A stretch of 64,000 bases of DNA from Taibaiella sp. KBW10 (lineage in GTDB: Bacteria > Bacteroidota > Bacteroidia > Chitinophagales > Chitinophagaceae): assembly GCF_003852495.1 (NCBI RefSeq), contig NZ_QAJI01000003.1:487776-551775 (forward strand), in the 5' to 3' direction. Positions 1-64,000 of the stretch are shown piece by piece. Within the stretch, counting starts at the first letter, position 1, and the number at the start of each line of letters is the position of its first letter. The notes beneath the pieces are model-generated. The model did no database searches. It was not told the origin of the DNA and was given only the letters and a program-made list of their open reading frames with translations. The translations under genes were made by a program, and so were the position numbers.

Positions 1-231
1 CCGGCATTTCTTATTTTATATCATCCGCATATAGGCATCCAATTTGTTCGTCCTTTTGTAGCAACAAAGGACCAAAATGCCTGTTTTCATCAAGGCAAAA
101 GGTAGCAATAGCTACAAAGGGAACCCAAAAGAATAAAGAAAATCTTTGTTTCCTAAAAGCGGATATCCGATTCTTATGCTATAAGGTCTATTCCATCACA
201 ACTAAATACTAGGTACTTTAAAATACGGTAC
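1..231. other. Intergenic edge, no supported gene
   Basis: No gene is supported here. Frame 3 of the plus strand is open from the window edge to about 212 but has no recognisable motif. Two small hairpins are visible, around 50-72 (GTCC...GGAC with a bulge) and at 108-121 (GTAGC-AATA-GCTAC). The stretch lies downstream of the minus-strand L,D-transpeptidase gene, so it may hold its transcription end, but no clear U-tract hairpin was found. Confidence 0.4.
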
Positions 232-924
232 TTATTTTTTGATATATACCCTAACTCCCGGTCTGATAAACTTATAAAAGTCCATAATATCTTCTGTGGT
301 CATGGATACACAGCCGTCTGTCCAGCCTAGTCCCATTTCGACCATTTTAGCACCGGTAGGATAGGTACCATGAATCCCGATGGCACTCCCGATACCGACA
401 CTCGGAGGGATAAGCCCTTTTGATTTGGCATCTTTGTGCTTTTTATAAGACTCATCATTCGGATAATTCAGCAAGATAAATTTTCCCCAATTGGAGTTAT
501 CATTCACACTTAAGATTTTAAACCAGCCTTCGGGTGTGGCCCTGTCTCCTTCATACGTTTTATCTTTCAATCGATCGGGACCGAATACGGCTCTGTACTG
601 GCGTATCCTTCTTCTTTTATATAAGAGGGCTACCAGATAATTGGTTTTATCAACATAGACCAGTAAGGAATCCTTATTCATGGTATCTACATTAAAGGGC
701 TTACGGTCTTTAAAACTGGGCATCGGCGGCGATACCGTCGTTTGGGTTACGCGCATGCCGTCTTTAAAGAACTGCACTTTACGCACAATATTACCATTAG
801 CATCTTTATGCTCTTCTAAAAGCGTAATTTTCTGAGGCGTTTTCTCCTGTGTCTGAGACCAGGCACTTGTTGTGGCAACAAGTACAAGCAGCACCATTAT
901 CGCGGATCTTATAAATAATTTCAT
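232..924 (-). CDS. L,D-transpeptidase (YkuD domain), exported
   Basis: Likely crosslinks peptidoglycan stem peptides or attaches proteins to them in the periplasm, as YkuD-family enzymes do. The 230-residue protein starts with a signal peptide (hydrophobic core about 8-20, cleavage near Ser-Gln 23-24). The YkuD domain covers about residues 85-228. The active-site signature is visible as IHGT at 184-187 (His185) and DGCVSM at 204-209 (nucleophile Cys205). I chose the ATG at 924 rather than the in-frame GTG at 933, because the signal peptide fits directly after it. It follows the BI-1 gene on the same strand, but a terminator-like hairpin lies between them, so it is probably transcribed separately. 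The substrate (3-3 crosslinks or lipoprotein attachment) cannot be told from sequence. Confidence 0.88.
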   Translation of the reverse strand: MKLFIRSAIMVLLVLVATTSAWSQTQEKTPQKITLLEEHKDANGNIVRKVQFFKDGMRVTQTTVSPPMPSFKDRKPFNVDTMNKDSLLVYVDKTNYLVALLYKRRRIRQYRAVFGPDRLKDKTYEGDRATPEGWFKILSVNDNSNWGKFILLNYPNDESYKKHKDAKSKGLIPPSVGIGSAIGIHGTYPTGAKMVEMGLGWTDGCVSMTTEDIMDFYKFIRPGVRVYIKK

Positions 925-967
925 TTCAGGCACTATACTAAATAAATGAATAATTGTTTATAAAAAA

Positions 968-987
968 AGCAGCCAAACAAGGCTGCT
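968..987 (-). terminator. Terminator after the BI-1 gene
   Basis: A 7-bp stem AGCAGCC / GGCTGCT with a 6-nt loop. On the minus strand it is followed by a run of seven T, a normal intrinsic terminator for the gene ending at 1012. Confidence 0.75.
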
Positions 988-1011
988 ATATTACATACAA
1001 ATATATGAAAA

Positions 1012-1743
1012 TTAATCTTTTCTTCCAAAGATTCTCAACAACATCAAGAAGAGGTTGATAAAGTCGAGATACAAGGCCAAAGCACCTATAATGGCTCCTT
1101 TTTTACGATCTTCTGCATTTTCAAGATAAGCATATTGCTTTATTTTCTGCGTATCATAAGCAATCAACCCAACAAATACGGCTACTCCTACATAAGAGAT
1201 AATCCAGTATAGCACCGGGCTTCCAAGAAAGATGTTGATCACAGAAGCAACAATAACACCAATCAAGCCCATCAGCATCAGGCGGCCAAAGGAAGTCAGG
1301 TCTTTTTTGGTGAAATAACCAACAGCCGTCATGATCCCGAAGGTAACTGCCGTTACACTAAAGGCGCTTAAAATAGAGGCATTTGTATATCTGAAAAAGA
1401 TGGTAGATAAGGTAATACCTGTTAAGGCTGCATACAGCAGAAAGACCAGCGTAGCCGTAGTGGAACTCATTTTTTGCACCCGCAGGCTAAGGTAGCCGAC
1501 TAAGAACAACTGTCCGATGAATAAACCAAAGAAAATTAAAGGGTTAGTAGCCAATAATTTCATCACCATACCGCTTTGTGCCGTAAAAAATGATACACTT
1601 GCGGTAATACACAAAGCAAGGAACATCCATCCATATACTTTGGTAATGTATTTCGCCACAAAATCGCCATCCATACTTCTTTCCTGAGCAGCGATAATCG
1701 AATCTATATCGTAGTTGTTATTGTCGTTTTTATTGTAGTCCAT
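1012..1743 (-). CDS. Bax inhibitor-1 / YccA family membrane protein
   Basis: A 243-residue integral membrane protein of the BI-1 (TMBIM) superfamily. The family forms pH-sensitive Ca2+ leak channels or modulates membrane proteases such as FtsH; the role in Bacteroidota is not settled. About seven hydrophobic segments fill residues 35-235, after a short hydrophilic Asn/Asp-rich N-terminus. I chose ATG at 1743: the alternative TTG at 1767 lies inside a TATATTTG promoter element at 1765-1772. A hairpin terminator follows at 968-987. Probably monocistronic. Confidence 0.85.
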   Translation of the reverse strand: MDYNKNDNNNYDIDSIIAAQERSMDGDFVAKYITKVYGWMFLALCITASVSFFTAQSGMVMKLLATNPLIFFGLFIGQLFLVGYLSLRVQKMSSTTATLVFLLYAALTGITLSTIFFRYTNASILSAFSVTAVTFGIMTAVGYFTKKDLTSFGRLMLMGLIGVIVASVINIFLGSPVLYWIISYVGVAVFVGLIAYDTQKIKQYAYLENAEDRKKGAIIGALALYLDFINLFLMLLRIFGRKD

Positions 1744-1764
1744 TATTTTCGTTTTTACTGTGCA

Positions 1765-1772
1765 CAAATATA
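1765..1772 (-). promoter_or_regulatory. Bacteroidota -7 element for the BI-1 gene
   Basis: TATATTTG read on the minus strand matches TAnnTTTG. The predicted transcript start near 1759 gives a leader of about 16 nt to the ATG at 1743. Confidence 0.55.
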
Positions 1773-1810
1773 GGTGAATTTGCCCTCATTTACTTCCTAA
1801 ATATAATACA

Positions 1811-1841
1811 AAAGGGCTGTAATTTTATAAGACAGCCCTTT
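1811..1841 (-). terminator. Terminator after the DUF3078 gene
   Basis: Arms AAAGGGCTGT and ACAGCCCTTT around an 11-nt AT-rich loop, followed by T-rich sequence on the minus strand. Confidence 0.7.
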
Positions 1842-1871
1842 CGTATTATGATATATAAAATTACTTTATCA

Positions 1872-2885
1872 TTAGAATTTATAAGCAAAACCTAAAGTAA
1901 AGGATTGCTTGATCTGCCACCATCCCAGGCCACCTAAAGGTTCTTTTACCGGATTACCCATTGCATCTTTTAAAGGCACAAAAGGTACGTCATTATCATA
2001 AATGGCCGTCAGCCCGAAATTGGCGGAGAAGAACTTGAAAAATTTGAAGGCCAAAAAGTTATCAAACAGGATATCAACATTGCCCGGATTATCTTTTTTA
2101 ACCAGTTTACCCATATCATCGTAGGTATTTTTAGCCAGGTAGTTGGAATATAAATCCAGTCGGCTTCTGTAGGTTATGGTCTTGGTCAGGTCTTTTTGGA
2201 AACGGGCAGACATATAAGCGCCTACTTCAAAACGCATTGTTTTATTGTAAGGTACGCCAAAGGCACCTGCTTCATCTCTGCTGGTATATTCCTTAGACAC
2301 AAATGTCGAACGCATGGCCGCAGGAGAAAGGAAGACACTGAACATCGAGCCTCTTCTGTATTCTATACCAGGAGATACCAATACATATAAAGGAGAAAGG
2401 AAACCGGAAGTACTGCTGTCTCTCCAGTTTGTCTGGTCGTAATTAAAACCTTTACTAAATTGTGATTTTGCATTTAACAGGCCAGATAAATACCAATTGG
2501 AAACGGGTTTCAACCGATATCCGTATTTGGAGGTAAAGTCTAAACGATCATCTGTTTTTCTGGGTTCAAAACTATTGGAATACGCGTAAAACATCCCATA
2601 ATTGGCATCCAGCGTATTCGTCCACACATTCCGGTTGTAATAACGGACAATATTACCGTTAAACACGCCATTAACGGCTAAAGAGGAGAGCTCACCACCG
2701 GCAGCCCAGTTATGGAGCATCCCTTGGTTACCCCCGACAGATACATTTGCATTTTTAATCCATGCAATGGTATCGATGTTATTCTCATCCATTCTTTGGA
2801 CACAGATCTCATCTACTTTGTTTAGTTGTGCCAAACTGCCTAAAGCGGTTAATAAGGCAGCCGCAAAAAGTAATCCTTTTTTCAT
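1872..2885 (-). CDS. DUF3078 family secreted outer-membrane-like protein
   Basis: A 337-residue exported protein with a signal peptide (cleavage near Ala-Gln 19-20). The body is rich in alternating aromatic/polar strands and ends in an aromatic-rich strand closing with Phe, typical of outer-membrane beta-barrels. It resembles the Bacteroidota family DUF3078, including the early segment with WxxGGxxS-type spacing. Function is unknown. It lies 25 bp downstream of gldB on the same strand and is probably co-transcribed with it, ending at the hairpin at 1811-1841. Confidence 0.75.
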   Translation of the reverse strand: MKKGLLFAAALLTALGSLAQLNKVDEICVQRMDENNIDTIAWIKNANVSVGGNQGMLHNWAAGGELSSLAVNGVFNGNIVRYYNRNVWTNTLDANYGMFYAYSNSFEPRKTDDRLDFTSKYGYRLKPVSNWYLSGLLNAKSQFSKGFNYDQTNWRDSSTSGFLSPLYVLVSPGIEYRRGSMFSVFLSPAAMRSTFVSKEYTSRDEAGAFGVPYNKTMRFEVGAYMSARFQKDLTKTITYRSRLDLYSNYLAKNTYDDMGKLVKKDNPGNVDILFDNFLAFKFFKFFSANFGLTAIYDNDVPFVPLKDAMGNPVKEPLGGLGWWQIKQSFTLGFAYKF

Positions 2886-2910
2886 TGTAAACTGTTATTT
2901 AGTATAAGTA

Positions 2911-3942
2911 TTATGGCTTGTATTTTGATGCCTGAAAGAGGGACATCAGATTTGTTTCGTTTAAAATTGCCGGCAGGTCTTTGCCCGTTTTTGCGGCATA
3001 TGCTTTTATAATCTTGTACCCGATATATGTACTTATATTACCCGGTGCTTCGGCCGGAAAGCCGGCAGAATTGGGTGCCGGTGCCACGTAGCGCATGATA
3101 TCCTGGTAATTTTTACTGTACAGTAAATTGTCTTTTAAAAAGAAATTATAGATCAGCGGTTCATTGGCTTCACACCATTTAAACTGCTCCGGAGTGTAGC
3201 CAAGCAATAAGCTAAGCGGTTTTTTGGGCAATACTTTATTTAGATAGTATACTTCCTTTCCGTTCAACAACATCAGATCCAGCAAAGATTTATTAAAGTT
3301 GTCATGCTCGTACACATTATTATACACCGCCTTAGCTGCCCATACGGGAATATTTTCCGGCGTGTGGTTGATCAAGGCATACTCCGGCAAGCCAATGGCT
3401 TGATAAGGCCGGAACCCTTGTCCCAAAAACATATCTAATCCCACACCTAACTGATCATTATTGGTGAAGCAGGTCCATTTGTTTAAACAAGAGGTAAAGT
3501 AGATTACTTTATTCGGAAGTGCGATATTGGGTAAATAGTATTTTATATGTTTAAAGGCATCCAAAATACCCTCATCATATTTTTTGGTATCAGGAAACAC
3601 CTGGTTTACGGTATCGTTCAGCGCCCTGAAATCTTTATGTACAAAAATATTCCGAATCGGTACAATATGCTCTGCATCGGTATAAGGCTTTTCTATCCTA
3701 CCAAAAGGCAAAAGGGTATCTATATAAAAGGAAAGAAAATCAGGATATTTAGCCTCCAGTTGTACCAGCCCCTGCGCTACGGTATTGCTATCCATAGCAG
3801 AAAATTCTTTATAGAAGGGGATGTATTGGAGCTGTACCGAAACCTTACTGACATCTACCGCGCCTTCTTCTGACTGACAGGAGGTAAAGGTAAGGGTCAA
3901 CAGACCCGAGAACAGGATAATCAGAGTAGAAATAAGACGCAC
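2911..3942 (-). CDS. gldB: Gliding motility lipoprotein GldB
   Basis: A 343-residue lipoprotein with a type II signal peptide and lipobox TFTSC (Cys22). Length and sequence fit GldB, one of the lipoproteins required for gliding in Flavobacterium; its molecular activity is not known, and distant similarity to DUF2268 peptidase-like proteins has been noted for the family. A TACTTTTG -7 element sits at 3959-3966, 16 bases upstream of the ATG. With gldH at 38 kb this indicates a gliding/T9SS lineage. It probably leads a two-gene unit with the DUF3078 gene. Confidence 0.8.
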   Translation of the reverse strand: MRLISTLIILFSGLLTLTFTSCQSEEGAVDVSKVSVQLQYIPFYKEFSAMDSNTVAQGLVQLEAKYPDFLSFYIDTLLPFGRIEKPYTDAEHIVPIRNIFVHKDFRALNDTVNQVFPDTKKYDEGILDAFKHIKYYLPNIALPNKVIYFTSCLNKWTCFTNNDQLGVGLDMFLGQGFRPYQAIGLPEYALINHTPENIPVWAAKAVYNNVYEHDNFNKSLLDLMLLNGKEVYYLNKVLPKKPLSLLLGYTPEQFKWCEANEPLIYNFFLKDNLLYSKNYQDIMRYVAPAPNSAGFPAEAPGNISTYIGYKIIKAYAAKTGKDLPAILNETNLMSLFQASKYKP

Positions 3943-3958
3943 TTTGTTGATTTTTTTG

Positions 3959-3966
3959 CAAAAGTA
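3959..3966 (-). promoter_or_regulatory. -7 element for gldB
   Basis: TACTTTTG on the minus strand fits the TAnnTTTG consensus and gives a leader of about 10 nt. Confidence 0.55.
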
Positions 3967-4001
3967 TTAAAAATTATGGCAATTTATACAGAACCCACAG
4001 C

Positions 4002-4730
4002 TTAGAGATAAATGTAGTACTGCTTCATAAGTAAAATAAAGTCGCTTGTATAGGTTCTTGTTCCTGCTTCATAAATACAAAGTGTTTCGGTAAGCGGTTC
4101 GGAACAAGGCTTTTTACCAAAAACCCCGACTACCCTATTAGCTTCTTTTTGTTGATGTGGCTGTACCCGTAATTGCCGCTGACAGTATAAACCCTGTTGC
4201 GCCGCTACTTTGAGCCAATCGGCCCATTCTGACACAGGATACATCAGCCCAAATTGCCCTTCCGGAGCCAGATATTCCTGTACTTTTTCTGCCAATACCG
4301 CTTTGCTTAATGCAGGACTATGCCTGGCTGCACTGCGGTCTTCATCTTTACTTTCCAGGTGTTTATGAAAGAAAGGCGGATTGCAGATAATCGCCTCAAA
4401 AGCATCTTCTGCCGGGCTAAATTGTTGCAGTGAGGTATGTTGTACCTGTATCCGGTTGGCCCAGGGGCTTTGCTGTATATTATCTGCAGCTTGGATACTG
4501 GCCTGCTCATTGATCTCTATCGCCGTGATGTGTACTTCGGGGAGGCTTTGCGCCAAGAGTAAACTAAGCAGTCCGGTACCGGTACCAATGTCCAGCAAAC
4601 GTGCGGGTGGTTGTAGCTGAAGCACCTTTGCCAGCCAGGCACCCTGGATACAGGCATCTGTACTCACTTTCATAGCGCAATGGTCTTGTGCGATGCGGAA
4701 TTGTTTAAAATCGAAGTAAGAATTGGCCAT
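4002..4730 (-). CDS. trmN6: tRNA1(Val) adenine-37 N6-methyltransferase (TrmN6/YfiC)
   Basis: Class I SAM-dependent methyltransferase predicted to make m6A37 in tRNA1-Val. In its 242 residues the SAM-binding loop LDIGTGTG is at 46-53, the acidic ribose-binding strand end IEIN at 71-74, and the catalytic NPPF motif of amino-methylating enzymes at 117-120. The N-terminal FDFKQFRI segment is typical of YfiC. The gene begins 4 bp after tsaD and is likely translated from the same message, pairing two position-37 tRNA-modifying enzymes. Confidence 0.88.
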   Translation of the reverse strand: MANSYFDFKQFRIAQDHCAMKVSTDACIQGAWLAKVLQLQPPARLLDIGTGTGLLSLLLAQSLPEVHITAIEINEQASIQAADNIQQSPWANRIQVQHTSLQQFSPAEDAFEAIICNPPFFHKHLESKDEDRSAARHSPALSKAVLAEKVQEYLAPEGQFGLMYPVSEWADWLKVAAQQGLYCQRQLRVQPHQQKEANRVVGVFGKKPCSEPLTETLCIYEAGTRTYTSDFILLMKQYYIYL

Positions 4731-4734
4731 ACAC

Positions 4735-5754
4735 TTATTTCCATGCGGCTCTTGCCGTAGGCACCGCCTTAAGATCGGTGAATTCTTTTTGTAACATTTT
4801 ATAGTGCGCTGTTATGGCAATCATCGCAGCATTATCGGTACAGTATTCAAATTTGGGTAAGTATACCTGCCATTTATATTTTTGTCCAAGTTCGGATATG
4901 GCTGTTCTTAATCCGCTATTAGCCGATACGCCTCCGGCAACGCCAATATGGCTTACGCCATAAGCTTTGGCTGCTTTTTCGAATTTCTTCATCAAAGCCT
5001 TGACAATGGTATACTGTACAGACGCGCAAATATCTTTGAGATTTTCTTTTACAAAATCAGGATCGATTGCTTTCTTTTTTTGTAAGAAATAAAGCACGGC
5101 GGTTTTCACCCCGCTAAAACTAAAATTAAGGCCTTCCAGATTCGGGATGGGAAATTCAAATGCACGGGGATTGCCCTCTTGCGCATATTTATCTATCAAG
5201 GGACCACCGGGATAAGGCAATTCGAGCATTTTGGCAATTTTATCAAAAGCTTCTCCTGCAGCATCATCAATGGTTTCGCCCAAAATCTCCATATCGAGTG
5301 GTGCGTGGCATAAAACGATTTGGGTATGCCCGCCGGAAACGGTAAGGCATAGGAAAGGAAATGTGGGTTTCGGATCTTCTATAAAATGGGCTAAAACATG
5401 CGCCTGCATGTGGTGTACCGGGATCAGGGGAATATCCAGTGCCTGTGCCAGGCCTTTGGCAAAGCTGCTGCCTACTAATAGCGCACCCAATAACCCCGGA
5501 GCTTGGGTAAACGCAATGGCATGAAGGGATTCTTTACTGATCTGCGCAGCTTTAAGCGCTTGATCTACCACAGGTACAATGTTTTGCAGATGCGCTCTGG
5601 AGGCTAGCTCCGGCACAACGCCGCCATATTCTTCATGCACTTTTTGCGTGGCAATAATATTGCTTAAAACGACCCCATCCCGCACAACTGAGGCAGACGT
5701 TTCATCGCATGAACTTTCGATGGCTAAAATGATTTGATGTTGTTCTGATTCCAT
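4735..5754 (-). CDS. tsaD: tRNA N6-adenosine threonylcarbamoyltransferase TsaD
   Basis: Transfers the threonylcarbamoyl group to A37 of ANN-decoding tRNAs (t6A), working with TsaB and TsaE, which are not in this window. The 339-residue length is normal. The N-terminal ASKHA phosphate loop IESSCDETSAS is at 12-22 and the metal-binding HMQAH at 115-119; the downstream VSGGHT and AGGVSANSGLR motifs are intact. A possible TATTTTTG -7 element at 5763-5770 lies only 8 bases before the ATG, but the gene is also 24 bp from the preceding AsmA-like gene and may simply be read with it. Confidence 0.95.
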   Translation of the reverse strand: MESEQHQIILAIESSCDETSASVVRDGVVLSNIIATQKVHEEYGGVVPELASRAHLQNIVPVVDQALKAAQISKESLHAIAFTQAPGLLGALLVGSSFAKGLAQALDIPLIPVHHMQAHVLAHFIEDPKPTFPFLCLTVSGGHTQIVLCHAPLDMEILGETIDDAAGEAFDKIAKMLELPYPGGPLIDKYAQEGNPRAFEFPIPNLEGLNFSFSGVKTAVLYFLQKKKAIDPDFVKENLKDICASVQYTIVKALMKKFEKAAKAYGVSHIGVAGGVSANSGLRTAISELGQKYKWQVYLPKFEYCTDNAAMIAITAHYKMLQKEFTDLKAVPTARAAWK

Positions 5755-5762
5755 TCCGGATG

Positions 5763-5770
5763 CAAAAATA
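5763..5770 (-). promoter_or_regulatory. Possible -7 element just upstream of tsaD
   Basis: TATTTTTG on the minus strand matches TAnnTTTG, 8 bases before the tsaD ATG and inside the short gap after the AsmA-like gene. If used, the message would be almost leaderless. It may be chance. Confidence 0.3.
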
Positions 5771-5777
5771 AATCATT

Positions 5778-8222
5778 TTACTCTTCTTCCTCGTCTACAA
5801 CTTTTCCATCGTCTTTACCATTCACTTTTCCGACCCCAATCGAGATTTTCCCCGAAGCATCGGAATGCGCATTGAGGTTCAGTACCAGTCCTTCGCCTTT
5901 TCTTTTTTTCAATCCCCTTTCTACCCGGTCTTTATCAATCTGCGGATTGCGTAAAGGTACCCGGAAGTCAATATTAGTTGCCGCTCCGGGCACCAATCCA
6001 TAAACACCCTGGAAAGAAAGGTTCAGGGCACTGGTCTCCAATTTAGTGGGTGGAATAATAATATTACCATTCTTCAAGCTGATATCACCTGCAAATTTAT
6101 CGATCTCGATATTATCAAGCCCTCTGTTCTTAAACCATTTCTGCACTTTGGCAAATAACTCAAAGTTACGCAGGGCGGCATTATTGAGGTTGTATTTCAT
6201 ACCGCCGTTGAGGCGATTGGTCATCAAAGCACCTTTATCGGTTACATTGCCGCTAAGATTCCCATTGATAGAAATATTGCCCGCTACATTTTTATCAGTC
6301 AGGTTTTTAAACCCAAAGTTATTCAACGCGTAGAACAGCTGATTAACTTTTACATTGGCCACGTTAAAATTAAGGTTAAAGGGATTATTCTGGCTTTGCT
6401 GATCAATATTAGCCTTGAGGTTTATAGTTCCCTGTGCATGGTTCAGGCTCAGGTTATGAATCGCTAAACCAGCAGTCGTAAAGGACATATTGGAGACGAC
6501 GTTCGTCGCCACGAATTTTTTATACAGCGCTTTATTAATGCGCATGTCAATAGCAATATCACTATTGGTCAGAAAATCATCGAGCCGGTCTGCCGCAAAT
6601 TGTTTTCCTTTTTTACTGGTACTTCGTTTCTGTACGAAATAGGTCATGAAGGCTCCTAAATCAATATTATTGCTTTGTAGATGCAGATCCATCGATGCTT
6701 TTCCGGGAATTTCCACAAAGGTTTTCAGAAAGTCATGAGACACCCCATTTATATTGATATCACTGTTCTGCGCAAAGATCTGTAGCTTATTCAACAACAG
6801 GTCTGGCCCGTTAAAAGCCAATTGTGCTGTTCCGTTATGAAACTTCAGGTTTCGTTCATTATAAATAAAATCAAAATTTTGAATCGTGACGTTTCCGTAT
6901 ATCTCATCAGCGATCAGGGAGTTGGCAAAAAGGTTGCCATTATATTTCAAATCGTAGCTACAAGTCCCTTTTGTAAAATTAAACTGTTCACCGAAGGTGT
7001 TGTTTAATACCGTCGCATCAAACTGTGCTTTTAAATAGGCGACGACATAGGGATGTATAAAATTCACGATACTTATATCACGCGCGCATACCGGAAGGCC
7101 ATTGTATAAAGCAGATAGGCTGTCAATCACAATTACGGAATTACTATCATGCTTTGGCTGATCCGGCTCCAATTGATTCACAAATTTCCCTTTAAAATAA
7201 ACCTCTGTAAAAGTAGAACCCAGAAGGCTTACGGTATTATGCTCCGTTGCAAAATCAATCCCGATATAGGGATTGGTGCCCCGCTCGAGCATATCGCCCT
7301 TAATGAGCGCGGCCACACTCAGGTTTTTATTGAAATCGAACTTGGAAAGTTTATTGAATATATTTTCTGACAGCCATTTTACGGCTACGTTATAGGTAAT
7401 TTTTTTTCCAGTCAGGTATATTTCAAAGGGTAAGGCCTTGGGTTTACCCATATCAAATTGGGCCTTTAATTTCAGCTTTTCATTGTCAATATCCAGGTCA
7501 TTTTCCAGTACATTACCTATTTTCGATTTGGTATTATAATCAAAATTGATGGCACCTTTTATGGCTGCATTTTTAAGGAAAGAACCTTTAGACAATTTAA
7601 AGCCTAACTGCCCCACCAGGGCATTTACATCAGCCCTTACTTTGAGTATACTGTCGACGGTGTATATCTTAGCAGAAACGTTATTAAAACGCACATTGAA
7701 GCGTTTATTCATAGGCTTGTTATCGATCAGAAACGCAACGCCGTCTAGTTCGATATGTTCAATATCCACTTTCTTTTTTTTCTGCTCGGGGTTCTTTTGC
7801 TTTGATTTGAGCAAGTAATTATTGGAATATCCGTTTTCATCAATAAATAGGTGCAACAGGCCTTCTTCCAGAATTATTTTAGAGATTTTCGGTTTGCCGA
7901 AAATAACAGAAAAGATATTGATCCTTACATAAGCATGCTTAAGATCCAATAACTTCCGGTGGTGTTGCTCATAGAGACTGTCTACCAGAGACAGGCCATC
8001 TAAACGTATGGCCATGTTGGGGAATGTTTTAAAAACATCAGGCCGTATATCTTCTATGGTGAGTTTACCTTCTATTTTGTCGCCAATAGCTTGTTCCAGT
8101 TTGGTGATCAGCTCTTGCTTATGGGCACTGACATACCAGTACAGGACACCCCATAATATCAGCAATAGTGCGATGAGGGTACCGAATATATAGAGGATTC
8201 TTTTTAACCATTTTTTACGCAT
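5778..8222 (-). CDS. AsmA-like envelope protein
   Basis: An 814-residue protein anchored by one N-terminal membrane span (about 11-31) after a basic MRKKWLKR start. The rest is periplasmic and strand-rich, as in AsmA/TamB-like repeating beta-groove proteins. The AsmA-type C-terminal region lies at about residues 640-760, and the C-terminus ends in an acidic tail. Family members bridge inner and outer membrane and are implicated in phospholipid transport; that role here is inferred. It follows the DUF4175 gene by 49 bp and precedes tsaD by 23 bp. Confidence 0.78.
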   Translation of the reverse strand: MRKKWLKRILYIFGTLIALLLILWGVLYWYVSAHKQELITKLEQAIGDKIEGKLTIEDIRPDVFKTFPNMAIRLDGLSLVDSLYEQHHRKLLDLKHAYVRINIFSVIFGKPKISKIILEEGLLHLFIDENGYSNNYLLKSKQKNPEQKKKKVDIEHIELDGVAFLIDNKPMNKRFNVRFNNVSAKIYTVDSILKVRADVNALVGQLGFKLSKGSFLKNAAIKGAINFDYNTKSKIGNVLENDLDIDNEKLKLKAQFDMGKPKALPFEIYLTGKKITYNVAVKWLSENIFNKLSKFDFNKNLSVAALIKGDMLERGTNPYIGIDFATEHNTVSLLGSTFTEVYFKGKFVNQLEPDQPKHDSNSVIVIDSLSALYNGLPVCARDISIVNFIHPYVVAYLKAQFDATVLNNTFGEQFNFTKGTCSYDLKYNGNLFANSLIADEIYGNVTIQNFDFIYNERNLKFHNGTAQLAFNGPDLLLNKLQIFAQNSDININGVSHDFLKTFVEIPGKASMDLHLQSNNIDLGAFMTYFVQKRSTSKKGKQFAADRLDDFLTNSDIAIDMRINKALYKKFVATNVVSNMSFTTAGLAIHNLSLNHAQGTINLKANIDQQSQNNPFNLNFNVANVKVNQLFYALNNFGFKNLTDKNVAGNISINGNLSGNVTDKGALMTNRLNGGMKYNLNNAALRNFELFAKVQKWFKNRGLDNIEIDKFAGDISLKNGNIIIPPTKLETSALNLSFQGVYGLVPGAATNIDFRVPLRNPQIDKDRVERGLKKRKGEGLVLNLNAHSDASGKISIGVGKVNGKDDGKVVDEEEE

Positions 8223-8271
8223 AGGTATTGTGTATAGTGGCGGTTTGTGTGCTATAAATATACTGCTTATT

Positions 8272-11200
8272 TTATTTACCCTGCACTTTTCTGAGGTATT
8301 CTTCTGCCATTTTTTGGTAAAAAGGTTTCAGTACCGGCACGGTAGTCCGGTATTGCTCAAACAGTTGTTGCTGCCGTTTCAGGTAGTCAGAAAGCTCTGC
8401 AGGCATTGGTCTTGGCGCATCTTTACCTGCTTCGGCACTACGTTTATTATCTTCTTCCTGCTCCTGAATGGCCTTTTCGGCTTCCAGCATACGGGTCAGG
8501 ATTTCTTTATTGCGCTGAATGAGTTCATCGATGTTTCTACGGAAGACCAGATCGGTTTCTTGTTTATCCAATGCCGCCTGGATGGCCCTGATTTCATTGG
8601 TAACCTTGCCACCCATCCCTTTACTGTTCAGGACATCGATCAGCTCCTGCATCTGTTTCCGCAGCATGGCCTGTTGCTGTGCCAGGCGAGCGATCTGCTC
8701 TGCGGTGCCCTGGCTACCGCCATTTTGCTGCCCGTTCTGCCCTTGGCCTTGCCCATTTTGACCCTGACCGCTTTGTCCCTGACCAGATTGCCCCTGGCCT
8801 TGCTGGCCTCCGGGTTGCTGCCCCTGTTTCATTTGCTGCATGCCCTGCCCCATTTGTTGCTGACCCGTAATAATGTCTTTCATCATTCCGGAACCACTTC
8901 CCTGACCTTGGCCCTGGCCTTTTCCTTTTTTCGGTTTGCTCTGTCCGCCACTGCCACTCGCGCCACCTTGTTGTGATTGCATCAAATTACTGAGCAGCTC
9001 ATTGAGCAAGAGGGCAAGGTTATTGGCCGCCGTCATGGCATACTGCTGACGGGGCAATATTTCGCCGATATTTCTTTGTTCAAAAGCATCGAGGGTACGC
9101 GCAATATTCTGATCCAGGTCAGATGTTTCTTTGTTGACGGTAGCTGCTATTTTAAAGATCCGCTTGCTTAAGGTATACAAGCTATCCTTGATCATCTTGG
9201 TGTTATTCTTTAATCGGTTCTGTTCTTTGGTCAACAGCAAATAAGATGGGCTATTAATGCTGGTTGTACGCACCAGTTTCATCAGGTTTTCCTGATCAAA
9301 GGAGAAACGAATAAGATTGGTCAGTAGTTGACGGGTCGCTTTTATATCGATATCCAATTGCTCCATATCCATACCGCCTGCCATATCCATCAGGCTTTTG
9401 CTCATTTCTGCCAATTTATTTTTGGCATTCTGCTGCGATTGCTTGGCCTTACTCTTATCGTTTTGCTGCAATTGCTGGCTGCTCTTATCCATTTCTTCAC
9501 CAGCCTCTTTGCCCTGCTCTTGTGCTTTATCCAGCTTCTGCGGTTGCTCTAATTGTTCATTTTGTTTGGTAATCTCTTTCAACTCGTTTTGTAAAGCCTT
9601 ATCCAGGGCATCTTTAATTTTTTCCTGTTCTTTCTTCAAGGCATCATTGGCTTTTTCCCCGGCTTCGGTTTCTTTCTGCAAGGCTCCTTCTCGCTTAGAT
9701 AACTCATCCAGTTTCTGCGCCAGGGCTTCCATATTCATCTGCATTTCCAGCTTTTTCATCAGCTCTTGCATACGTTCCATATCCATCTTGAACAGTTTAT
9801 TATTCTGCTCCATTTGCTGGAATTGATTAAGGGCATCGCGCTGGTCTTTCTTCTGCAGTAATTCCTGCAACTTTTTAATCTGTTCTTCCAGCTGTTTGTC
9901 TTTCAGGTTATCAATCTGTTCTTTAATAGATGCTTGCTTTTCCTTTATGTCTTCGCTGAAATTTTTGGCTTCACTTTGTTTCTGCTGTTCTTCAAATCGT
10001 TTCTTCAGGTTTTCCAGATTTGTTTTCAACTGCAGATTTTTATCCAGTACCGATTGCATTTTTTGGGTACGCTCCCAACTGGATTCACCCGATTCCAGCA
10101 TTTCTTTCTGCATATTCTGCAATTCCTCTTTCAACTGTTCCGATTGTGCCGCACTGCTACTCATACTGGCATTCATCTTCTCTGCATTTTCGGCCATTGA
10201 CTTATCCAGCTGTGTCAGGTTCGGCGCTTTCCAGGACATCACGGTGCTCTTACTACTCTTACTGCCGTTCACGCAATCATTATCCCAGGCTTCTACAAAG
10301 TAATTCACCTGGTATCCGGGTGCCAGCTTTAAGGTGCCGATATCGAAATAATGGGAGAAGGCAACAACTTGCCCTCCACTCTTCAGAGGAACTGATTTTG
10401 TACTCAGAATTTTATTTTCGGCATTAAGGATCTGGTAGACAAAAAGTGTCTGCCGCACTTCATAATCATCGCCGGCGGTACCGGTAATAAGGATTTGCTG
10501 TGCCAGTGTGGTATCTTTATTCACATTGATACTTACTTGCGGGTACTGATCTTCTATGGTTTGCACCTGGTATTGTAAGGTATCTACCCTGCCCTGCTGT
10601 TTATTTTTAAGAATCAGAAGATAGGGCATTGCCGACATAAACCGTATGGCACTGCTAAAGCGCTGCCCGTTTTGAGCAAGTAATTGGTTTACATTTCCGG
10701 CAATCACTTGTATTTCATCCGTGTGTTTGGTCTCCAGCTGCCATGCCAAGGTGGTACCAACCGGAACACTGACATCCGATAAGCCTTGTAAGGTTTCGCT
10801 TTTCTTACCGGTATAGGCAGGGTAATTCAGGGTCATGCGCATCGACTGTATTTCGGGTTTATGAAACACTTTGAGCTGATAGGCCTCTGAGTAGTAATCT
10901 GCCGCTGTAAGCCGGAAAGTTATATCCTGCGTCACTTTCGGGAAGGTATAGGTAAATTTGTTTTTGCCACTAGCCTGCATTTCTACCTGCTCACTCCCTA
11001 AAACGACAAACAATCTTTCGGGCAATTTGTCGCCCGCTACCGCCGCGATCAGGGTAAAGGCCTGCCCTTCTATTACATTCAGGTTTTTATTGATAAGCTT
11101 GAAGGTAAAAGGAGCGGGTTTGGCAAAGAAAACGGAGGGTTGTGATAAACGATAGCCCCCTTCTGTAAAGATCTTAGGTGCGATTAAAAAAACCCCTAAA

Positions 11201-11700
11201 GCAATGAGCAAAGGCAAGCCTAAGAGCGGTAAGTATTTTTTATTTTTACCCAAATCAATGGCCGATCCAAAGGGTAATATACTGATCTTAGCCGCACGCT
11301 GATCAATGCTGGCTGCCACCAGCTCCTCACTCTCGGATGCATTACCAGTCTGATGTTTTAATTGTAGTACATTCAGGAGTTTATCCTTCACCTCCGGAAA
11401 AAAATTGCCGACAATGACTGCTGCCTGTTCATGGGAAATGATTTTTCCCAATTGTTTCATTTTAAAAAAGGGAATCAGTACCCAGACAATCAAGGCCAGT
11501 AGTCCGACGGAGAAAAAGAAACCCAAAAGGGTCCATTTTACCTGAATGGAAAAGAAGAAAAAATACTCTCCTACAGTAATGAGTAAAAGGTATAATAGAA
11601 CACAAGCTAAGAAGATAAGCCCGCCACGCATCAGCTGATTCGCATAATACTTACGAATGAAAGCGTCCAGCTTTTGCAGTAATAGGTCGTAGTGGCTCAT
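8272..11700 (-). CDS. DUF4175 family giant membrane protein, Gln/Gly-rich
   Basis: A 1142-residue protein matching the Bacteroidota DUF4175 architecture. Hydrophobic spans lie near residues 25-45, 52-75 and 155-175. A predicted beta-rich periplasmic portion covers about 180-500. A very long Gln/Lys/Glu coiled coil covers about 500-790, and a low-complexity stretch of GQ/SGQ repeats about 915-995, before a final helical segment. Function is unknown. It starts 9 bp after the TPR/DUF2135 gene and is probably co-transcribed with it and the AsmA-like gene, suggesting an envelope role. The low-complexity section produces long antisense open frames that are artefacts. Confidence 0.8.
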   Translation of the reverse strand: MSHYDLLLQKLDAFIRKYYANQLMRGGLIFLACVLLYLLLITVGEYFFFFSIQVKWTLLGFFFSVGLLALIVWVLIPFFKMKQLGKIISHEQAAVIVGNFFPEVKDKLLNVLQLKHQTGNASESEELVAASIDQRAAKISILPFGSAIDLGKNKKYLPLLGLPLLIALGVFLIAPKIFTEGGYRLSQPSVFFAKPAPFTFKLINKNLNVIEGQAFTLIAAVAGDKLPERLFVVLGSEQVEMQASGKNKFTYTFPKVTQDITFRLTAADYYSEAYQLKVFHKPEIQSMRMTLNYPAYTGKKSETLQGLSDVSVPVGTTLAWQLETKHTDEIQVIAGNVNQLLAQNGQRFSSAIRFMSAMPYLLILKNKQQGRVDTLQYQVQTIEDQYPQVSINVNKDTTLAQQILITGTAGDDYEVRQTLFVYQILNAENKILSTKSVPLKSGGQVVAFSHYFDIGTLKLAPGYQVNYFVEAWDNDCVNGSKSSKSTVMSWKAPNLTQLDKSMAENAEKMNASMSSSAAQSEQLKEELQNMQKEMLESGESSWERTQKMQSVLDKNLQLKTNLENLKKRFEEQQKQSEAKNFSEDIKEKQASIKEQIDNLKDKQLEEQIKKLQELLQKKDQRDALNQFQQMEQNNKLFKMDMERMQELMKKLEMQMNMEALAQKLDELSKREGALQKETEAGEKANDALKKEQEKIKDALDKALQNELKEITKQNEQLEQPQKLDKAQEQGKEAGEEMDKSSQQLQQNDKSKAKQSQQNAKNKLAEMSKSLMDMAGGMDMEQLDIDIKATRQLLTNLIRFSFDQENLMKLVRTTSINSPSYLLLTKEQNRLKNNTKMIKDSLYTLSKRIFKIAATVNKETSDLDQNIARTLDAFEQRNIGEILPRQQYAMTAANNLALLLNELLSNLMQSQQGGASGSGGQSKPKKGKGQGQGQGSGSGMMKDIITGQQQMGQGMQQMKQGQQPGGQQGQGQSGQGQSGQGQNGQGQGQNGQQNGGSQGTAEQIARLAQQQAMLRKQMQELIDVLNSKGMGGKVTNEIRAIQAALDKQETDLVFRRNIDELIQRNKEILTRMLEAEKAIQEQEEDNKRSAEAGKDAPRPMPAELSDYLKRQQQLFEQYRTTVPVLKPFYQKMAEEYLRKVQGK

Positions 11701-11709
11701 CTTAAAAAC

Positions 11710-12870
11710 TTACTTTATTTGTTTACGGACTCTTTTCAAGGCACTCATATATGCGGCATTGCTACTCACCGTATTGGCTGCTTTCTGGAAGCTTTGTGCC
11801 GCCTCTTTATATCTCAATTGCTTTTCATAAGCCAAACCGGTATTATAATGGGCATTGGCCTTATCCTGCGCAGTACTTTCATTTAAATTGAAAATACGTG
11901 TACTGGTTTCAATACACTCCTGATACTTGGCCAGTTTCAATTGCGAAAGGGCTATATTATTAATAATTCTGGGGCGCAGCATGCCACCGGCTTCATTAAG
12001 TGCTTTTTGATACAGCTTAATGGAAAGTTCGTATTCTTTCCGCGCATATGCTTTTTCTCCATGCTCTACATGATCAAGACCTGCCGGCATTGCGGCAAGG
12101 GCATCAGAAGGCACTGCAGTTGCGGTACTTTCCGGATCACTATCCGAGCCAAAATAACTTGTATACACCATACTGTTATAATCTACGATCTGATTGTTAC
12201 GGTCAATGGTAAACACGCGCCAAAGATTCCCTAACTGTCCCGTAGGCACATAATATGTTTTGATCAAAGAATCACCCCGGTACACAAATACTTTAGCATT
12301 GCTCTTACTCAAAGCATCGCTTTGGTTTTTGCGGTTGGTATAGTCCCGCACCAGAAAACCGTACAAATCTGAAACACGTTCTGTAACCGTGATTGTTTCG
12401 GGTCCGTATCCATCTCTGTCGTCTACATCCAGGGCTGCTTTTGCACCCACTTTATTCCCATAGTACACATGTTGGTCGCCATATACGGCATGAATATCCA
12501 GATCGGCCGGCTGCTGTCCCCAACTCAGGACAACCCTAATGGATCCATTATCGGCCAGGGAAGGGCTCAAAGCATAGGTATAGCCTTGGCAAGGGCATTT
12601 CACGACGAGTGTCGAATACCCTTTTTTCTTGATAATAATCAGTGTATTTTCATCATCATCAAATGCTTGTCCCGTAACCATTTCGCCTGCAGCATTGGTT
12701 GTACCCAACACTGTTTGGCTGCCGTTTTTCTGTATATATACTTCTGCTCCTGTTACTACTGCGTCTTTGATGGTTGCATCCAGTACTTTTATTGTTGTTC
12801 TGTTTTGTGCCTGTACTTTAATACCGAAAACGAAAAGGGTCATCAGTATAACGTATCGCTTCAATGTCAT
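11710..12870 (-). CDS. Secreted TPR protein with DUF2135 (YfaP-like) domain
   Basis: A 386-residue exported protein (signal peptide 1-21, ending VQAQ). Residues about 22-100 resemble a carboxypeptidase-regulatory-like beta sandwich. Residues about 110-215 carry a DUF2135/YfaP-like core (LSWGQQPADLDIHA), a fold linked to secreted or surface proteins. At least three TPR-like helices occupy about 265-380. The -7 element TATATTTG lies at 12897-12904. It is the first gene of the run TPR/DUF2135, DUF4175, AsmA-like, tsaD, trmN6. The TPR part suggests a protein-assembly role; this is inference. Confidence 0.72.
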   Translation of the reverse strand: MTLKRYVILMTLFVFGIKVQAQNRTTIKVLDATIKDAVVTGAEVYIQKNGSQTVLGTTNAAGEMVTGQAFDDDENTLIIIKKKGYSTLVVKCPCQGYTYALSPSLADNGSIRVVLSWGQQPADLDIHAVYGDQHVYYGNKVGAKAALDVDDRDGYGPETITVTERVSDLYGFLVRDYTNRKNQSDALSKSNAKVFVYRGDSLIKTYYVPTGQLGNLWRVFTIDRNNQIVDYNSMVYTSYFGSDSDPESTATAVPSDALAAMPAGLDHVEHGEKAYARKEYELSIKLYQKALNEAGGMLRPRIINNIALSQLKLAKYQECIETSTRIFNLNESTAQDKANAHYNTGLAYEKQLRYKEAAQSFQKAANTVSSNAAYMSALKRVRKQIK

Positions 12871-12896
12871 ATTGTTTTTGTTTTATTTCCGAAGGT

Positions 12897-12904
12897 CAAA
12901 TATA
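12897..12904 (-). promoter_or_regulatory. -7 element for the TPR/DUF2135-DUF4175 run
   Basis: TATATTTG on the minus strand, 26 bases before the ATG at 12870, matching TAnnTTTG. Confidence 0.55.
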
Positions 12905-12940
12905 CTCGTTTTAGGGCTTTATCGCCATAGATACTACTTC

Positions 12941-13945
12941 TTAGTTCAGGAATTTATCTAAAACATGCTGCCAGGTGGCCGGTTCACGGTCCAGAAACTG
13001 CTGTACCCATGTGTGTATCCATTGCGGTCCGGCACTAAATCCTTTTGTACCCAAGCCATTACAGATTCCCAGCTGAGGTTGTTTAGGATGCCAGCCGATA
13101 AAAGGAATCTGCCCTACGGTAGTAGGCCGTTCGGCACAGACATGCCCCAGCACCCGGAAAGGAACTTTAAGCCAATCATTCAAAGCTGCTAAAGTATCTG
13201 CTTTCCATTGTTCATCGGGGATATGATCGGTAAAATGCCAGTTATAATTGCTGCCACACCAGTAACGGTTATCGCCTTTGGGAATGAGCCTTAGTTTGTC
13301 TTTATTAAAAATAATATTGTCCGGCAGGCCTTCGATGTCAAGATGCAGGACCTCGCCCCGATTGCGGGTAAACCGTAAACCTTGAAAAAGGGATGAGCCA
13401 TGTGCCTGCACACCATTACAATAGATCACTTTATAGTAATGCTGTGCTTGATACAACACGTGTTCTGCATCAAAATGCAATTGCGTTTCATCGAAGTGCT
13501 CTTCTAAAAGCAAACCTTCTTTTTTCAGGAATATACGCCAGTGATCTAATAAGGTTTCATTATCTATCATGGCTACCGGAAAGCATTCATTGATTTTTGT
13601 GCATTCCCGGAAATATGCATCATAGGCTTTTATCCTTTCCGGTTGGTGTACTCTTTCCGAGTCAAAAAAGACCATAGTACTTTCGCGCACAAAAGGGGCG
13701 TCGAGCAAGGTTTCCATGGCCCGGTAAGTACGGATGGCGACCGTAAACATTTCGGTTCTCCTTTGTTCACCCACACCGGTTTTACCGGAAAAAGGATTCA
13801 ATACTGCTCCGGAAGTATGGCTGGCGCTATTTGCGGCCGGTATATCAATCACTTTAAAGGGAATCTGTTTATTGTAGAGTTCGAAACTGAGTAAGGTTCC
13901 GGCAATTCCTTGTCCTACAATGAGAATAGGTTCATTTATCTGCAT
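12941..13945 (-). CDS. FAD-dependent oxidoreductase (DAO family)
   Basis: A 334-residue flavoprotein with the N-terminal dinucleotide-binding motif VGQGIAG at 11-17 and a DAO-type fold (HTSGAVLNPFSG near 43-54, C-terminal GLGTKGFSAGP). It probably oxidises an amine or amino acid; the substrate is unknown. The ATG at 13945 must be the start because the FAD motif begins ten residues later. A terminator-like hairpin and seven-T run directly abut this ATG, leaving no room for a ribosome binding site, so expression may be controlled by read-through from the YkvA gene. Confidence 0.8.
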   Translation of the reverse strand: MQINEPILIVGQGIAGTLLSFELYNKQIPFKVIDIPAANSASHTSGAVLNPFSGKTGVGEQRRTEMFTVAIRTYRAMETLLDAPFVRESTMVFFDSERVHQPERIKAYDAYFRECTKINECFPVAMIDNETLLDHWRIFLKKEGLLLEEHFDETQLHFDAEHVLYQAQHYYKVIYCNGVQAHGSSLFQGLRFTRNRGEVLHLDIEGLPDNIIFNKDKLRLIPKGDNRYWCGSNYNWHFTDHIPDEQWKADTLAALNDWLKVPFRVLGHVCAERPTTVGQIPFIGWHPKQPQLGICNGLGTKGFSAGPQWIHTWVQQFLDREPATWQHVLDKFLN

Positions 13946-13952
13946 AAAAAAA

Positions 13953-13971
13953 GCCAGCTGTTGTTGCTGGC
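13953..13971 (-). terminator. Hairpin with T-run directly before the FAD gene
   Basis: Arms GCCAGC / GCTGGC with a 7-nt loop, followed on the minus strand by seven T that run straight into the ATG of the FAD oxidoreductase. It looks like an intrinsic terminator after the YkvA gene, but by position it could act as an attenuator. Confidence 0.65.
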
Positions 13972-13983
13972 AAATTTAGATTT

Positions 13984-14298
13984 TTACTTCCACTTCGTGT
14001 TTAAAACTATGGGTTTCCCACTTTCGTATTGTTTCTGTTGCTGGTATTTCTCTAATTCTTTTTCCAAAAATTTAGATGCATAGGAAAACAAGATAAGGTC
14101 GTCGATCCAACCCAAGCCGATAATCCAGTCCGGGATAAGATCAACAGGAGATACGATATAGACCAATGAAGCCAAAAACAGCAAGGCTGTCATGACCGGA
14201 ATCTTATAAGTACCGGAAAACACCTCTTTAAACATAGGCAGGATAATATTCCTTTTTTTAAACAAGCCATAAAACCTGCGTAAACGGCTAAATGGCAT
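13984..14298 (-). CDS. YkvA family (DUF1232) small membrane protein
   Basis: A 104-residue protein with the DUF1232 signature SPVDLIPDWIIGLGWIDDL at about 59-77 between hydrophobic segments. Function is unknown. The ATG at 14298 is preferred over an in-frame TTG at 14319, since AAGGGG lies 5-10 bases upstream of it. The terminator-like hairpin at 13953-13971 follows the stop codon. Confidence 0.8.
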   Translation of the reverse strand: MPFSRLRRFYGLFKKRNIILPMFKEVFSGTYKIPVMTALLFLASLVYIVSPVDLIPDWIIGLGWIDDLILFSYASKFLEKELEKYQQQKQYESGKPIVLNTKWK

Positions 14299-14460
14299 AG
14301 AAGCCCCTTTGTTTTTCAATTTTATATTATTTATTTGGTTAATGTACTATATAAGATATAAAATTATACCATAAGTTTAAAATGAAATCACAAATTTGCT
14401 TTGTGGGTTGCCCGCTTGTTAATTTAGGCGGATTTTAAAGGGATGGCTTTTAAAATCACG

Positions 14461-14468
14461 TACTTTTG
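14461..14468 (+). promoter_or_regulatory. -7 element for the lolA-like operon
   Basis: TACTTTTG, a perfect TAnnTTTG, 24 bases before the ATG at 14493. No convincing -33 box was seen. Confidence 0.55.
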
Positions 14469-14492
14469 CATTCGAAATGAACGCATTTGACT

Positions 14493-15125
14493 ATGAAATT
14501 GTATAAAATACTGCTTACACTCGCGGCGGCCCTAAGTCTGCAAACAGCAACAGCACAGTTTACCGCCCTGAGCAACACTGCTGCAGTACAGCAAACACTA
14601 GCTGCTACTGCCACCAAAACACAAACCATCAGCAGTGATTTTACTCAGGTAAAAAACATGAAGATGCTTAATGATAAGGTAAGCTCAAAAGGAAAATTCT
14701 ATTTTAAGCAAAATGATAAGGTACGTATCGAATACACCCAACCCTTCCAGTATTTATTAGTGATGAGTGGTGGTATGATCATGGTAAAGGAAAATGGAAA
14801 GGTATCTAAGATCAATACGAGAAATAGCCTGACCATGCAATCCGTCAACCGCGTGATGATGGATTGTATGCGCGGTACGGTGTTTAATAATAAAGATTTT
14901 TCGGTTAAGGCACTGGCTTCATCCACCCAATATTTATTAAAGCTCAGCCCGGTAAATACCGCGATGAAGGGCTTGTTTAAAAACATTGATGTATACCTGA
15001 ATAAGGCAGACAACAATGTAAGTAAATTAGTGATGACGGAAAATAATGGCGATTATACGGAGATGATTTTTTCTAATAAAAAAATAAATACGGCCCTTGC
15101 TGATGCGTTATTTTCTGTTCGCTAG
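14493..15125 (+). CDS. LolA-like outer-membrane lipoprotein carrier
   Basis: A 210-residue exported protein (signal peptide about 1-21, ATAQ) with the LolA-like fold signature: SSDFTQVK near 46-53, then the KGKFYFKQNDKVRIEY strand pair. LolA-like proteins shuttle acyl chains or lipoproteins across the periplasm. The ATG at 14493 is chosen over TTG at 14487. The stop lies 23 bases inside the next gene, which itself overlaps the third, so the three are one translationally coupled operon. In flexirubin and aryl-polyene loci a LolA homologue accompanies lipid-handling enzymes; that link is inference. Confidence 0.82.
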   Translation: MKLYKILLTLAAALSLQTATAQFTALSNTAAVQQTLAATATKTQTISSDFTQVKNMKMLNDKVSSKGKFYFKQNDKVRIEYTQPFQYLLVMSGGMIMVKENGKVSKINTRNSLTMQSVNRVMMDCMRGTVFNNKDFSVKALASSTQYLLKLSPVNTAMKGLFKNIDVYLNKADNNVSKLVMTENNGDYTEMIFSNKKINTALADALFSVR

Positions 15126-15792
15126 TCTCTTATTATTATCGGCTTGTAAGGTGCGCAGCTATCAGCAAGCGCAAGCAGTACCCGCTGCACAGAAAGCAAC
15201 CTATCCGAGCAGCAGCTTATCCTTCCAACCAAAGTTTGATAAGGTTTTATATAATTGTGTGGTGGATGGCCGTAGCCCTTTGGGTAAAAAGTACCATCTC
15301 AGTGGTTTATTGTTTATCAAACAATTGGACGATTCCAGTACGCGTGTAGTCTTTCAAAACCAAATGGGCATTTCTTACTTTGATTTCGGCTGGAGTAAGG
15401 ATAATACCTTTACGGTACATTCGATTATGCCGCAGATGGATAAGGCTGCCCTGATCAAAACCCTGAAAAAAGATTTTGAACTATTGTTGTTCAAGCATTT
15501 GCCGGATACTTATACTGGGATGTATCACATGCCTAAAGATCCGGGGAAGGTATATATGCGCTTCGCATTATCTAAAGGATTTGTGTATTATATTTTTGAG
15601 GGCGCTCAGCTACATAGGATTGAAAATGCTGATGAGCGTAAAAAGGTGATTGTGATGCAATTGGCTCCTACAGCAATTGGCACGCTACCGGAATCCGTTA
15701 TGATCAATCATTTAAGGGCTCATTTCAGCATTCAGTTACAACAGCTGCAACCAAATCTTATTAAAGAAGAAAACGATGTTATTACAGAATAA
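15103..15792 (+). CDS. Unknown lipoprotein of the lolA-like operon
   Basis: A 229-residue lipoprotein with a very short type II signal and lipobox LLSAC (Cys15). The remainder is strand-rich with no family I can name. It overlaps the lolA-like gene by 23 bp and the dehydratase homologue by 17 bp. Its position between a periplasmic lipid carrier and a hotdog-fold protein suggests it is the outer-membrane receptor partner (LolB-like in role, not proven by sequence). Confidence 0.72.
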   Translation: MRYFLFASLLLLSACKVRSYQQAQAVPAAQKATYPSSSLSFQPKFDKVLYNCVVDGRSPLGKKYHLSGLLFIKQLDDSSTRVVFQNQMGISYFDFGWSKDNTFTVHSIMPQMDKAALIKTLKKDFELLLFKHLPDTYTGMYHMPKDPGKVYMRFALSKGFVYYIFEGAQLHRIENADERKKVIVMQLAPTAIGTLPESVMINHLRAHFSIQLQQLQPNLIKEENDVITE

Positions 15793-16147
15793 TTTTTTTG
15801 CCATTCAGGCGACTCATACAGAAGCGCAACGTATCGTAGCTTCTTGTACGATCGATCCGGAACATGCTATTTTCGAAGGTCATTTTCCCAAGCAACCGGT
15901 CGTGCCCGGTGTATGTATGGTACAAATGATTAAAGAAATTTTGGAACAGGGTATTGGAAAAAAATTGTTCTTAAGGGCTGCCAGCCAATTGAAGTTCTTA
16001 CAATTGTTAGTGCCCCAAAAAGGTGCTATAATAACAGCTGACCTCTCCTGGAAAACGGACGATGAAAACAGGTATATCCTCACGGCCAGCCTGCTTTATG
16101 AAGAAAAAGCGGTGATGAAAATGAATGCGCATTTTACCGAGATGTAA
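15776..16147 (+). CDS. FabZ-like hotdog protein with Glu-to-Gln active site
   Basis: A 123-residue single-hotdog protein resembling 3-hydroxyacyl-ACP dehydratases (FabZ/ApeP type). The FabZ-type motif is clear: EGHFPKQPVVPG at 34-45 contains the catalytic His36, but the residue 14 positions on, which is the catalytic Glu in FabZ, is Gln50. It may therefore bind acyl-ACP without dehydrating, or use another base. It overlaps the lipoprotein gene by 17 bp and ends the operon at the hairpin 16169-16195. Confidence 0.78.
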   Translation: MLLQNNFFAIQATHTEAQRIVASCTIDPEHAIFEGHFPKQPVVPGVCMVQMIKEILEQGIGKKLFLRAASQLKFLQLLVPQKGAIITADLSWKTDDENRYILTASLLYEEKAVMKMNAHFTEM

Positions 16148-16168
16148 TCTTCGTTTTTTATATTATAA

Positions 16169-16195
16169 ACAAAGGCTACCCTTGGTAGCCTTTGT
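16169..16195. terminator. Bidirectional terminator
   Basis: A 12-bp perfect stem ACAAAGGCTACC / GGTAGCCTTTGT with a 3-nt loop, between the convergent hotdog (+) and DUF805 (-) genes. Confidence 0.7.
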
Positions 16196-16205
16196 GGTGT
16201 TTATT

Positions 16206-16592
16206 TTATTGATGAAACTGTTTTTGATCGAAATCGAATGAATTACCGGCCGGATTTCTCGGATCGGGGCCATATTCATTTTGGCCTTGCTGACCCTCTG
16301 TTGCGAGCAAGACAATGTTGTAAATAGGGATCAGGATAAACCAACCGCTTTTACCAAGATCATGCATTCTTCTTACGCCCGCAGCAATTGTCGGAAGAAA
16401 CATTATCAATGCCAAAATACCGGGGAGTATCATCGAACCCATGGCACGCGAAATGAAGTTTACAATTAGGGCTATAATAAAATATCCAAGATAGTACCAC
16501 CAAAATTGTGGTCTCGTATCTCTACCATTAAAGTTGGTATAATTTTGCAAGCCTCTTTTAAAATAATCAACCATGTTCATTTTAGTTTCCAT
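16206..16592 (-). CDS. DUF805 inner-membrane protein
   Basis: A 128-residue protein with about four hydrophobic segments (33-48, 52-70, 78-85, 100-112). It carries the DUF805 hallmarks: FNGRDTRPQFWWY near 21-33, RRMHDLGKSGWF near 83-94, and the EGQQGQNEYGPDP tail. The family's function is unknown. It has 140 bp of AT-rich intergenic DNA upstream, where I could not identify a convincing -7 element. No operon partner. Confidence 0.85.
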   Translation of the reverse strand: METKMNMVDYFKRGLQNYTNFNGRDTRPQFWWYYLGYFIIALIVNFISRAMGSMILPGILALIMFLPTIAAGVRRMHDLGKSGWFILIPIYNIVLLATEGQQGQNEYGPDPRNPAGNSFDFDQKQFHQ

Positions 16593-16732
16593 ACGCTTTT
16601 TTCAATTTATAAGTTAAAATAAATATGTATTTGTACTACAATGATAATAAAAATTATTAATGTATCATATTAATTTAAAATTATTTCACTCAAAAAAGAA
16701 GTAGAACTAAAGGCGAGGATATACGGGATATT

Positions 16733-18166
16733 TTATTTACCCCTACCCTGGAAGAGGACGATAAGGGTAAAGATCATGATTTTAAAATCGAGCATCAACG
16801 AGCAGTTTTCCACATACAACAGATCGTATTTCATGCGTTCGATCATCTGGTTTACGTTTTCCGCATAACCAAATTTCACCATTCCCCAGGATGTAATACC
16901 GGGTTTTACCCGATGCAAATAGCGGTAATGCGGATGGGTTTGGGTAATGATATCAATAAAGTGTTTTCTTTCGGGTCGGGGACCGACTAAGGACATTTCT
17001 CCTTTCAGTACATTGAAGAACTGAGGCAATTCATCAAAGCGCCATTTACGCATTACTTTACCCCAAGGGGTGATGCGCTGGTCATGGTCGCTGGAAAGGG
17101 CCGGGCCGTTTACTTCTGAATCGGTATACATAGACCGGAATTTCAAAATATAAAACGGATTCCCATTAAGACCGATACGCTCCTGCTTATATAAAATAGG
17201 GCCTTTAGAAGAACGTCTGACCATAATCGTGTTGATCAGGTATAAAGGACTTAATATAAAGATGGCAAATATGGAAACCAAAACATCAATCGCCCGTTTG
17301 ATCACTTTTTGCCAGTTGGGAATCAGCTCGGGAGAGATGCTGAGCATGACGGTATCAAATACATTGGAGGTACGTACCGAACCGGAAATAATATCATACA
17401 ACTCGGGCATTACCTTTACTTCAATAGGGCGATAGCTCAGTTTGACCAATATATTTTCAATCAGTTTACGTTCTGATGCCTCTAAAGCCACAACTGCTTC
17501 TTCTACTTTATATTGATCGATGATGGCTTCAATATTATCCAAAGTACCCAAATAAGGCAGATCAGGTATCATTTTGTGCGCATCCAGGGTCTGACTGTCT
17601 GCACTCACCAGGCCGACTACCTTATGTCCGATGATTTTCGGGTTTTCGATAATCTGGTTATATACAGAATTGGCTTTGCCATTGCTGCCGATAATTATGG
17701 TATTGATCCATACTTTCTGATCGATCAGTTGCTGTTTGGTTTTGCCAAAATAAAAGGTACGGACGAATAAGAGGATTAATAAATGAGCGAAGAAATACCA
17801 GGCGGTCACCTCAAAGAAATACTTAAAGCTGCCTGTATCATCTGCAAATATGTATAAACCGATAATGGTAATCCCAATAAAAGTACTGATAAAGCTGCGG
17901 AAGACTTCCTGTAATCTCGATTTTTTGAATACATCAAAATAAGTACCGGAAAGCCAGTATATCGTCAGCCAGAAAAAAGGAATTATAAGAAAGGTAAGCC
18001 AATAGTCTCTTGGGGAAAAGACATCGCTATAATAGATATCGGGGAAATCTTTTTTAAGCACCCGGTGCCGATGAAACCAGAATATAATCCATGCCCCTGC
18101 AGCAGTGATATAGTCTAATACCACTAATATATTCAAGGCGTCTTTTCTTTTCTTACTTAAATCCAA
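16733..18166 (-). CDS. Polyprenyl-phosphate sugar-1-phosphate transferase (WcaJ type)
   Basis: Starts exopolysaccharide or glycan assembly by transferring hexose-1-phosphate to undecaprenyl phosphate. It has 477 residues: four N-terminal membrane spans (about 13-30, 49-70, 86-105, 115-130), a CoA-binding-like Rossmann segment (about 145-250), one re-entrant segment (about 293-312), and a C-terminal bacterial sugar transferase domain with KFRSMYTDSE, DELPQFFNVLKGEMSLVGPRPE and KPGITSWG. The start is TTG at 18166, one base after the TAG stop of the oxidoreductase, indicating translational coupling. It is the last gene of its run. Confidence 0.88.
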   Translation of the reverse strand: MDLSKKRKDALNILVVLDYITAAGAWIIFWFHRHRVLKKDFPDIYYSDVFSPRDYWLTFLIIPFFWLTIYWLSGTYFDVFKKSRLQEVFRSFISTFIGITIIGLYIFADDTGSFKYFFEVTAWYFFAHLLILLFVRTFYFGKTKQQLIDQKVWINTIIIGSNGKANSVYNQIIENPKIIGHKVVGLVSADSQTLDAHKMIPDLPYLGTLDNIEAIIDQYKVEEAVVALEASERKLIENILVKLSYRPIEVKVMPELYDIISGSVRTSNVFDTVMLSISPELIPNWQKVIKRAIDVLVSIFAIFILSPLYLINTIMVRRSSKGPILYKQERIGLNGNPFYILKFRSMYTDSEVNGPALSSDHDQRITPWGKVMRKWRFDELPQFFNVLKGEMSLVGPRPERKHFIDIITQTHPHYRYLHRVKPGITSWGMVKFGYAENVNQMIERMKYDLLYVENCSLMLDFKIMIFTLIVLFQGRGK

Positions 18167-18167
18167 T

Positions 18168-19028
18168 CTACGCTTCTATTTGTTTTAAAATTTCATTACT
18201 CAGTTCTACTGAATTGATGGCATCAAATATAGTAACTTTAATGACGCTATCCTGACTTACCGCAGAAATAAATGAGGTCAGGGCTTCATTTATCAGAACA
18301 GTAGCGATTTGGCCTTCTTCCGGGGAGCTATGCTCTAAAAGCGCTATTTCTGATGCATATGTTTTACCATAGAGGCTTATGTTATGTACCGGTTTAAGGG
18401 CGCAACTATTGAGTACGACGGTACCCACCGCACCGTTATCAAACTGTATTCTGATACTCACAATGTCTTTCTGATCGGTGTGTACCATAACCCCATTAGC
18501 ATATATTTTCCGGACTTGCGAATGTAAGAGGTGCAGGATCAAGTCTATATGATTGTTCACCACTTCTGTCCATGAATAAAGCTGTGCCACCGTAGTATGC
18601 TTGTAATGCCATACGGACTCCATAAATTTTAGGGGCTGCCGGTTACGGGCCAGTTCCTGTATGCTATCCTGAAAACGAAAGTACAGACCAACCTGACATT
18701 TTACTTTTGCTTCCTGTATCAATTTTGCAATATGCAGGAGCTCGGTAATACCAATGACAAAGGGATTATGGATAAAAAGGTGTTTGTGAAAGAAAATCGC
18801 TTTGTAGATATACTGCACTTGTGCCGGGATGTCCAGAAAGATGTCAATAATATCTACCGCTTCTATAAGCAAATCGGCATTGTCATACTGTTGGGTACCG
18901 GCGAACACTGATTGGCCTTCTTCTGCTGCCAGCACATACCCGGTAACAACGACATGAGGTACTACCTCCCATTGTTGAATGCGTGCTGCCATAGAAGGTC
19001 CCGAACCAATAATTCCGATCTTTAACAT
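18168..19028 (-). CDS. Gfo/Idh/MocA family oxidoreductase
   Basis: A 286-residue NAD(P)-dependent dehydrogenase-like protein with the Rossmann motif IGIIGSGPSM near 4-13. It is shorter than the usual 330-360. The family's catalytic EKP triad is not obvious: the expected segment reads HNPFVIGITE, so activity is uncertain. The stop abuts the sugar-transferase start, suggesting a role in making or modifying the nucleotide sugar, or a regulatory role. ATG 19028 is preferred over TTG 19055. Confidence 0.72.
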   Translation of the reverse strand: MLKIGIIGSGPSMAARIQQWEVVPHVVVTGYVLAAEEGQSVFAGTQQYDNADLLIEAVDIIDIFLDIPAQVQYIYKAIFFHKHLFIHNPFVIGITELLHIAKLIQEAKVKCQVGLYFRFQDSIQELARNRQPLKFMESVWHYKHTTVAQLYSWTEVVNNHIDLILHLLHSQVRKIYANGVMVHTDQKDIVSIRIQFDNGAVGTVVLNSCALKPVHNISLYGKTYASEIALLEHSSPEEGQIATVLINEALTSFISAVSQDSVIKVTIFDAINSVELSNEILKQIEA

Positions 19029-19121
19029 AAATTCCCGATCCCAGATTTTCTGCAAAATACAGTTTACCTAAAATTAATCTGCCTTTTATCTTTAAAAGTT
19101 ATCCCCTTACAATCCACAATA

Positions 19122-19811
19122 TTAAATCAGGCCTTCATCTGCAAAGCTGTAATAGCTTTGTTCTGCGATTATTAAATGATCTACCAGCAGTATATCCATC
19201 AACATTGCCGCCTGTTTTATTTTTTGTGTGGTACGCTTATCTGCATCAGAAGGGGCCAGGCTACCCGAGGGATGGTTATGGCTAATAATGATTTTACTGG
19301 CTAAATGCTGTAACGCACTGCGCAGGATAAATTTTATATCTACTGTGGTCGCTGTCAACCCGCCGGAACTCACAAATTCCTGTGCAATGATGGCATTGGC
19401 CTGATTAAGGTACAGTACACAGAACTTTTCATGTTCAAAATCCTGCATCAGCGGAATAAGGATTGTTGCGGCCTCTTTGCTGGAGTTGATTTTCTCCCGG
19501 TGTAACGCATCAGCATATTGTCTTCTTTTACCCAATTCTAAGGCAGCAATGAGCGTTACCGCCTTTGCAGTGCCAATACCTTTAATTTCCTGTAATTGTT
19601 TGATTTTTAGTTTTGCTAGGGTGTTCAGATTTTGCTGCGCCAGTTTCAGCATGGAGCGACCCAGGTCTACGGCAGACTGGTTTTGGGCACCCGTAGCCAG
19701 TAAAATGGCAATCAGTTCTGCATCTGATAAGGCAGCCGCTCCTTTGAGGATGAGCTTTTCTCTGGGCTTGTCATCTGCCGCCCAGTTTTTAATAGAATTG
19801 TTGGCTTCCAT
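19122..19811 (-). CDS. radC: RadC/JAB-domain protein
   Basis: A 229-residue RadC family protein: UPF0758-type N-terminus (KLILKGAAALSDAELIAILLATG), helix-hairpin-helix segment around 65-90 (LKIKQLQEIKGIGTAKA), and JAMM metalloprotease-like domain with HNHPSG near 178-183 and SDAD near 187-190. The family was once linked to DNA repair, but its real function is unclear. It follows dprA by 8 bp. Confidence 0.9.
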   Translation of the reverse strand: MEANNSIKNWAADDKPREKLILKGAAALSDAELIAILLATGAQNQSAVDLGRSMLKLAQQNLNTLAKLKIKQLQEIKGIGTAKAVTLIAALELGKRRQYADALHREKINSSKEAATILIPLMQDFEHEKFCVLYLNQANAIIAQEFVSSGGLTATTVDIKFILRSALQHLASKIIISHNHPSGSLAPSDADKRTTQKIKQAAMLMDILLVDHLIIAEQSYYSFADEGLI

Positions 19812-19819
19812 AGTATGTT

Positions 19820-20911
19820 TTAGTTTAGTTTGTATCGTTTTCCGGGTAAGGTACTAATGATACCCTGAACTTCCAGCTGCAGGAGTATATTGGCCAATCC
19901 GGAGCTCTTCATGCCACTTTTCAATTGTAATTCATCAATATGGATGCACTCTTTTGCATCCATTAATTGTAGGATCTGTGTTTCGCCGGCACTTAAGTCT
20001 GCAAATAACTTAGTCTGTGCCGGACTTTTTATCTGCGTTTCTTTCCAGCCCAGAAAGCTCAGAACGTCATCGGCGCTGGTTACCAGCTGGGCAATCTGGG
20101 TCTGGATCAGGTAATTACATCCCAGAGAGCGGCCATCCGTTACCCTTCCGGGTACGGCGAATACCTCCCGGTTATATCCTAAGGCTAGTTTTGCCGTAAT
20201 CATAGCACCGCCCTTTATATCGGTTTCAATCACAATTGTAGCATCGGTCATGCCGGCCACGATCCGATTGCGCATCGGAAAATTTTGCCGGTCCGGTATT
20301 GTTTCTGACCAATATTCTGTGAGTAAAGCACCTTGTTGCAAGATTTCCTTCGCGATAGCGTTATGAGCCGAAGGATAGATCCGGTCCAGGCCATGTCCCA
20401 ATACACCAATAGTAGGAAGCTGCCCGCTTAAGGCCGCTCTATGTGCCAGTCCGTCGATCCCGTAAGCCATACCACTCACGACCGTGATGTTATATTCCTG
20501 TAGCCCTTTAATCAGTTCAAGGGTTATTTCTTTACCATAAGGTGTATTCTTCCGGGAACCGATAACAGCAATTTGCCTCCGGGCATTTAATGTGGTCTTT
20601 CCTTTATAAAATAGTAAGTAAGGCGCATCGGGTATTTCCTTCAGCTTTTGCGGATAATCACTATCCAGAATGGAGAGGGGTTTGATCTCCTGCCGGGCTA
20701 TAAACTGTAATTCTTGCTGAATACGTTGTTCGTTGGCAGCAGCCTTTAGATGGCTGGCTCTAGTGGTACCGATATGGGTACTCAATACTTTTGTGCTCGC
20801 ATCAAAAATAGCGGTAGCACTACCAAAATGGGTCAATAGTTTTTGTGCATAGGCATTGCCGATACCGGGGCAAAGCCCCAAGCGAAGCAAGGAGTGTATT
20901 TCTGTATTCAA
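19820..20911 (-). CDS. dprA: DNA-processing protein DprA
   Basis: A 363-residue DprA (Smf): binds incoming single-stranded DNA and loads RecA during natural transformation. An HhH-like N-terminus (LCPGIGNAYAQKLL) precedes the Rossmann-like core with VIGSRKNTPYGKE, SGMAYGIDGLAH, GHGLDRIYP and ETDIKGGAMITA, and a winged-helix C-terminus about 300-363. The start is TTG at 20911: the nearby ATG at 20930 is out of frame and no other in-frame start fits. Confidence 0.92.
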   Translation of the reverse strand: MNTEIHSLLRLGLCPGIGNAYAQKLLTHFGSATAIFDASTKVLSTHIGTTRASHLKAAANEQRIQQELQFIARQEIKPLSILDSDYPQKLKEIPDAPYLLFYKGKTTLNARRQIAVIGSRKNTPYGKEITLELIKGLQEYNITVVSGMAYGIDGLAHRAALSGQLPTIGVLGHGLDRIYPSAHNAIAKEILQQGALLTEYWSETIPDRQNFPMRNRIVAGMTDATIVIETDIKGGAMITAKLALGYNREVFAVPGRVTDGRSLGCNYLIQTQIAQLVTSADDVLSFLGWKETQIKSPAQTKLFADLSAGETQILQLMDAKECIHIDELQLKSGMKSSGLANILLQLEVQGIISTLPGKRYKLN

Positions 20912-20960
20912 AGGTTGTAGTTTTCTCCATAAATTTACTTTATCTATATATTAAAAACAA

Positions 20961-20990
20961 AAAAAGCGTTCCATAAATGGAACGCTTTTT
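20961..20990. terminator. Terminator after sucD
   Basis: A perfect 13-bp stem AAAAAGCGTTCCA / TGGAACGCTTTTT with a TAAA loop. The T-run on the minus strand suits sucD, which ends at 21009. Confidence 0.85.
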
Positions 20991-21008
20991 TCTATATTCT
21001 GAAAAAGA

Positions 21009-21881
21009 TTATTTTTTCAATACAGCAGCCATTGTTTTACCAATATCTGCAGGGCTGTCCACTACGTGGATACCACATTCACTCATAATTTTCATTTTCG
21101 CAGCAGCAGTATCATCTGCACCACCGATGATAGCACCGGCATGGCCCATACGACGACCCGGAGGCGCTGTCTGACCTGCGATAAATCCTACAACTGGTTT
21201 ACGCATGTTATCTTTTAACCATGTAGCTGCTTCTGCTTCCATGTTACCACCAATTTCACCGATCATGATGATGCCTTCCGTTTCCGGATCGTTCATCAAC
21301 AATTCTACGGCTTCTTTAGTTGTGGTACCAATGATTGGATCACCACCAATACCGATCGCTGTAGAAACGCCCAAACCTGCTTTCACCGCCTGATCAGCTG
21401 CTTCATATGTTAAAGTACCGGATTTAGATACGATACCAATTTTACCTTTTTCAAACACAAAACCAGGCATGATACCTACTTTGGCTTCGCCTGCAGTAAT
21501 TACACCAGGACAGTTAGGTCCGATTAAACGGGTGTCCTTTCCTTTAATATACTCACGGGCTTTTACCATGTCTTGTACCGGAATACCTTCTGTAATACAG
21601 ATGATGATTTTGATACCCGCATCAGACGCTTCCATAATCGCATCAGCAGCAAATGCCGGTGGTACGAAGATGATAGAAGTATCGGCTCCTGCAGTAACAA
21701 CCGCGTCTTTTACCGTATTGAATACAGGACGGTCTAAGTGTGTTGTGCCTCCTTTATTAGGGGTAACACCACCTACAACGTTGGTACCGTATTCAATCAT
21801 TTGCGTTGCGTGGAACGTACCTTCTGTACCGGTAAATCCTTGTACAATTACTTTAGAGTCTTTGTTGACTAATACAGCCAT
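21009..21881 (-). CDS. sucD: Succinyl-CoA synthetase alpha subunit
   Basis: Catalyses, with SucC, the interconversion of succinyl-CoA and succinate in the TCA cycle with ATP/GTP formation. The 290 residues have the N-terminal CoA-binding segment ([12 protein letters not shown]), GGVTPNKGG, and the phospho-histidine loop [11 protein letters not shown] near 249-259. The beta subunit gene is not in the window, so the two subunits are encoded apart. A TACTTTCG -7 element is at 21933-21940 and a strong terminator follows the gene, so it is probably monocistronic. Confidence 0.97.
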
Positions 21882-21932
21882 TGTGTTTATTTTTTGTTTT
21901 TAAAAAAATTATTTTTCTACTTTTTTGCTTGG

Positions 21933-21940
21933 CGAAAGTA
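21933..21940 (-). promoter_or_regulatory. -7 element for sucD
   Basis: TACTTTCG on the minus strand, one mismatch to TAnnTTTG, leaving a leader of about 45 nt before the ATG at 21881. The same octamer precedes the CorC-like gene at 27355. Confidence 0.45.
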
Positions 21941-21970
21941 CAAAAAGATTGACAAACCTAAAAACGTAAT

Positions 21971-23584
21971 TTACGCCATAGCCTTTTTGGCCTTAGCTGC
22001 TTTTACAAATGCAACGAATAAAGGATGCGGATGTAATACGGTGCTTTTATACTCAGGGTGATATTGTGCCCCGATAAAGAACGGATGATCTTTTAACTCG
22101 ATGGTCTCTACCAAACCTGTTTCCGGATTTTTGCCGGAAGCAATCATTCCTGCAGCTTCAAACGACGGTAAGTAATCATTATTAAATTCGTAACGGTGGC
22201 GATGGCGCTCTTTAATCGTAGTTGTTCCATAAGCAACAGCCAATTTGGAATCGGGTAAGATCTCGCAGTTATAAGCACCCAAACGCATGGTACCGCCTTT
22301 TTGAGAAATGTTTTTCTGGTCGTCCATCAAATGAATGACCGGATTGGTCGTATGCGCATCCATTTCGGTAGAATGAGCATCGGTATGTCCTAATACATTC
22401 CTTGCAAATTCTACAGCAGCACACTGCATACCCAGGCAAATACCAAAGAAAGGAATCTTACTTTCTCTTGCATAGCGAATCGCTACAATTTTACCTTCTA
22501 TACCGCGGCTGCCAAATCCCGGCGCGACAAGAATACCGTCCAGTTCTTCTAATTTTTCAGCCACATTATCATCCGTCAACAGCTCAGAGTGAATGTTTTT
22601 CACGATCACTTTACATTCATTCATCGCTCCTGCGTGGATAAAGCCTTCTAAGATCGACTTATAAGCATCCTGAAGCTCTACATATTTACCAATTAAGCCT
22701 ACCGTAACGGTAGATTTCGGATAGCGTAATTTATTTAAGAATTCTTTCCAATTGCTCAGATCGGGCTCATCGCCCAAAGGCATGTTCAGTTTTTTCAAAC
22801 AGATCTCATCCAACTTTTCTTTCATCATCTCCAAAGGCACACCATATATAGTATCGGCATCCATGGCTTCGATTACCGCATCTGTAGTTACATTACAAAA
22901 TAAGGCAATCTTCTTTTTCAAGTCGTTATATAAAGAGTGTTCCGTACGACACACCAGCACATCCGGATGTACGCCGTTTTCACTCAATAATTTTACTGAG
23001 TGTTGTGTAGGTTTGGTTTTTAATTCTTTGGCTGCACTTAAATAAGGAATCAGGGTCAGGTGCACAACAATACAATTATCATCACCCATCTCCCATTTCA
23101 ACTGACGAACAGCCTCTATATACGGCAGTGATTCGATATCACCTGCAGTACCACCCAGCTCGGTGATCACTACATCATATTCTCCATTCTCGCCCAAGAG
23201 GCGCATTCTGCGCTTGATCTCGTCGGTGATATGTGGAATTACCTGAACGGTTTTGCCCAAATAGGCTCCTTCCCGCTCTCTGTTAATCACATATTGGTAT
23301 ACTCTTCCGGTTGTTACATTATTTGCCTGAGAAGTAGGTACGCCCAGGAAACGCTCGTAGTGCCCCAAGTCCAGATCGGTTTCTGCACCATCGTCCGTTA
23401 CATAACATTCTCCATGCTCATAAGGATTTAAAGTGCCCGGATCTACATTGATATAGGGATCAAATTTTTGAATGGTTGCTCTGTACCCACGCGCCTGTAA
23501 TAATTTAGCTAACGAAGCGGCAATGATGCCTTTACCTAATGAAGAAGTAACCCCACCGGTTACAAAAATATATTTAGTGTTCAT
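21971..23584 (-). CDS. pyrG: CTP synthase
   Basis: Makes CTP from UTP, ATP and glutamine. The 537-residue enzyme has its N-terminal synthase domain with [11 protein letters not shown] near 10-20 and [23 protein letters not shown] near 51-73 (quoted in part by position), and a C-terminal class I glutamine amidotransferase with GICLGMQCA (nucleophile Cys) and QYHPEYKS. A perfect TATCTTTG -7 element at 23658-23665 gives a leader of about 68 nt. Confidence 0.97.
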
Positions 23585-23657
23585 AATATATGTTCAATTA
23601 ACCGGAAATAAATAAAAAAGAAACGAAGAAGAGAAAGCGTTTCAATAAGCGGTCGTG

Positions 23658-23665
23658 CAAAGATA
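23658..23665 (-). promoter_or_regulatory. -7 element for pyrG
   Basis: TATCTTTG on the minus strand is a perfect TAnnTTTG, 73 bases before the ATG. Confidence 0.6.
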
Positions 23666-23737
23666 AATATTTTTAAGAAACTGAAAGGGGTATTAAAACA
23701 TATTTTATTCCTCTATTTAGGATTGCAAGGAAAAGAA

Positions 23738-23769
23738 TTTTTCAGAATAAAAAAATTACCCTACCTTTG
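23738..23769 (+). promoter_or_regulatory. Promoter of the SRP RNA
   Basis: TTTTTC at 23738-23743, an 18-base spacer, and TACCTTTG at 23762-23769. The predicted transcript start coincides with the first base of the RNA stem at 23775. Confidence 0.65.
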
Positions 23770-23774
23770 CAGCC

Positions 23775-23868
23775 GGCAAGTCTTATACGACCAGCTCCTA
23801 TTGAAACTCCCCAGGGCAGGAATGCAGCAAGGATAGATGGTTGAGCGGTGCGATGTAAGTAACTTGCC
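23775..23868 (+). ncRNA. ffs: Signal recognition particle RNA, small bacterial type
   Basis: RNA scaffold of the SRP, which with Ffh targets nascent membrane proteins. The closing stem is GGCAAG 23775-23780 with CTTGCC 23863-23868. The conserved SRP54-binding asymmetric loop region GGCAGGAATGCAGCAAGG (about 23815-23832) and the following GCGGTGCGATGTAAGT correspond to the 4.5S RNA helix-8 hairpin. Seven T (23869-23875) form the terminator, and a good promoter lies just upstream. Confidence 0.88.
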
Positions 23869-23957
23869 TTTTTTTATGCCTGTCCCTTGACAGGTTATTT
23901 TTATTTATGTATTTTCGGCGCCATTTAAAATATTAAAAACGATAAGTACATAATCTC

Positions 23958-24506
23958 ATGAAGAAGACATTTTGCCTCCTTGCTCTGGCTTTAGGCGCCC
24001 TCACTTTATCTGCAAAAGAAAAGCAAACCCTCTCTCATAAACAGGAAAGCTATACAAAACTGTTCGTCGGTCCCGGGATTGGGATCACCTATGGTGGTAT
24101 TGTCGGTATAAAAGCAGAATTTCTCCCCATCAAGCAATTGGGCATTTTTGCAGGCGGGGGCTACTACCTGGTTAATCCCGGTTACAATGTTGGTGCCAGT
24201 TTTAAGATTTTACCCGATGCCCGGTTTTGCCCCCTGGTATATGGTATGTATGGTTGTAACTCCGCGATCAATATGGAGGGCAACAAATCTTATAATAAAG
24301 TGTATTCAGGATTCAGCACCGGTATCGGCGCAGACTTAAGGGTGGGCAAGAATAGTAACAAGCTGTTTTTCGGACTGCAGTACGGCTTCTGGAATTCCAA
24401 ATTCAACGAGGATTTTGGTCGTATTAAAGCCGATCCCCGGTTCCATGTCACCGCAGAACCGGCTCATATAGGGCTCAATTTCGGTTTTAATTTCGCCTTA
24501 AATTAA
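23958..24506 (+). CDS. Small outer-membrane beta-barrel-like protein
   Basis: A 182-residue exported protein (signal peptide 1-19, ending LSAK). The mature part has alternating Gly/aromatic strands (VGPGIGITYGG, GIFAGGGYYL, LFFGLQYGFW) and ends FNFALN, consistent with an eight-stranded outer-membrane barrel. No specific family is recognised. It is separated from the convergent small Cys protein by a perfect 27-bp inverted repeat. Confidence 0.68.
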   Translation: MKKTFCLLALALGALTLSAKEKQTLSHKQESYTKLFVGPGIGITYGGIVGIKAEFLPIKQLGIFAGGGYYLVNPGYNVGASFKILPDARFCPLVYGMYGCNSAINMEGNKSYNKVYSGFSTGIGADLRVGKNSNKLFFGLQYGFWNSKFNEDFGRIKADPRFHVTAEPAHIGLNFGFNFALN

Positions 24507-24513
24507 GTTTCAG

Positions 24514-24569
24514 TTCAATCATAAATACGGCCGCGGAAAATGTTTTCCGCGGCCGTATTTATGATTGAA
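24514..24569. terminator. Very long perfect hairpin between convergent genes
   Basis: Two perfectly complementary 27-base arms separated by TG. The core reads AAATACGGCCGCGG / CCGCGGCCGTATTT, a bidirectional terminator pattern with an extended AT-rich base. It lies only 8 bases after one gene and 13 before the end of the opposing gene. Confidence 0.8.
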
Positions 24570-24581
24570 TCTTTCTATTGC

Positions 24582-24905
24582 TTACTCTCCACCGGAAATT
24601 AAGGATGCACATGGTGCGCCTGCTTTTTCCATTTTCTCTGCTAATTCTTTATCTGGTTGTGCATCATCAGCCAGTTTGTCTAAGGTTTCGATATCTTTAT
24701 CGGTAAGCACTTTCATTACATTATCGACATAACAATCACAGAATTTAGAAGCTTTTTCTTTTTCCATACCCATTTCAGCTATACCGGCAGAACATTCTTC
24801 TTTAGATTTTGTAGCAAAGTCTTTTCTTTTATCTGCTGCGGGGTTTGCCAAGGCGATATTTGCACACAATACAGTAGCACTCAAGGCTAATAATATCTTC
24901 TTCAT
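24582..24905 (-). CDS. Small exported protein with four cysteines
   Basis: A 107-residue protein with a signal peptide (hydrophobic core 5-18, cleavage near ALA-N). The mature part is mostly charged helix with four Cys: one in KEECSAG, a CDC pair (FCDCYVDN) and one in APCASL. Two disulfides, or a metal/heme-binding role, are possible; no family is recognised. ATG at 24905 is preferred over the upstream in-frame start at 24947, since only it begins the signal peptide. Confidence 0.65.
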   Translation of the reverse strand: MKKILLALSATVLCANIALANPAADKRKDFATKSKEECSAGIAEMGMEKEKASKFCDCYVDNVMKVLTDKDIETLDKLADDAQPDKELAEKMEKAGAPCASLISGGE

Positions 24906-24996
24906 TAGAATCGTTTTTATATTAATGATTCCACAATAATACTGCATTTCATATAAACAAGCAACAAAGCCAACTCATTCTTAACATCTATTAACG

Positions 24997-25030
24997 CAAA
25001 AGCGGGCTTTTCTATAAAAGCCCGCTTTTG
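24997..25030 (-). terminator. Terminator after the DedA gene
   Basis: A perfect 15-bp stem with arms CAAAAGCGGGCTTTT and AAAAGCCCGCTTTTG and a CTAT loop, downstream of dedA on the minus strand. Confidence 0.8.
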
Positions 25031-25060
25031 AAGTATGATTTATGTTTTAGCTTATCAGGC

Positions 25061-25699
25061 TTACGCAACAGTCTTCTTTCTGTTCTTAAAGAACCCAATG
25101 ATAATAGGCAATACCGAAATCAGGATGATACCTAAAACCACTTTTTCAAAATTATCTTTTATAATAGGGATATTACCCAGAAAATACCCTAACAAGGAAA
25201 TACCCACTACCCAAAGCACACCGCCAATAACATTATAGGCAAGAAAAGTCACATACCTCATTTTCCCAATCCCCGCTACAAAAGGGGCAAAAGTGCGTAC
25301 TATAGGCACAAAACGGGCAATAATAATGGTTTGCGGCCCGTGTTTTTCATAAAAAGCATGTGTTTTATTAATATAGTCTTGTTTTACCAATTGTCGGCCA
25401 AACAGGCGTAAACGAACAAATTTATCGCCCAGATATTTTCCGATCAGGTAATTACAGGCATCGCCCAGAATGGCTGCGACGAGCATTAAACCAATACTGG
25501 TATAAATATCAAGAGAACCCTGAGCGGCAAACATCCCAACGGCAAACAATAAAGAGTCTCCAGGCAGGAAAGGCATGATCACAAGTCCTGTTTCTACAAA
25601 AATAATCAAAAACAAAATCAGGTAAATCCATTGATTGTAATCTCTGATCAGGGTAATTAAATGCTGATCTATATGCAAAATAAAATCTATCAAACCCAT
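25061..25699 (-). CDS. DedA family membrane protein
   Basis: A 212-residue DedA/VTT-domain protein. Family members flip or recycle polyprenyl phosphate and phospholipids and maintain proton motive force. The hallmark sequence is intact: VFVETGLVIMPFLPGDSLLF-type segment near 34-53, GDACNYLIGKYLG near 80-92, and FARFVPIVRTFAPFVAG near 126-142, with about five membrane spans. The promoter TATTTTTG is at 25724-25731, back to back with the rhodanese promoter. Confidence 0.88.
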   Translation of the reverse strand: MGLIDFILHIDQHLITLIRDYNQWIYLILFLIIFVETGLVIMPFLPGDSLLFAVGMFAAQGSLDIYTSIGLMLVAAILGDACNYLIGKYLGDKFVRLRLFGRQLVKQDYINKTHAFYEKHGPQTIIIARFVPIVRTFAPFVAGIGKMRYVTFLAYNVIGGVLWVVGISLLGYFLGNIPIIKDNFEKVVLGIILISVLPIIIGFFKNRKKTVA

Positions 25700-25723
25700 G
25701 CCTATTTATTTTTTTAAGTGGGA

Positions 25724-25731
25724 CAAAAATA
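25724..25731 (-). promoter_or_regulatory. -7 element for the DedA gene
   Basis: TATTTTTG on the minus strand, 24 bases before the ATG at 25699. Confidence 0.5.
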
Positions 25732-25791
25732 GTTTTTTATTTCGTTTTAACAGTCGAAAGAAGTGATGAAATTATATGCGCTTAAAAAAAG

Positions 25792-25799
25792 TATCTTTG
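25792..25799 (+). promoter_or_regulatory. -7 element deciding the rhodanese start
   Basis: TATCTTTG, a perfect TAnnTTTG. It lies inside the longer open frame beginning at 25763, so the true start is the ATG at 25838. Confidence 0.6.
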
Positions 25800-25837
25800 T
25801 AGCCTGTTTTATCAAAGAAAAATACTCAGATTTATAT

Positions 25838-26482
25838 ATGAAAGCGTTAAGTATTGCTGATTTTGAACAATTAAAAACCGAAGACACTTATATTATAGAT
25901 ACCCGTCCGGCCAGTACATTTACCCTGGGCTTCATTCCGGGATCTGTTAATATCGGTACGGAAGGCAAATGGGAAGAATGGATTCAGACACTTATCAAAA
26001 AGGATGCAAGCATCCTGCTGGTTACGGAAAAAGGCGCGGAAAAGAAAACCGCAGCAGCGCTGGAGACTTTGGGTTATACCGATATCAAAGGCTATCTGAA
26101 AGGCGGCTATAATCACTGGCAAGCCGAAGGCAAACGTATTGACATGATTATTGACGTGACTGCCGATGAGCTGGCACTGGATATTCCTTTTGACCCGAAA
26201 ATAGCGGTGATCGATGTACGTACGGATGAGGAGTACCAAAGTGCACACCTCTTTCAGGCAGATAATTTCCCCTTAGCCGGTCTGGTCGATCCTTTTCAGA
26301 TCGCTTTGCTGGATGATGAAGCCAATATGTATGTTTATTGTGGCGGTGGCTACCGGAGCGTGATTGCCTGTTCTCTGATGAAAAGAGAGGGTTTTCATAA
26401 TGTTCGTAACATTTTAGGTGGCTTTAATGTGATCAAAGAAACACCAAACCTGAAGGTAGAAGTACCGAAAAAGAAAATATAA
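25838..26482 (+). CDS. Tandem rhodanese, CstB-like without dioxygenase domain
   Basis: A 214-residue protein with two rhodanese domains. The first (about 1-100) has DTRPASTFTLGFIPGS at 21-36 and a loop LVTEKGAE at 61-68, in which the catalytic Cys is replaced by Thr63. The second (about 105-205) has a normal loop CGGGYRS with Cys168. An inactive-then-active pair with these motifs is what I know from the C-terminal half of persulfide dioxygenase-rhodanese fusions (CstB/BlsB type), but no metallo-beta-lactamase domain is present. It probably transfers sulfane sulfur in the cytoplasm. It lies 24 bp upstream of scpA. Confidence 0.82.
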   Translation: MKALSIADFEQLKTEDTYIIDTRPASTFTLGFIPGSVNIGTEGKWEEWIQTLIKKDASILLVTEKGAEKKTAAALETLGYTDIKGYLKGGYNHWQAEGKRIDMIIDVTADELALDIPFDPKIAVIDVRTDEEYQSAHLFQADNFPLAGLVDPFQIALLDDEANMYVYCGGGYRSVIACSLMKREGFHNVRNILGGFNVIKETPNLKVEVPKKKI

Positions 26483-26506
26483 TCTTTTATTGTATTGTTT
26501 TGATCT

Positions 26507-27295
26507 ATGGCTAACGCGGATGCTTACTTTATAAAATTACCTCAGTTCGAAGGTCCTTTTGACTTGTTGTTGTTTTTCATCGAACGCGATGAGCTGGATA
26601 TCTATAATATCCCGATTAATAACCTGACTAAAGACTTTCTGGCGTATATCCATAATATGGAAAGCCTCAATATTGAGATGGCCAGTGAGTTTATCCTGTT
26701 CATCTCAACTTTGATGCGCATCAAAGCAAAAATGCTCTTGCCGCGAAGAGAGCTTGATGCCACCGGAAACGAGATTGACCCGCGCCAGGAGTTGGTAGAC
26801 AAGCTGCTGGAATATAAGCGCTTTAAAGAAGCTTCGGAGCAGATGGCCGCAATGGAGGCAGAACGCCTGCTCTTACAAAAACGCGGTAATATCCGGAAAG
26901 AACTGGATGCCTTGGGCCAGCAATATGCTGAGGGTACAGAAATACAAACGGTAACGCTGTATAAGCTGGTGAATACCTTTGAGCGGGTAATGAAGAAATT
27001 TCAGGAACGCCATAACAAACCTCAACACGTTATCGTCAAGTATAACTATTCCATGGAAGGGCAAAGAACCTATCTTACGGAGTATCTCTTAAACAGCGAA
27101 AAATCCTCTTTTGAAGAATTGTTTGCCCAAATGAACGATCGCATTCAAGCCATCTTTACCTTCCTGGCCTTGCTGGAAATGGTACAACAGAAAATGATCA
27201 ACTTACTTGTGGGCGAAGGCCGTAATAACTTCATTTTTGAGCGTAATGATGAAGTGCCCCCTGTTATAATTATCCCGGAAGGGCCCGAAATGTAA
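26507..27295 (+). CDS. scpA: Segregation and condensation protein A
   Basis: The kleisin subunit of the SMC-ScpAB condensin. It has 262 residues with the N-terminal kleisin signature FEGPFDLLLFFIERDELDIY at 14-33, LMRIKAKMLLP near 67-77, a central acidic/coiled-coil linker, and a C-terminal winged-helix (FLALLEMVQQKMINL). scpB and smc are not in this window. It directly follows the rhodanese gene and may share its promoter. Confidence 0.92.
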   Translation: MANADAYFIKLPQFEGPFDLLLFFIERDELDIYNIPINNLTKDFLAYIHNMESLNIEMASEFILFISTLMRIKAKMLLPRRELDATGNEIDPRQELVDKLLEYKRFKEASEQMAAMEAERLLLQKRGNIRKELDALGQQYAEGTEIQTVTLYKLVNTFERVMKKFQERHNKPQHVIVKYNYSMEGQRTYLTEYLLNSEKSSFEELFAQMNDRIQAIFTFLALLEMVQQKMINLLVGEGRNNFIFERNDEVPPVIIIPEGPEM

Positions 27296-27330
27296 GATTT
27301 ATGTTATAATCCTTATTCACATAAGTATAA

Positions 27331-27362
27331 TTTTGGCATATAAATTAATAATCCTACTTTCG
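27331..27362 (+). promoter_or_regulatory. Promoter of the CorC/CNNM-like gene
   Basis: TTTTGG at 27331-27336, an 18-base spacer and TACTTTCG at 27355-27362. Both boxes are near the Bacteroidota -33/-7 consensus. Confidence 0.6.
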
Positions 27363-27387
27363 TGTTCTTACCATTTCACTTATTTAA

Positions 27388-28755
27388 ATGAACACAGATA
27401 TACCTCCCTCGGTATTTTTAGTTACGACCCCCATTCATTCCTGGGAAATTCTCCTGACCATATTCTTAGTATTACTTAACGGATTCTTCGTTGCTGCCGA
27501 ATTTGCCATTGTAAAAGTTCGGGTATCACAAATTGAAGTTCGTACAGACCTCAGTAAAGGTTTAGCCAATGTGGCAAAATCCATCGTTAATAATTTAGAC
27601 TCTTATCTTGCAGCAACACAACTCGGTATTACCCTTGCCTCTCTGGGCCTTGGTTGGGTGGGTGAAGAAGTGATGACGGCAATGATCAAAAACGTATTTG
27701 ATCTTTTAAACCTTAATATCTCCGAAGCAGCGGCCAATAAAGCGGCCATTCCTTTTGCCTTTGCGATTATTACGGTATTACATATTGTATTTGGAGAGTT
27801 GGCGCCCAAATCTCTGGCCATTCGCTTTCCTACCAATACAACGGTGTATGTGGCCTGGCCTCTCAAAATATTTTATTTCATATTCCGCCCGATCATCTGG
27901 ACGATGAACGGATTGGCTAATGGTATTTTACGTTTAATCGGCATTAAACCGATGCACGGATCGGAAATCCACTCGGAAGAGGAATTAAAGATGATCATTA
28001 CCGAGAGTCAGGAAGGTGGTGCTATTGAACAAACGGAAAGAGACCTGATCCAAAATGTATTTGATTTTGATGACAGAAGGGTATTTAATATTCAGACCTT
28101 GAGGAAGAATATTTCTGCCATAGACATCGATATGACCGTAAAAGAAGCGCTGGACTTCGCGATAAACGAAGGTTATACCCGCTTTCCCGTTTATGCAGAA
28201 TCGCTGGATAATATTAAAGGATTGGTATATACCAAAGACCTGGTAAAGAAAATGCTGAGTGGTGAGGAAGAGGCGAATATCGCGGCCACTATGAGAAAAG
28301 CGACCTTTATTTCGGAAACGGCTAAGATCAAGAACTTATTAAAAGAGTTTCAACGTAAACATATTCACATGGCCGTTGTAACCAATGAAATTGGGGAATT
28401 GTGTGGTATCGTCACTCTGGAAGATATCCTCGAAGAATTGGTGGGTGAGATACAGGATGAGTATGATAACGAAAAACCGATTGTAGAAAAGACCGGTGAA
28501 ACGACTTATCTGGTGAATGCGCACCAGCCGATTTCCGATATCAATAAATATATTCCTTTTAAGTTTGAAGAAAGCGAGCACTTCGATACCCTGGCCGGAT
28601 TAATTTCGGAGCATTATGAAGGTGCAGAACAGCGAGAAGGTGAAAAATTCAAAATAAACGAATACGAAGTAACCATTATTAAGATGTACCGCAACTCTAC
28701 GGAAACCGTCGAATTACGTGTCTATAATGAAGATGAAGATCTTCACAGTAAGTAA
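27388..28755 (+). CDS. CNNM/CorC-type ion transporter (hemolysin family)
   Basis: A 455-residue membrane protein: DUF21 domain (about 15-205) with four spans and the Pro-rich GELAPKSLAIRFP signature, a CBS pair (about 222-345), and a C-terminal CorC_HlyC domain (about 360-445). It is predicted to export Mg2+ or Co2+; the term hemolysin is historical. A terminator follows at 28765-28788. Confidence 0.9.
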   Translation: MNTDIPPSVFLVTTPIHSWEILLTIFLVLLNGFFVAAEFAIVKVRVSQIEVRTDLSKGLANVAKSIVNNLDSYLAATQLGITLASLGLGWVGEEVMTAMIKNVFDLLNLNISEAAANKAAIPFAFAIITVLHIVFGELAPKSLAIRFPTNTTVYVAWPLKIFYFIFRPIIWTMNGLANGILRLIGIKPMHGSEIHSEEELKMIITESQEGGAIEQTERDLIQNVFDFDDRRVFNIQTLRKNISAIDIDMTVKEALDFAINEGYTRFPVYAESLDNIKGLVYTKDLVKKMLSGEEEANIAATMRKATFISETAKIKNLLKEFQRKHIHMAVVTNEIGELCGIVTLEDILEELVGEIQDEYDNEKPIVEKTGETTYLVNAHQPISDINKYIPFKFEESEHFDTLAGLISEHYEGAEQREGEKFKINEYEVTIIKMYRNSTETVELRVYNEDEDLHSK

Positions 28756-28764
28756 ATACAGTAT

Positions 28765-28788
28765 AAGGATGGTCTGAACACCATCCTT
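28765..28788 (+). terminator. Terminator after the CorC-like gene
   Basis: A 9-bp stem AAGGATGGT / ACCATCCTT with a CTGAAC loop and a following T-run. Confidence 0.8.
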
Positions 28789-28810
28789 TTTTAATCTTAA
28801 ACCCATAAGA

Positions 28811-29878
28811 ATGTCTCTACTATTTTCCCCTTTAACGATAAAATCCATTACCTTAAAAAACAGAGTGGCCATGTCGCCCATGTGTATGTATAGCGCCGTA
28901 GAGGGCTTACCGAATGACTGGCACTACATTCATTATACCTCAAGAGCGATCGGTGGTGTAGGCCTGATCATCCAGGAAGCGACTGCAGTGACCCCGGAAG
29001 GGCGTATCAGCTATGCCGACCTGGGTATCTGGAGCGATGCTCATACCGAAAAGTACAAAGCAATTGTAAGCACTATCCGTAAATATGATTGTGTTCCGGG
29101 TATCCAATTGGCGCATGCCGGGCGCAAAGCCAGTTGTGAAGTATCCTGGAATAAAGGCTGGCAAATACCCGAAGGCCCGGATAGCTGGCAAACGGTGGCG
29201 CCTTCTCCCCTTCCCTTTCATGAGCGGGACATGATTCCGCATGAATTAACGGTTGCGGAAATTAAGGAAATTGTGTCCGCCTTCCGGCAGGCAGCCCAAA
29301 GGGCGCTTGATGCCGGCTACCAGCTCATCGAGATTCATGCCGCACACGGATACCTGATCAACGAATTTTACTCTCCGCTGTCTAATCAAAGAACGGATGC
29401 TTACGGCGGTAGTTTTGACAATAGAATCCGGTTTCTGCTGGAGGTCATTGATGCCGTTAATGAAGTATGGCCTGAAACACTCCCATTATTTGTGCGCATC
29501 TCTGCCACCGATTGGATGGGTACAGAAGGTTGGGACACCGAAGACTCGGTCGCCCTTGCCCGTATATTGAAGACTAAAGGTGTAGATCTTGTAGACTGTT
29601 CTACAGCGGCAAATACCCGTCATGCAACAATTCCTGTGGGACCTGATTACCAGGTACCCTTTGCCGATGCGGTCAGGAACCAGGCAGGTATCATGAGTGG
29701 TGCGGTTGGGCTCATTACCACTGCCGAACAGGCAGAGGCCATCCTGCAGGAGCAAAAAGCCGATCTTATTTTCATGGGCAGGGCTTTATTACGGGATCCT
29801 TATTTTGCCCTGCATGCAGCAACAGCATTAGGCGCAGAAGTAAGTTGGCATAAACAATATGAGCGCGCTAAGGGGTAA
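28811..29878 (+). CDS. Old Yellow Enzyme (YqjM/NamA-like) flavin oxidoreductase
   Basis: An NAD(P)H-dependent ene reductase binding FMN. The 355 residues fit the short YqjM class: RVAMSPMCMYS near 17-27 with the class-specific Cys, QLAHAGRKAS near 99-108, the catalytic HAAHGYLINEFYSPLSNQR near 176-194, and the C-terminal FMN phosphate site FMGRALLRDPY. Physiological substrate unknown; YqjM homologues reduce electrophilic alkenes during oxidative stress. It has a terminator before it and a 187-bp gap after, so it may stand alone. Confidence 0.92.
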   Translation: MSLLFSPLTIKSITLKNRVAMSPMCMYSAVEGLPNDWHYIHYTSRAIGGVGLIIQEATAVTPEGRISYADLGIWSDAHTEKYKAIVSTIRKYDCVPGIQLAHAGRKASCEVSWNKGWQIPEGPDSWQTVAPSPLPFHERDMIPHELTVAEIKEIVSAFRQAAQRALDAGYQLIEIHAAHGYLINEFYSPLSNQRTDAYGGSFDNRIRFLLEVIDAVNEVWPETLPLFVRISATDWMGTEGWDTEDSVALARILKTKGVDLVDCSTAANTRHATIPVGPDYQVPFADAVRNQAGIMSGAVGLITTAEQAEAILQEQKADLIFMGRALLRDPYFALHAATALGAEVSWHKQYERAKG

Positions 29879-29983
29879 TGATTTTTATATCAGGTTCTAT
29901 ACTTAGGCACAAGACTCCGAAATGCCGGTTTTCGTATAGATATTTTAAATTTATTAACATTCACAATTATCGGCTAAATAGTC

Positions 29984-29991
29984 TATTTTTG
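29984..29991 (+). promoter_or_regulatory. -7 element for ricT-lysC
   Basis: TATTTTTG, a perfect TAnnTTTG. The predicted start near 29998 leaves a 68-nt leader before the ATG at 30066. Confidence 0.55.
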
Positions 29992-30065
29992 TGAGTTATT
30001 CGTCATAATTAATCACCTGATTCTTTAAATCTATGGAAAAAGGTGTCTATATATAAATATTACAT

Positions 30066-31610
30066 ATGGGATGTGGAAGTTGTGGTGTGTCCTCAGGTGA
30101 AGGAAAGACTTCTGGCTGTCAAAGTGGCGGCGGTTGTAGCTCCGGGGGATGTAACCGATTAAACGTATTCAACTGGCTTGCCGAAATACCGCTCAGCGAT
30201 TTCGGTAAACCCTACAATATAATAGAAGTCAGTTTTAACCGAGGTAGCCGTAAGGATTACTTTAAAAACAATACTAATATCTTTTTTGATAAAGGAGAAA
30301 TGGTAGCGGTTGAAGGGGTCGGCGGTTTTGATGTCGGAGAGATCAGCCTGACCGGTGAACTGGTAAAACTACAATTGAAAAAATACTCCGTTACCGAAGA
30401 CGGTATCGACAAAAAAATACTGAGAACGGCCACCGATAATGACCTGAATGTTTACTATCAACAGAAGGAAATTGAAAAATCGACCATGATCCGTTCCCGG
30501 GCCATCGCTAAACAGCTTAACCTGGAAATGAAAATTGCAGAAGCGGAATGGCAGGCCGACGGCAAAAAAATTACGTTCTTCTATACCGCCGACTCTCGTG
30601 TTGACTTCAGGGAACTGATCAAAGTATATGCGGGTGAGTTTAAGGCAAAGATTGAAATGCGCCAGATTGGTGCCCGTCAGGAAAGTGCTAAGGTAGGCGG
30701 CATTGGCTCCTGTGGCCGCGAACTGTGTTGCAGCTCTTGGTTATCTGATTTTAAAACAGTCAATACCACGGCAGCACGTTATCAGAATTTATCGATCAAC
30801 CAGACCAAATTATCGGGTCAGTGCGGCCGCTTAAAATGTTGCCTGAACTATGAGCTGGATACTTATATGGATTCTCTAAAAGGATTCCCGCCAAATGCAG
30901 ACAGTATGGAATTGCAGCAAGGGCGTGCATTCCTGCAAAAGAAGGACATCTTTAAAAATCTGATGTGGTATAGTTTTGCCGGAAGTAACAAACAATATCC
31001 TTTAACGATAGAGCGCGTAAAAGAAATCCTGCTGTTGAATGCCAAAGGAGAGAAACCGGAGGAACTGGAAGCAGTAGAGATTCAGGTAAAAAATAAAGAT
31101 CCGGAAAAAACGGTGGATATGGGCTTTGTGAATGACGTAGGTCAGATCAAACTCTCTTCTCTGAAAGGAAATAATAACAATAAGAAACGCAAGAAACCAC
31201 AACAAGGCGGGGACCAAAGGCCGAGAAATGCCGAGCAGAGTGCACAGGGTGAAGGTAGGGAAGGCAGAGAGCGCGTGCATAACAGAGAACCGAGGGAAGC
31301 AAGAGAGCCAAGAGTAAAAACAGAAGGTGGCGGACAAGGACCACAGGGTCAGCAAAGAAATAACAGGCCGAAGCCTCCGCAAAATAGAAATACGGAAACG
31401 AAAGCGCCGAATACCGGCGGCGGACAGCAGCGCCAAAGGGACAATAACCCTAAGCCAATGCAGACTGCAGCGCCACAAAAGCCTACTGGAGAACAGAAAA
31501 ACAGAAATCCTGAAGGACATAAAAATCGGGAAGGGCATCAGCAAAATAATAAACGCAGACCCAATAGACCGAATAACCAAAATACAGAACAGACTAAACC
31601 AAGCGAATAA
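30066..31610 (+). CDS. ricT: PSP1-domain protein RicT with long basic tail
   Basis: A 514-residue protein with the RicT/YaaT core. In Bacillus, RicT joins RicA and RicF in an iron-sulfur-binding complex affecting RNA processing. The N-terminus is Cys/Gly/Ser-rich (eight Cys in the first 29 residues; core CGSCGVSSGEG). The PSP1 region runs about 45-300 and carries GSCGRELCCSSWL near 218-230 and CGRLKCCLNYE near 256-266. Residues about 365-514 are an Asn/Gln/Arg/Pro-rich disordered tail likely to bind RNA. lysC follows by 33 bp. Confidence 0.85.
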   Translation: MGCGSCGVSSGEGKTSGCQSGGGCSSGGCNRLNVFNWLAEIPLSDFGKPYNIIEVSFNRGSRKDYFKNNTNIFFDKGEMVAVEGVGGFDVGEISLTGELVKLQLKKYSVTEDGIDKKILRTATDNDLNVYYQQKEIEKSTMIRSRAIAKQLNLEMKIAEAEWQADGKKITFFYTADSRVDFRELIKVYAGEFKAKIEMRQIGARQESAKVGGIGSCGRELCCSSWLSDFKTVNTTAARYQNLSINQTKLSGQCGRLKCCLNYELDTYMDSLKGFPPNADSMELQQGRAFLQKKDIFKNLMWYSFAGSNKQYPLTIERVKEILLLNAKGEKPEELEAVEIQVKNKDPEKTVDMGFVNDVGQIKLSSLKGNNNNKKRKKPQQGGDQRPRNAEQSAQGEGREGRERVHNREPREAREPRVKTEGGGQGPQGQQRNNRPKPPQNRNTETKAPNTGGGQQRQRDNNPKPMQTAAPQKPTGEQKNRNPEGHKNREGHQQNNKRRPNRPNNQNTEQTKPSE

Positions 31611-31643
31611 TCATTATTTAACTTTTAAAAACAAACATTAGAC

Positions 31644-32912
31644 TTGCAAGTTTACAAATTTGGTGGCGCATCCATTGCCACTCCCGAGAGAATGACCGCA
31701 TTGCTTCCTATTATAGCGGAAGCTCAGAAACCCCTTTTAGTTGTAGTATCTGCTTTAGGTAAGACTACAAATGCTTTAGAAGAAGTTGTCAAGGTTGCAT
31801 TCAAGGGTGATAAACAGAAGGCTGATGATTTGATAAAACAGTTAGAAGAGCAACATGCTGCGTATTGCAGTGCTTTGCTCCAGGGTGAGGCGCTGGACGC
31901 GATACAGGATGAGCTACATCTGATCTTTACGGAGATGCAATGGGCTGTAGATACAGCACCTCAGTATGCTTATGATTATGTATACGATCAGATCGTATCT
32001 TTAGGCGAATTGATTTCGACCAGTATCTTCAGTCATTACCTTAAGGCACAACAATTATCTAATGCCTGGGTAGACGCCCGGGATCTGGTACGGACCAATA
32101 ATAACTATCGCGATGCATTGGTCGATGAGGCCTTTACCACAAAGCAGGTTAAAGACAAATTATTGCCCTTGTTCAACCAATACTCTGTTGTGATCACACA
32201 AGGTTTTATTGGCTGCACAGACGAAAATTATTCTACCACTCTCGGCAGGGAAGGTTCCGATTATTCTGCGGCCTTATTTGCCAGCATGTTGCCGGCAAGT
32301 GGTGTCACCATCTGGAAAGATGTAGAAGGCTTATTAAATGCCGATCCTAAATTGTTTCCCAATACTATAAAGATTCAGCAGATCAGCTTCTATGAGGTGA
32401 TCGAAATGGCTTATTATGGTGCTCAGGTGATTCACCCGAAAACCATTAAACCCCTTCATAACCATAATATTCCTTTGTATGTAAAATGCTTTTTGGACAA
32501 AGGACTACCCGGAACTATTATTAAGAATGAGGTAGAGACCGCTTATCCACCGATCATTGTACTAAAGAAAAACCAGATCTTGTTGAAAATAACCAGCAAA
32601 GACTATTCTTTTGTTACCGAAGATAAGCTGAGCGAACTGTATACTATTTTTCACCAGCACAAAGTAAAGATCAATCTATTGCAAAATGCGGCCATCAGCC
32701 TGATCGCTTGTGTGGATAATAACCTGGATAAGGTAGAGCCCCTCATCGCAGCACTTTCTCAAAACTACCAGATCAGGAGAAATGAAGATGCAGAACTGCT
32801 TACGGTAAGGCATTATGATCAGGCCACTTTTAAGGAACTGATCAAAGACCGGAAGGTATTACTGGAACAAAAATCAAGGGTAACGGTTCAGGTCGTCACG
32901 AGTAATTTCTAA
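31644..32912 (+). CDS. Aspartate kinase, monofunctional
   Basis: Phosphorylates aspartate, the first step of Lys/Thr/Met synthesis. The 422 residues begin with the KFGGAS nucleotide-binding motif at 4-9, continue with VVSALGKTTNAL near 34-45, TLGREGSDYSAA near 199-210, and regulatory ACT-like sequence in the last 120. The start must be TTG at 31644: upstream in-frame codons reach a stop at 31626, and the next ATG would delete KFGGAS. It is probably co-transcribed with ricT. Confidence 0.9.
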   Translation: MQVYKFGGASIATPERMTALLPIIAEAQKPLLVVVSALGKTTNALEEVVKVAFKGDKQKADDLIKQLEEQHAAYCSALLQGEALDAIQDELHLIFTEMQWAVDTAPQYAYDYVYDQIVSLGELISTSIFSHYLKAQQLSNAWVDARDLVRTNNNYRDALVDEAFTTKQVKDKLLPLFNQYSVVITQGFIGCTDENYSTTLGREGSDYSAALFASMLPASGVTIWKDVEGLLNADPKLFPNTIKIQQISFYEVIEMAYYGAQVIHPKTIKPLHNHNIPLYVKCFLDKGLPGTIIKNEVETAYPPIIVLKKNQILLKITSKDYSFVTEDKLSELYTIFHQHKVKINLLQNAAISLIACVDNNLDKVEPLIAALSQNYQIRRNEDAELLTVRHYDQATFKELIKDRKVLLEQKSRVTVQVVTSNF

Positions 32913-32968
32913 ATAATGAAGGGGACCTCTTGTTTTAAGGAGGAGCCACCAATTACGATACAAACAGC

Positions 32969-33027
32969 ATTACCATATAAAACAGTACGGCGACCCTTTG
33001 GGTCGCCGTACTGTTTTATATGGTAAT
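32969..33027. terminator. 28-bp perfect hairpin between convergent genes
   Basis: Arms of 28 bases, perfectly complementary, with a TTT loop. The core AAAACAGTACGGCGACCC / GGGTCGCCGTACTGTTTT is a symmetric bidirectional terminator. It lies between lysC (+) and the phosphatase gene (-). Confidence 0.85.
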
Positions 33028-33035
33028 CATTTCGT

Positions 33036-34667
33036 TTATTTCAAGACTTCTACGATGGGTGTTCCTATATTGGCATTAGGTGCCTGTATATGCAGCAGGG
33101 CTGCAATCGTAGGGGCAATATCGGTCATATAATAAGGTTTAAAACTCGCTCCTTTCTGGATACCCCATCCGTAAAAGATCAAAGGGATATGCGCATCGTA
33201 AGGATTCCAGCTGCCATGTGTGGTACCCGTACTGCCGTAACCACTGTAATGGCCCGGATCAAGGATTACCTGTAAGTCGCCACTCCGCTTGCGGTTATAG
33301 CCATTCACCGCCATCTCCCAAATATGTTCAGGAGCAATGTTTGTGGTTTGGTCTTTCATGTCAAACACATAGGATACAAAATCGACCTGTTCTATAATGC
33401 GTTTGGTCTCGGCAGAAATCGCTTTGAGATCCAGGTTATTTTTGGCAATGGCTGCTTCGTTAAAGTAGATCTGATAGTTATCAAAATGCACCAAGCTGTC
33501 TGCTTTAAACGTTCTTTGCAAGCGATCGTTCAGCAGGGTACTTACTTTTTTAAAGTCAAAATTAGCCCCGGGCAGTTTATGGTCTTGTAAAAAGGTGACA
33601 TTATGTGCCCCGCCATGATCTGCAGTCAAGAATACGGTATATTTCCCTTTGCCCACCTGCTTATCCAGGTAATTCAGGAACAGTTCCAGCTCTTTATCCA
33701 TACGCAGATAACAGTCTTCCACTTCAATAGAATTAGGCGCAAATACATGGCCGATATAATCGGTACTGGAAAAACTGATGGCCAGGAAATCCGTGACTTC
33801 ATCTTTGCCTAAACCCTCTCCTGCAATCGCGGCTTCTCCCATCAGGCGGGTCAGGGTATTGCCCCAGGGTGTACTTCTGATCACACCTTTATCTTTGGTA
33901 ATGTTTTGTGCGAGCTGATGCGGAAATACCGGTGCCTTTTCTCCTTTTAGCTTACCCTCATAAGCATTATCATCTGCCGTACTTTGGGTGTAGCTTTCGA
34001 TCGGGTACAAAGTATTCCAATCATTCTTCAACAAGCTATCGGTACAGTTGCGGGCATTAAAATCAAGTACCCATTTCGGTAAGGTATTGGTATAAAAAGT
34101 GCTTGTAATGAACTGGCCATCTTTGCCATCGAACCAGTAGGCACCAGAAGCGGTATGGCCTGCAGGCAGAATAGAGCCGCGATCTTTAAGAGAAACGCCA
34201 ATTGTTTTGGCTTTAAAATTTGTAGCTAGGCGCAATTCATCCGTAATGGTAGAGGCCAATAAGTTTTTGGGACTCATCTTTCCCGCATCACCGTTATTAC
34301 CCACACTGCGTACATCCTTATCTTCGGTACAATAAACCTCTTTACGGGTCAGCTTATCGATCCATTCATTGGCCGCGATCCCATGCAATGCAGGTACTGA
34401 TCCGGTATAAATACAAGAGTGCCCGGGAGCGGTAAAAGAAGGCAAATAATTAATACTGGTATTCTGGCAACTAAAGCCGTCTTTGAGTAAGCGTTTAAAG
34501 CCGCCTTTACCAAAGCGGTCGGCATAACGGTAAAGATAATCCCAGCGCATCTGGTCTAAGACAATACCGACTACTAATTTGGGGCGGGGCGGTTGGTTTT
34601 GGGCCTGCGCCGTGCCTAATATTCCCTGTACTGCACAAGCAGCCAACAAGATCTTTTTAAAATTCAT
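33036..34667 (-). CDS. pafA: PafA-type alkaline phosphatase
   Basis: A periplasmic phosphate monoesterase of the alkaline phosphatase superfamily. The 543 residues (PafA of Elizabethkingia: about 546) start with a signal peptide (1-22). Landmark residues fall at PafA positions: Asp38 (metal), Thr79 nucleophile in SFTAPGH, Asn100 in GIAANEW, and the Lys/Arg pair at 161/163 in SLKDRGS (PafA Lys162/Arg164). Later metal ligands appear in SSTDYIGH and TADHGGAHN. It is probably monocistronic, ending at the long hairpin. PafA enzymes are not repressed by phosphate. Confidence 0.92.
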   Translation of the reverse strand: MNFKKILLAACAVQGILGTAQAQNQPPRPKLVVGIVLDQMRWDYLYRYADRFGKGGFKRLLKDGFSCQNTSINYLPSFTAPGHSCIYTGSVPALHGIAANEWIDKLTRKEVYCTEDKDVRSVGNNGDAGKMSPKNLLASTITDELRLATNFKAKTIGVSLKDRGSILPAGHTASGAYWFDGKDGQFITSTFYTNTLPKWVLDFNARNCTDSLLKNDWNTLYPIESYTQSTADDNAYEGKLKGEKAPVFPHQLAQNITKDKGVIRSTPWGNTLTRLMGEAAIAGEGLGKDEVTDFLAISFSSTDYIGHVFAPNSIEVEDCYLRMDKELELFLNYLDKQVGKGKYTVFLTADHGGAHNVTFLQDHKLPGANFDFKKVSTLLNDRLQRTFKADSLVHFDNYQIYFNEAAIAKNNLDLKAISAETKRIIEQVDFVSYVFDMKDQTTNIAPEHIWEMAVNGYNRKRSGDLQVILDPGHYSGYGSTGTTHGSWNPYDAHIPLIFYGWGIQKGASFKPYYMTDIAPTIAALLHIQAPNANIGTPIVEVLK

Positions 34668-34750
34668 GTTTAAGCATGTTAGGCTGCAAATTTCCGAAAT
34701 ATTTGGGGATAATCGGCATTATCAATTCATAAAGCAGCAATTAAAGAACA

Positions 34751-34782
34751 TTTGCTAAAGTTTTGGATAACCATTATTTTCG
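34751..34782 (+). promoter_or_regulatory. Promoter of the hydroxylase gene
   Basis: TTTG at 34751-34754, a 20-base spacer and TATTTTCG at 34775-34782. The predicted leader is under 12 nt before the ATG at 34798. Confidence 0.5.
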
Positions 34783-34797
34783 GCATAAATTTTATCA

Positions 34798-35937
34798 ATG
34801 CCCGAATATAAACGTTTGAAGATAGGAGAAGGAAAGATTAGTGGTTATGTGTCTATCTTCCTGGCCATTTTATCACTTGGAGGGGTTCTTTGTTTTCGCT
34901 TTCCCGAGCGCCTCACAACACCCGAGTTTCGGGAATTATATACCGGAGAAAGCATGGCAACCCTTATCGCCGCCGTCATTATCGGTTCTTTTTTCTTTGC
35001 TTTATTAAGCCTGATCCTGAGCAAAAGAATGCGATGGGCACTGACCGGTTCGGCCATTGCCGGACTTGCTGTTTTACTGGGAGCCTTTGCAGTTGAAGGC
35101 AGAGCCGTTGATAAGACCAGCTGGCATTTCGGACTAGACTGGATGTTACTGGATTTGTTATTGATGACGGTTATCTTTATCCCACTGGAATTGTTCTTTC
35201 CCAAAAGAGCGCAACAAACTAAGTTTCATGAGGAGTGGCGTACGGATCTGGTCTATTTTGTGATCAGTCACTTATTTATCCAGTTCTTCGGCGTGATCAC
35301 GCAAAAGCCTGCTGTGGTATTTTTTGGATGGATCGGTTTAGATAAAATACATCATTGGGTACAAAACCTTCCTTTTTTAGCAGGCTTGTTCCTGGCCTTT
35401 TTAAGTACCGATTTATTTCAATACTGGGCACATCGCATCTTCCATAACCATGTATACCTATGGCGTTTTCATTCCGTGCACCACTCCACACAAAATATGG
35501 ATTGGTTGGCCGGCAGCCGCACCCACTTTATTGATATTTTCTTTACCCGCGCCATGACTTTTATTCCCCTCTACATTTTGGGCTTTTCAGAGCAGGTATT
35601 TAACGTGTATATTATTTTCATCGCTATCCATGCGGTGCTGATTCATGCGAATACGCGGATTAATTTTGGCCCGATCAAATATATTTTTGCCACGCCCCAA
35701 TACCATCATTGGCACCATTGTGAAGACCCGAAACACTATGGTAAGAACTTCGCCACTATTTTCCCTTTTATTGATATGATCTTCGGCACCTATTACCTCC
35801 CCGGCAATAAATGGCCAGAGAGTACTGGTGTGTTAGAAGGTGAATATCCCAAAGGTTTTATCAAACAAAGTATTTATCCCTTCTCTAAAAGTCCCTTCGA
35901 TAGCGATTTAAATATGTCGGAACGAAGTGACCGATAA
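34798..35937 (+). CDS. Sterol desaturase/fatty acid hydroxylase family protein
   Basis: A 379-residue membrane di-iron enzyme. About seven hydrophobic stretches and the His clusters of the superfamily are visible: HRIFHNH near 216-222, HSVHHSTQNMDW near 228-239, and HHWHH near 301-305. It probably hydroxylates a fatty acid, carotenoid or similar lipid; the substrate cannot be named. The N-terminal 110 residues with three spans are an extension relative to the minimal domain. Confidence 0.85.
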   Translation: MPEYKRLKIGEGKISGYVSIFLAILSLGGVLCFRFPERLTTPEFRELYTGESMATLIAAVIIGSFFFALLSLILSKRMRWALTGSAIAGLAVLLGAFAVEGRAVDKTSWHFGLDWMLLDLLLMTVIFIPLELFFPKRAQQTKFHEEWRTDLVYFVISHLFIQFFGVITQKPAVVFFGWIGLDKIHHWVQNLPFLAGLFLAFLSTDLFQYWAHRIFHNHVYLWRFHSVHHSTQNMDWLAGSRTHFIDIFFTRAMTFIPLYILGFSEQVFNVYIIFIAIHAVLIHANTRINFGPIKYIFATPQYHHWHHCEDPKHYGKNFATIFPFIDMIFGTYYLPGNKWPESTGVLEGEYPKGFIKQSIYPFSKSPFDSDLNMSERSDR

Positions 35938-35971
35938 GGTAAATCCCATAGCAGTACCGCTCAAAAAACAT

Positions 35972-36012
35972 AAAAAGGAAGCCTCCGATGGATCATCGAA
36001 GGCTTCCTTTTT
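35972..36012. terminator. Bidirectional terminator
   Basis: A 19-bp stem with one mismatch (core AAAAAGGAAGCCT / AGGCTTCCTTTTT) and a GAT loop, between convergent genes. Confidence 0.82.
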
Positions 36013-36093
36013 ATTAAGACTGGTATGATTATGGTATTTACACGAGGCCGATTTTTTTAATAAATGTGACCGATGTGTTCTAAAATATTGACC

Positions 36094-36933
36094 TTATTTC
36101 ATCGGCTCTTGTTGTGCCAATTGTACGTCTCTTTCTACCGCCGTGTGGTCACCACTAATGTTTTTACCATCTTTATCAATCAGTTCCAGTTTCACTTTCA
36201 TGCTACCCATCGGCGCATTTTGTATGAATTGCGGCACCCAATGACTAATCGTAAATGCATTTCCATTAATGGTTACTTTTACTTTATCTCCGGTTTCCGA
36301 CAAGGTCGTGTTGTATACATAAAAATCTAACAATACATTTTTAGTATCATTCCCTACATAATCTCCCTTAGGACGACTATAGAAAATCATTGGTGTTTTC
36401 GGGTTCTCCAATTTTTTATAAGCCCCTTTTTCGTCTATTGCAAAACGGAGCAAGACACCCGCACCTTTGTTTTTAAGCGACTCATGATAAGAGCGGGATA
36501 AAAACGACATGACATCATGTTTAGAATTTACCGGAACGGTAAAGCTATGCGTAGGCTCATATAAAGCTGCATAAGGTTTGTTGTCTAGGATGAAATGTAT
36601 ATGCTGTCCCTGTGCTGAGTTGTTACACTCTTTTGCAGTAGGCGCATCTGTTTGTTTTTTCAATTCATAATGATCCACCGTATAATTGATGGTCACTTTT
36701 ACGGAGTCTTTACCTACCGGAACGGTAGTCACATCCTTAATGGACAAGGCCGCATCTGCGAACTCAGGAGAGGCCGGAAGCGGTTCTATTTTAATAGCTT
36801 TATCGGGAGTAACCGTCTCTGTTGCATGTGCCGGAGTGGATGCTGCTTGCTCGGGTGTACTCTTACAAGACACTAAGGCAGTGAAGCCCATTGCAAGGCA
36901 TAAAGCCGGATAGATGTAATATTTTCTCATCAT
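36094..36933 (-). CDS. Unknown lipoprotein
   Basis: A 279-residue lipoprotein: MM start at 36933, hydrophobic core, lipobox ALVSC near residue 23. A Thr/Pro/Ala/Glu linker follows and then a beta-rich domain. The HIHFILDNKPYAAL segment near 110-123 is reminiscent of metal-binding or cupredoxin-like periplasmic domains, but no family can be named. TACTTTTG at 36954-36961 fixes the start, since the longer open frame begins upstream of it. Divergent from yicC. Confidence 0.7.
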   Translation of the reverse strand: MMRKYYIYPALCLAMGFTALVSCKSTPEQAASTPAHATETVTPDKAIKIEPLPASPEFADAALSIKDVTTVPVGKDSVKVTINYTVDHYELKKQTDAPTAKECNNSAQGQHIHFILDNKPYAALYEPTHSFTVPVNSKHDVMSFLSRSYHESLKNKGAGVLLRFAIDEKGAYKKLENPKTPMIFYSRPKGDYVGNDTKNVLLDFYVYNTTLSETGDKVKVTINGNAFTISHWVPQFIQNAPMGSMKVKLELIDKDGKNISGDHTAVERDVQLAQQEPMK

Positions 36934-36953
36934 AAAACATTTTATTGTACCTA

Positions 36954-36961
36954 CAAAAGTA
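36954..36961 (-). promoter_or_regulatory. -7 element for the lipoprotein gene
   Basis: TACTTTTG on the minus strand, a perfect TAnnTTTG, 20 bases before the ATG at 36933. Confidence 0.6.
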
Positions 36962-37041
36962 ACAGAAAAAGCCATCGCAGCCGTTTTAAATATTTGTGAA
37001 TGATTCACCCTACTTTCTACGCATACTGATGATAATTTGAG

Positions 37042-37049
37042 TACTTTTG
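37042..37049 (+). promoter_or_regulatory. -7 element for yicC-gldH
   Basis: TACTTTTG, a perfect TAnnTTTG, 21 bases before the ATG at 37071. Confidence 0.6.
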
Positions 37050-37070
37050 TTCCACAAATAAAAGACACAT

Positions 37071-37949
37071 ATGATATTTTCAATGACGGGCTTTGGAAAA
37101 GCAGAAGGGCATACCAGCAATAAGGAAATCGTTGTCGAAATCAAATCGCTTAACGGTAAGCAATTTGAAATTACGAATAAGCTGAACCCTTTATTGAAAG
37201 CTTATGAAGCCGATATCCGCAAGATCATTGCTAAAGTATTAAAAAGAGGTTCGGTTGATGTAGCGATTTTCGTAAAACAGGATGGTGCTGCAAAACCAAT
37301 GAAGATCAATACCGCATTGGCACAATCTTATTATCACTCTATTAAGGAAATAGCCACTGCACTCAACCTTCCCGAAGAACAGATTTTACCTACCTTAATG
37401 CGCCTGCCGGAAGTGGTGGCTCCTGAAGGGGAAAGTGTGAACGAGGAAGATTGGAAAGTGATAGAAGGTCTGGTGAACGAGGCTTCCCGACAATTGGTAG
37501 AGCATAGAGTAATAGAAGGAAAACCAATAGAAGCCGATCTTTTGGGCAGAATTGACCAAATCGAACTGTTATTAAAAGAGGCTGAAATACATGAACCCAA
37601 ACGTATCGACCGCATCAAAGAGCGGATTACGGCACTGCTGGAAGAATGGGTAGGTAATGATAAATGGGATGCAAACCGCTTAGAGCAGGAACTGATTTAT
37701 TATATTGAGAAGATCGATATTTCGGAAGAAAAACAACGCTTAAGAGCGCATTGCACCTACTTTAAAGAGCTTACGGCTAATGCCGGTACAGAGGGCATTG
37801 GAAAGAAATTAGGTTTTGTATTGCAGGAAGTAGGTCGCGAGATCAATACGCTGGGCTCCAAAGCCAATGATGCAACGATGCAACAAGTGGTCGTTCAAAT
37901 GAAAGACGAACTGGAAAAAGCAAAAGAGCAGGTATTGAATATTGTATAA
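37071..37949 (+). CDS. yicC: YicC family endoribonuclease
   Basis: A 292-residue YicC-like protein; the E. coli homologue is an endoribonuclease acting on small RNAs such as RyhB. The N-terminus MIFSMTGFGKAEG and the C-terminal segment FKELTANAGTEGIGKKLGF followed by QEVGREINTLGSKAND (about 239-277) are the family's two conserved blocks. gldH follows 17 bp downstream, probably on the same message. Confidence 0.92.
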   Translation: MIFSMTGFGKAEGHTSNKEIVVEIKSLNGKQFEITNKLNPLLKAYEADIRKIIAKVLKRGSVDVAIFVKQDGAAKPMKINTALAQSYYHSIKEIATALNLPEEQILPTLMRLPEVVAPEGESVNEEDWKVIEGLVNEASRQLVEHRVIEGKPIEADLLGRIDQIELLLKEAEIHEPKRIDRIKERITALLEEWVGNDKWDANRLEQELIYYIEKIDISEEKQRLRAHCTYFKELTANAGTEGIGKKLGFVLQEVGREINTLGSKANDATMQQVVVQMKDELEKAKEQVLNIV

Positions 37950-37966
37950 AAATAGTAACACAACAA

Positions 37967-38476
37967 ATGAAGTATTCATATAACAAATGGGTGGGTATCC
38001 TTTCTATCCTCACCATAACTTTATTAGTACCCGCCTGTGGGAAACCCAAAGAAACGGCCTTTCAGAAACAATTGGGTGTACCGGGTGGTAAATGGGATTA
38101 TAAATTTCAACCCAATTTTACTTTTGACATTCCGGATACGACTGCAAAGTATAAAGTATACCTGATTGTAAGACATGATGCGGCTTTCCCGAATGCAAAT
38201 ATTTGGGTACGGATAAAAACAAAGATGCCGGAAGACAAACAATTTGATGCCGGTAACCGTAAGGAAGCAGTACTCTCTGCTCCCGACGGACAATGGCTGG
38301 GTAGTAATATCGGCGCCTTATATGAGCATAAAATATTACTTACTGCCGGAAAAGATTATCCGAAATTCAGTAAAAAAGGTACTTATAATATTACTTTGGA
38401 GCAGATCATGCGGGAGAATCCCCTACCCTCCGTTGTTAATATCGGGTTGCGCGTCGAGCGACTGGATATTAAATAA
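37967..38476 (+). CDS. gldH: Gliding motility lipoprotein GldH
   Basis: A 169-residue lipoprotein with lipobox LLVPAC (Cys24). The beta-rich mature domain with FDIPDTTAKYKVYLIVRHD, SAPDGQWLG and ITLEQIMRENPLPSVVNIGLRVE segments matches GldH, needed for gliding in Flavobacterium. The last 54 bp overlap the 3' end of the convergent TPR gene. Confidence 0.82.
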   Translation: MKYSYNKWVGILSILTITLLVPACGKPKETAFQKQLGVPGGKWDYKFQPNFTFDIPDTTAKYKVYLIVRHDAAFPNANIWVRIKTKMPEDKQFDAGNRKEAVLSAPDGQWLGSNIGALYEHKILLTAGKDYPKFSKKGTYNITLEQIMRENPLPSVVNIGLRVERLDIK

Positions 38477-40438
38477 ACCATAAGCGACTGTTTTAATCGC
38501 TTCTTCTTTATCGCCAATCACAACCTTAACCGGTTTTACAATAACATTACCCTGAAAATCCGTAACCGAATAGCTTACGGATTTTTTATTGCCATCGGCG
38601 GCAAAAACAAGATAGGCATGCGGTGCAAAGGCATTATCGGGATTCCATTTAATATTGTATTTCTTTATTCCATCCAATATGGCTTCATTCGTACCGGAAA
38701 CGGTGAGTTTAAATTGCGGCTTTAAGGTAGAATAAGGCAGGAGTTGCGGATAAAGGCTGTATACCTGCGCTAAACTTTGCTGATACAATTTATCTTCATC
38801 GTTCTTATCGGCACAGATAGCTAAGGATTCATAGACCCTCGCCAGAAACAGTTTCTCATATACTTCGTCAATATCTTCGGTAAAGCTTAAGGTTTGCACG
38901 AGGCGTTGCTCTGCCTTTTTATACTGTCCTTTTTCCATTTCAATACGGGCCAGGTACAGATTGAAATATTTATAGACCCGCTCCCGCGGATCTGTTTTCA
39001 ATTGTTCTTCAAATTTCTTGTAGAAATAGTTTGTGCTATATCCTTTGATCAGAAACCAGATTTCATCCCAGGAAACGGTACTCTCTGTAGCAAAGAGGCG
39101 ATACACCACATTATCCCTTTCCGGATTAGCTGCCAGCTGATTCGCCACCAGATATTGCTGCGCATATTTTTCCGTGCTTAATACGGCAATGCTGTATAAA
39201 GTACCCGGATGCCACCACCAGTTTTTATCTTCAAACTTCTGTTGTTTTACTTTGTGTATTTTATTGACAAGGCCCAGTAAATTAATGCTGAACTCATAAT
39301 GCGGCTTTCCTAAGGTTGTTCCGATATGCAGTTCTTTAAACTGTGCCGCCTTATCCAAATACTTCTGGCTTTCTTCGATATTCCCTTCATACATACAAGC
39401 CCTGGCCAATGCAATATTGTACCATCCAAAACCGGGTGTAGAGCCCGAAGCACGGATCATATCGCGCATATTAAGGGCCGCGTGTAGAGGATCTCCTTTA
39501 TAAATATCGATCAATGACGAATAGTAAGCCCACTCCTGCAAATGTTTGCTGCCGGCCTCCTGCATACTGGCGGCTTCATAAGATTCAGCAGCCTCTCTGA
39601 ATTTTGCCTGAATGGCAGAGAAGGTGCCGTAATTGTTATACGGAAATATTCCGCTTTCTTCCATCAAGGCAAAATAGTATTGTGCTGAGTCTATTTCAAA
39701 ATTGTAGGAATACAGGATACTTTTATAATGGTACACACTCTGGAGTTCAAACAACAAAGAGGATTCAGGAAATACGGTTTTATTGACGTTTAGGTTCGTA
39801 TTGATCCGCATCAGTGCCGTATCCAGGTAGTTATTGGCCAGCTGCTCGTTGGCTTGAATATCACCCTTCAGAAAAGAATAGGTACGCTGTGTATAGAACC
39901 GGTTACGGTGTGTAATCCAGGACAGCATGTTATAAGCGTTCAGCACTATTTCTTTTTGCATGTTCCATCGCTGTACCCTGCGTAATAAGGTATAGCTTTT
40001 CTCATTCTGCTCCGTATTCTGGTATGCCTGAAAAAGATAACTTGCTGTATTGCTGTAATCAGACTGAAATTTATAGATTTTCAGGTATTCCATCGCATCT
40101 GCCGTACGCTTCCTGAGTTCCGCCGCATAATCAGCTTCCAAAAGGTTCAGTGCTTTTTCCAAAGGCTCGGCTGCATTTTTATACCCCGAATAGTCGGCAG
40201 CACGCTCCGAAAGATAAATACCCTGTATCATCCAGCCCACATAATATGTACTGTCTACCCGGACAAACTCTCTGGATGCGGCCAGACCTTCTTCTTTGGT
40301 AAAATCGACCCCTCTCCTTTTGGCATCTATTTCATAACGCTTTGCGGCATTTTTCTGCACAAGCGCTTGAGCAGATACCGAATGGATACCTGCCCAAAAC
40401 AAACATATGTACAAAAGATACGTTACGCGATAATTCAA
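38423..40438 (-). CDS. Exported TPR-like helical repeat protein
   Basis: A 671-residue exported protein (signal peptide 1-24, VSAQ). About residues 40-560 are helical pairs rich in Tyr and Ala at TPR spacing (for example ARACMYEGNIEESQKYLDKA). The final 100 residues are beta-like. No specific family is recognised. The start is TTG at 40438, seven bases after the DUF2807 stop; no other in-frame start would keep the signal peptide. The C-terminal coding region overlaps gldH by 54 bp on the other strand. Confidence 0.75.
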   Translation of the reverse strand: MNYRVTYLLYICLFWAGIHSVSAQALVQKNAAKRYEIDAKRRGVDFTKEEGLAASREFVRVDSTYYVGWMIQGIYLSERAADYSGYKNAAEPLEKALNLLEADYAAELRKRTADAMEYLKIYKFQSDYSNTASYLFQAYQNTEQNEKSYTLLRRVQRWNMQKEIVLNAYNMLSWITHRNRFYTQRTYSFLKGDIQANEQLANNYLDTALMRINTNLNVNKTVFPESSLLFELQSVYHYKSILYSYNFEIDSAQYYFALMEESGIFPYNNYGTFSAIQAKFREAAESYEAASMQEAGSKHLQEWAYYSSLIDIYKGDPLHAALNMRDMIRASGSTPGFGWYNIALARACMYEGNIEESQKYLDKAAQFKELHIGTTLGKPHYEFSINLLGLVNKIHKVKQQKFEDKNWWWHPGTLYSIAVLSTEKYAQQYLVANQLAANPERDNVVYRLFATESTVSWDEIWFLIKGYSTNYFYKKFEEQLKTDPRERVYKYFNLYLARIEMEKGQYKKAEQRLVQTLSFTEDIDEVYEKLFLARVYESLAICADKNDEDKLYQQSLAQVYSLYPQLLPYSTLKPQFKLTVSGTNEAILDGIKKYNIKWNPDNAFAPHAYLVFAADGNKKSVSYSVTDFQGNVIVKPVKVVIGDKEEAIKTVAYGLFNIQSLDAQPDINNGG

Positions 40439-40445
40439 ATCAGGT

Positions 40446-41213
40446 TTAATTTAATTGTTTTACATCGGCCACGCCACTCACTTCCTTCACGACAACCGGA
40501 TTTCCTTTATAGGATACACTCCCGACACCGGAAGCATCAACAGATAAATGTGCATTGGCCATTACTTTGACCTCGCCCGCTCCGGAAGCATCAACAGTAA
40601 CGCTATCTGCGGCGCAAGCTAAAGCATCTATATCTCCGGCACCACTAATATCAATTTCCAGTTTTGGGGTTGCTCCTCTAAGCCGTACCTGACCCACGCC
40701 ACTCGACTCTAAGCTACATTTTGGTGATTCTATTTGCATATTCACCTCACAGGCACCCGAAATATCTATAGACAAGGGCTGCGGCTGTTTAAACATAGTC
40801 ATCGCCTCTATTTTACCTACCCCGCTTGCATCTATCGAACTGATTTCAGGCAGTGATATATATATAGACACCTCCTGATCATTATCATCTCCAAAAATAC
40901 CGGAGCTTCCGATACGATCAATCACCAGCACTCCGTCTTGCAAGGTAATTTTTAAAGAACGTAATGCTTCCGTATTCCCTTTGGCCACGATACTAAAAGC
41001 CGTATCCTGCATCAAATACACTTTAGCATAGCTATTCATTTCAATTTTATCAAAACCCTTGTAGTCATATTTTTTTGTGTTGCTCACAATAGGCACCGTA
41101 TCACTTTCTTCATCCCCGTCTCTGCGTATAGAGATATTGTTGCAAGAAGACAAGAAGCCCGATGCAGCGCCCATACCGGCAGCCATAACCAATAAGAAAA
41201 TTATTTTTTTCAT
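40446..41213 (-). CDS. DUF2807 (GIN-domain) beta-helix lipoprotein
   Basis: A 255-residue lipoprotein (lipobox LSSC near 24). After an acidic spacer comes the DUF2807 head-GIN domain with about seven short repeats around a SG(V/A)G core (DASGVGKIEA, DISGACEVNM, ESSGVGQVRL, DASGAGEVKV, DASGVGSVSY), forming a right-handed beta-solenoid. Surface adhesion or binding is presumed. ATG at 41213 is chosen: the longer frame starts upstream of the TACTTTTG element at 41238-41245. The TPR gene follows. Confidence 0.85.
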   Translation of the reverse strand: MKKIIFLLVMAAGMGAASGFLSSCNNISIRRDGDEESDTVPIVSNTKKYDYKGFDKIEMNSYAKVYLMQDTAFSIVAKGNTEALRSLKITLQDGVLVIDRIGSSGIFGDDNDQEVSIYISLPEISSIDASGVGKIEAMTMFKQPQPLSIDISGACEVNMQIESPKCSLESSGVGQVRLRGATPKLEIDISGAGDIDALACAADSVTVDASGAGEVKVMANAHLSVDASGVGSVSYKGNPVVVKEVSGVADVKQLN

Positions 41214-41237
41214 GATCCAATTATTTAAACATTTCAC

Positions 41238-41245
41238 CAAAAGTA
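41238..41245 (-). promoter_or_regulatory. -7 element for the DUF2807-TPR pair
   Basis: TACTTTTG on the minus strand, 24 bases before the ATG at 41213. Confidence 0.55.
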
Positions 41246-41321
41246 GGCTACGCAGGAACCTTTTCCGCGACACTTTCGGTAGATGTTATTATTTTCTCGG
41301 TGAAGTACATACTGCTCATCC

Positions 41322-42296
41322 TCAATGTAACCTTAAGGTACTCAATCGTTGCATCTCCTGCTGTACAATCTGATCGAATGCCTTAATCCTTGCCTCTTTG
41401 TTGCGGAACAACAAACGATGCTCCAGGACCGCCTTGGCAATAGATTGCACATCATCCTCTATCACAAAGCTGCGTCCTTTTACCAGGGCGAATGCTTTGA
41501 GGCACTTGATAAACGAAATTCCGGAGCGGGTAGAAGCCCCAAGCGTAATATCGCTGTGCTCACGGGTACCCCGTACAATATTAGCAACGGCCTGTACAAT
41601 TTCCTTATGGATGTATACCGCTTCTGCAGCTTGTTGTAAGTCCAGGATATCCTGCATACTCAAAACCTGCGTCAGCGTATGTAAATTATTGTTGATCTCC
41701 AGGTAATGATGATAGATATCCAGTTCGGTCTGCTCGTCTACATAACCAAAGAATATTTTCATAAAAAAGCGATCCAGCTGTGCCGTGGGTAAGGGATAGG
41801 TCCCTTCCGTCTCTATAGGATTCTGGGTGGCAATCGTAAAAAAGAGTTTATTTAATTTTATCGTTTGCTCGCCTACAGTGATCTGGCCCTCCGCCATACT
41901 TTCTAATAAAGCAGACTGTACTTTCGGAGAAGCACGGTTGATCTCATCGGCCAGTAATACGTTACAAAATAAAGGGCCTTTTTTAAAGATAAAATCCTTT
42001 TTTTGATCGTCAAAGATATATGCACCGATCAAATCCATCGGCAATAAATCAGGGGTAAACTGCACCCTTTTAAACAGTACATTATCGGCTCCCGAGCCGC
42101 TGATCGATTGTGCCAGCGTCCGGGCCAGCACCGTCTTTCCGGTACCGGGATTGTCTTCCATCAGGATATGCCCCTGAGCCAACAGGCAGGTGATCACTTG
42201 CTCTATCTGTAGCCGCTTTCCTCTGATCACCGTTTCCATCTGAGCAATCAGGCGCTGGATCTTATTTTCGGCCGTTCCCATAAGTAAATCTTCCAT
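41322..42296 (-). CDS. MoxR family AAA+ ATPase
   Basis: A 324-residue MoxR ATPase, a chaperone that assembles or activates von Willebrand A proteins. Walker A GTGKT is at about 62-66 (DNPGTGKTVLA), Walker B LLADEINRA near 115-123, sensor 1 ATQNPIETEGTYPLPTAQLDR near 155-175 (cited by position). Unlike most moxR genes it has no DUF58 or VWA gene beside it; the nearest VWA protein is at 50.3-53.0 kb. TAGTTTTG at 42335-42342 is the likely -7 element. Confidence 0.92.
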   Translation of the reverse strand: MEDLLMGTAENKIQRLIAQMETVIRGKRLQIEQVITCLLAQGHILMEDNPGTGKTVLARTLAQSISGSGADNVLFKRVQFTPDLLPMDLIGAYIFDDQKKDFIFKKGPLFCNVLLADEINRASPKVQSALLESMAEGQITVGEQTIKLNKLFFTIATQNPIETEGTYPLPTAQLDRFFMKIFFGYVDEQTELDIYHHYLEINNNLHTLTQVLSMQDILDLQQAAEAVYIHKEIVQAVANIVRGTREHSDITLGASTRSGISFIKCLKAFALVKGRSFVIEDDVQSIAKAVLEHRLLFRNKEARIKAFDQIVQQEMQRLSTLRLH

Positions 42297-42334
42297 CTAA
42301 TCTTATCTTTAAAAAAGCTATATGATACGTCCTT

Positions 42335-42342
42335 CAAAACTA
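42335..42342 (-). promoter_or_regulatory. -7 element for moxR
   Basis: TAGTTTTG on the minus strand, a perfect TAnnTTTG, 38 bases before the ATG. Confidence 0.5.
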
Positions 42343-42397
42343 CGCTATTTGTAAAATATATCGTTGATTTTAACGGAAATTATCAAATGAATGGTTG

Positions 42398-42405
42398 TAA
42401 ATTTG
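42398..42405 (+). promoter_or_regulatory. -7 element for the hydrolase-uvrB pair
   Basis: TAAATTTG, a perfect TAnnTTTG, 22 bases before the ATG at 42428. Confidence 0.5.
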
Positions 42406-42427
42406 AAACAAAATAATATAGAAAGGC

Positions 42428-43207
42428 ATGTTGCATTATACGATACAAGGAGCAGGTCATCCTATTGTTTTGGTACACGGTTTCCCTAATGACGGGTCTA
42501 ACTGGGATACGATTACGGCATCCCTTTCGGAAAGCTACCAATTGCTGATCCCGGATTTACCCGGTGCCGGCAAAAGCCCTTTCGTTCGGGACCTGACGCT
42601 GGCCAAGATGGCAAAAGCATTGATTGAAGTATTAGATAAAGAACACATTGAGCAGGCTATTTTTGCGGGGCATTCTATGGGTGGCTATACGATTATGGAA
42701 TTAGTTACTTTATTCCCGGAAAGGGTCAAAGCCATTTCTCTGGTGCACTCTTTAGCCTCGGCAGATACGGAAGAGAAAAAAGAAGCTCGTCGTAAATCCA
42801 TCAAACTCTTACAAAGCAGCGATATCGGCAAACGGACGTTTGTAAAAGCGATGGCCGAAAACTTATTTTCCGCTTCCTTCAAAGAAGCACATCCCGAAGC
42901 AATAGAAACAATCTTTAATAATGGCATGCAACTGAGTGCGGATGCACTGGCAGCCTTTTATCATGCTATCATGATCCGTAGCGACAAAACGGAATGGTTG
43001 CAGCAAAATAAGCGCATCCCGATACAATGGATTATCGGCAATGAAGACAATGCCACTCCGATGGCAGAAGCCCTTAGCCAATGCCATTTATCTGCGGTCA
43101 ACGAAGTGGCCATATATAAACCCTGCGGACATATGAGTATGATGGAACTCCCGGATCGCCTGGCCAAAGACTTGCGTTATTTTGCCGATTATGTTTACTC
43201 TTTTTAA
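42428..43207 (+). CDS. Alpha/beta hydrolase
   Basis: A 259-residue alpha/beta-hydrolase with oxyanion motif HGFPNDG at 17-23, nucleophile elbow GHSMGG at 81-86 (Ser83), a probable acid in the NEDNATP segment near 210, and catalytic His in CGHMSM near 236-241. The substrate is unknown. It ends 9 bp before uvrB and is probably co-transcribed with it. Confidence 0.88.
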   Translation: MLHYTIQGAGHPIVLVHGFPNDGSNWDTITASLSESYQLLIPDLPGAGKSPFVRDLTLAKMAKALIEVLDKEHIEQAIFAGHSMGGYTIMELVTLFPERVKAISLVHSLASADTEEKKEARRKSIKLLQSSDIGKRTFVKAMAENLFSASFKEAHPEAIETIFNNGMQLSADALAAFYHAIMIRSDKTEWLQQNKRIPIQWIIGNEDNATPMAEALSQCHLSAVNEVAIYKPCGHMSMMELPDRLAKDLRYFADYVYSF

Positions 43208-43216
43208 CGTATCCAC

Positions 43217-45235
43217 ATGAAATTTACACTACACGCGCCTTATAAGCCGGCGGGAGACCAACCCACGGCCATTACGCAGCTCACGCAGGGCGTAGAAGAA
43301 GGGGATGTTTTTCAGACGCTCTTAGGCGTAACCGGTTCAGGAAAGACCTTTACCATGGCCAATATTATTGAAAATGTACAAAAGCCAACCCTGATCCTTA
43401 CCCATAATAAAACCCTGGTGGCACAGCTTTACGGAGAGTTCCGGCAGTTCTTTCCCGACAATGCTGTTAACTATTTTGTGTCTTACTACGATTATTATCA
43501 GCCGGAGGCTTATATGCCCGTAAGTGATACTTATATTGAAAAAGACCTTGCCATTAATGAGGAACTCGAAAAGCTACGCTTACGCACAACCACCGATCTG
43601 TTGAGCGGCAGGCGCGACATTCTGGTCGTGGCTTCCGTTTCCTGTATCTATGGTATGGGTAATCCTACGGAATATGAGAATGGGATTATCCGCATTGCCC
43701 AGGGCGATATTGTCTCCAGAAACGGCTTATTACATAACCTGGTCAATTCTCTTTATAACCGTTCCCAGGGAGAGTTTTCCCGGGGTACCTTCAGGGTAAA
43801 AGGCGATACGGTAGACATTAATTTACCTTATGTAGATTATGGCTATCGCATTACTTTCTTTGGTGATGAGATTGAGGAAATTGAGAGTTTTGAAATTGAA
43901 TCGGGAAAAAGGATCGGCAAAATGGAAAATGCGGCTATCTTCCCGGCAAACCTTTATGTGGCCCCTAAAGATCAGATGGGGCAGATCGTAAAAGACATAC
44001 AGGATGAGCTTTTCGCACAGGTAGATTATTTTAAAAGAGAAGGAAAGCATATCGAGGCGCAACGAATTAAAGAGCGGGTAAATTATGACCTGGAGATGAT
44101 GCAGGAATTGGGCTATTGTAGTGGCATTGAGAACTACTCCCGTTTCCTGGACAGAAGGAATCCCGGCACACGCCCCTTCTGTTTATTGGATTATTTCCCC
44201 AAAGACTTTTTGTTGTTTATTGATGAGAGCCACGTAACCATCCCGCAGATCAGCGGTATGTATGGAGGAGACCGCTCCCGCAAAATGAATCTTGTGGACT
44301 TCGGTTTCCGTTTGCCTTCCGCTCTGGATAACCGGCCGCTCAACTTCAATGAATTTGAAAATTTATTAAACCAGGTAGTCTTCGTGAGTGCCACACCCGG
44401 CAATTTTGAATTGAACACCACAGAAGGTTTGGTGGTAGAGCAGGTCGTACGTCCGACGGGTCTTTTAGATCCGCCGATTGAGGTACGCCCCAGCCTGAAC
44501 CAGATTGATGACCTGCTGGAAGAAATCGACCAAAGGGCCAAACGTAATGAAAGAATATTGGTGACGACGCTGACCAAAAGAATGGCGGAAGAACTGGATA
44601 CCTATCTGAAACGCATCAATGTCAATTCACGGTATATTCATAGCGAGGTAGACACCCTGGAACGTGTAGAAATCTTAAGAGATCTGCGTTTAGGCAATAT
44701 AGATGTACTGGTAGGCGTAAACTTATTGAGGGAGGGACTCGATCTACCCGAAGTCACCCTAGTGGCCATTCTGGATGCCGATAAAGAGGGTTTCTTAAGA
44801 GATGAACGCTCGCTGACCCAAATGTCGGGACGCGCAGCCCGTAACTCGGAAGGTATGGTGATCTTCTATGCCGATAAGATTACGGATAGTATGCAGCGCA
44901 CGATGGATGAAACGCAACGCCGGCGCGAAAAACAGATCGCATATAATACCGTACATGGCATCACACCGACTACCGTACACAAATCGGTAGAACAGATCAT
45001 GAAGCAAACCTCGGTACTGGATATCAAACATTATGATGAAGGTAATGTCCTGGCTATAGACGATACGATTGCAGCAGAAGATTTTGTAGAATATAAAACC
45101 AAGTCATCTTTGCAAACGGCTTTAGACAAAACGAAGAAAGCAATGCAAAAAGCCGCAAAAGATTTAGACTTTATGGAAGCAGCAAGGCTCAGAGACAAAA
45201 TGTTTGCCATGGAGCAGGAGTTGAAGAATATGTAA
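43217..45235 (+). CDS. uvrB: Excinuclease ABC subunit B
   Basis: Damage-verification helicase of nucleotide excision repair, acting with UvrA and UvrC. The 672 residues have Walker A GVTGSGKT at 37-44, the beta-hairpin YYDYYQPEAY near 92-101, DESH near 336-339, helicase motif VI GRAAR near 540, and a C-terminal UVR motif (DFMEAARLRDKM). A terminator palindrome follows at 45259-45284. Confidence 0.97.
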   Translation: MKFTLHAPYKPAGDQPTAITQLTQGVEEGDVFQTLLGVTGSGKTFTMANIIENVQKPTLILTHNKTLVAQLYGEFRQFFPDNAVNYFVSYYDYYQPEAYMPVSDTYIEKDLAINEELEKLRLRTTTDLLSGRRDILVVASVSCIYGMGNPTEYENGIIRIAQGDIVSRNGLLHNLVNSLYNRSQGEFSRGTFRVKGDTVDINLPYVDYGYRITFFGDEIEEIESFEIESGKRIGKMENAAIFPANLYVAPKDQMGQIVKDIQDELFAQVDYFKREGKHIEAQRIKERVNYDLEMMQELGYCSGIENYSRFLDRRNPGTRPFCLLDYFPKDFLLFIDESHVTIPQISGMYGGDRSRKMNLVDFGFRLPSALDNRPLNFNEFENLLNQVVFVSATPGNFELNTTEGLVVEQVVRPTGLLDPPIEVRPSLNQIDDLLEEIDQRAKRNERILVTTLTKRMAEELDTYLKRINVNSRYIHSEVDTLERVEILRDLRLGNIDVLVGVNLLREGLDLPEVTLVAILDADKEGFLRDERSLTQMSGRAARNSEGMVIFYADKITDSMQRTMDETQRRREKQIAYNTVHGITPTTVHKSVEQIMKQTSVLDIKHYDEGNVLAIDDTIAAEDFVEYKTKSSLQTALDKTKKAMQKAAKDLDFMEAARLRDKMFAMEQELKNM

Positions 45236-45258
45236 TGATACAAAAGAATAATTGTCTG

Positions 45259-45284
45259 TATGGCGGCCGGTACCGGCCGCCATA
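45259..45284. terminator. Terminator after uvrB
   Basis: A perfect GC-rich palindrome (core TGGCGGCCGG / CCGGCCGCCA) followed by a T-rich stretch. Confidence 0.72.
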
Positions 45285-45330
45285 TTTTTATCCTGCCTTA
45301 TCCGTGACGGGTCCGAATCGTATTGGATAT

Positions 45331-45362
45331 AAGGGATAAATTGCCCAAAAATTAATCCCTTT
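45331..45362 (+). other. Second hairpin upstream of mdh
   Basis: AAGGGAT...ATCCCTT arms with inner AATT pairing and a run of T after it. It is terminator-like and lies between the uvrB terminator and mdh; it could be a second terminator or part of the mdh control region. Confidence 0.4.
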
Positions 45363-45417
45363 TTATCTTAAAATCACACTGAATTGCGTAACTTGTAAGG
45401 ACTCCAAAACATGTATT

Positions 45418-46347
45418 ATGAAAGTTACCGTAGTAGGTGCAGGTGCTGTAGGCGCGACTTGTGCTGACAATATTGTAAGAAAGGAAATTTGTGATGAGCT
45501 CGTAATTGTAGATATCCTTGAAGGATATGCAGAAGGGAAAGCCTTAGACCTGCAACAGTGCTCTTCCCTTTTGGGTTTTGATGTACACATTACCGGAACC
45601 ACCGGCGATTACAGCCGTACCGAAAATTCCGATATTGTAGTCATTACCGCAGGCATTCCCCGGAAACCGGGTATGACCCGTGAAGACCTGATCGGGACGA
45701 ATGCCGGTATTGTAAAAACGGTAGCTGATCAGATCCTTAAATATTCTCCGGATACCATTCTTGTCGTCGTGGCCAATCCTATGGACACGATGACCTATCA
45801 TGTCTTAAAATCTACGGGTTTACCGAAGCATAAGGTGATCGGTATGGGTGGCGCCCTGGATTCAGCGCGCTTCAAAACCAATCTGCAAAAGATGCTAAAC
45901 TGCTCCCAAAATGATTTGCAGGCGACCGTAATCGGCGGACATGGCGACACAACGATGATTCCCCTGACCCGATTAACAACGCTGAACAACCTACCAATCA
46001 CAGATGTATTGACCAGAGATCAATTAGACAAAGTAATTGCCGATACGATGGTGGGCGGTGCAGCCTTAACGAAATTATTGGGTACTTCGGCATGGTATGC
46101 GCCCGGCGCGGCGGCTACAATGGTGTTAGAGTCTATCGTAAGGAATAAGAAAAAGATCTTTCCTTGCTCGGTCTATCTGGAAGGAGAGTATGGACAGGAA
46201 GACATTTGCATAGGGGTGCCGGTTATTTTAGGGAAAGATGGCTGGGAAGAAATCATTGATCTGAAACTGAATGCGGAAGAACAGGAAAAGTTTAACCAAA
46301 GTGCTGCCGCAGTCCGAAAAATGAACGCGGTTCTGGATACTTTATAG
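45418..46347 (+). CDS. mdh: Malate dehydrogenase (LDH-like)
   Basis: NAD-dependent malate/oxaloacetate conversion in the TCA cycle. The 309 residues belong to the LDH-like MDH group: Rossmann GAGAVGA at 7-13, substrate-specificity loop ITAGIPRKPGMTRED at 76-90 with Arg82, GMGGALDSARF at 142-152 and catalytic His175 in GGHGDT. A partial -7 box (TAACTTG) lies about 25 bases upstream. A hairpin at 46392-46421 follows. Confidence 0.95.
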   Translation: MKVTVVGAGAVGATCADNIVRKEICDELVIVDILEGYAEGKALDLQQCSSLLGFDVHITGTTGDYSRTENSDIVVITAGIPRKPGMTREDLIGTNAGIVKTVADQILKYSPDTILVVVANPMDTMTYHVLKSTGLPKHKVIGMGGALDSARFKTNLQKMLNCSQNDLQATVIGGHGDTTMIPLTRLTTLNNLPITDVLTRDQLDKVIADTMVGGAALTKLLGTSAWYAPGAAATMVLESIVRNKKKIFPCSVYLEGEYGQEDICIGVPVILGKDGWEEIIDLKLNAEEQEKFNQSAAAVRKMNAVLDTL

Positions 46348-46391
46348 GGTATATCCTTAAAACCCTTTGCGCATATAAATACATTGACCGG

Positions 46392-46421
46392 TAAGCCCAT
46401 CCCCGCTATCGGATGGGCTTA
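46392..46421 (+). terminator. Probable terminator after mdh
   Basis: An 11-bp stem TAAGCCCATCC / GGATGGGCTTA with an 8-nt loop; the following T-tract is weak. Confidence 0.5.
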
Positions 46422-46531
46422 TACATATCTGCCGGCATGATTGAGGCCCGAGATGCAGGATATAAAACAAAAAATTAATACCTGTTTACCCTCAACTAAT
46501 GGGATAATTGTGCAACTTTAAATAAAAAAAG

Positions 46532-47095
46532 ATGCAGAAAATACTCTTTGTTGACCGGGATGGCACTTTGGTGCTGGAACCGGAGGATTATCAGATCAAC
46601 AGTCTTGATAAAGTCATCTTTTATCCTGAAGTCTTTCAATACCTGTCCCGGATTGCAAAAGAACTGGATTTTGAATTGGTGTTGGTGACGAACCAGGACG
46701 GCTTGGGTACTGATTCCTTCCCGGAAGAGGGATTCTGGCCGGCACATGATTTTATTATGAAATCCTTTGCCAATGAGGGGGTTTATTTTTCACAGGTTTT
46801 TATTGACAAATCCTTCCGGCAGGAACAAAAACCGACCCGAAAACCGGGTATCGGCATGTTGTTGTCCTATATCAATAATGAAGATTATGATTTGGCCCAT
46901 TCTTTCGTGATCGGCGATCGGATAACTGATGTACAATTGGCTTACAATCTCGGTGCTAAGGCCATTTTTATCGCCAACGACGAGCTATTGGGCGCACACG
47001 AAATTGATCATAAAGAACGCCTGGATACTACGATTGCTTTAAAAACAACTTCCTGGAAAGCAATCTATGACTTTTTAAAGCACCTTCCGGCATAA
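46532..47095 (+). CDS. Stand-alone HisB N-terminal histidinol-phosphatase (HAD)
   Basis: A 187-residue HAD phosphatase matching the N-terminal half of bifunctional HisB. Motif I FVDRDGTL is at 6-13, motif II VTNQDGLG near 51-58, and motif IV VIGDRITD near 123-130. The zinc-loop Cys of the E. coli enzyme are absent (IDKSFRQEQKPTRKPG instead), as I believe is usual in Bacteroidota. No imidazoleglycerol-phosphate dehydratase domain follows: the stop at 47095 is followed by a convergent gene. It may serve histidine synthesis with a separate dehydratase, or another phosphate ester. Confidence 0.8.
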   Translation: MQKILFVDRDGTLVLEPEDYQINSLDKVIFYPEVFQYLSRIAKELDFELVLVTNQDGLGTDSFPEEGFWPAHDFIMKSFANEGVYFSQVFIDKSFRQEQKPTRKPGIGMLLSYINNEDYDLAHSFVIGDRITDVQLAYNLGAKAIFIANDELLGAHEIDHKERLDTTIALKTTSWKAIYDFLKHLPA

Positions 47096-47131
47096 CATCA
47101 CTGAAGCATGCAGCGCAAGTTCAAAAGTGGT

Positions 47132-49528
47132 TTAGATCCGGTTCATCTCCTCCTGGTTAGCTTTGGGCGTCTCTTCTTTAGGCTTTGCTTTTCCGCTGTT
47201 GAACGTATATCGCAGCGTCAGGGAAAGGTATCGGGAATCACGGTAAACATAACGTGCTCTTAAAATAGTGTTGACGGTTGAATGATACCGCATCACGCCT
47301 GTTTTGAATAAATCATTTGCATTCAGGCTCATGGCGAGTTTATTGTCCAGCAGGCGATAGGTAAGCCCGGTACTTACGCTCCAGGTATTGCGGAACTGCA
47401 TTACCCCGGCATTATTCGGAAAGATATAATACCCGCTTAGGTCTAGCAATAGGTTCTTCTTTTTGGTTATGCTAAACTGATTATACAGGGATGCATAGCC
47501 GGAAAAGCTCTTGCTATCGGGCACTTCGGCCCTGGTCGACTTAATGTTATAATGGGACAAGCTTAGCTGAGGCGTCAATAACCATCGTCCGAAAAGATTA
47601 TGGTTGGCACTCAGATTAAGGCTCAGCAAATCATAACCTAAAAAATTGTCTACTATGGTTTCGCGCAGAGGGGTATTCAGTTTGGTAAGTTCAATCTCAC
47701 TAAAGGCATCACGGGAACGATAATAGCTAAGGTTACCGGTCCATTTTTGCAGATAAATATACGTCAACTCTATGTTATGGCTAAAGTATGGTTGTACGGA
47801 AGGGTTTCCATGGGTATACGCATACTGACTATGATACCAACGAAACGGATTGACCATTCCGAACTGCGGCCGGTCTATACGACGGGCATAGTTCAGGCTA
47901 AAAGCATTCTGCTCATTTGGGTTATAACTCAGGTCTGCGGAGGGAAATAGTTGAAAGTATTGATTAAGCGCCTTCGTCTGATACACCTCGCTCCATCCTT
48001 TTGTTTGTGTGTTTTCGGCTCTTAATCCAAACATCATACTCCACTGCCTGATTGTTTTGGCCGCTTTTATATATACTGCCTGTGTATTTTCATCATATTG
48101 AAAATGATCAAAGCGTTGCGGATCCGGCACCCAGTCGTGATTACTATATTCATAAAATGAGGTCTTGTTCCGATTACGGATAAAGGTAAGTTTTCCACCA
48201 AAAGAAAAGGTGGCCATGCTTAGCGGTAAGTCTACACCAAGATTAGCGGTAGTAATATCCATATGCTGGCCATTACCGGATTGATAGGGATTGGACATGC
48301 CGGTCTGTATGCCATCTTTATCAAAATTGAAATACAAAAATTCTTGCTCGCGGTCAAAGCGGTTCGCGAACTGATCAAGATCAAACCTTATTTTCTTTCC
48401 GCTGGTATCAAACTGGTACACATAATTAAGGTTCCAGGCATAGCTCTCCATATTTTCCGGATTCACCCCCGACATTAAGAGACTAGAATCTGCTATCACA
48501 GACTGGTTGTAGATTTGCGTTTTGTTGGCTTCTGTATTATTCCGATCCGAGCGGTTCCATAATAGAGAAGCACCTATAGCCTGTTTTTTATTAATTGCAT
48601 AATCCACTCCAAGCGCCAATGAAGGAGCTTGTGTCTTTCCGATTTGTGTATTATCTTCTCTCCAATGCTGCGCGACAAAATAAATATCATTCGTGCCATA
48701 CATCCAGGATTTCCGGTTGGCGAAACCTAGCGTCGCATTCATCTGCCATTTACCAAAATTTGCATTCAGGTTGACATCTGCCTGCTGACTAAAATATTTT
48801 GCATGACTTAAAGTAAGCGAACCTGTACCCATTATACCTTTATCTCTATTACCTTTCAGTACAATATTAATATAACCGTTACGGCTTTCGGCATCCAGCG
48901 CCGCCGATGGATTTTTAATGATTTCAATTTTCTCTATCTGCTGTGCCGGCAGGGATTTCAGGTATAAGGCCAGTTGGCCGGGATCCATGCGCTGCCATTT
49001 GCCATTAATCATGACATTTGCCGCTCCTTTTCCCACGATGGTAATGGCATCATCGACAACAGAAAGCATGGGCACGACTTTCAGCAGGTCAAACACGCTA
49101 CCGGCAGATACGTTCTGCGGACTAAAAATCAGCTTCCCTTCCTCCATACGCAGGCCGGGCCTCATTCCTTTTACCTGTACGGCATCTAATTCTTTGGTTT
49201 GAATATCCTCAACTTTCAGTATTCCTAAATCTACAGATTGATCTACGCTAAGGGTTTGTCGATAAAGCGTTTGCCCCCAATAGCTGATGCTCAGCATATA
49301 CATTTCTTTTTGCACAGCCAGGGAAAAGCGGCCTTCCTCATCGGTCGTCGCTACCTGTACCACCTGGTTAGTATCGGAAGACAGACTTACTGATACAAAA
49401 GCCGCGATCAGGTCTTCGGAGTTGTGCTGCTGTACCCGGCCGCTTATGGTGTATTGCGCGAAGCCGCTTGTAACAAGACCAAAAGATAAGCACATCAGAA
49501 GAATGAAAGGAGCAAAGCGAAGGTTCAT
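47132..49528 (-). CDS. TonB-family outer-membrane beta-barrel protein
   Basis: A 798-residue outer-membrane protein: signal peptide 1-24 (SGFAQ), carboxypeptidase-regulatory-like domain (about 27-110), TonB plug-like domain (about 130-220, with GAANVMINGKW and IEKIEIIKNPSAALDAE), and a C-terminal barrel of the OMP_b-brl_3 type (about 350-785). Plug-plus-barrel proteins of this kind import unknown substrates; no SusD partner is nearby. The divergent ECF sigma gene starts 231 bp away, so it could be a regulatory target of that sigma factor; this is inference. Confidence 0.85.
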   Translation of the reverse strand: MNLRFAPFILLMCLSFGLVTSGFAQYTISGRVQQHNSEDLIAAFVSVSLSSDTNQVVQVATTDEEGRFSLAVQKEMYMLSISYWGQTLYRQTLSVDQSVDLGILKVEDIQTKELDAVQVKGMRPGLRMEEGKLIFSPQNVSAGSVFDLLKVVPMLSVVDDAITIVGKGAANVMINGKWQRMDPGQLALYLKSLPAQQIEKIEIIKNPSAALDAESRNGYINIVLKGNRDKGIMGTGSLTLSHAKYFSQQADVNLNANFGKWQMNATLGFANRKSWMYGTNDIYFVAQHWREDNTQIGKTQAPSLALGVDYAINKKQAIGASLLWNRSDRNNTEANKTQIYNQSVIADSSLLMSGVNPENMESYAWNLNYVYQFDTSGKKIRFDLDQFANRFDREQEFLYFNFDKDGIQTGMSNPYQSGNGQHMDITTANLGVDLPLSMATFSFGGKLTFIRNRNKTSFYEYSNHDWVPDPQRFDHFQYDENTQAVYIKAAKTIRQWSMMFGLRAENTQTKGWSEVYQTKALNQYFQLFPSADLSYNPNEQNAFSLNYARRIDRPQFGMVNPFRWYHSQYAYTHGNPSVQPYFSHNIELTYIYLQKWTGNLSYYRSRDAFSEIELTKLNTPLRETIVDNFLGYDLLSLNLSANHNLFGRWLLTPQLSLSHYNIKSTRAEVPDSKSFSGYASLYNQFSITKKKNLLLDLSGYYIFPNNAGVMQFRNTWSVSTGLTYRLLDNKLAMSLNANDLFKTGVMRYHSTVNTILRARYVYRDSRYLSLTLRYTFNSGKAKPKEETPKANQEEMNRI

Positions 49529-49759
49529 AAAAGTATTTAGTGTGGTTTGTGTCGTATGGGCTGTAACATATGTAGCAGTTCAAAGCATACACTGTATATG
49601 GCATTTGCCTATCAAGACTTTGTAATGCCTGCAGGCGTTGGTAAAGAAAGCATTTTAGCGCAGCTATTTCCTGGCTTTTGCCTTAATTTTAGAAAATAAT
49701 AACATTCCATTCCAACCTATAGGCTTGTAAGTGCATCCTTATATAAAAAGCAATCAATT
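49529..49759. promoter_or_regulatory. Divergent region between the TonB-family gene and the ECF sigma gene
   Basis: 231 bp without a supported gene. It must carry the promoters of both flanking genes, but I see no clear TAnnTTTG on either strand, so one or both may use a non-housekeeping sigma factor. Confidence 0.4.
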
Positions 49760-50314
49760 GTGATAAACGAACCCCTTTTAAACGAATGCAAGTCGGGCAA
49801 CCGACAGGCGCAAAGGGCGGTGTATGATTACCTGGCACCTAAGCTCTATAGCACCTGTAAACGATACCTGAAGCAAAATGAGGAGATTGAAGATGTATTG
49901 TCAGAAGCCTTTGTAACGATCTTTACGAAAATGCATACCCTCAAAGCGGTCGAAGCGCTGGTCTCCTGGGCAAGAAAAATTGCCGTGAACCAATGCCTGC
50001 AGCTCTTGCGCAAGCAGGTAAACTTCAATCTTTCCTTAGATGACATCAAGCAAGAGCCGGCATATGACCGCTCTGCTCATCATGAGGTCGAACACAAGGA
50101 TCTGCTGCAATTGCTCCAGTTCCTCCCGGACGGATGCCGCTCGATCTTTAATCTCTTTGCTATAGAAGGTTATGCCCATAAGGAGATCGCAAGTATGCTG
50201 GACATCTCGGAGGGGACTTCAAAGTCCCAGTTAAACGTTGCTAAGAACAAATTGCAACATTTGGTTAATGCTTATTATTATCAAAAATCAACAAACAATG
50301 GAATCGCAAAATAA
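49760..50314 (+). CDS. ECF-type RNA polymerase sigma factor
   Basis: A 184-residue sigma-70 family ECF factor. Region 2 runs about 15-75 (NRQAQRAVYDYL, EIEDVLSEAFVTIF) and region 4 about 115-170 (LPDGCRSIFNLFAIEGYAHKE, MLDISEGTSKSQL). The start is GTG at 49760; no in-frame ATG lies near. Its last 17 bp overlap the next gene, whose N-terminus looks like an anti-sigma segment, so the pair is probably translationally coupled. Confidence 0.9.
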   Translation: MINEPLLNECKSGNRQAQRAVYDYLAPKLYSTCKRYLKQNEEIEDVLSEAFVTIFTKMHTLKAVEALVSWARKIAVNQCLQLLRKQVNFNLSLDDIKQEPAYDRSAHHEVEHKDLLQLLQFLPDGCRSIFNLFAIEGYAHKEIASMLDISEGTSKSQLNVAKNKLQHLVNAYYYQKSTNNGIAK

Positions 50315-53042
50315 ATTATTCGATCAGTTTAAAACCGCGGCGGAGCAGGATGAGCAGGATGCTTTTCCCCTACAGGAAAGCCTTTGGGCGCGGGTAGAAG
50401 CACGGTTGGAAGAACGTCCGAAAAAACGGGTATTGATGCTTCCTGCATTTCGCTATATTGCCGCTTCTTTAGTACTATTACTGGGCATTGGGTTGGTATG
50501 GCAGCTAAATAAAGAGGAAACCCCTACAGAGCGGCAACAGACGATAACCAAAGAAGATAAAGCCGCAATAATTAACAATAACACCCCTGCTACAGCAGCA
50601 GAAGAAGATACGCCAAAAGTAATCGCTAACAATAAAGGCGTTCAAAAAGCGCCAGCAGCACCATCAAAAACGGGCACCCCTATTCCAGAGGTTCCCTATG
50701 TAGCACAGAAAAAGGAGCCGCTTACGGACACAACAGGCAAAGCGATAGTCGTAATAAATAATACGACTCAAAAAGGTGCTATACAGCAATACAAAGGATT
50801 GATACAAGACCAGGAAGGCAACCCCGTTATGGGCGCAATTGTCTATACCCAGGGAGAGCATAGCAACAGTATACAAACCCAAATTGATGGTGTGTTTCAA
50901 ATCGAGCTTGCAGATACGGTCCCTTTATATGTTGCTTATGGTAGCGTAAGACAGCGCATTAATAAACAGGATTTATTATCCAGTCATACGATCGTGCTGC
51001 AAACCAATCCATCATCAAATGGCACCAGTAATCAGGCAGGGAAGGCTTATGTTACCGCGGAAAAACCATTTAAAATATCTGCAGAACCCAGCCAAACCAA
51101 TTTAGCCTCCCAACAAGAATTAAGCTCGGTAAACGTTTATGCGACAAAAATAGATAAGAGAAGCTATACCGGTTCCATTAGTACGATTACCTCCTCAGAT
51201 ATTCAGAAAAGACCTATTACCAATATTGCCAATGCTTTATCCGGTGCCGCTCCGGGAGTGCTCGTTACAACGGGCAGCGGACAACCGGGTTCTGCTCCGG
51301 ATATTATGATACGGGGCCAAGGCTCTTTAAATGCGAGTACAGCGCCACTTATCGTTTTGGATGGCATGCCATATGACGGCACACTGGTTTCTATTAATCC
51401 TAATGACGTGGCAAATATGGTTGTATTAAAAGATGCTGCTGCAAAAGCGCGCTACGGAGCACGTGGAGCCAACGGTGTGATTGATATCACCACAAAGGGT
51501 AGCAGTAACAACTATAAGTTATCCGGAAATTTAATTGATGCTTTATCGGGTAAGTATAAAGACGAAAATGAGCTTCCTGACCTGCAACAACAAGTGAATG
51601 AATTACTAACTAACAAAGAATTGAGAAAAGTTGGCATTTCAAATGAATCTTATGAAATGTTTGAAGAAAACAAGTTTGAGAATCCCATGAATAATCCACT
51701 TTCTACCTTTTCTATTGATGTAGACCGGGCTTCCTATGCTAATGTCCGCCGCTTTATTACCGAGGGAAATAGTGTACCAAAAGATGCAGTGCGCGTAGAA
51801 GAAATGATCAATTATTTTGAATATCATTATCCGCAGCCGCAGGCAGGAACACCCTTTTCTATAAATACAGAATATAGTATTGCCCCTTGGAATAGAACAC
51901 ATCAGTTATTGAAAATAGGCTTACAAGGCAGAACGATTCCTACCGACAATATTCCTGCCAGCAATCTGGTTTTTCTGATAGATGTATCCGGTTCTATGAA
52001 CGAGGCGAATAAACTGCCCTATGTAATTGAATCGCTTAAGATGCTGACCATGAAACTCAGGAAGCAGGATAGAGTAGCCATTGTAGTCTATGCTGGTGCG
52101 GCAGGTCTCGTGCTACCCTCTACCAGCGGGGCAAATAAAGAGAAAATCATGAGTGCTATATATGGACTTTCCGCCGGGGGAAGTACTGCAGGAGGGCAAG
52201 GTATTACGCTGGCTTATAAAATAGCTAAACAAAACTTTATCCCTAATGGCAATAACCGTATCATATTGGCTACAGACGGTGATTTCAATGTAGGTGTTTC
52301 TGATGACCGAAGTATGCAAGAATTGATTGAAGAGAAAAGGAAAGACAATATCTTCCTCACTTGTTTGGGCTTTGGCACGGGCAACTACAAGGATAGCAAA
52401 ATGGAAATACTGGCAGACAAGGGCAATGGCAACTATGCGTATATTGACAATATGAATGAAGCGACCAAAATACTCCAGAAAGAGTTCGGAGGTACCATGT
52501 TCGCCATTGCTAAAGATGTAAAAATCCAAATTGAATTTAACCCGGCTTATGTACAATCCTACCGCCTGATCGGTTATGAAAACCGGAAACTGAATGCAGA
52601 AGATTTTGCCAATGATGCCATTGATGCCGGAGAATTAGGTAGCGGACACACGGTTACGGCATTATATGAAATCATTCCTACAGGAGTTGACGATAAATAC
52701 GCGGTTAAAGCAGAGACTTTAAAATACACCAATCTTGTAAGGGACAGCAGCCATAATTTCAACAACGAGCTTGCCCAAATAAAGTTTCGTTATAAAGAAC
52801 CCACTGAAACCAAGAGTAAACTCGTAGTACAGAATATCACCAAATCACTAATACCCCTGGAACAATCCAGTAAAGATTTTAAACTCGCTTCCTCAGTGGC
52901 ATGGTTTGGCCTAAAGCTCAGGGATTCTAAATTGGTTCCGGATAAAGAAACAAAAAGTATTTTATCGCTGACACAAGAGGCAATTGATAAAGAAAACAAA
53001 GAAGAAACAGAGCTGCTACAACTGATAGATGCAGTAAAATAA
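50298..53042 (+). CDS. Anti-sigma-like / plug / VWA (YfbK-type) fusion protein
   Basis: A 914-residue multidomain protein. Residues 1-48 are a short cytoplasmic segment of the kind that follows ECF sigma genes; one membrane span at 51-69; a disordered linker about 70-160; a carboxypeptidase-regulatory-like domain about 163-235; a SusC-type TonB plug about 272-400 (LSGAAPGVLV, IMIRGQGSLN, VLDGMPYDG, GARGANGVIDI) with no barrel after it; then the YfbK module: vWF_A N-terminal part about 430-540, VWA domain about 553-730 with MIDAS DVSGS at 562-566 and ATDGDFN at 658-664, and a C-terminal region to 912. ATG 50298 is chosen over an in-frame upstream start inside the sigma gene. Confidence 0.85.
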   Translation: MESQNKLFDQFKTAAEQDEQDAFPLQESLWARVEARLEERPKKRVLMLPAFRYIAASLVLLLGIGLVWQLNKEETPTERQQTITKEDKAAIINNNTPATAAEEDTPKVIANNKGVQKAPAAPSKTGTPIPEVPYVAQKKEPLTDTTGKAIVVINNTTQKGAIQQYKGLIQDQEGNPVMGAIVYTQGEHSNSIQTQIDGVFQIELADTVPLYVAYGSVRQRINKQDLLSSHTIVLQTNPSSNGTSNQAGKAYVTAEKPFKISAEPSQTNLASQQELSSVNVYATKIDKRSYTGSISTITSSDIQKRPITNIANALSGAAPGVLVTTGSGQPGSAPDIMIRGQGSLNASTAPLIVLDGMPYDGTLVSINPNDVANMVVLKDAAAKARYGARGANGVIDITTKGSSNNYKLSGNLIDALSGKYKDENELPDLQQQVNELLTNKELRKVGISNESYEMFEENKFENPMNNPLSTFSIDVDRASYANVRRFITEGNSVPKDAVRVEEMINYFEYHYPQPQAGTPFSINTEYSIAPWNRTHQLLKIGLQGRTIPTDNIPASNLVFLIDVSGSMNEANKLPYVIESLKMLTMKLRKQDRVAIVVYAGAAGLVLPSTSGANKEKIMSAIYGLSAGGSTAGGQGITLAYKIAKQNFIPNGNNRIILATDGDFNVGVSDDRSMQELIEEKRKDNIFLTCLGFGTGNYKDSKMEILADKGNGNYAYIDNMNEATKILQKEFGGTMFAIAKDVKIQIEFNPAYVQSYRLIGYENRKLNAEDFANDAIDAGELGSGHTVTALYEIIPTGVDDKYAVKAETLKYTNLVRDSSHNFNNELAQIKFRYKEPTETKSKLVVQNITKSLIPLEQSSKDFKLASSVAWFGLKLRDSKLVPDKETKSILSLTQEAIDKENKEETELLQLIDAVK

Positions 53043-53074
53043 GTGAGATGTAGATTTGTTTGGGTTTGTATGAG

Positions 53075-53104
53075 AAAGCGCAATGATTAAGTTCATTGCG
53101 CTTT
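53075..53104. terminator. Bidirectional terminator
   Basis: A perfect 12-bp stem AAAGCGCAATGA / TCATTGCGCTTT with a 6-nt loop, between the convergent fusion gene and kdsD. Confidence 0.82.
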
Positions 53105-53131
53105 TATTATGTGTTCCTCTATAGAAGCCGA

Positions 53132-54097
53132 TCAGATCAGTCCTTCTTTAATTAAATCATGTAAATGTACCATACCCGCATAAGCACCATCTTTAGTTAC
53201 CAGCAACTGTGTAATATTATACGTTCTCAATTGCTCCAGTGCCACAACGGCCATATCATCAGCCTCTACAGTCTTGGGATTTTTGGTACAAATATCAAGG
53301 GCCCTTAGCGTCGTAAAATCGATATGCTTTTCCAACATTCTACGCAGATCTCCATCGGTGATAACCCCCACCAAACGATCGTTTTCGAGCACCGCTGTAG
53401 CCCCCAGGCGATTGGCCGAAATAGATAAGATCACTTCTTTCAAATTAGCATCGGCCGTCACAAATGGTTTAGGATTCTGTTCGCTCATATCTGCAACCCT
53501 TAGGTAAAGGCGTTTGCCCAAAGCCCCTCCGGGATGATATTTGGCAAAGTCTTTTGCCGTAAATCCTTTGAGTTGCAGCAAGCATACGGCCAGGGCATCT
53601 CCCATGACCAATTGTGCGGTAGTACTGGTCGTAGGTGCCAGGTTATTCGGGCAGGCTTCCTGATCAATAGTTGTATCCAGGAAATAATCGGCATGGGTCG
53701 CTAAATAGGACGTATCCTTACCACAGATCGCGATAATTTTATTGCCGAAATTGCGGATAAAGGGAATTAATGCTTTAATCTCGGGGCTTTCCCCACTCTT
53801 AGAAATGATGATCACTACATCATCTTCCTGTATCATACCTAAATCTCCATGTATGGCATCTGCAGCATGCATAAACAAGGCCGGCGTACCGGTAGAGTTC
53901 ATTGTCGCCACGATCTTTTGTGCGATCAAAGCACTTTTTCCGATGCCCGTGATCACCACCCTGCCATTGCAGGCATGCAAGCTATTGATCACCGCTTCAA
54001 AAGTCGGATTGATGGCCTGCTTCATCTTTTCTAAAGCCGCTATTTCATTAGCAATGGTATCTTGTGCAATACGAATGATATTTTTCTCTATAGACAT
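53132..54097 (-). CDS. kdsD: Arabinose-5-phosphate isomerase (KdsD/KpsF/GutQ family)
   Basis: Converts ribulose-5-phosphate to arabinose-5-phosphate, the first step of Kdo synthesis for lipopolysaccharide. The 321 residues have an SIS domain about 35-170 (VVITGIGKSALIAQKI, IISKSGESPEI) and two C-terminal CBS domains about 205-320. It follows the DUF2157 gene by 20 bp on the same strand. Confidence 0.93.
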   Translation of the reverse strand: MSIEKNIIRIAQDTIANEIAALEKMKQAINPTFEAVINSLHACNGRVVITGIGKSALIAQKIVATMNSTGTPALFMHAADAIHGDLGMIQEDDVVIIISKSGESPEIKALIPFIRNFGNKIIAICGKDTSYLATHADYFLDTTIDQEACPNNLAPTTSTTAQLVMGDALAVCLLQLKGFTAKDFAKYHPGGALGKRLYLRVADMSEQNPKPFVTADANLKEVILSISANRLGATAVLENDRLVGVITDGDLRRMLEKHIDFTTLRALDICTKNPKTVEADDMAVVALEQLRTYNITQLLVTKDGAYAGMVHLHDLIKEGLI

Positions 54098-54117
54098 TTA
54101 TATACAATAATTATATT

Positions 54118-55161
54118 TTATGAAGGATCTAAGCGCTCCGTTTTTTTACGATATTGTTCCAGCTTCCGGCCGATAAGCCAAAAGGATAAGGCCAGGATGG
54201 TAAAGAAAATTCCTTTATTGGTTACATCCCAGAAATATTCAAAATAGCGGGTATACAAATTGAGCAGGAGAAATAATAAGGCCATATCCCGCAGGTTATT
54301 GTCTTTGCGTTTAACGGCGTAAAGCAGTATACCCACCAGTACTACCGTATACCCTATGGCCCAAAACAATACCCTGCTTTGCCGGAAACTGGTCCATTCC
54401 TGAAAGGAATAATTACCCGAAATGGATAAACCCCATGCCGTAAACAGGAACAGGATCCAACCGGTAAAGTAACTGGAAGGGGCGAAATCAGCTAAAGGTT
54501 TTATACGCCTAATCGCATAGGCAACTAATAGAACCAGCAAGCCATATAAGGTCAGTCTCAGCGGCATATTCATGCCCCAGAAAAAGGCACCATGATTGGT
54601 GGCTGCGGTTTCCGTATAGGCCGCCCACCATCCTCCGAAGGTTAGTAACATCGCGATCCAAAGTAATCTTGATTGTACGGCAAAAGCCAAATAACCCAAA
54701 ACGGCACCCGTAGCAAAAATCAGCCAGTAATACTGGTCTGTATTCATGGAAAAACCTTTGCCGAAATAAGCCACGGCAACCGAGGCACTTAAACCGAGCA
54801 AAATACACAGTGATTCATTGGCCCAAACGGTGTTTATAAACTTCCGCTTCCGTTTTCGGATATAGAAAATCAAGACAACGGTAAGTGCAGCAAAAATCAG
54901 GCCTATCGTAATCTCGGAAAAGGCAAAGTAACGGCGCATCCGCTCAATCCATTTCTCATCTAAAACCAAAGCACCAAAAGCCAGGAGTGCACACGATACC
55001 GCCGCAATAAAAGCGTAAAAAGTCAGGGATTTATAATCGCCGGCATCAGACTCATAGGAAGCCCTGAGTTTATGTGCCGTATCAGGATTGATCAATGCAT
55101 TTTCTTCCCATTTATCGATCGCCTTGTCTAACAGGGCCGCTTCTTTTTGATTTATTTTCAT
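54118..55161 (-). CDS. DUF2157-like multispan membrane protein
   Basis: A 347-residue membrane protein: a soluble N-terminal stretch of about 45 residues (WEENALINPDTAHKL type), then about nine to ten spans. It resembles DUF2157 proteins, whose function is unknown. The ATG at 55161 is chosen; TACCTTTG at 55189-55196 lies just upstream. It heads a probable two-gene unit with kdsD. Confidence 0.72.
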   Translation of the reverse strand: MKINQKEAALLDKAIDKWEENALINPDTAHKLRASYESDAGDYKSLTFYAFIAAVSCALLAFGALVLDEKWIERMRRYFAFSEITIGLIFAALTVVLIFYIRKRKRKFINTVWANESLCILLGLSASVAVAYFGKGFSMNTDQYYWLIFATGAVLGYLAFAVQSRLLWIAMLLTFGGWWAAYTETAATNHGAFFWGMNMPLRLTLYGLLVLLVAYAIRRIKPLADFAPSSYFTGWILFLFTAWGLSISGNYSFQEWTSFRQSRVLFWAIGYTVVLVGILLYAVKRKDNNLRDMALLFLLLNLYTRYFEYFWDVTNKGIFFTILALSFWLIGRKLEQYRKKTERLDPS

Positions 55162-55188
55162 AGTCAGTTGTAACAGGAGAATACCCTT

Positions 55189-55196
55189 CAAAGGTA
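55189..55196 (-). promoter_or_regulatory. -7 element for the DUF2157-kdsD pair
   Basis: TACCTTTG on the minus strand, a perfect TAnnTTTG, 27 bases before the ATG at 55161. It lies inside the longer alternative frame and therefore supports the shorter start. Confidence 0.55.
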
Positions 55197-55229
55197 GGAT
55201 AAAATATATTGTAGCCCCTTATTGGGATG

Positions 55230-55258
55230 TTGAAATTGTGTAAGAAGCTTTATCTTTG
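55230..55258 (+). promoter_or_regulatory. Promoter of the PaaG-like gene
   Basis: TTG at 55230-55232, an 18-base spacer and TATCTTTG at 55251-55258, 16 bases before the ATG. Confidence 0.6.
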
Positions 55259-55274
55259 AGAAAACAAATATTTT

Positions 55275-56051
55275 ATGAGCTTTATATTGAAAACCGTAAG
55301 CGACCACGTTGCGTTTATTACCTTAAATCGTCCTGAAAAGTTTAATAGTTTCAACAGAGAAATGGCGCTGGCCTTACAACAGGCTTTAGATGAGTGTATG
55401 CGCGATGATGAAATCCGTGCGGTACACCTGACTGCCGAAGGCAAGGCATTTTGTGCCGGCCAGGATTTGTCTGAAGCCATGGATCCTGATGCACCTTCTT
55501 TAAGAAGTATCGTGCACGGACATTACAACCCCATCATTGAGCGCATCAGAAACATAGAAAAACCGGTAGTCTGTGCGGTAAATGGTGTCGCTGCGGGTGC
55601 AGGTGCTAATATTGCACTGTGTTGTGATGTAGTGGTGGCTGTAGAGCATGCTACATTTATACAGGCATTTAGTAAAATCGGCTTGATCCCGGATTGTGGC
55701 GGCACATTCTTTTTGCCTCGCCTGATTGGTTTTCAAAAGGCGTCTGCCCTGATGATGATGGCCGATAATATTGATGCGAAGGAAGCAGAACGTTTAGGGA
55801 TGATCTATAAATACTTCCCTGCAGAGACGTTTGTGGAAGAAAGTAAAAAAATCGCCTTGCACCTGGCCAGTATGCCAACCAAGGCACTTGGCTATACCAA
55901 ACTGGCCTTAAACCAGTCTATGGCACATAGCCTGACCCAACAACTATCACTGGAGGAAGAATACCAAACGGCCTGCGGCGATACCGCAGATTTTGACGAG
56001 GGTATACAAGCCTTTTTAGAAAAAAGAAAAGCAAATTTTAAGGGTATTTAG
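55275..56051 (+). CDS. Enoyl-CoA hydratase/isomerase, PaaG-like
   Basis: A 258-residue crotonase-fold enzyme. The oxyanion-hole motifs are CAGQDLSE near 60-67 and GVAAGAGANIAL near 106-117. The acid residue sits in GLIPDCGGT near 134-142, an Asp placement typical of PaaG-type isomerases, rather than the two Glu of hydratases. Its role in phenylacetate or other acyl-CoA breakdown is inferred; no other paa genes are in the window. Confidence 0.88.
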   Translation: MSFILKTVSDHVAFITLNRPEKFNSFNREMALALQQALDECMRDDEIRAVHLTAEGKAFCAGQDLSEAMDPDAPSLRSIVHGHYNPIIERIRNIEKPVVCAVNGVAAGAGANIALCCDVVVAVEHATFIQAFSKIGLIPDCGGTFFLPRLIGFQKASALMMMADNIDAKEAERLGMIYKYFPAETFVEESKKIALHLASMPTKALGYTKLALNQSMAHSLTQQLSLEEEYQTACGDTADFDEGIQAFLEKRKANFKGI

Positions 56052-56060
56052 TCCTTACAT

Positions 56061-56107
56061 GATTACTAGTGTTGCGCGCGCCGCAGGCGCGCGCAACACT
56101 AGTAATC
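56061..56107. repeat. 22-bp perfect GC-rich hairpin without T-tract
   Basis: Arms GATTACTAGTGTTGCGCGCG plus CC, exactly mirrored around a GCA loop (56061-56082 and 56086-56107). No poly-T on either side, unlike the other hairpins here. It lies between two same-strand genes and may end transcription, process the message or be a mobile repetitive element. Confidence 0.75.
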
Positions 56108-56143
56108 TAATTCTTTCGCTACAAGCATAATTGTTTTATCCTG

Positions 56144-56767
56144 ATGAAAATACGCCATTGGCTCCTACTCCTTATCCTCATGCTGGGCATTGCTGCCCTT
56201 ACTTATTTTATCGGCAGACAAAGTGGTTCCGTTAAAATAACGCATATCGCAACTAATGAACTCCTGATTAAGCAGATTGCCGAATTATCGAGCCTGGAAG
56301 TACAAGGGAATGCGCAAATCGCGCAGACTAATCTGACAAATGATGGGAGCTGGACTGATGCCGTTCGGAAACTATTTATCGAAAATACGGTTACGATCAG
56401 CATTCCTTATATCGCGAAGTACGGGGTGAGCATGGATACCAATGATCTTAAGATCACTCAAAAGGACAATGTTGTTTCAATTCATTTGCCGGAACCCAAA
56501 CTGTTGAGTTTTGAAATGCGCCTGGACAAAGCCAATAGCAGCAGTACACAGGGATGGATGCAGGCACAAAGCAATGACCTCTATAATCAAGTGCAGAAAA
56601 AACTGTATCAGCAGTCGCGGACAGAGATGGAACAAAGCACTAAAAATAAGGAGTTGGCTAAAGAAAAGATTATTACGATTCTTAAAAGCTATTACCAGCC
56701 TTTGGGTTATCAGGTGGAACTCAGCTTTGGCAGCACGCAAAGTATTAGTCTCTTTCCAAAATCCTGA
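56144..56767 (+). CDS. DUF4230 family membrane-anchored protein
   Basis: A 207-residue protein with one N-terminal membrane span (about 6-24), then a soluble domain beginning with ITHIATNELLIKQIAELSSLEVQG (cited by position, 33-56), followed by an alpha/beta part with a long charged helix (about 140-180). This matches DUF4230, whose function is unknown. Confidence 0.8.
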   Translation: MKIRHWLLLLILMLGIAALTYFIGRQSGSVKITHIATNELLIKQIAELSSLEVQGNAQIAQTNLTNDGSWTDAVRKLFIENTVTISIPYIAKYGVSMDTNDLKITQKDNVVSIHLPEPKLLSFEMRLDKANSSSTQGWMQAQSNDLYNQVQKKLYQQSRTEMEQSTKNKELAKEKIITILKSYYQPLGYQVELSFGSTQSISLFPKS

Positions 56768-56840
56768 GAAAACAGCGCACACGTCTTTACAATTTACAAA
56801 CCCGTTTTAGCGCAATGGGCTTAATCAATCCTGATACCAA

Positions 56841-57527
56841 GTGAATAGGGACAACATAAAAAAAATACTAAAGCCGATTGCATTTATTTCAGTTATGCTT
56901 TTTAGTGTTTTAATGTTGTATACTATTAAGCAGTATTTTTCATTCCGTACAGATGTGGGTTTCCTTAGATTCAAACAGGAGGTTATCGGCAATCAATACT
57001 GGTTATGTTTCTTCTATATACATATCTTCTCCATAATTGTGTGCCTGTTAGCGGGATTGACACAATTCTCCAATCAACTTTTAAAAGAACAGCGGAACAT
57101 ACATAAAATAGCCGGGAAAATATATGTGTACAACATCCTGTTGATAAATGTTCCGGCCTGTTTTGTACTGGCTATTTTTTCCAATGGCGGCCTTATAGGC
57201 ATTTCAGGATTTATCGTTCAGGATTTATTATGGGCCTATGTTACGGTAGTGGCCATTATGGCCATCCGGAAAAAGAACATCATCCGGCACCGAAACTATA
57301 TGGTCTTGAGTTATGCCATAACGACAACGGCCCTAACCTTCCGGATTATTAAGCACCTGTTCTATGAGGAACATCTGTTTTCATATTCCTTATTTTATGG
57401 TCTTAATGTATGGGTCTCTTTACTAATCAATCTGGGTATTGCCATTTTAATCATCAAAAAAAGAGGTGACCTATCGCTCAAAGGAGATATTATTGATCAG
57501 AATAAAGAAGGAAATAGCGAGCAATAA
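56841..57527 (+). CDS. DUF2306-like membrane protein
   Basis: A 228-residue protein with about six spans. A HKIAGKIYVYN segment near 89-99, IRRHRNYM-like IIRHRNYMVLSYAI near 150-163 and conserved His around the spans resemble DUF2306 proteins. Function unknown. The GTG at 56841 is the only plausible early start; no ATG lies before residue 19. The 3' end overlaps a convergent small ORF by 57 bp. Confidence 0.62.
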   Translation: MNRDNIKKILKPIAFISVMLFSVLMLYTIKQYFSFRTDVGFLRFKQEVIGNQYWLCFFYIHIFSIIVCLLAGLTQFSNQLLKEQRNIHKIAGKIYVYNILLINVPACFVLAIFSNGGLIGISGFIVQDLLWAYVTVVAIMAIRKKNIIRHRNYMVLSYAITTTALTFRIIKHLFYEEHLFSYSLFYGLNVWVSLLINLGIAILIIKKRGDLSLKGDIIDQNKEGNSEQ

Positions 57528-57668
57528 AAGTAATGCCCCGAAAAATATCAGTACATCCAGTAAGGCAGGATTTCGGCTTTTCACCGTAAATCTTTTAAAA
57601 TAACGCATACACAAATAGGCTAATCCGGCATGAAGCGCTAATACAATCAAAAGAATCATTAAACCCAT
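57471..57668 (-). CDS. Small membrane protein
   Basis: A 65-residue protein with two predicted membrane spans (about 3-20 and 38-58), a basic loop (RYFKRFTVKSRNP) and normal composition. It extends well beyond the overlap with the convergent DUF2306-like gene, so it is unlikely to be a shadow. No family is recognised. Confidence 0.55.
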   Translation of the reverse strand: MGLMILLIVLALHAGLAYLCMRYFKRFTVKSRNPALLDVLIFFGALLLLLAISFFILINNISFER

Positions 57669-57778
57669 ATCGCTTTTTCTTAAAAATAATAAATATTATA
57701 CTGTGTTTGCGTCCTCTGACCGAAAAAAAATGACCATCTGTCTAAAGATTTTGCCTTAAACAATTTCCATAAAATTAT

Positions 57779-58456
57779 TTAAGGATTAGGTACTACTTCC
57801 TGCCTGGGTGCAAGACGCGTTTTTGTGCGGGTCATCCCCAACAGCCATCCGAATTGCAGGCCATAAAAACTTTTTGTTGTACTGACAATCGCGGTACAGC
57901 CCAAAGAAAAACCGGAAAACTGATTCCGAAAGGAATTAAAGCCGATATAGGCCGACCATGCCGGTACTACACTTTCCCTGAATCGTTCATTGTCATAATT
58001 GGCCCGGGGAGATCGCTGCCCGGGAATGCCCCGGCTGGGGCGAAACGCCTGTTCAAATAAAGTAAACAAAGCGGGTCCGGTCTGTATATTGGCTTGCAAA
58101 CCGCGGTTTCGGGTAAGATAAGGTGTCCAGCATGCCCGTATATATTGTGTTCGATACCGGTCTCTTAATACCGGTGTCATTCCCCAGAAATTGGCATCTG
58201 CTTTATAATCGGAAGGCAGTTGTGTTGTAGCCAGCCATCGTCCGTCATTTCCTATTTGCAGGCCATAGCGATCCCAAATACCGATGTGCAATGCATACCC
58301 GGCTTGTTTACCGCCATTAAAGTTGAATCCAAGGTTACCCTGTACATATACTGCGGTAATTAAAGGACGCCGCCGCACTTGCATTGGCTGCTCCTCCTGA
58401 GCCCAAGCTGCATGCAGGTATAGCATTAATATAAGCGTCCATAAGATCCGTTTCAT
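57779..58456 (-). CDS. Exported protein of unknown function
   Basis: A 225-residue exported protein with a signal peptide (about 1-19, HAAWAQ). The mature part is strand-like with many Arg, Gly, Tyr and Trp and ends with LGMTRTKTRLAPRQ. It may be a small outer-membrane barrel. ATG at 58456 begins the signal peptide and is preferred over the upstream ATG at 58492. It lies 46 bp downstream of mfd on the same strand. Confidence 0.6.
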   Translation of the reverse strand: MKRILWTLILMLYLHAAWAQEEQPMQVRRRPLITAVYVQGNLGFNFNGGKQAGYALHIGIWDRYGLQIGNDGRWLATTQLPSDYKADANFWGMTPVLRDRYRTQYIRACWTPYLTRNRGLQANIQTGPALFTLFEQAFRPSRGIPGQRSPRANYDNERFRESVVPAWSAYIGFNSFRNQFSGFSLGCTAIVSTTKSFYGLQFGWLLGMTRTKTRLAPRQEVVPNP

Positions 58457-58502
58457 AAGTGCTAAATGTTTATGGAAGATAAGAAATTCCAATCAGTTTG
58501 CC

Positions 58503-61500
58503 TTATACAGCTCCCTCGAGGAAAAACTGTACATCTGCCATGGTATGAATATTTTGCACAACCAGCAAGAATACTGTACCTATTTGTTTCATCTTGGCCT
58601 GATTCGTACCCCTTTGGATATAATCCATAATCTTATGAAAGGTCTCACTTTCATAATAAGGAGAATCCGGGTTATTGATAAAATACAGGCGCATCACTTT
58701 ATTCTTAATGATCAGTTTTTCAAAACCAAGCTCCTTCGCCATCTTACGGCAACGCACTACGGTAAATAGCTCACTGACCTGCGCGGGCATCGGTCCAAAG
58801 CGATCGATGAGCATATCTTCAAATGCTTTCAGGTCTTCTGTAGCATCCAGATCATCCAATTGCGTGTATAGCGATAAACGTTCTGTAATGCTGGCTACAT
58901 AGGTTTCCGGTATTAGTATTTCGAGATCGGTATCAATCGTACAATCAGTTACAAATTCCTTTTTACGATCCAGTTCCGCAGCAAATACATCTTTAAAGTC
59001 CGTCGATTTTAATTCCTGAATGGCTTCTGCCAGTATTTTCTGGTACATTTCAAAACCGATATCGGCAATAAAGCCGCTCTGCTCGCCGCCTAAAAGGTTA
59101 CCTGCACCGCGTATATCCAAATCACGCATCGCAATCTGAAATCCGCTGCCCAGCTCATTAAACTGTTCCAGTATCTGCAAACGCCTTCTGCTGTCATTCG
59201 GTAAGGTAAGCAGAGAGGGCGCCACTAAATAACAAAATGCTTTCTTATTGCTTCGGCCTACCCTGCCGCGCAGCTGATGCAGGTCACTCAGTCCGAAATG
59301 ATGTGCATTATTAATGATGATTGTATTGGCATTGCTAATGTCCACACCACTTTCCACAATGTTGCTGCAACAGATTACATCATATTTATAGTTGATAAAA
59401 TCAAGTAAGGTTTTCTCCAGTTTGGATCCCTCCATTTGTCCATGCGCAACTGCAATTTCCAGATCAGGACAAAGCGCCTTCAATTTTTCTGCCATGGAAG
59501 GCAGGCTTTGCACCCGGTTATGGATAAAATAGACCTGTCCGCCGCGCTCCGTTTCATAGTAGATGGCATCCCTGATAAAGGCTTCATCAAAACCAATTAG
59601 TTCGGTATGCACCGGCTGGCGGTTCGGTGGCGGTGTATTAATGATACTCAGATCACGCGCACTCATGAGCGAGAACTGTAAAGTACGTGGAATGGGTGTT
59701 GCCGTGAGTGTCAGGGTATCAACATTGAGCTTTCGTTCTCTCAGTTTTTCCTTCGCGGCTACGCCGAATTTTTGCTCCTCATCGATAATAAACAAACCCA
59801 AATCCTTAAACTTCACATCTTTGCTGAGCAAAGCATGTGTACCAATAAGAATATCTATTTTTCCCGATTCCAGTTTTTGCAGGGTTTCTTTTTTCTCTTT
59901 GGCCGACTTAAAACGGTTAATATAATCGACATTACAAGGAAACTCTTTCAAACGCTCACTAAAGGTCTGAAAGTGCTGATAGGCCAAGATCGTGGTGGGC
60001 ACCAGTACAGCTACCTGTTTACTATCTCCTACCGCCTTGAAAGCAGCTCTGACTGCAACTTCTGTCTTACCAAAACCCACATCACCACAGACTAGCCGGT
60101 CCATCGGATTGAGGGCTTCCATATCGCGTTTCACATCGGCCACGGCCTTGGACTGATCAGGGGTATCTTCGTAAAAGAACGAAGCTTCCAGTTCTGTTTG
60201 CAAATAACTATCCGGACTATAAGCAAAGCCTTCAGAAGATTTTCGTTTTGCATACAGCCGGATCAGATCTGCGGCAATATCCTTAACCTGTTTCTTTGTT
60301 TTACTTTTCAGGCGTTCCCAGGCATCACTGCCTAATTTATTTACCTTAGGTTTTGTCCCTTCCTTACCTGAATATTTTGATATTTTATGTAAGGCATTAA
60401 TACTTACATACAATACATCATTGTCTTTATAAAGAATACGCACGGCTTCCTGCGCGGCACCGTTTACATCAATTTTCTGTAAGCCACTGTACACGCCTAC
60501 CCCATAATCGATATGGCTCACAAAATCTCCGGGTTGTAGTTCCCGTAAAGATTTCATGGTAATGGCCTTGCCTTTGCTATAGGCCTGCTTGATTTTGTAT
60601 TTATGAAAACGCTGGAAGATCTGGTGATCGGTGTACACCAATATCTTTTTATCATGATCGATAAATCCGTTGCTGATCGATACCGGAACGGGTACAAAAC
60701 TGACATTGGCATTGGTATCTTCAAAGATGACCCTTAAGCGTTCCAGTTGTTTGGCATTTTCGGCAAAGATATATGGCGTATATTTCTGCTCCGCCCAGCG
60801 TTTCAGGTTGCTGATCAGCAGATCGAAATTACGGTTAAAGCTTGGTTGTGGTTCTGTATTAAAGGGGATCACCATAGCCCCCGCTTTGGGTTTATTAAAA
60901 TGAATATGGTGAAAAGACTTTATTTTTCCTATCCAGTAACGAATGTCTTCAAAGTCTTCAGGGGTAATTTCTTTGGTTTCTTCCTCTTCATCAGAATAGG
61001 TCGTGACGCCACCGGACTGGGCAAGTTGCTCTTCCAGTTTCGACTGAAAATAAGCCAGTTTGTCTTCCAGCAATTGCTGGTCTTTAAACCAGAATACGGT
61101 GTTCTGCGGAATAAAGTCTAAAAGGGATACCTTTTCCTTTGTTTCAAAATTGGTTTCGATATTGGGCAAAATCGATACCTGTAACAGTTTTCGCTCAGAA
61201 AGCTGGGTCTCCGGGTTGAATAAACGTATGCTGTCCACCTCATTGCCGAACAACTCAATACGATAAGGATGTTCATTACCGAAAGAATAAATATCCAGAA
61301 TACCACCACGAATGGCGAATTGCCCCGGTTCGTATACAAAATCTTCATGTTTGAAGCCTAAACCCGTCAATCGTTCTAAAAGCGATTTGGTATCTAACAT
61401 GTGATTAACCGCAATCTGGATCACATTCTTGCTTAAGGTTTTGGCTTGCACCACTTTTTCAAACAAGGCCTCCGGATAGGTAACCAATACTTTTTTATGT

Positions 61501-61853
61501 ACGGTTTCCCCGCTCCATTTATTAAGCGCTTCGGTACGCAGCATGATATGACTGCTGTTTACTGCGGTATATACACCTGTCTTCTTATACGAATCGGGAA
61601 AAAAGAATATATCTAAAGCACCGCTCAGGTGCTCAAAGTCGTTGTGAAAATAGGCCGCCTCATCCTTGTCATCCAGTACAAATACATGATTCACGTCGGA
61701 CTGATGCCATACGGCATGCGCCACAAAGCTGATTGCATTTGCTTTAAGCTGTTCTAAAGTATATTGGTTCGGTTGGGGTAAACTAAGGGCGGCCGCTAAT
61801 TCTTTCAAGCGGGTATCAGATTGGTACAACCCTTGCAATGTTTGCAGGTTCAT
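58503..61853 (-). CDS. mfd: Transcription-repair coupling factor
   Basis: Removes RNA polymerase stalled at DNA lesions and recruits UvrA. The 1116 residues are in the usual range: an N-terminal UvrB-like module, an RNA-polymerase-interacting domain near 430-500 (ELQPGDFVSHIDYGVGVYSG), then a RecG-like translocase with Walker A GDVGFGKTE near 589-597, DEEQ near 687-690 and the TRG segment, and a C-terminal D7 domain. TAACTTTG at 61861-61868 is a probable -7 element only 7 bases from the ATG. Confidence 0.97.
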   Translation of the reverse strand: MNLQTLQGLYQSDTRLKELAAALSLPQPNQYTLEQLKANAISFVAHAVWHQSDVNHVFVLDDKDEAAYFHNDFEHLSGALDIFFFPDSYKKTGVYTAVNSSHIMLRTEALNKWSGETVHKKVLVTYPEALFEKVVQAKTLSKNVIQIAVNHMLDTKSLLERLTGLGFKHEDFVYEPGQFAIRGGILDIYSFGNEHPYRIELFGNEVDSIRLFNPETQLSERKLLQVSILPNIETNFETKEKVSLLDFIPQNTVFWFKDQQLLEDKLAYFQSKLEEQLAQSGGVTTYSDEEEETKEITPEDFEDIRYWIGKIKSFHHIHFNKPKAGAMVIPFNTEPQPSFNRNFDLLISNLKRWAEQKYTPYIFAENAKQLERLRVIFEDTNANVSFVPVPVSISNGFIDHDKKILVYTDHQIFQRFHKYKIKQAYSKGKAITMKSLRELQPGDFVSHIDYGVGVYSGLQKIDVNGAAQEAVRILYKDNDVLYVSINALHKISKYSGKEGTKPKVNKLGSDAWERLKSKTKKQVKDIAADLIRLYAKRKSSEGFAYSPDSYLQTELEASFFYEDTPDQSKAVADVKRDMEALNPMDRLVCGDVGFGKTEVAVRAAFKAVGDSKQVAVLVPTTILAYQHFQTFSERLKEFPCNVDYINRFKSAKEKKETLQKLESGKIDILIGTHALLSKDVKFKDLGLFIIDEEQKFGVAAKEKLRERKLNVDTLTLTATPIPRTLQFSLMSARDLSIINTPPPNRQPVHTELIGFDEAFIRDAIYYETERGGQVYFIHNRVQSLPSMAEKLKALCPDLEIAVAHGQMEGSKLEKTLLDFINYKYDVICCSNIVESGVDISNANTIIINNAHHFGLSDLHQLRGRVGRSNKKAFCYLVAPSLLTLPNDSRRRLQILEQFNELGSGFQIAMRDLDIRGAGNLLGGEQSGFIADIGFEMYQKILAEAIQELKSTDFKDVFAAELDRKKEFVTDCTIDTDLEILIPETYVASITERLSLYTQLDDLDATEDLKAFEDMLIDRFGPMPAQVSELFTVVRCRKMAKELGFEKLIIKNKVMRLYFINNPDSPYYESETFHKIMDYIQRGTNQAKMKQIGTVFLLVVQNIHTMADVQFFLEGAV

Positions 61854-61860
61854 AAGGATG

Positions 61861-61868
61861 CAAAGTTA
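61861..61868 (-). promoter_or_regulatory. Possible -7 element for mfd
   Basis: TAACTTTG on the minus strand, a perfect TAnnTTTG, 7 bases before the ATG at 61853. Transcription from it would be almost leaderless. Confidence 0.4.
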
Positions 61869-61898
61869 TATAAATTAAGGTATAAGTCTATAGATAAA

Positions 61899-61930
61899 AT
61901 AAAGCACCGGCTTTCCCGCCGGTGCTTTAT
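61899..61930 (-). terminator. Terminator after the T9SS cargo gene
   Basis: A 13-bp stem ATAAAGCACCGGC / GCCGGTGCTTTAT with a TTTCCC loop, 21 bases after the stop at 61951 on the minus strand. Confidence 0.82.
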
Positions 61931-61950
61931 AAGCATACACAAAAAGATCA

Positions 61951-62880
61951 TTATCGGGTTATCTTATCGAACTTAATCGTGCCCGTTCGCTTCGTATGAT
62001 CACCGATAGCATAGACCATATGATACATACCATCTGCAAGCATACTGACATCTATCGCTATTTTATTGACGCCCTGTTGTAGCTTGTAGGATCGCTTTAT
62101 CCACTGGCTGCCGGCGACACTGTTATACACCTCGATATGCATCATGTCCGCATTTTGCTCATTATAAAATTCAAAATAGATATACTTATCCGTCGGGTTA
62201 GGATACCAGACGATATCGCGTTCTGCACTGTAGATCACAAACCGAACCGGACTGTACCGAAAAGCACCATCTGCCGCTACAATCTTTAAGCGATAGAAAT
62301 TATAACCCTGCGTCAGCTGCTCATCAATAAAAGTATAAGTCCTGGTATCGCTATTCTGTCCATCTGCCCTTGTTGTACTCAGGTACTCAAAGGAGATTCC
62401 GTCTATGGATTGTTCTAATTCATATTCCCGGATGTCCAGCTCTTTTGTTACCGTCCAGCTCAGCAAAGCCTTATTTTTCTGATAAAGTATTGCCGAAAAG
62501 TCTGTAAGGGTTACGGGTAATGGCGCACCGTTACAGTCAAAATGTACGGCATAATCGGTATAGCAGGCCCCGTTATTTACCCTAAAGACCGCATCGGTAA
62601 TACCATAAACATTATAAAAGGCACCGGTATTATTATCCGGTACAGGCGCAATGACCGGTATCGTATTTTCAATAGAATAGATACAAGGTGAAATCTGATT
62701 AGACACATATACCCGAACCGGAGCCGAGCCGATACATTGATACCCTACAGAATCAATGACAGGACTAGGCATGATCAACACAGAAGTACTGTTGATCTGG
62801 GAATAACTCCTGAAGGGCACCCAAAGGGTACCGCTCAGGAGTATGATGAATAGTATAATATGTGAAAAACCAATTTTCAT
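61951..62880 (-). CDS. Secreted protein with type IX sorting domain
   Basis: A 309-residue cargo protein: signal peptide about 1-28 (ending SYSQ), a beta-rich region, a fibronectin-III-like segment about 125-215 (ALLSWTVTKELDIREYELEQS), and a C-terminal type A sorting domain about 225-309 (VWYPNPTDKYIYFEF, ADGMYHMVY, GTIKFDKI). It is predicted to cross the outer membrane by the type IX system and attach to the cell surface. It starts 20 bp after the repeat adhesin gene, in a different frame. Confidence 0.82.
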   Translation of the reverse strand: MKIGFSHIILFIILLSGTLWVPFRSYSQINSTSVLIMPSPVIDSVGYQCIGSAPVRVYVSNQISPCIYSIENTIPVIAPVPDNNTGAFYNVYGITDAVFRVNNGACYTDYAVHFDCNGAPLPVTLTDFSAILYQKNKALLSWTVTKELDIREYELEQSIDGISFEYLSTTRADGQNSDTRTYTFIDEQLTQGYNFYRLKIVAADGAFRYSPVRFVIYSAERDIVWYPNPTDKYIYFEFYNEQNADMMHIEVYNSVAGSQWIKRSYKLQQGVNKIAIDVSMLADGMYHMVYAIGDHTKRTGTIKFDKITR

Positions 62881-62900
62881 TTATAAGCAGAACAGGATGA

Positions 62901-64000
62901 TTATGGGGTTACAGGATTTGTACAACCATTCGCATCGGTTATTTTCATTAAGTCATAAGTATGCGTTCCTTGAACCGAAGGTGTTGGAGTAATGGTGATA
63001 TTGGCACCATTAGTCACGCCATTATACGTTTGGAAAGGAGTAACCGCATCTTGTCTGATCTCAAGATTAAACGGACCGGTACCACAAGTAGCCGTATATT
63101 TCAGTTGTACTGCAGTACCCTGACACAAGGCCGGATCTACCGCTGCCAAGCTTGCATTTGGTGTCGGATGTACGGTAACTTTAAAGGTCGTTGGCGTACC
63201 ATTACAGGTTGAACCACCATTAGTGTAAATCGGTGTCACGACGATGTTGGCGACAGCATCGGTACAAGCAGCATTCGTCGCAGTAAAGGATGGGATCGAA
63301 CTCGTCGTTCCGCTGGCCGCAATGCCTATTGAAGCATTATCATTGGTCCAGGAATAAGTGACCGTTCCGCCTGTTGTACTGCTAGAGAAGCTGATGGCCG
63401 GTACTACATTACCATTACACTTCGTAATGTCCGCGATCGTAGCAACCGTTGCTGTTGGATTTACAGTAATCGTATACGTAACCGGTGTACCCGTACATCC
63501 ATTGGCAGATGGGGTAATGGTAACCGTTGCCGTAACCGGAGCACCGGTAGCATTTGTAGCGGTAAATGATGGAATTTGCGTCAGTCCGGTTGCATTGGCA
63601 AGGCCTACACTAGCACCGCCGCTGATGGCATAAGTAACGCCTGTTGGTGTACCGGTAAGTGTGGTGGCCGGTGCAGTGGCATTCGCACAATATACCTGAT
63701 TGGCCGGTGCCGTAACAACCGGTACCGGATTGATCGTTACGGTTATGGGAAGACACGCAGTATTGATATTACAGAAACCGCCTTCGGCTCTTACATAATA
63801 CGTTTTAGTGATGGGTTGTGTACCCGTATTGGTCGGTGTTACTGTAATAGAAGCACCGGTACCGATAGGTGTGGCCGCTCCGGTAGGACAGGCATCTGCA
63901 TACCATTTCCAATCCGCTGCCGGTGTACCCGATCCCAGATGTCCGCCACTAATACTTAAAGTCGTACCGGTTCCGGTACAAAAGCTAGTCGCAGAAGCGG
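62901..64000 (-). CDS. Repeat adhesin, 3' part, cut by window edge
   Basis: The frame ending at 62901 stays open in every part I translated (to about 63,700) and the sequence composition continues the same way to the edge. It encodes tandem Ig/PKD-like domains with recurring NPTATVA, TYTITVNP-like linkers and CNGN / CTGTP cysteine motifs, typical of large Bacteroidota surface adhesins. Unusually it ends inside a domain (KITDANGCTNPVTP then stop) with no type IX sorting domain. Plus-strand open frames opposite it are artefacts. Confidence 0.78.
   Translation of the reverse strand, partial: ASATSFCTGTGTTLSISGGHLGSGTPAADWKWYADACPTGAATPIGTGASITVTPTNTGTQPITKTYYVRAEGGFCNINTACLPITVTINPVPVVTAPANQVYCANATAPATTLTGTPTGVTYAISGGASVGLANATGLTQIPSFTATNATGAPVTATVTITPSANGCTGTPVTYTITVNPTATVATIADITKCNGNVVPAISFSSSTTGGTVTYSWTNDNASIGIAASGTTSSIPSFTATNAACTDAVANIVVTPIYTNGGSTCNGTPTTFKVTVHPTPNASLAAVDPALCQGTAVQLKYTATCGTGPFNLEIRQDAVTPFQTYNGVTNGANITITPTPSVQGTHTYDLMKITDANGCTNPVTP

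Follow-up and report, generated by a model that had tools for sequence, protein, structure and literature searches.

CstB-type proteins, among them S. aureus CstB and the proteins of the structures 3r2u and 3tp9, combine an N-terminal persulfide dioxygenase of the metallo-beta-lactamase (MBL) type with two rhodanese domains, the first of which (RHD) is inactive, and the catalytic cysteine is carried by the second one only. Pairs of an inactive and an active rhodanese domain are also found in the two-domain thiosulfate sulfurtransferases (TST/MST, SseA). In other enzymes, such as Blh (DUF442-ETHE1) and the PDO-rhodanese fusion 5ve3, a persulfide dioxygenase is joined to a transferase of another type or to a single rhodanese; when the transferase and the dioxygenase of Blh are separated from each other, they couple in trans in vitro (PMC5823870). 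Here we describe a gene of Taibaiella sp. KBW10 that encodes the tandem rhodanese half of a CstB-type protein and no dioxygenase.

The gene is located at 25838-26482 on the plus strand of the window, i.e. the whole stretch of 64,000 nucleotides that was analysed, and is read from an ATG at 25838 to a stop codon at 26482, giving a protein of 214 aa. Pfam assigns two Rhodanese stretches to it (95.9 bits, cut-off 22.2) and no other family. In the first domain (D1, ~residues 1-100) Thr63 occupies the column of the catalytic cysteine in the alignment, and in the second one (D2, ~101-208) the CGGGYRS loop, the catalytic cysteine loop of the rhodanese fold (PF00581), begins at Cys168. Hence, what the original prediction had read from the letters, namely an inactive first rhodanese, an active second one and the lack of an MBL domain, was confirmed. 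An N-terminal MBL dioxygenase domain with its metal ligands is absent from the protein itself, and no MBL relative was found in the ORFs neighbouring the window gene or, in two sister species, at a distance of up to ~5 kb from it. A longer ORF from a GTG at 25763 is unlikely to be real, because a conserved -7-like element, TATCTTTG (25792-25799, plus strand), falls within it. This putative Bacteroidota -7 promoter element lies ~38 nt before the ATG, and each of the five species of the genus carries it in the form TA(A/T)CTTTG; since 8-mers of this type occur across the window at chance frequency, the evidence is the conservation of the element, and a sigma-70 scan gave no match beyond chance. 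The gene therefore likely has its own promoter, as had been proposed, although the support comes from comparison between the species and not from the 8-mer as such.

The similarity to CstB-type proteins extends over both domains. In a phmmer search, the tandem aligned collinearly over its full extent with the C-terminal halves of the MBL-rhodanese proteins 3tp9 and 3r2u. In the AlphaFold2 model of the 214-aa protein (pLDDT 92, pTM 0.89), the order and the relative placement of the inactive and the active rhodanese are those of 3tp9, an MBL-rhodanese-rhodanese structure and the best fold match (Z 26.9, 201 residues, 1.8 A); the next-best match (Z 17.6) covered one domain. The classical tandem rhodaneses, despite the shared inactive-active pair, superimposed on the whole tandem only at 11-15 A. 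In the comparison with single-domain rhodaneses of the GlpE/PspE type, the scores were far under the NCBIfam cut-offs. The inactive first domain is the norm in CstB-type fusions and no peculiarity of the window gene. The protein probably acts like the transferase half of CstB, yet, lacking the dioxygenase that defines a CstB, it is not one.

The origin of the gene was followed in a survey of 149 family genomes, in which the best match to the tandem was nearly always situated within an ORF of ~470-500 aa (class 1), a PDO-rhodanese fusion whose N-terminal MBL domain has the HxHxD, HTPGH and GDT motifs. Such fusions (e.g. L023/L025) are ~50% identical to the window protein over the tandem and differ from it in their length of ~470 aa and in these MBL motifs. 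In the tandem-region trees, the five species of the window's genus are united in a single clade (100/100 and 100/99), which is nested in class 1 beside the fused proteins of G001, G103 and G101 (99/96, 98/89) and, together with these fused neighbours, inside an 18-row clade at 100/99. In trees of the separate domains, D1 grouped with its counterparts from CstB-type fusions and D2 with those from class-1 fusions (97/99), and neither domain with the single-domain rhodaneses of the genome; the match to the C-terminal half of CstB-type proteins, on which the original prediction had been built, is thus borne out by common descent as well as by alignment and fold, and the grouping with ordinary single-domain rhodaneses that would have spoken against it was not observed. 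Since the gene is nested inside a clade of ~470-aa persulfide dioxygenase-rhodanese proteins, it has lost the dioxygenase. The simplest history would place this loss in the ancestor of the window's genus. The reverse course, in which a stand-alone tandem was ancestral and became the source of the fusions, is close to untenable: fused proteins surround the genus in the trees at branches with starred support, the same domain order recurs in fusions throughout the phylum and in Firmicutes proteins of solved structure, and no evidence for an ancestral stand-alone tandem was found in the present trees and comparisons. A candidate remnant of the MBL end upstream of the tandem in G149 was rejected, as it had no coherent reading frame. 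A literature search of partial coverage found no account of MBL-less CstB relatives.

MBL-less class-1 tandems also occur in nine other genomes (G035, G046, G029, G125, G037, G009, G145, G062 and G023), in every case at a tsaB-arsR locus, which in the relatives G052, G128 and G110 holds a full fusion. The same loss of the dioxygenase appears to have taken place more than once in the family, with the genera g35 and g10 each combining a species that has a standalone form and one that has a fusion, but the losses cannot be counted with certainty: the free trees call for several among the class-1 short forms, and a single origin of the class-1 standalones alone is not rejected (AU test, p 0.32). 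The rejection of a single origin that includes L080 (AU, p 9e-91) was set aside, because L080 (G330 C1:1481446-1482861, minus strand) is a class-2 gene of full length that a single internal TAA interrupts; the interruption leaves a tandem ORF of 246 aa, and its reading as an independent truncation was rejected. Throughout the family, the gene between tsaB and the class-1 fusion or short form encodes a regulator of the ArsR type (L143 5885-6223; tsaB-arsR loci L058-L065). This neighbour was considered as a persulfide sensor; unlike the sensors BigR and SqrR, however, five of the seven copies read have no cysteine, and the remaining two have one.

In the short tandems L059, L062, L065, L079 and L110 of other genera, the catalytic cysteine is replaced by Ser or Gly, as might be seen in a decaying, functionless remnant of a lost fusion. 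For the window gene such a fate is very improbable: its genus, unlike several of the other short forms, has kept the cysteine, the ORF, the active loop and the -7 element are retained in 5/5 species, and dN/dS is low (~0.03 for the closest pair, G127-G032), which indicates purifying selection.

The two domains did not fare equally after the loss. When positions conserved in at least 95% of 45 class-1 fusions were considered, the genus kept 60% of the cells in D1 and 95% in D2. Many D1 residues that are invariant in the fusions of the family are gone, with 11 of 29 such positions kept in the five species, whereas 28 of 30 fusion-invariant D2 positions, plus Cys168, are kept in all five. In each of the 14 short forms D2 is better kept than D1, and in most class-2 fusions the relation is reversed (typically 0.86 in D1 and 0.73-0.80 in D2); as the most distant fusions (3tp9, 3r2u, L089 and L090) also keep D2 better than D1, this contrast is valid only among near relatives. 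Within that range, the pattern suggests that, in the fusions, the dioxygenase imposes constraints on D1. One may go further and suppose that the RHD of CstB-type enzymes is conserved through docking to, or communication with, the dioxygenase, that it relaxes once the dioxygenase is lost, and that the repeated losses mark the RHD-dioxygenase interface, a reading to which we give slightly less than even credence. On this reading, the relaxed positions would be the G-R-F-A-E-W-A-G stretch (~residues 43-50), R74, R77 and V78, and the active rhodanese would stay intact.

The neighbourhood of the gene consists of dedA, scpA and a gene for a CNNM/CBS-domain protein. Upstream, a divergent gene for a DedA/VTT-domain membrane protein (25061-25699, minus strand) is conserved in this place in 4/5 species of the genus. 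Downstream, scpA (26507-27295, plus strand) follows after 24 bp and is possibly co-transcribed here. The original prediction had remarked on scpA as an unexpected partner, and the pairing is indeed stable, the short form being near scpA in 5/5 available species of the genus, with a gap of ~25 bp in G150. This spacing and linkage might be taken to mean that the protein is a functional partner of ScpA/condensin, but we regard that as extremely unlikely. In G127 and G032 the two genes are ~530 bp apart with an unrelated ORF of 166 aa between them, the eight relatives examined have scpA without a tandem rhodanese beside it, and the standalone forms of other genera are located at tsaB-arsR. As the pairing is stable in the genus and absent in the relatives examined, it marks a location and shows nothing about function; a functional tie was rejected by this comparison, and the linkage is positional. 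The ORF in the gap (L069 5961-6458 in G127) is membrane-like and of no clear family.

The genome of the window also contains one copy of a complete CstB-like fusion of 470 aa (L012 1462-2874), which lies on a different contig than the window gene. This class-2 PDO-rhodanese fusion belongs to the same domain family as the window protein, is full length, has an active loop CAGGYRS and is ~35% identical to it over the tandem, but falls in a separate, older clade. The recognisable CstB-type MBL domain of the genome is within this protein; the other MBL proteins that were read, judged by eye, belong by motif to other subfamilies, and on this basis a free ETHE1-type dioxygenase was rejected. The separate dioxygenase that the original prediction had envisaged does exist, although as a part of a second fusion and not as a free enzyme. 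The class-2 fusion is present in 5/5 species of the genus and co-occurs with the short form: of the sampled family genomes, 12 of 12 that carry a short form contain it, as compared with 59 of 121 that carry a class-1 fusion (p 0.0004 by genome; 8/8 genera, p ~0.006 by genus, both statistics ignoring phylogeny). Among the Pyr_redox_2 proteins, none was recognised as a sulfide:quinone reductase. A TPMT-family methyltransferase gene (L071 8564-9199, G000 C1; 6e-25) begins 3 bp after the class-2 gene (7148-8560), and TPMT homologues follow the class-2 fusion in 4/4 sister species; the product possibly methylates thiols or sulfide.

From these results, a hypothesis regarding the function may be put forward. 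We consider it fairly probable that the protein is a free cytosolic sulfurtransferase, derived from a class-1 fusion of the order dioxygenase, inactive RHD, active rhodanese, that serves the persulfide/thiosulfate balance, possibly in trans with the class-2 fusion. The gene lost its dioxygenase part in the ancestor of the genus and now stands between dedA and scpA. Its descent, the loss of the domain, the retained active site and the co-occurrence are computational results, whereas activity, substrate and the partnership in trans are inferred. Cys168 would take a sulfane sulfur from thiosulfate or from a (thiol) persulfide, forming a persulfide, and would hand this sulfur to a thiol or to sulfite; the most likely role would be the balance of low-molecular-weight persulfides and thiosulfate. 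The RHD would still support the active domain structurally, released from the constraints imposed by the dioxygenase. Persulfide oxidation to sulfite or thiosulfate by the 214-aa protein alone is not expected, since the dioxygenase domain is absent. Coupling in trans to a dioxygenase is plausible, because the separated Blh domains couple in vitro (PMC5823870), and the full-length class-2 fusion may be the partner; however, that fusion carries its own active rhodanese, and therefore a partner in trans is not obviously needed. The separate contigs of the two genes and the lack of a recognised sulfide:quinone reductase as a source of persulfide also count against this model. Retention of the active loop without a dioxygenase, the altered D1 and a position outside any sulfide-related neighbourhood would also suit a dedicated sulfur carrier that supplies a specific acceptor (e.g. 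tRNA thiolation, cofactor or Fe-S assembly) and is no longer involved in persulfide oxidation. We consider such a specialisation unlikely: no acceptor gene is linked, and D2 is almost the same as in the fusions, which suggests that the old substrate has been retained.

The short forms represent a natural experiment in which a multidomain sulfide-detoxifying enzyme has been taken apart: in at least one genus, and probably in several, what was a fused dioxygenase-transferase is now a free transferase. When the short and the fused forms are compared, certain residues of the catalytically dead rhodanese stand out that may be important solely in the presence of an attached dioxygenase. In annotation, many of the short forms would pass for ordinary rhodaneses; their origin suggests a sulfane-sulfur substrate.
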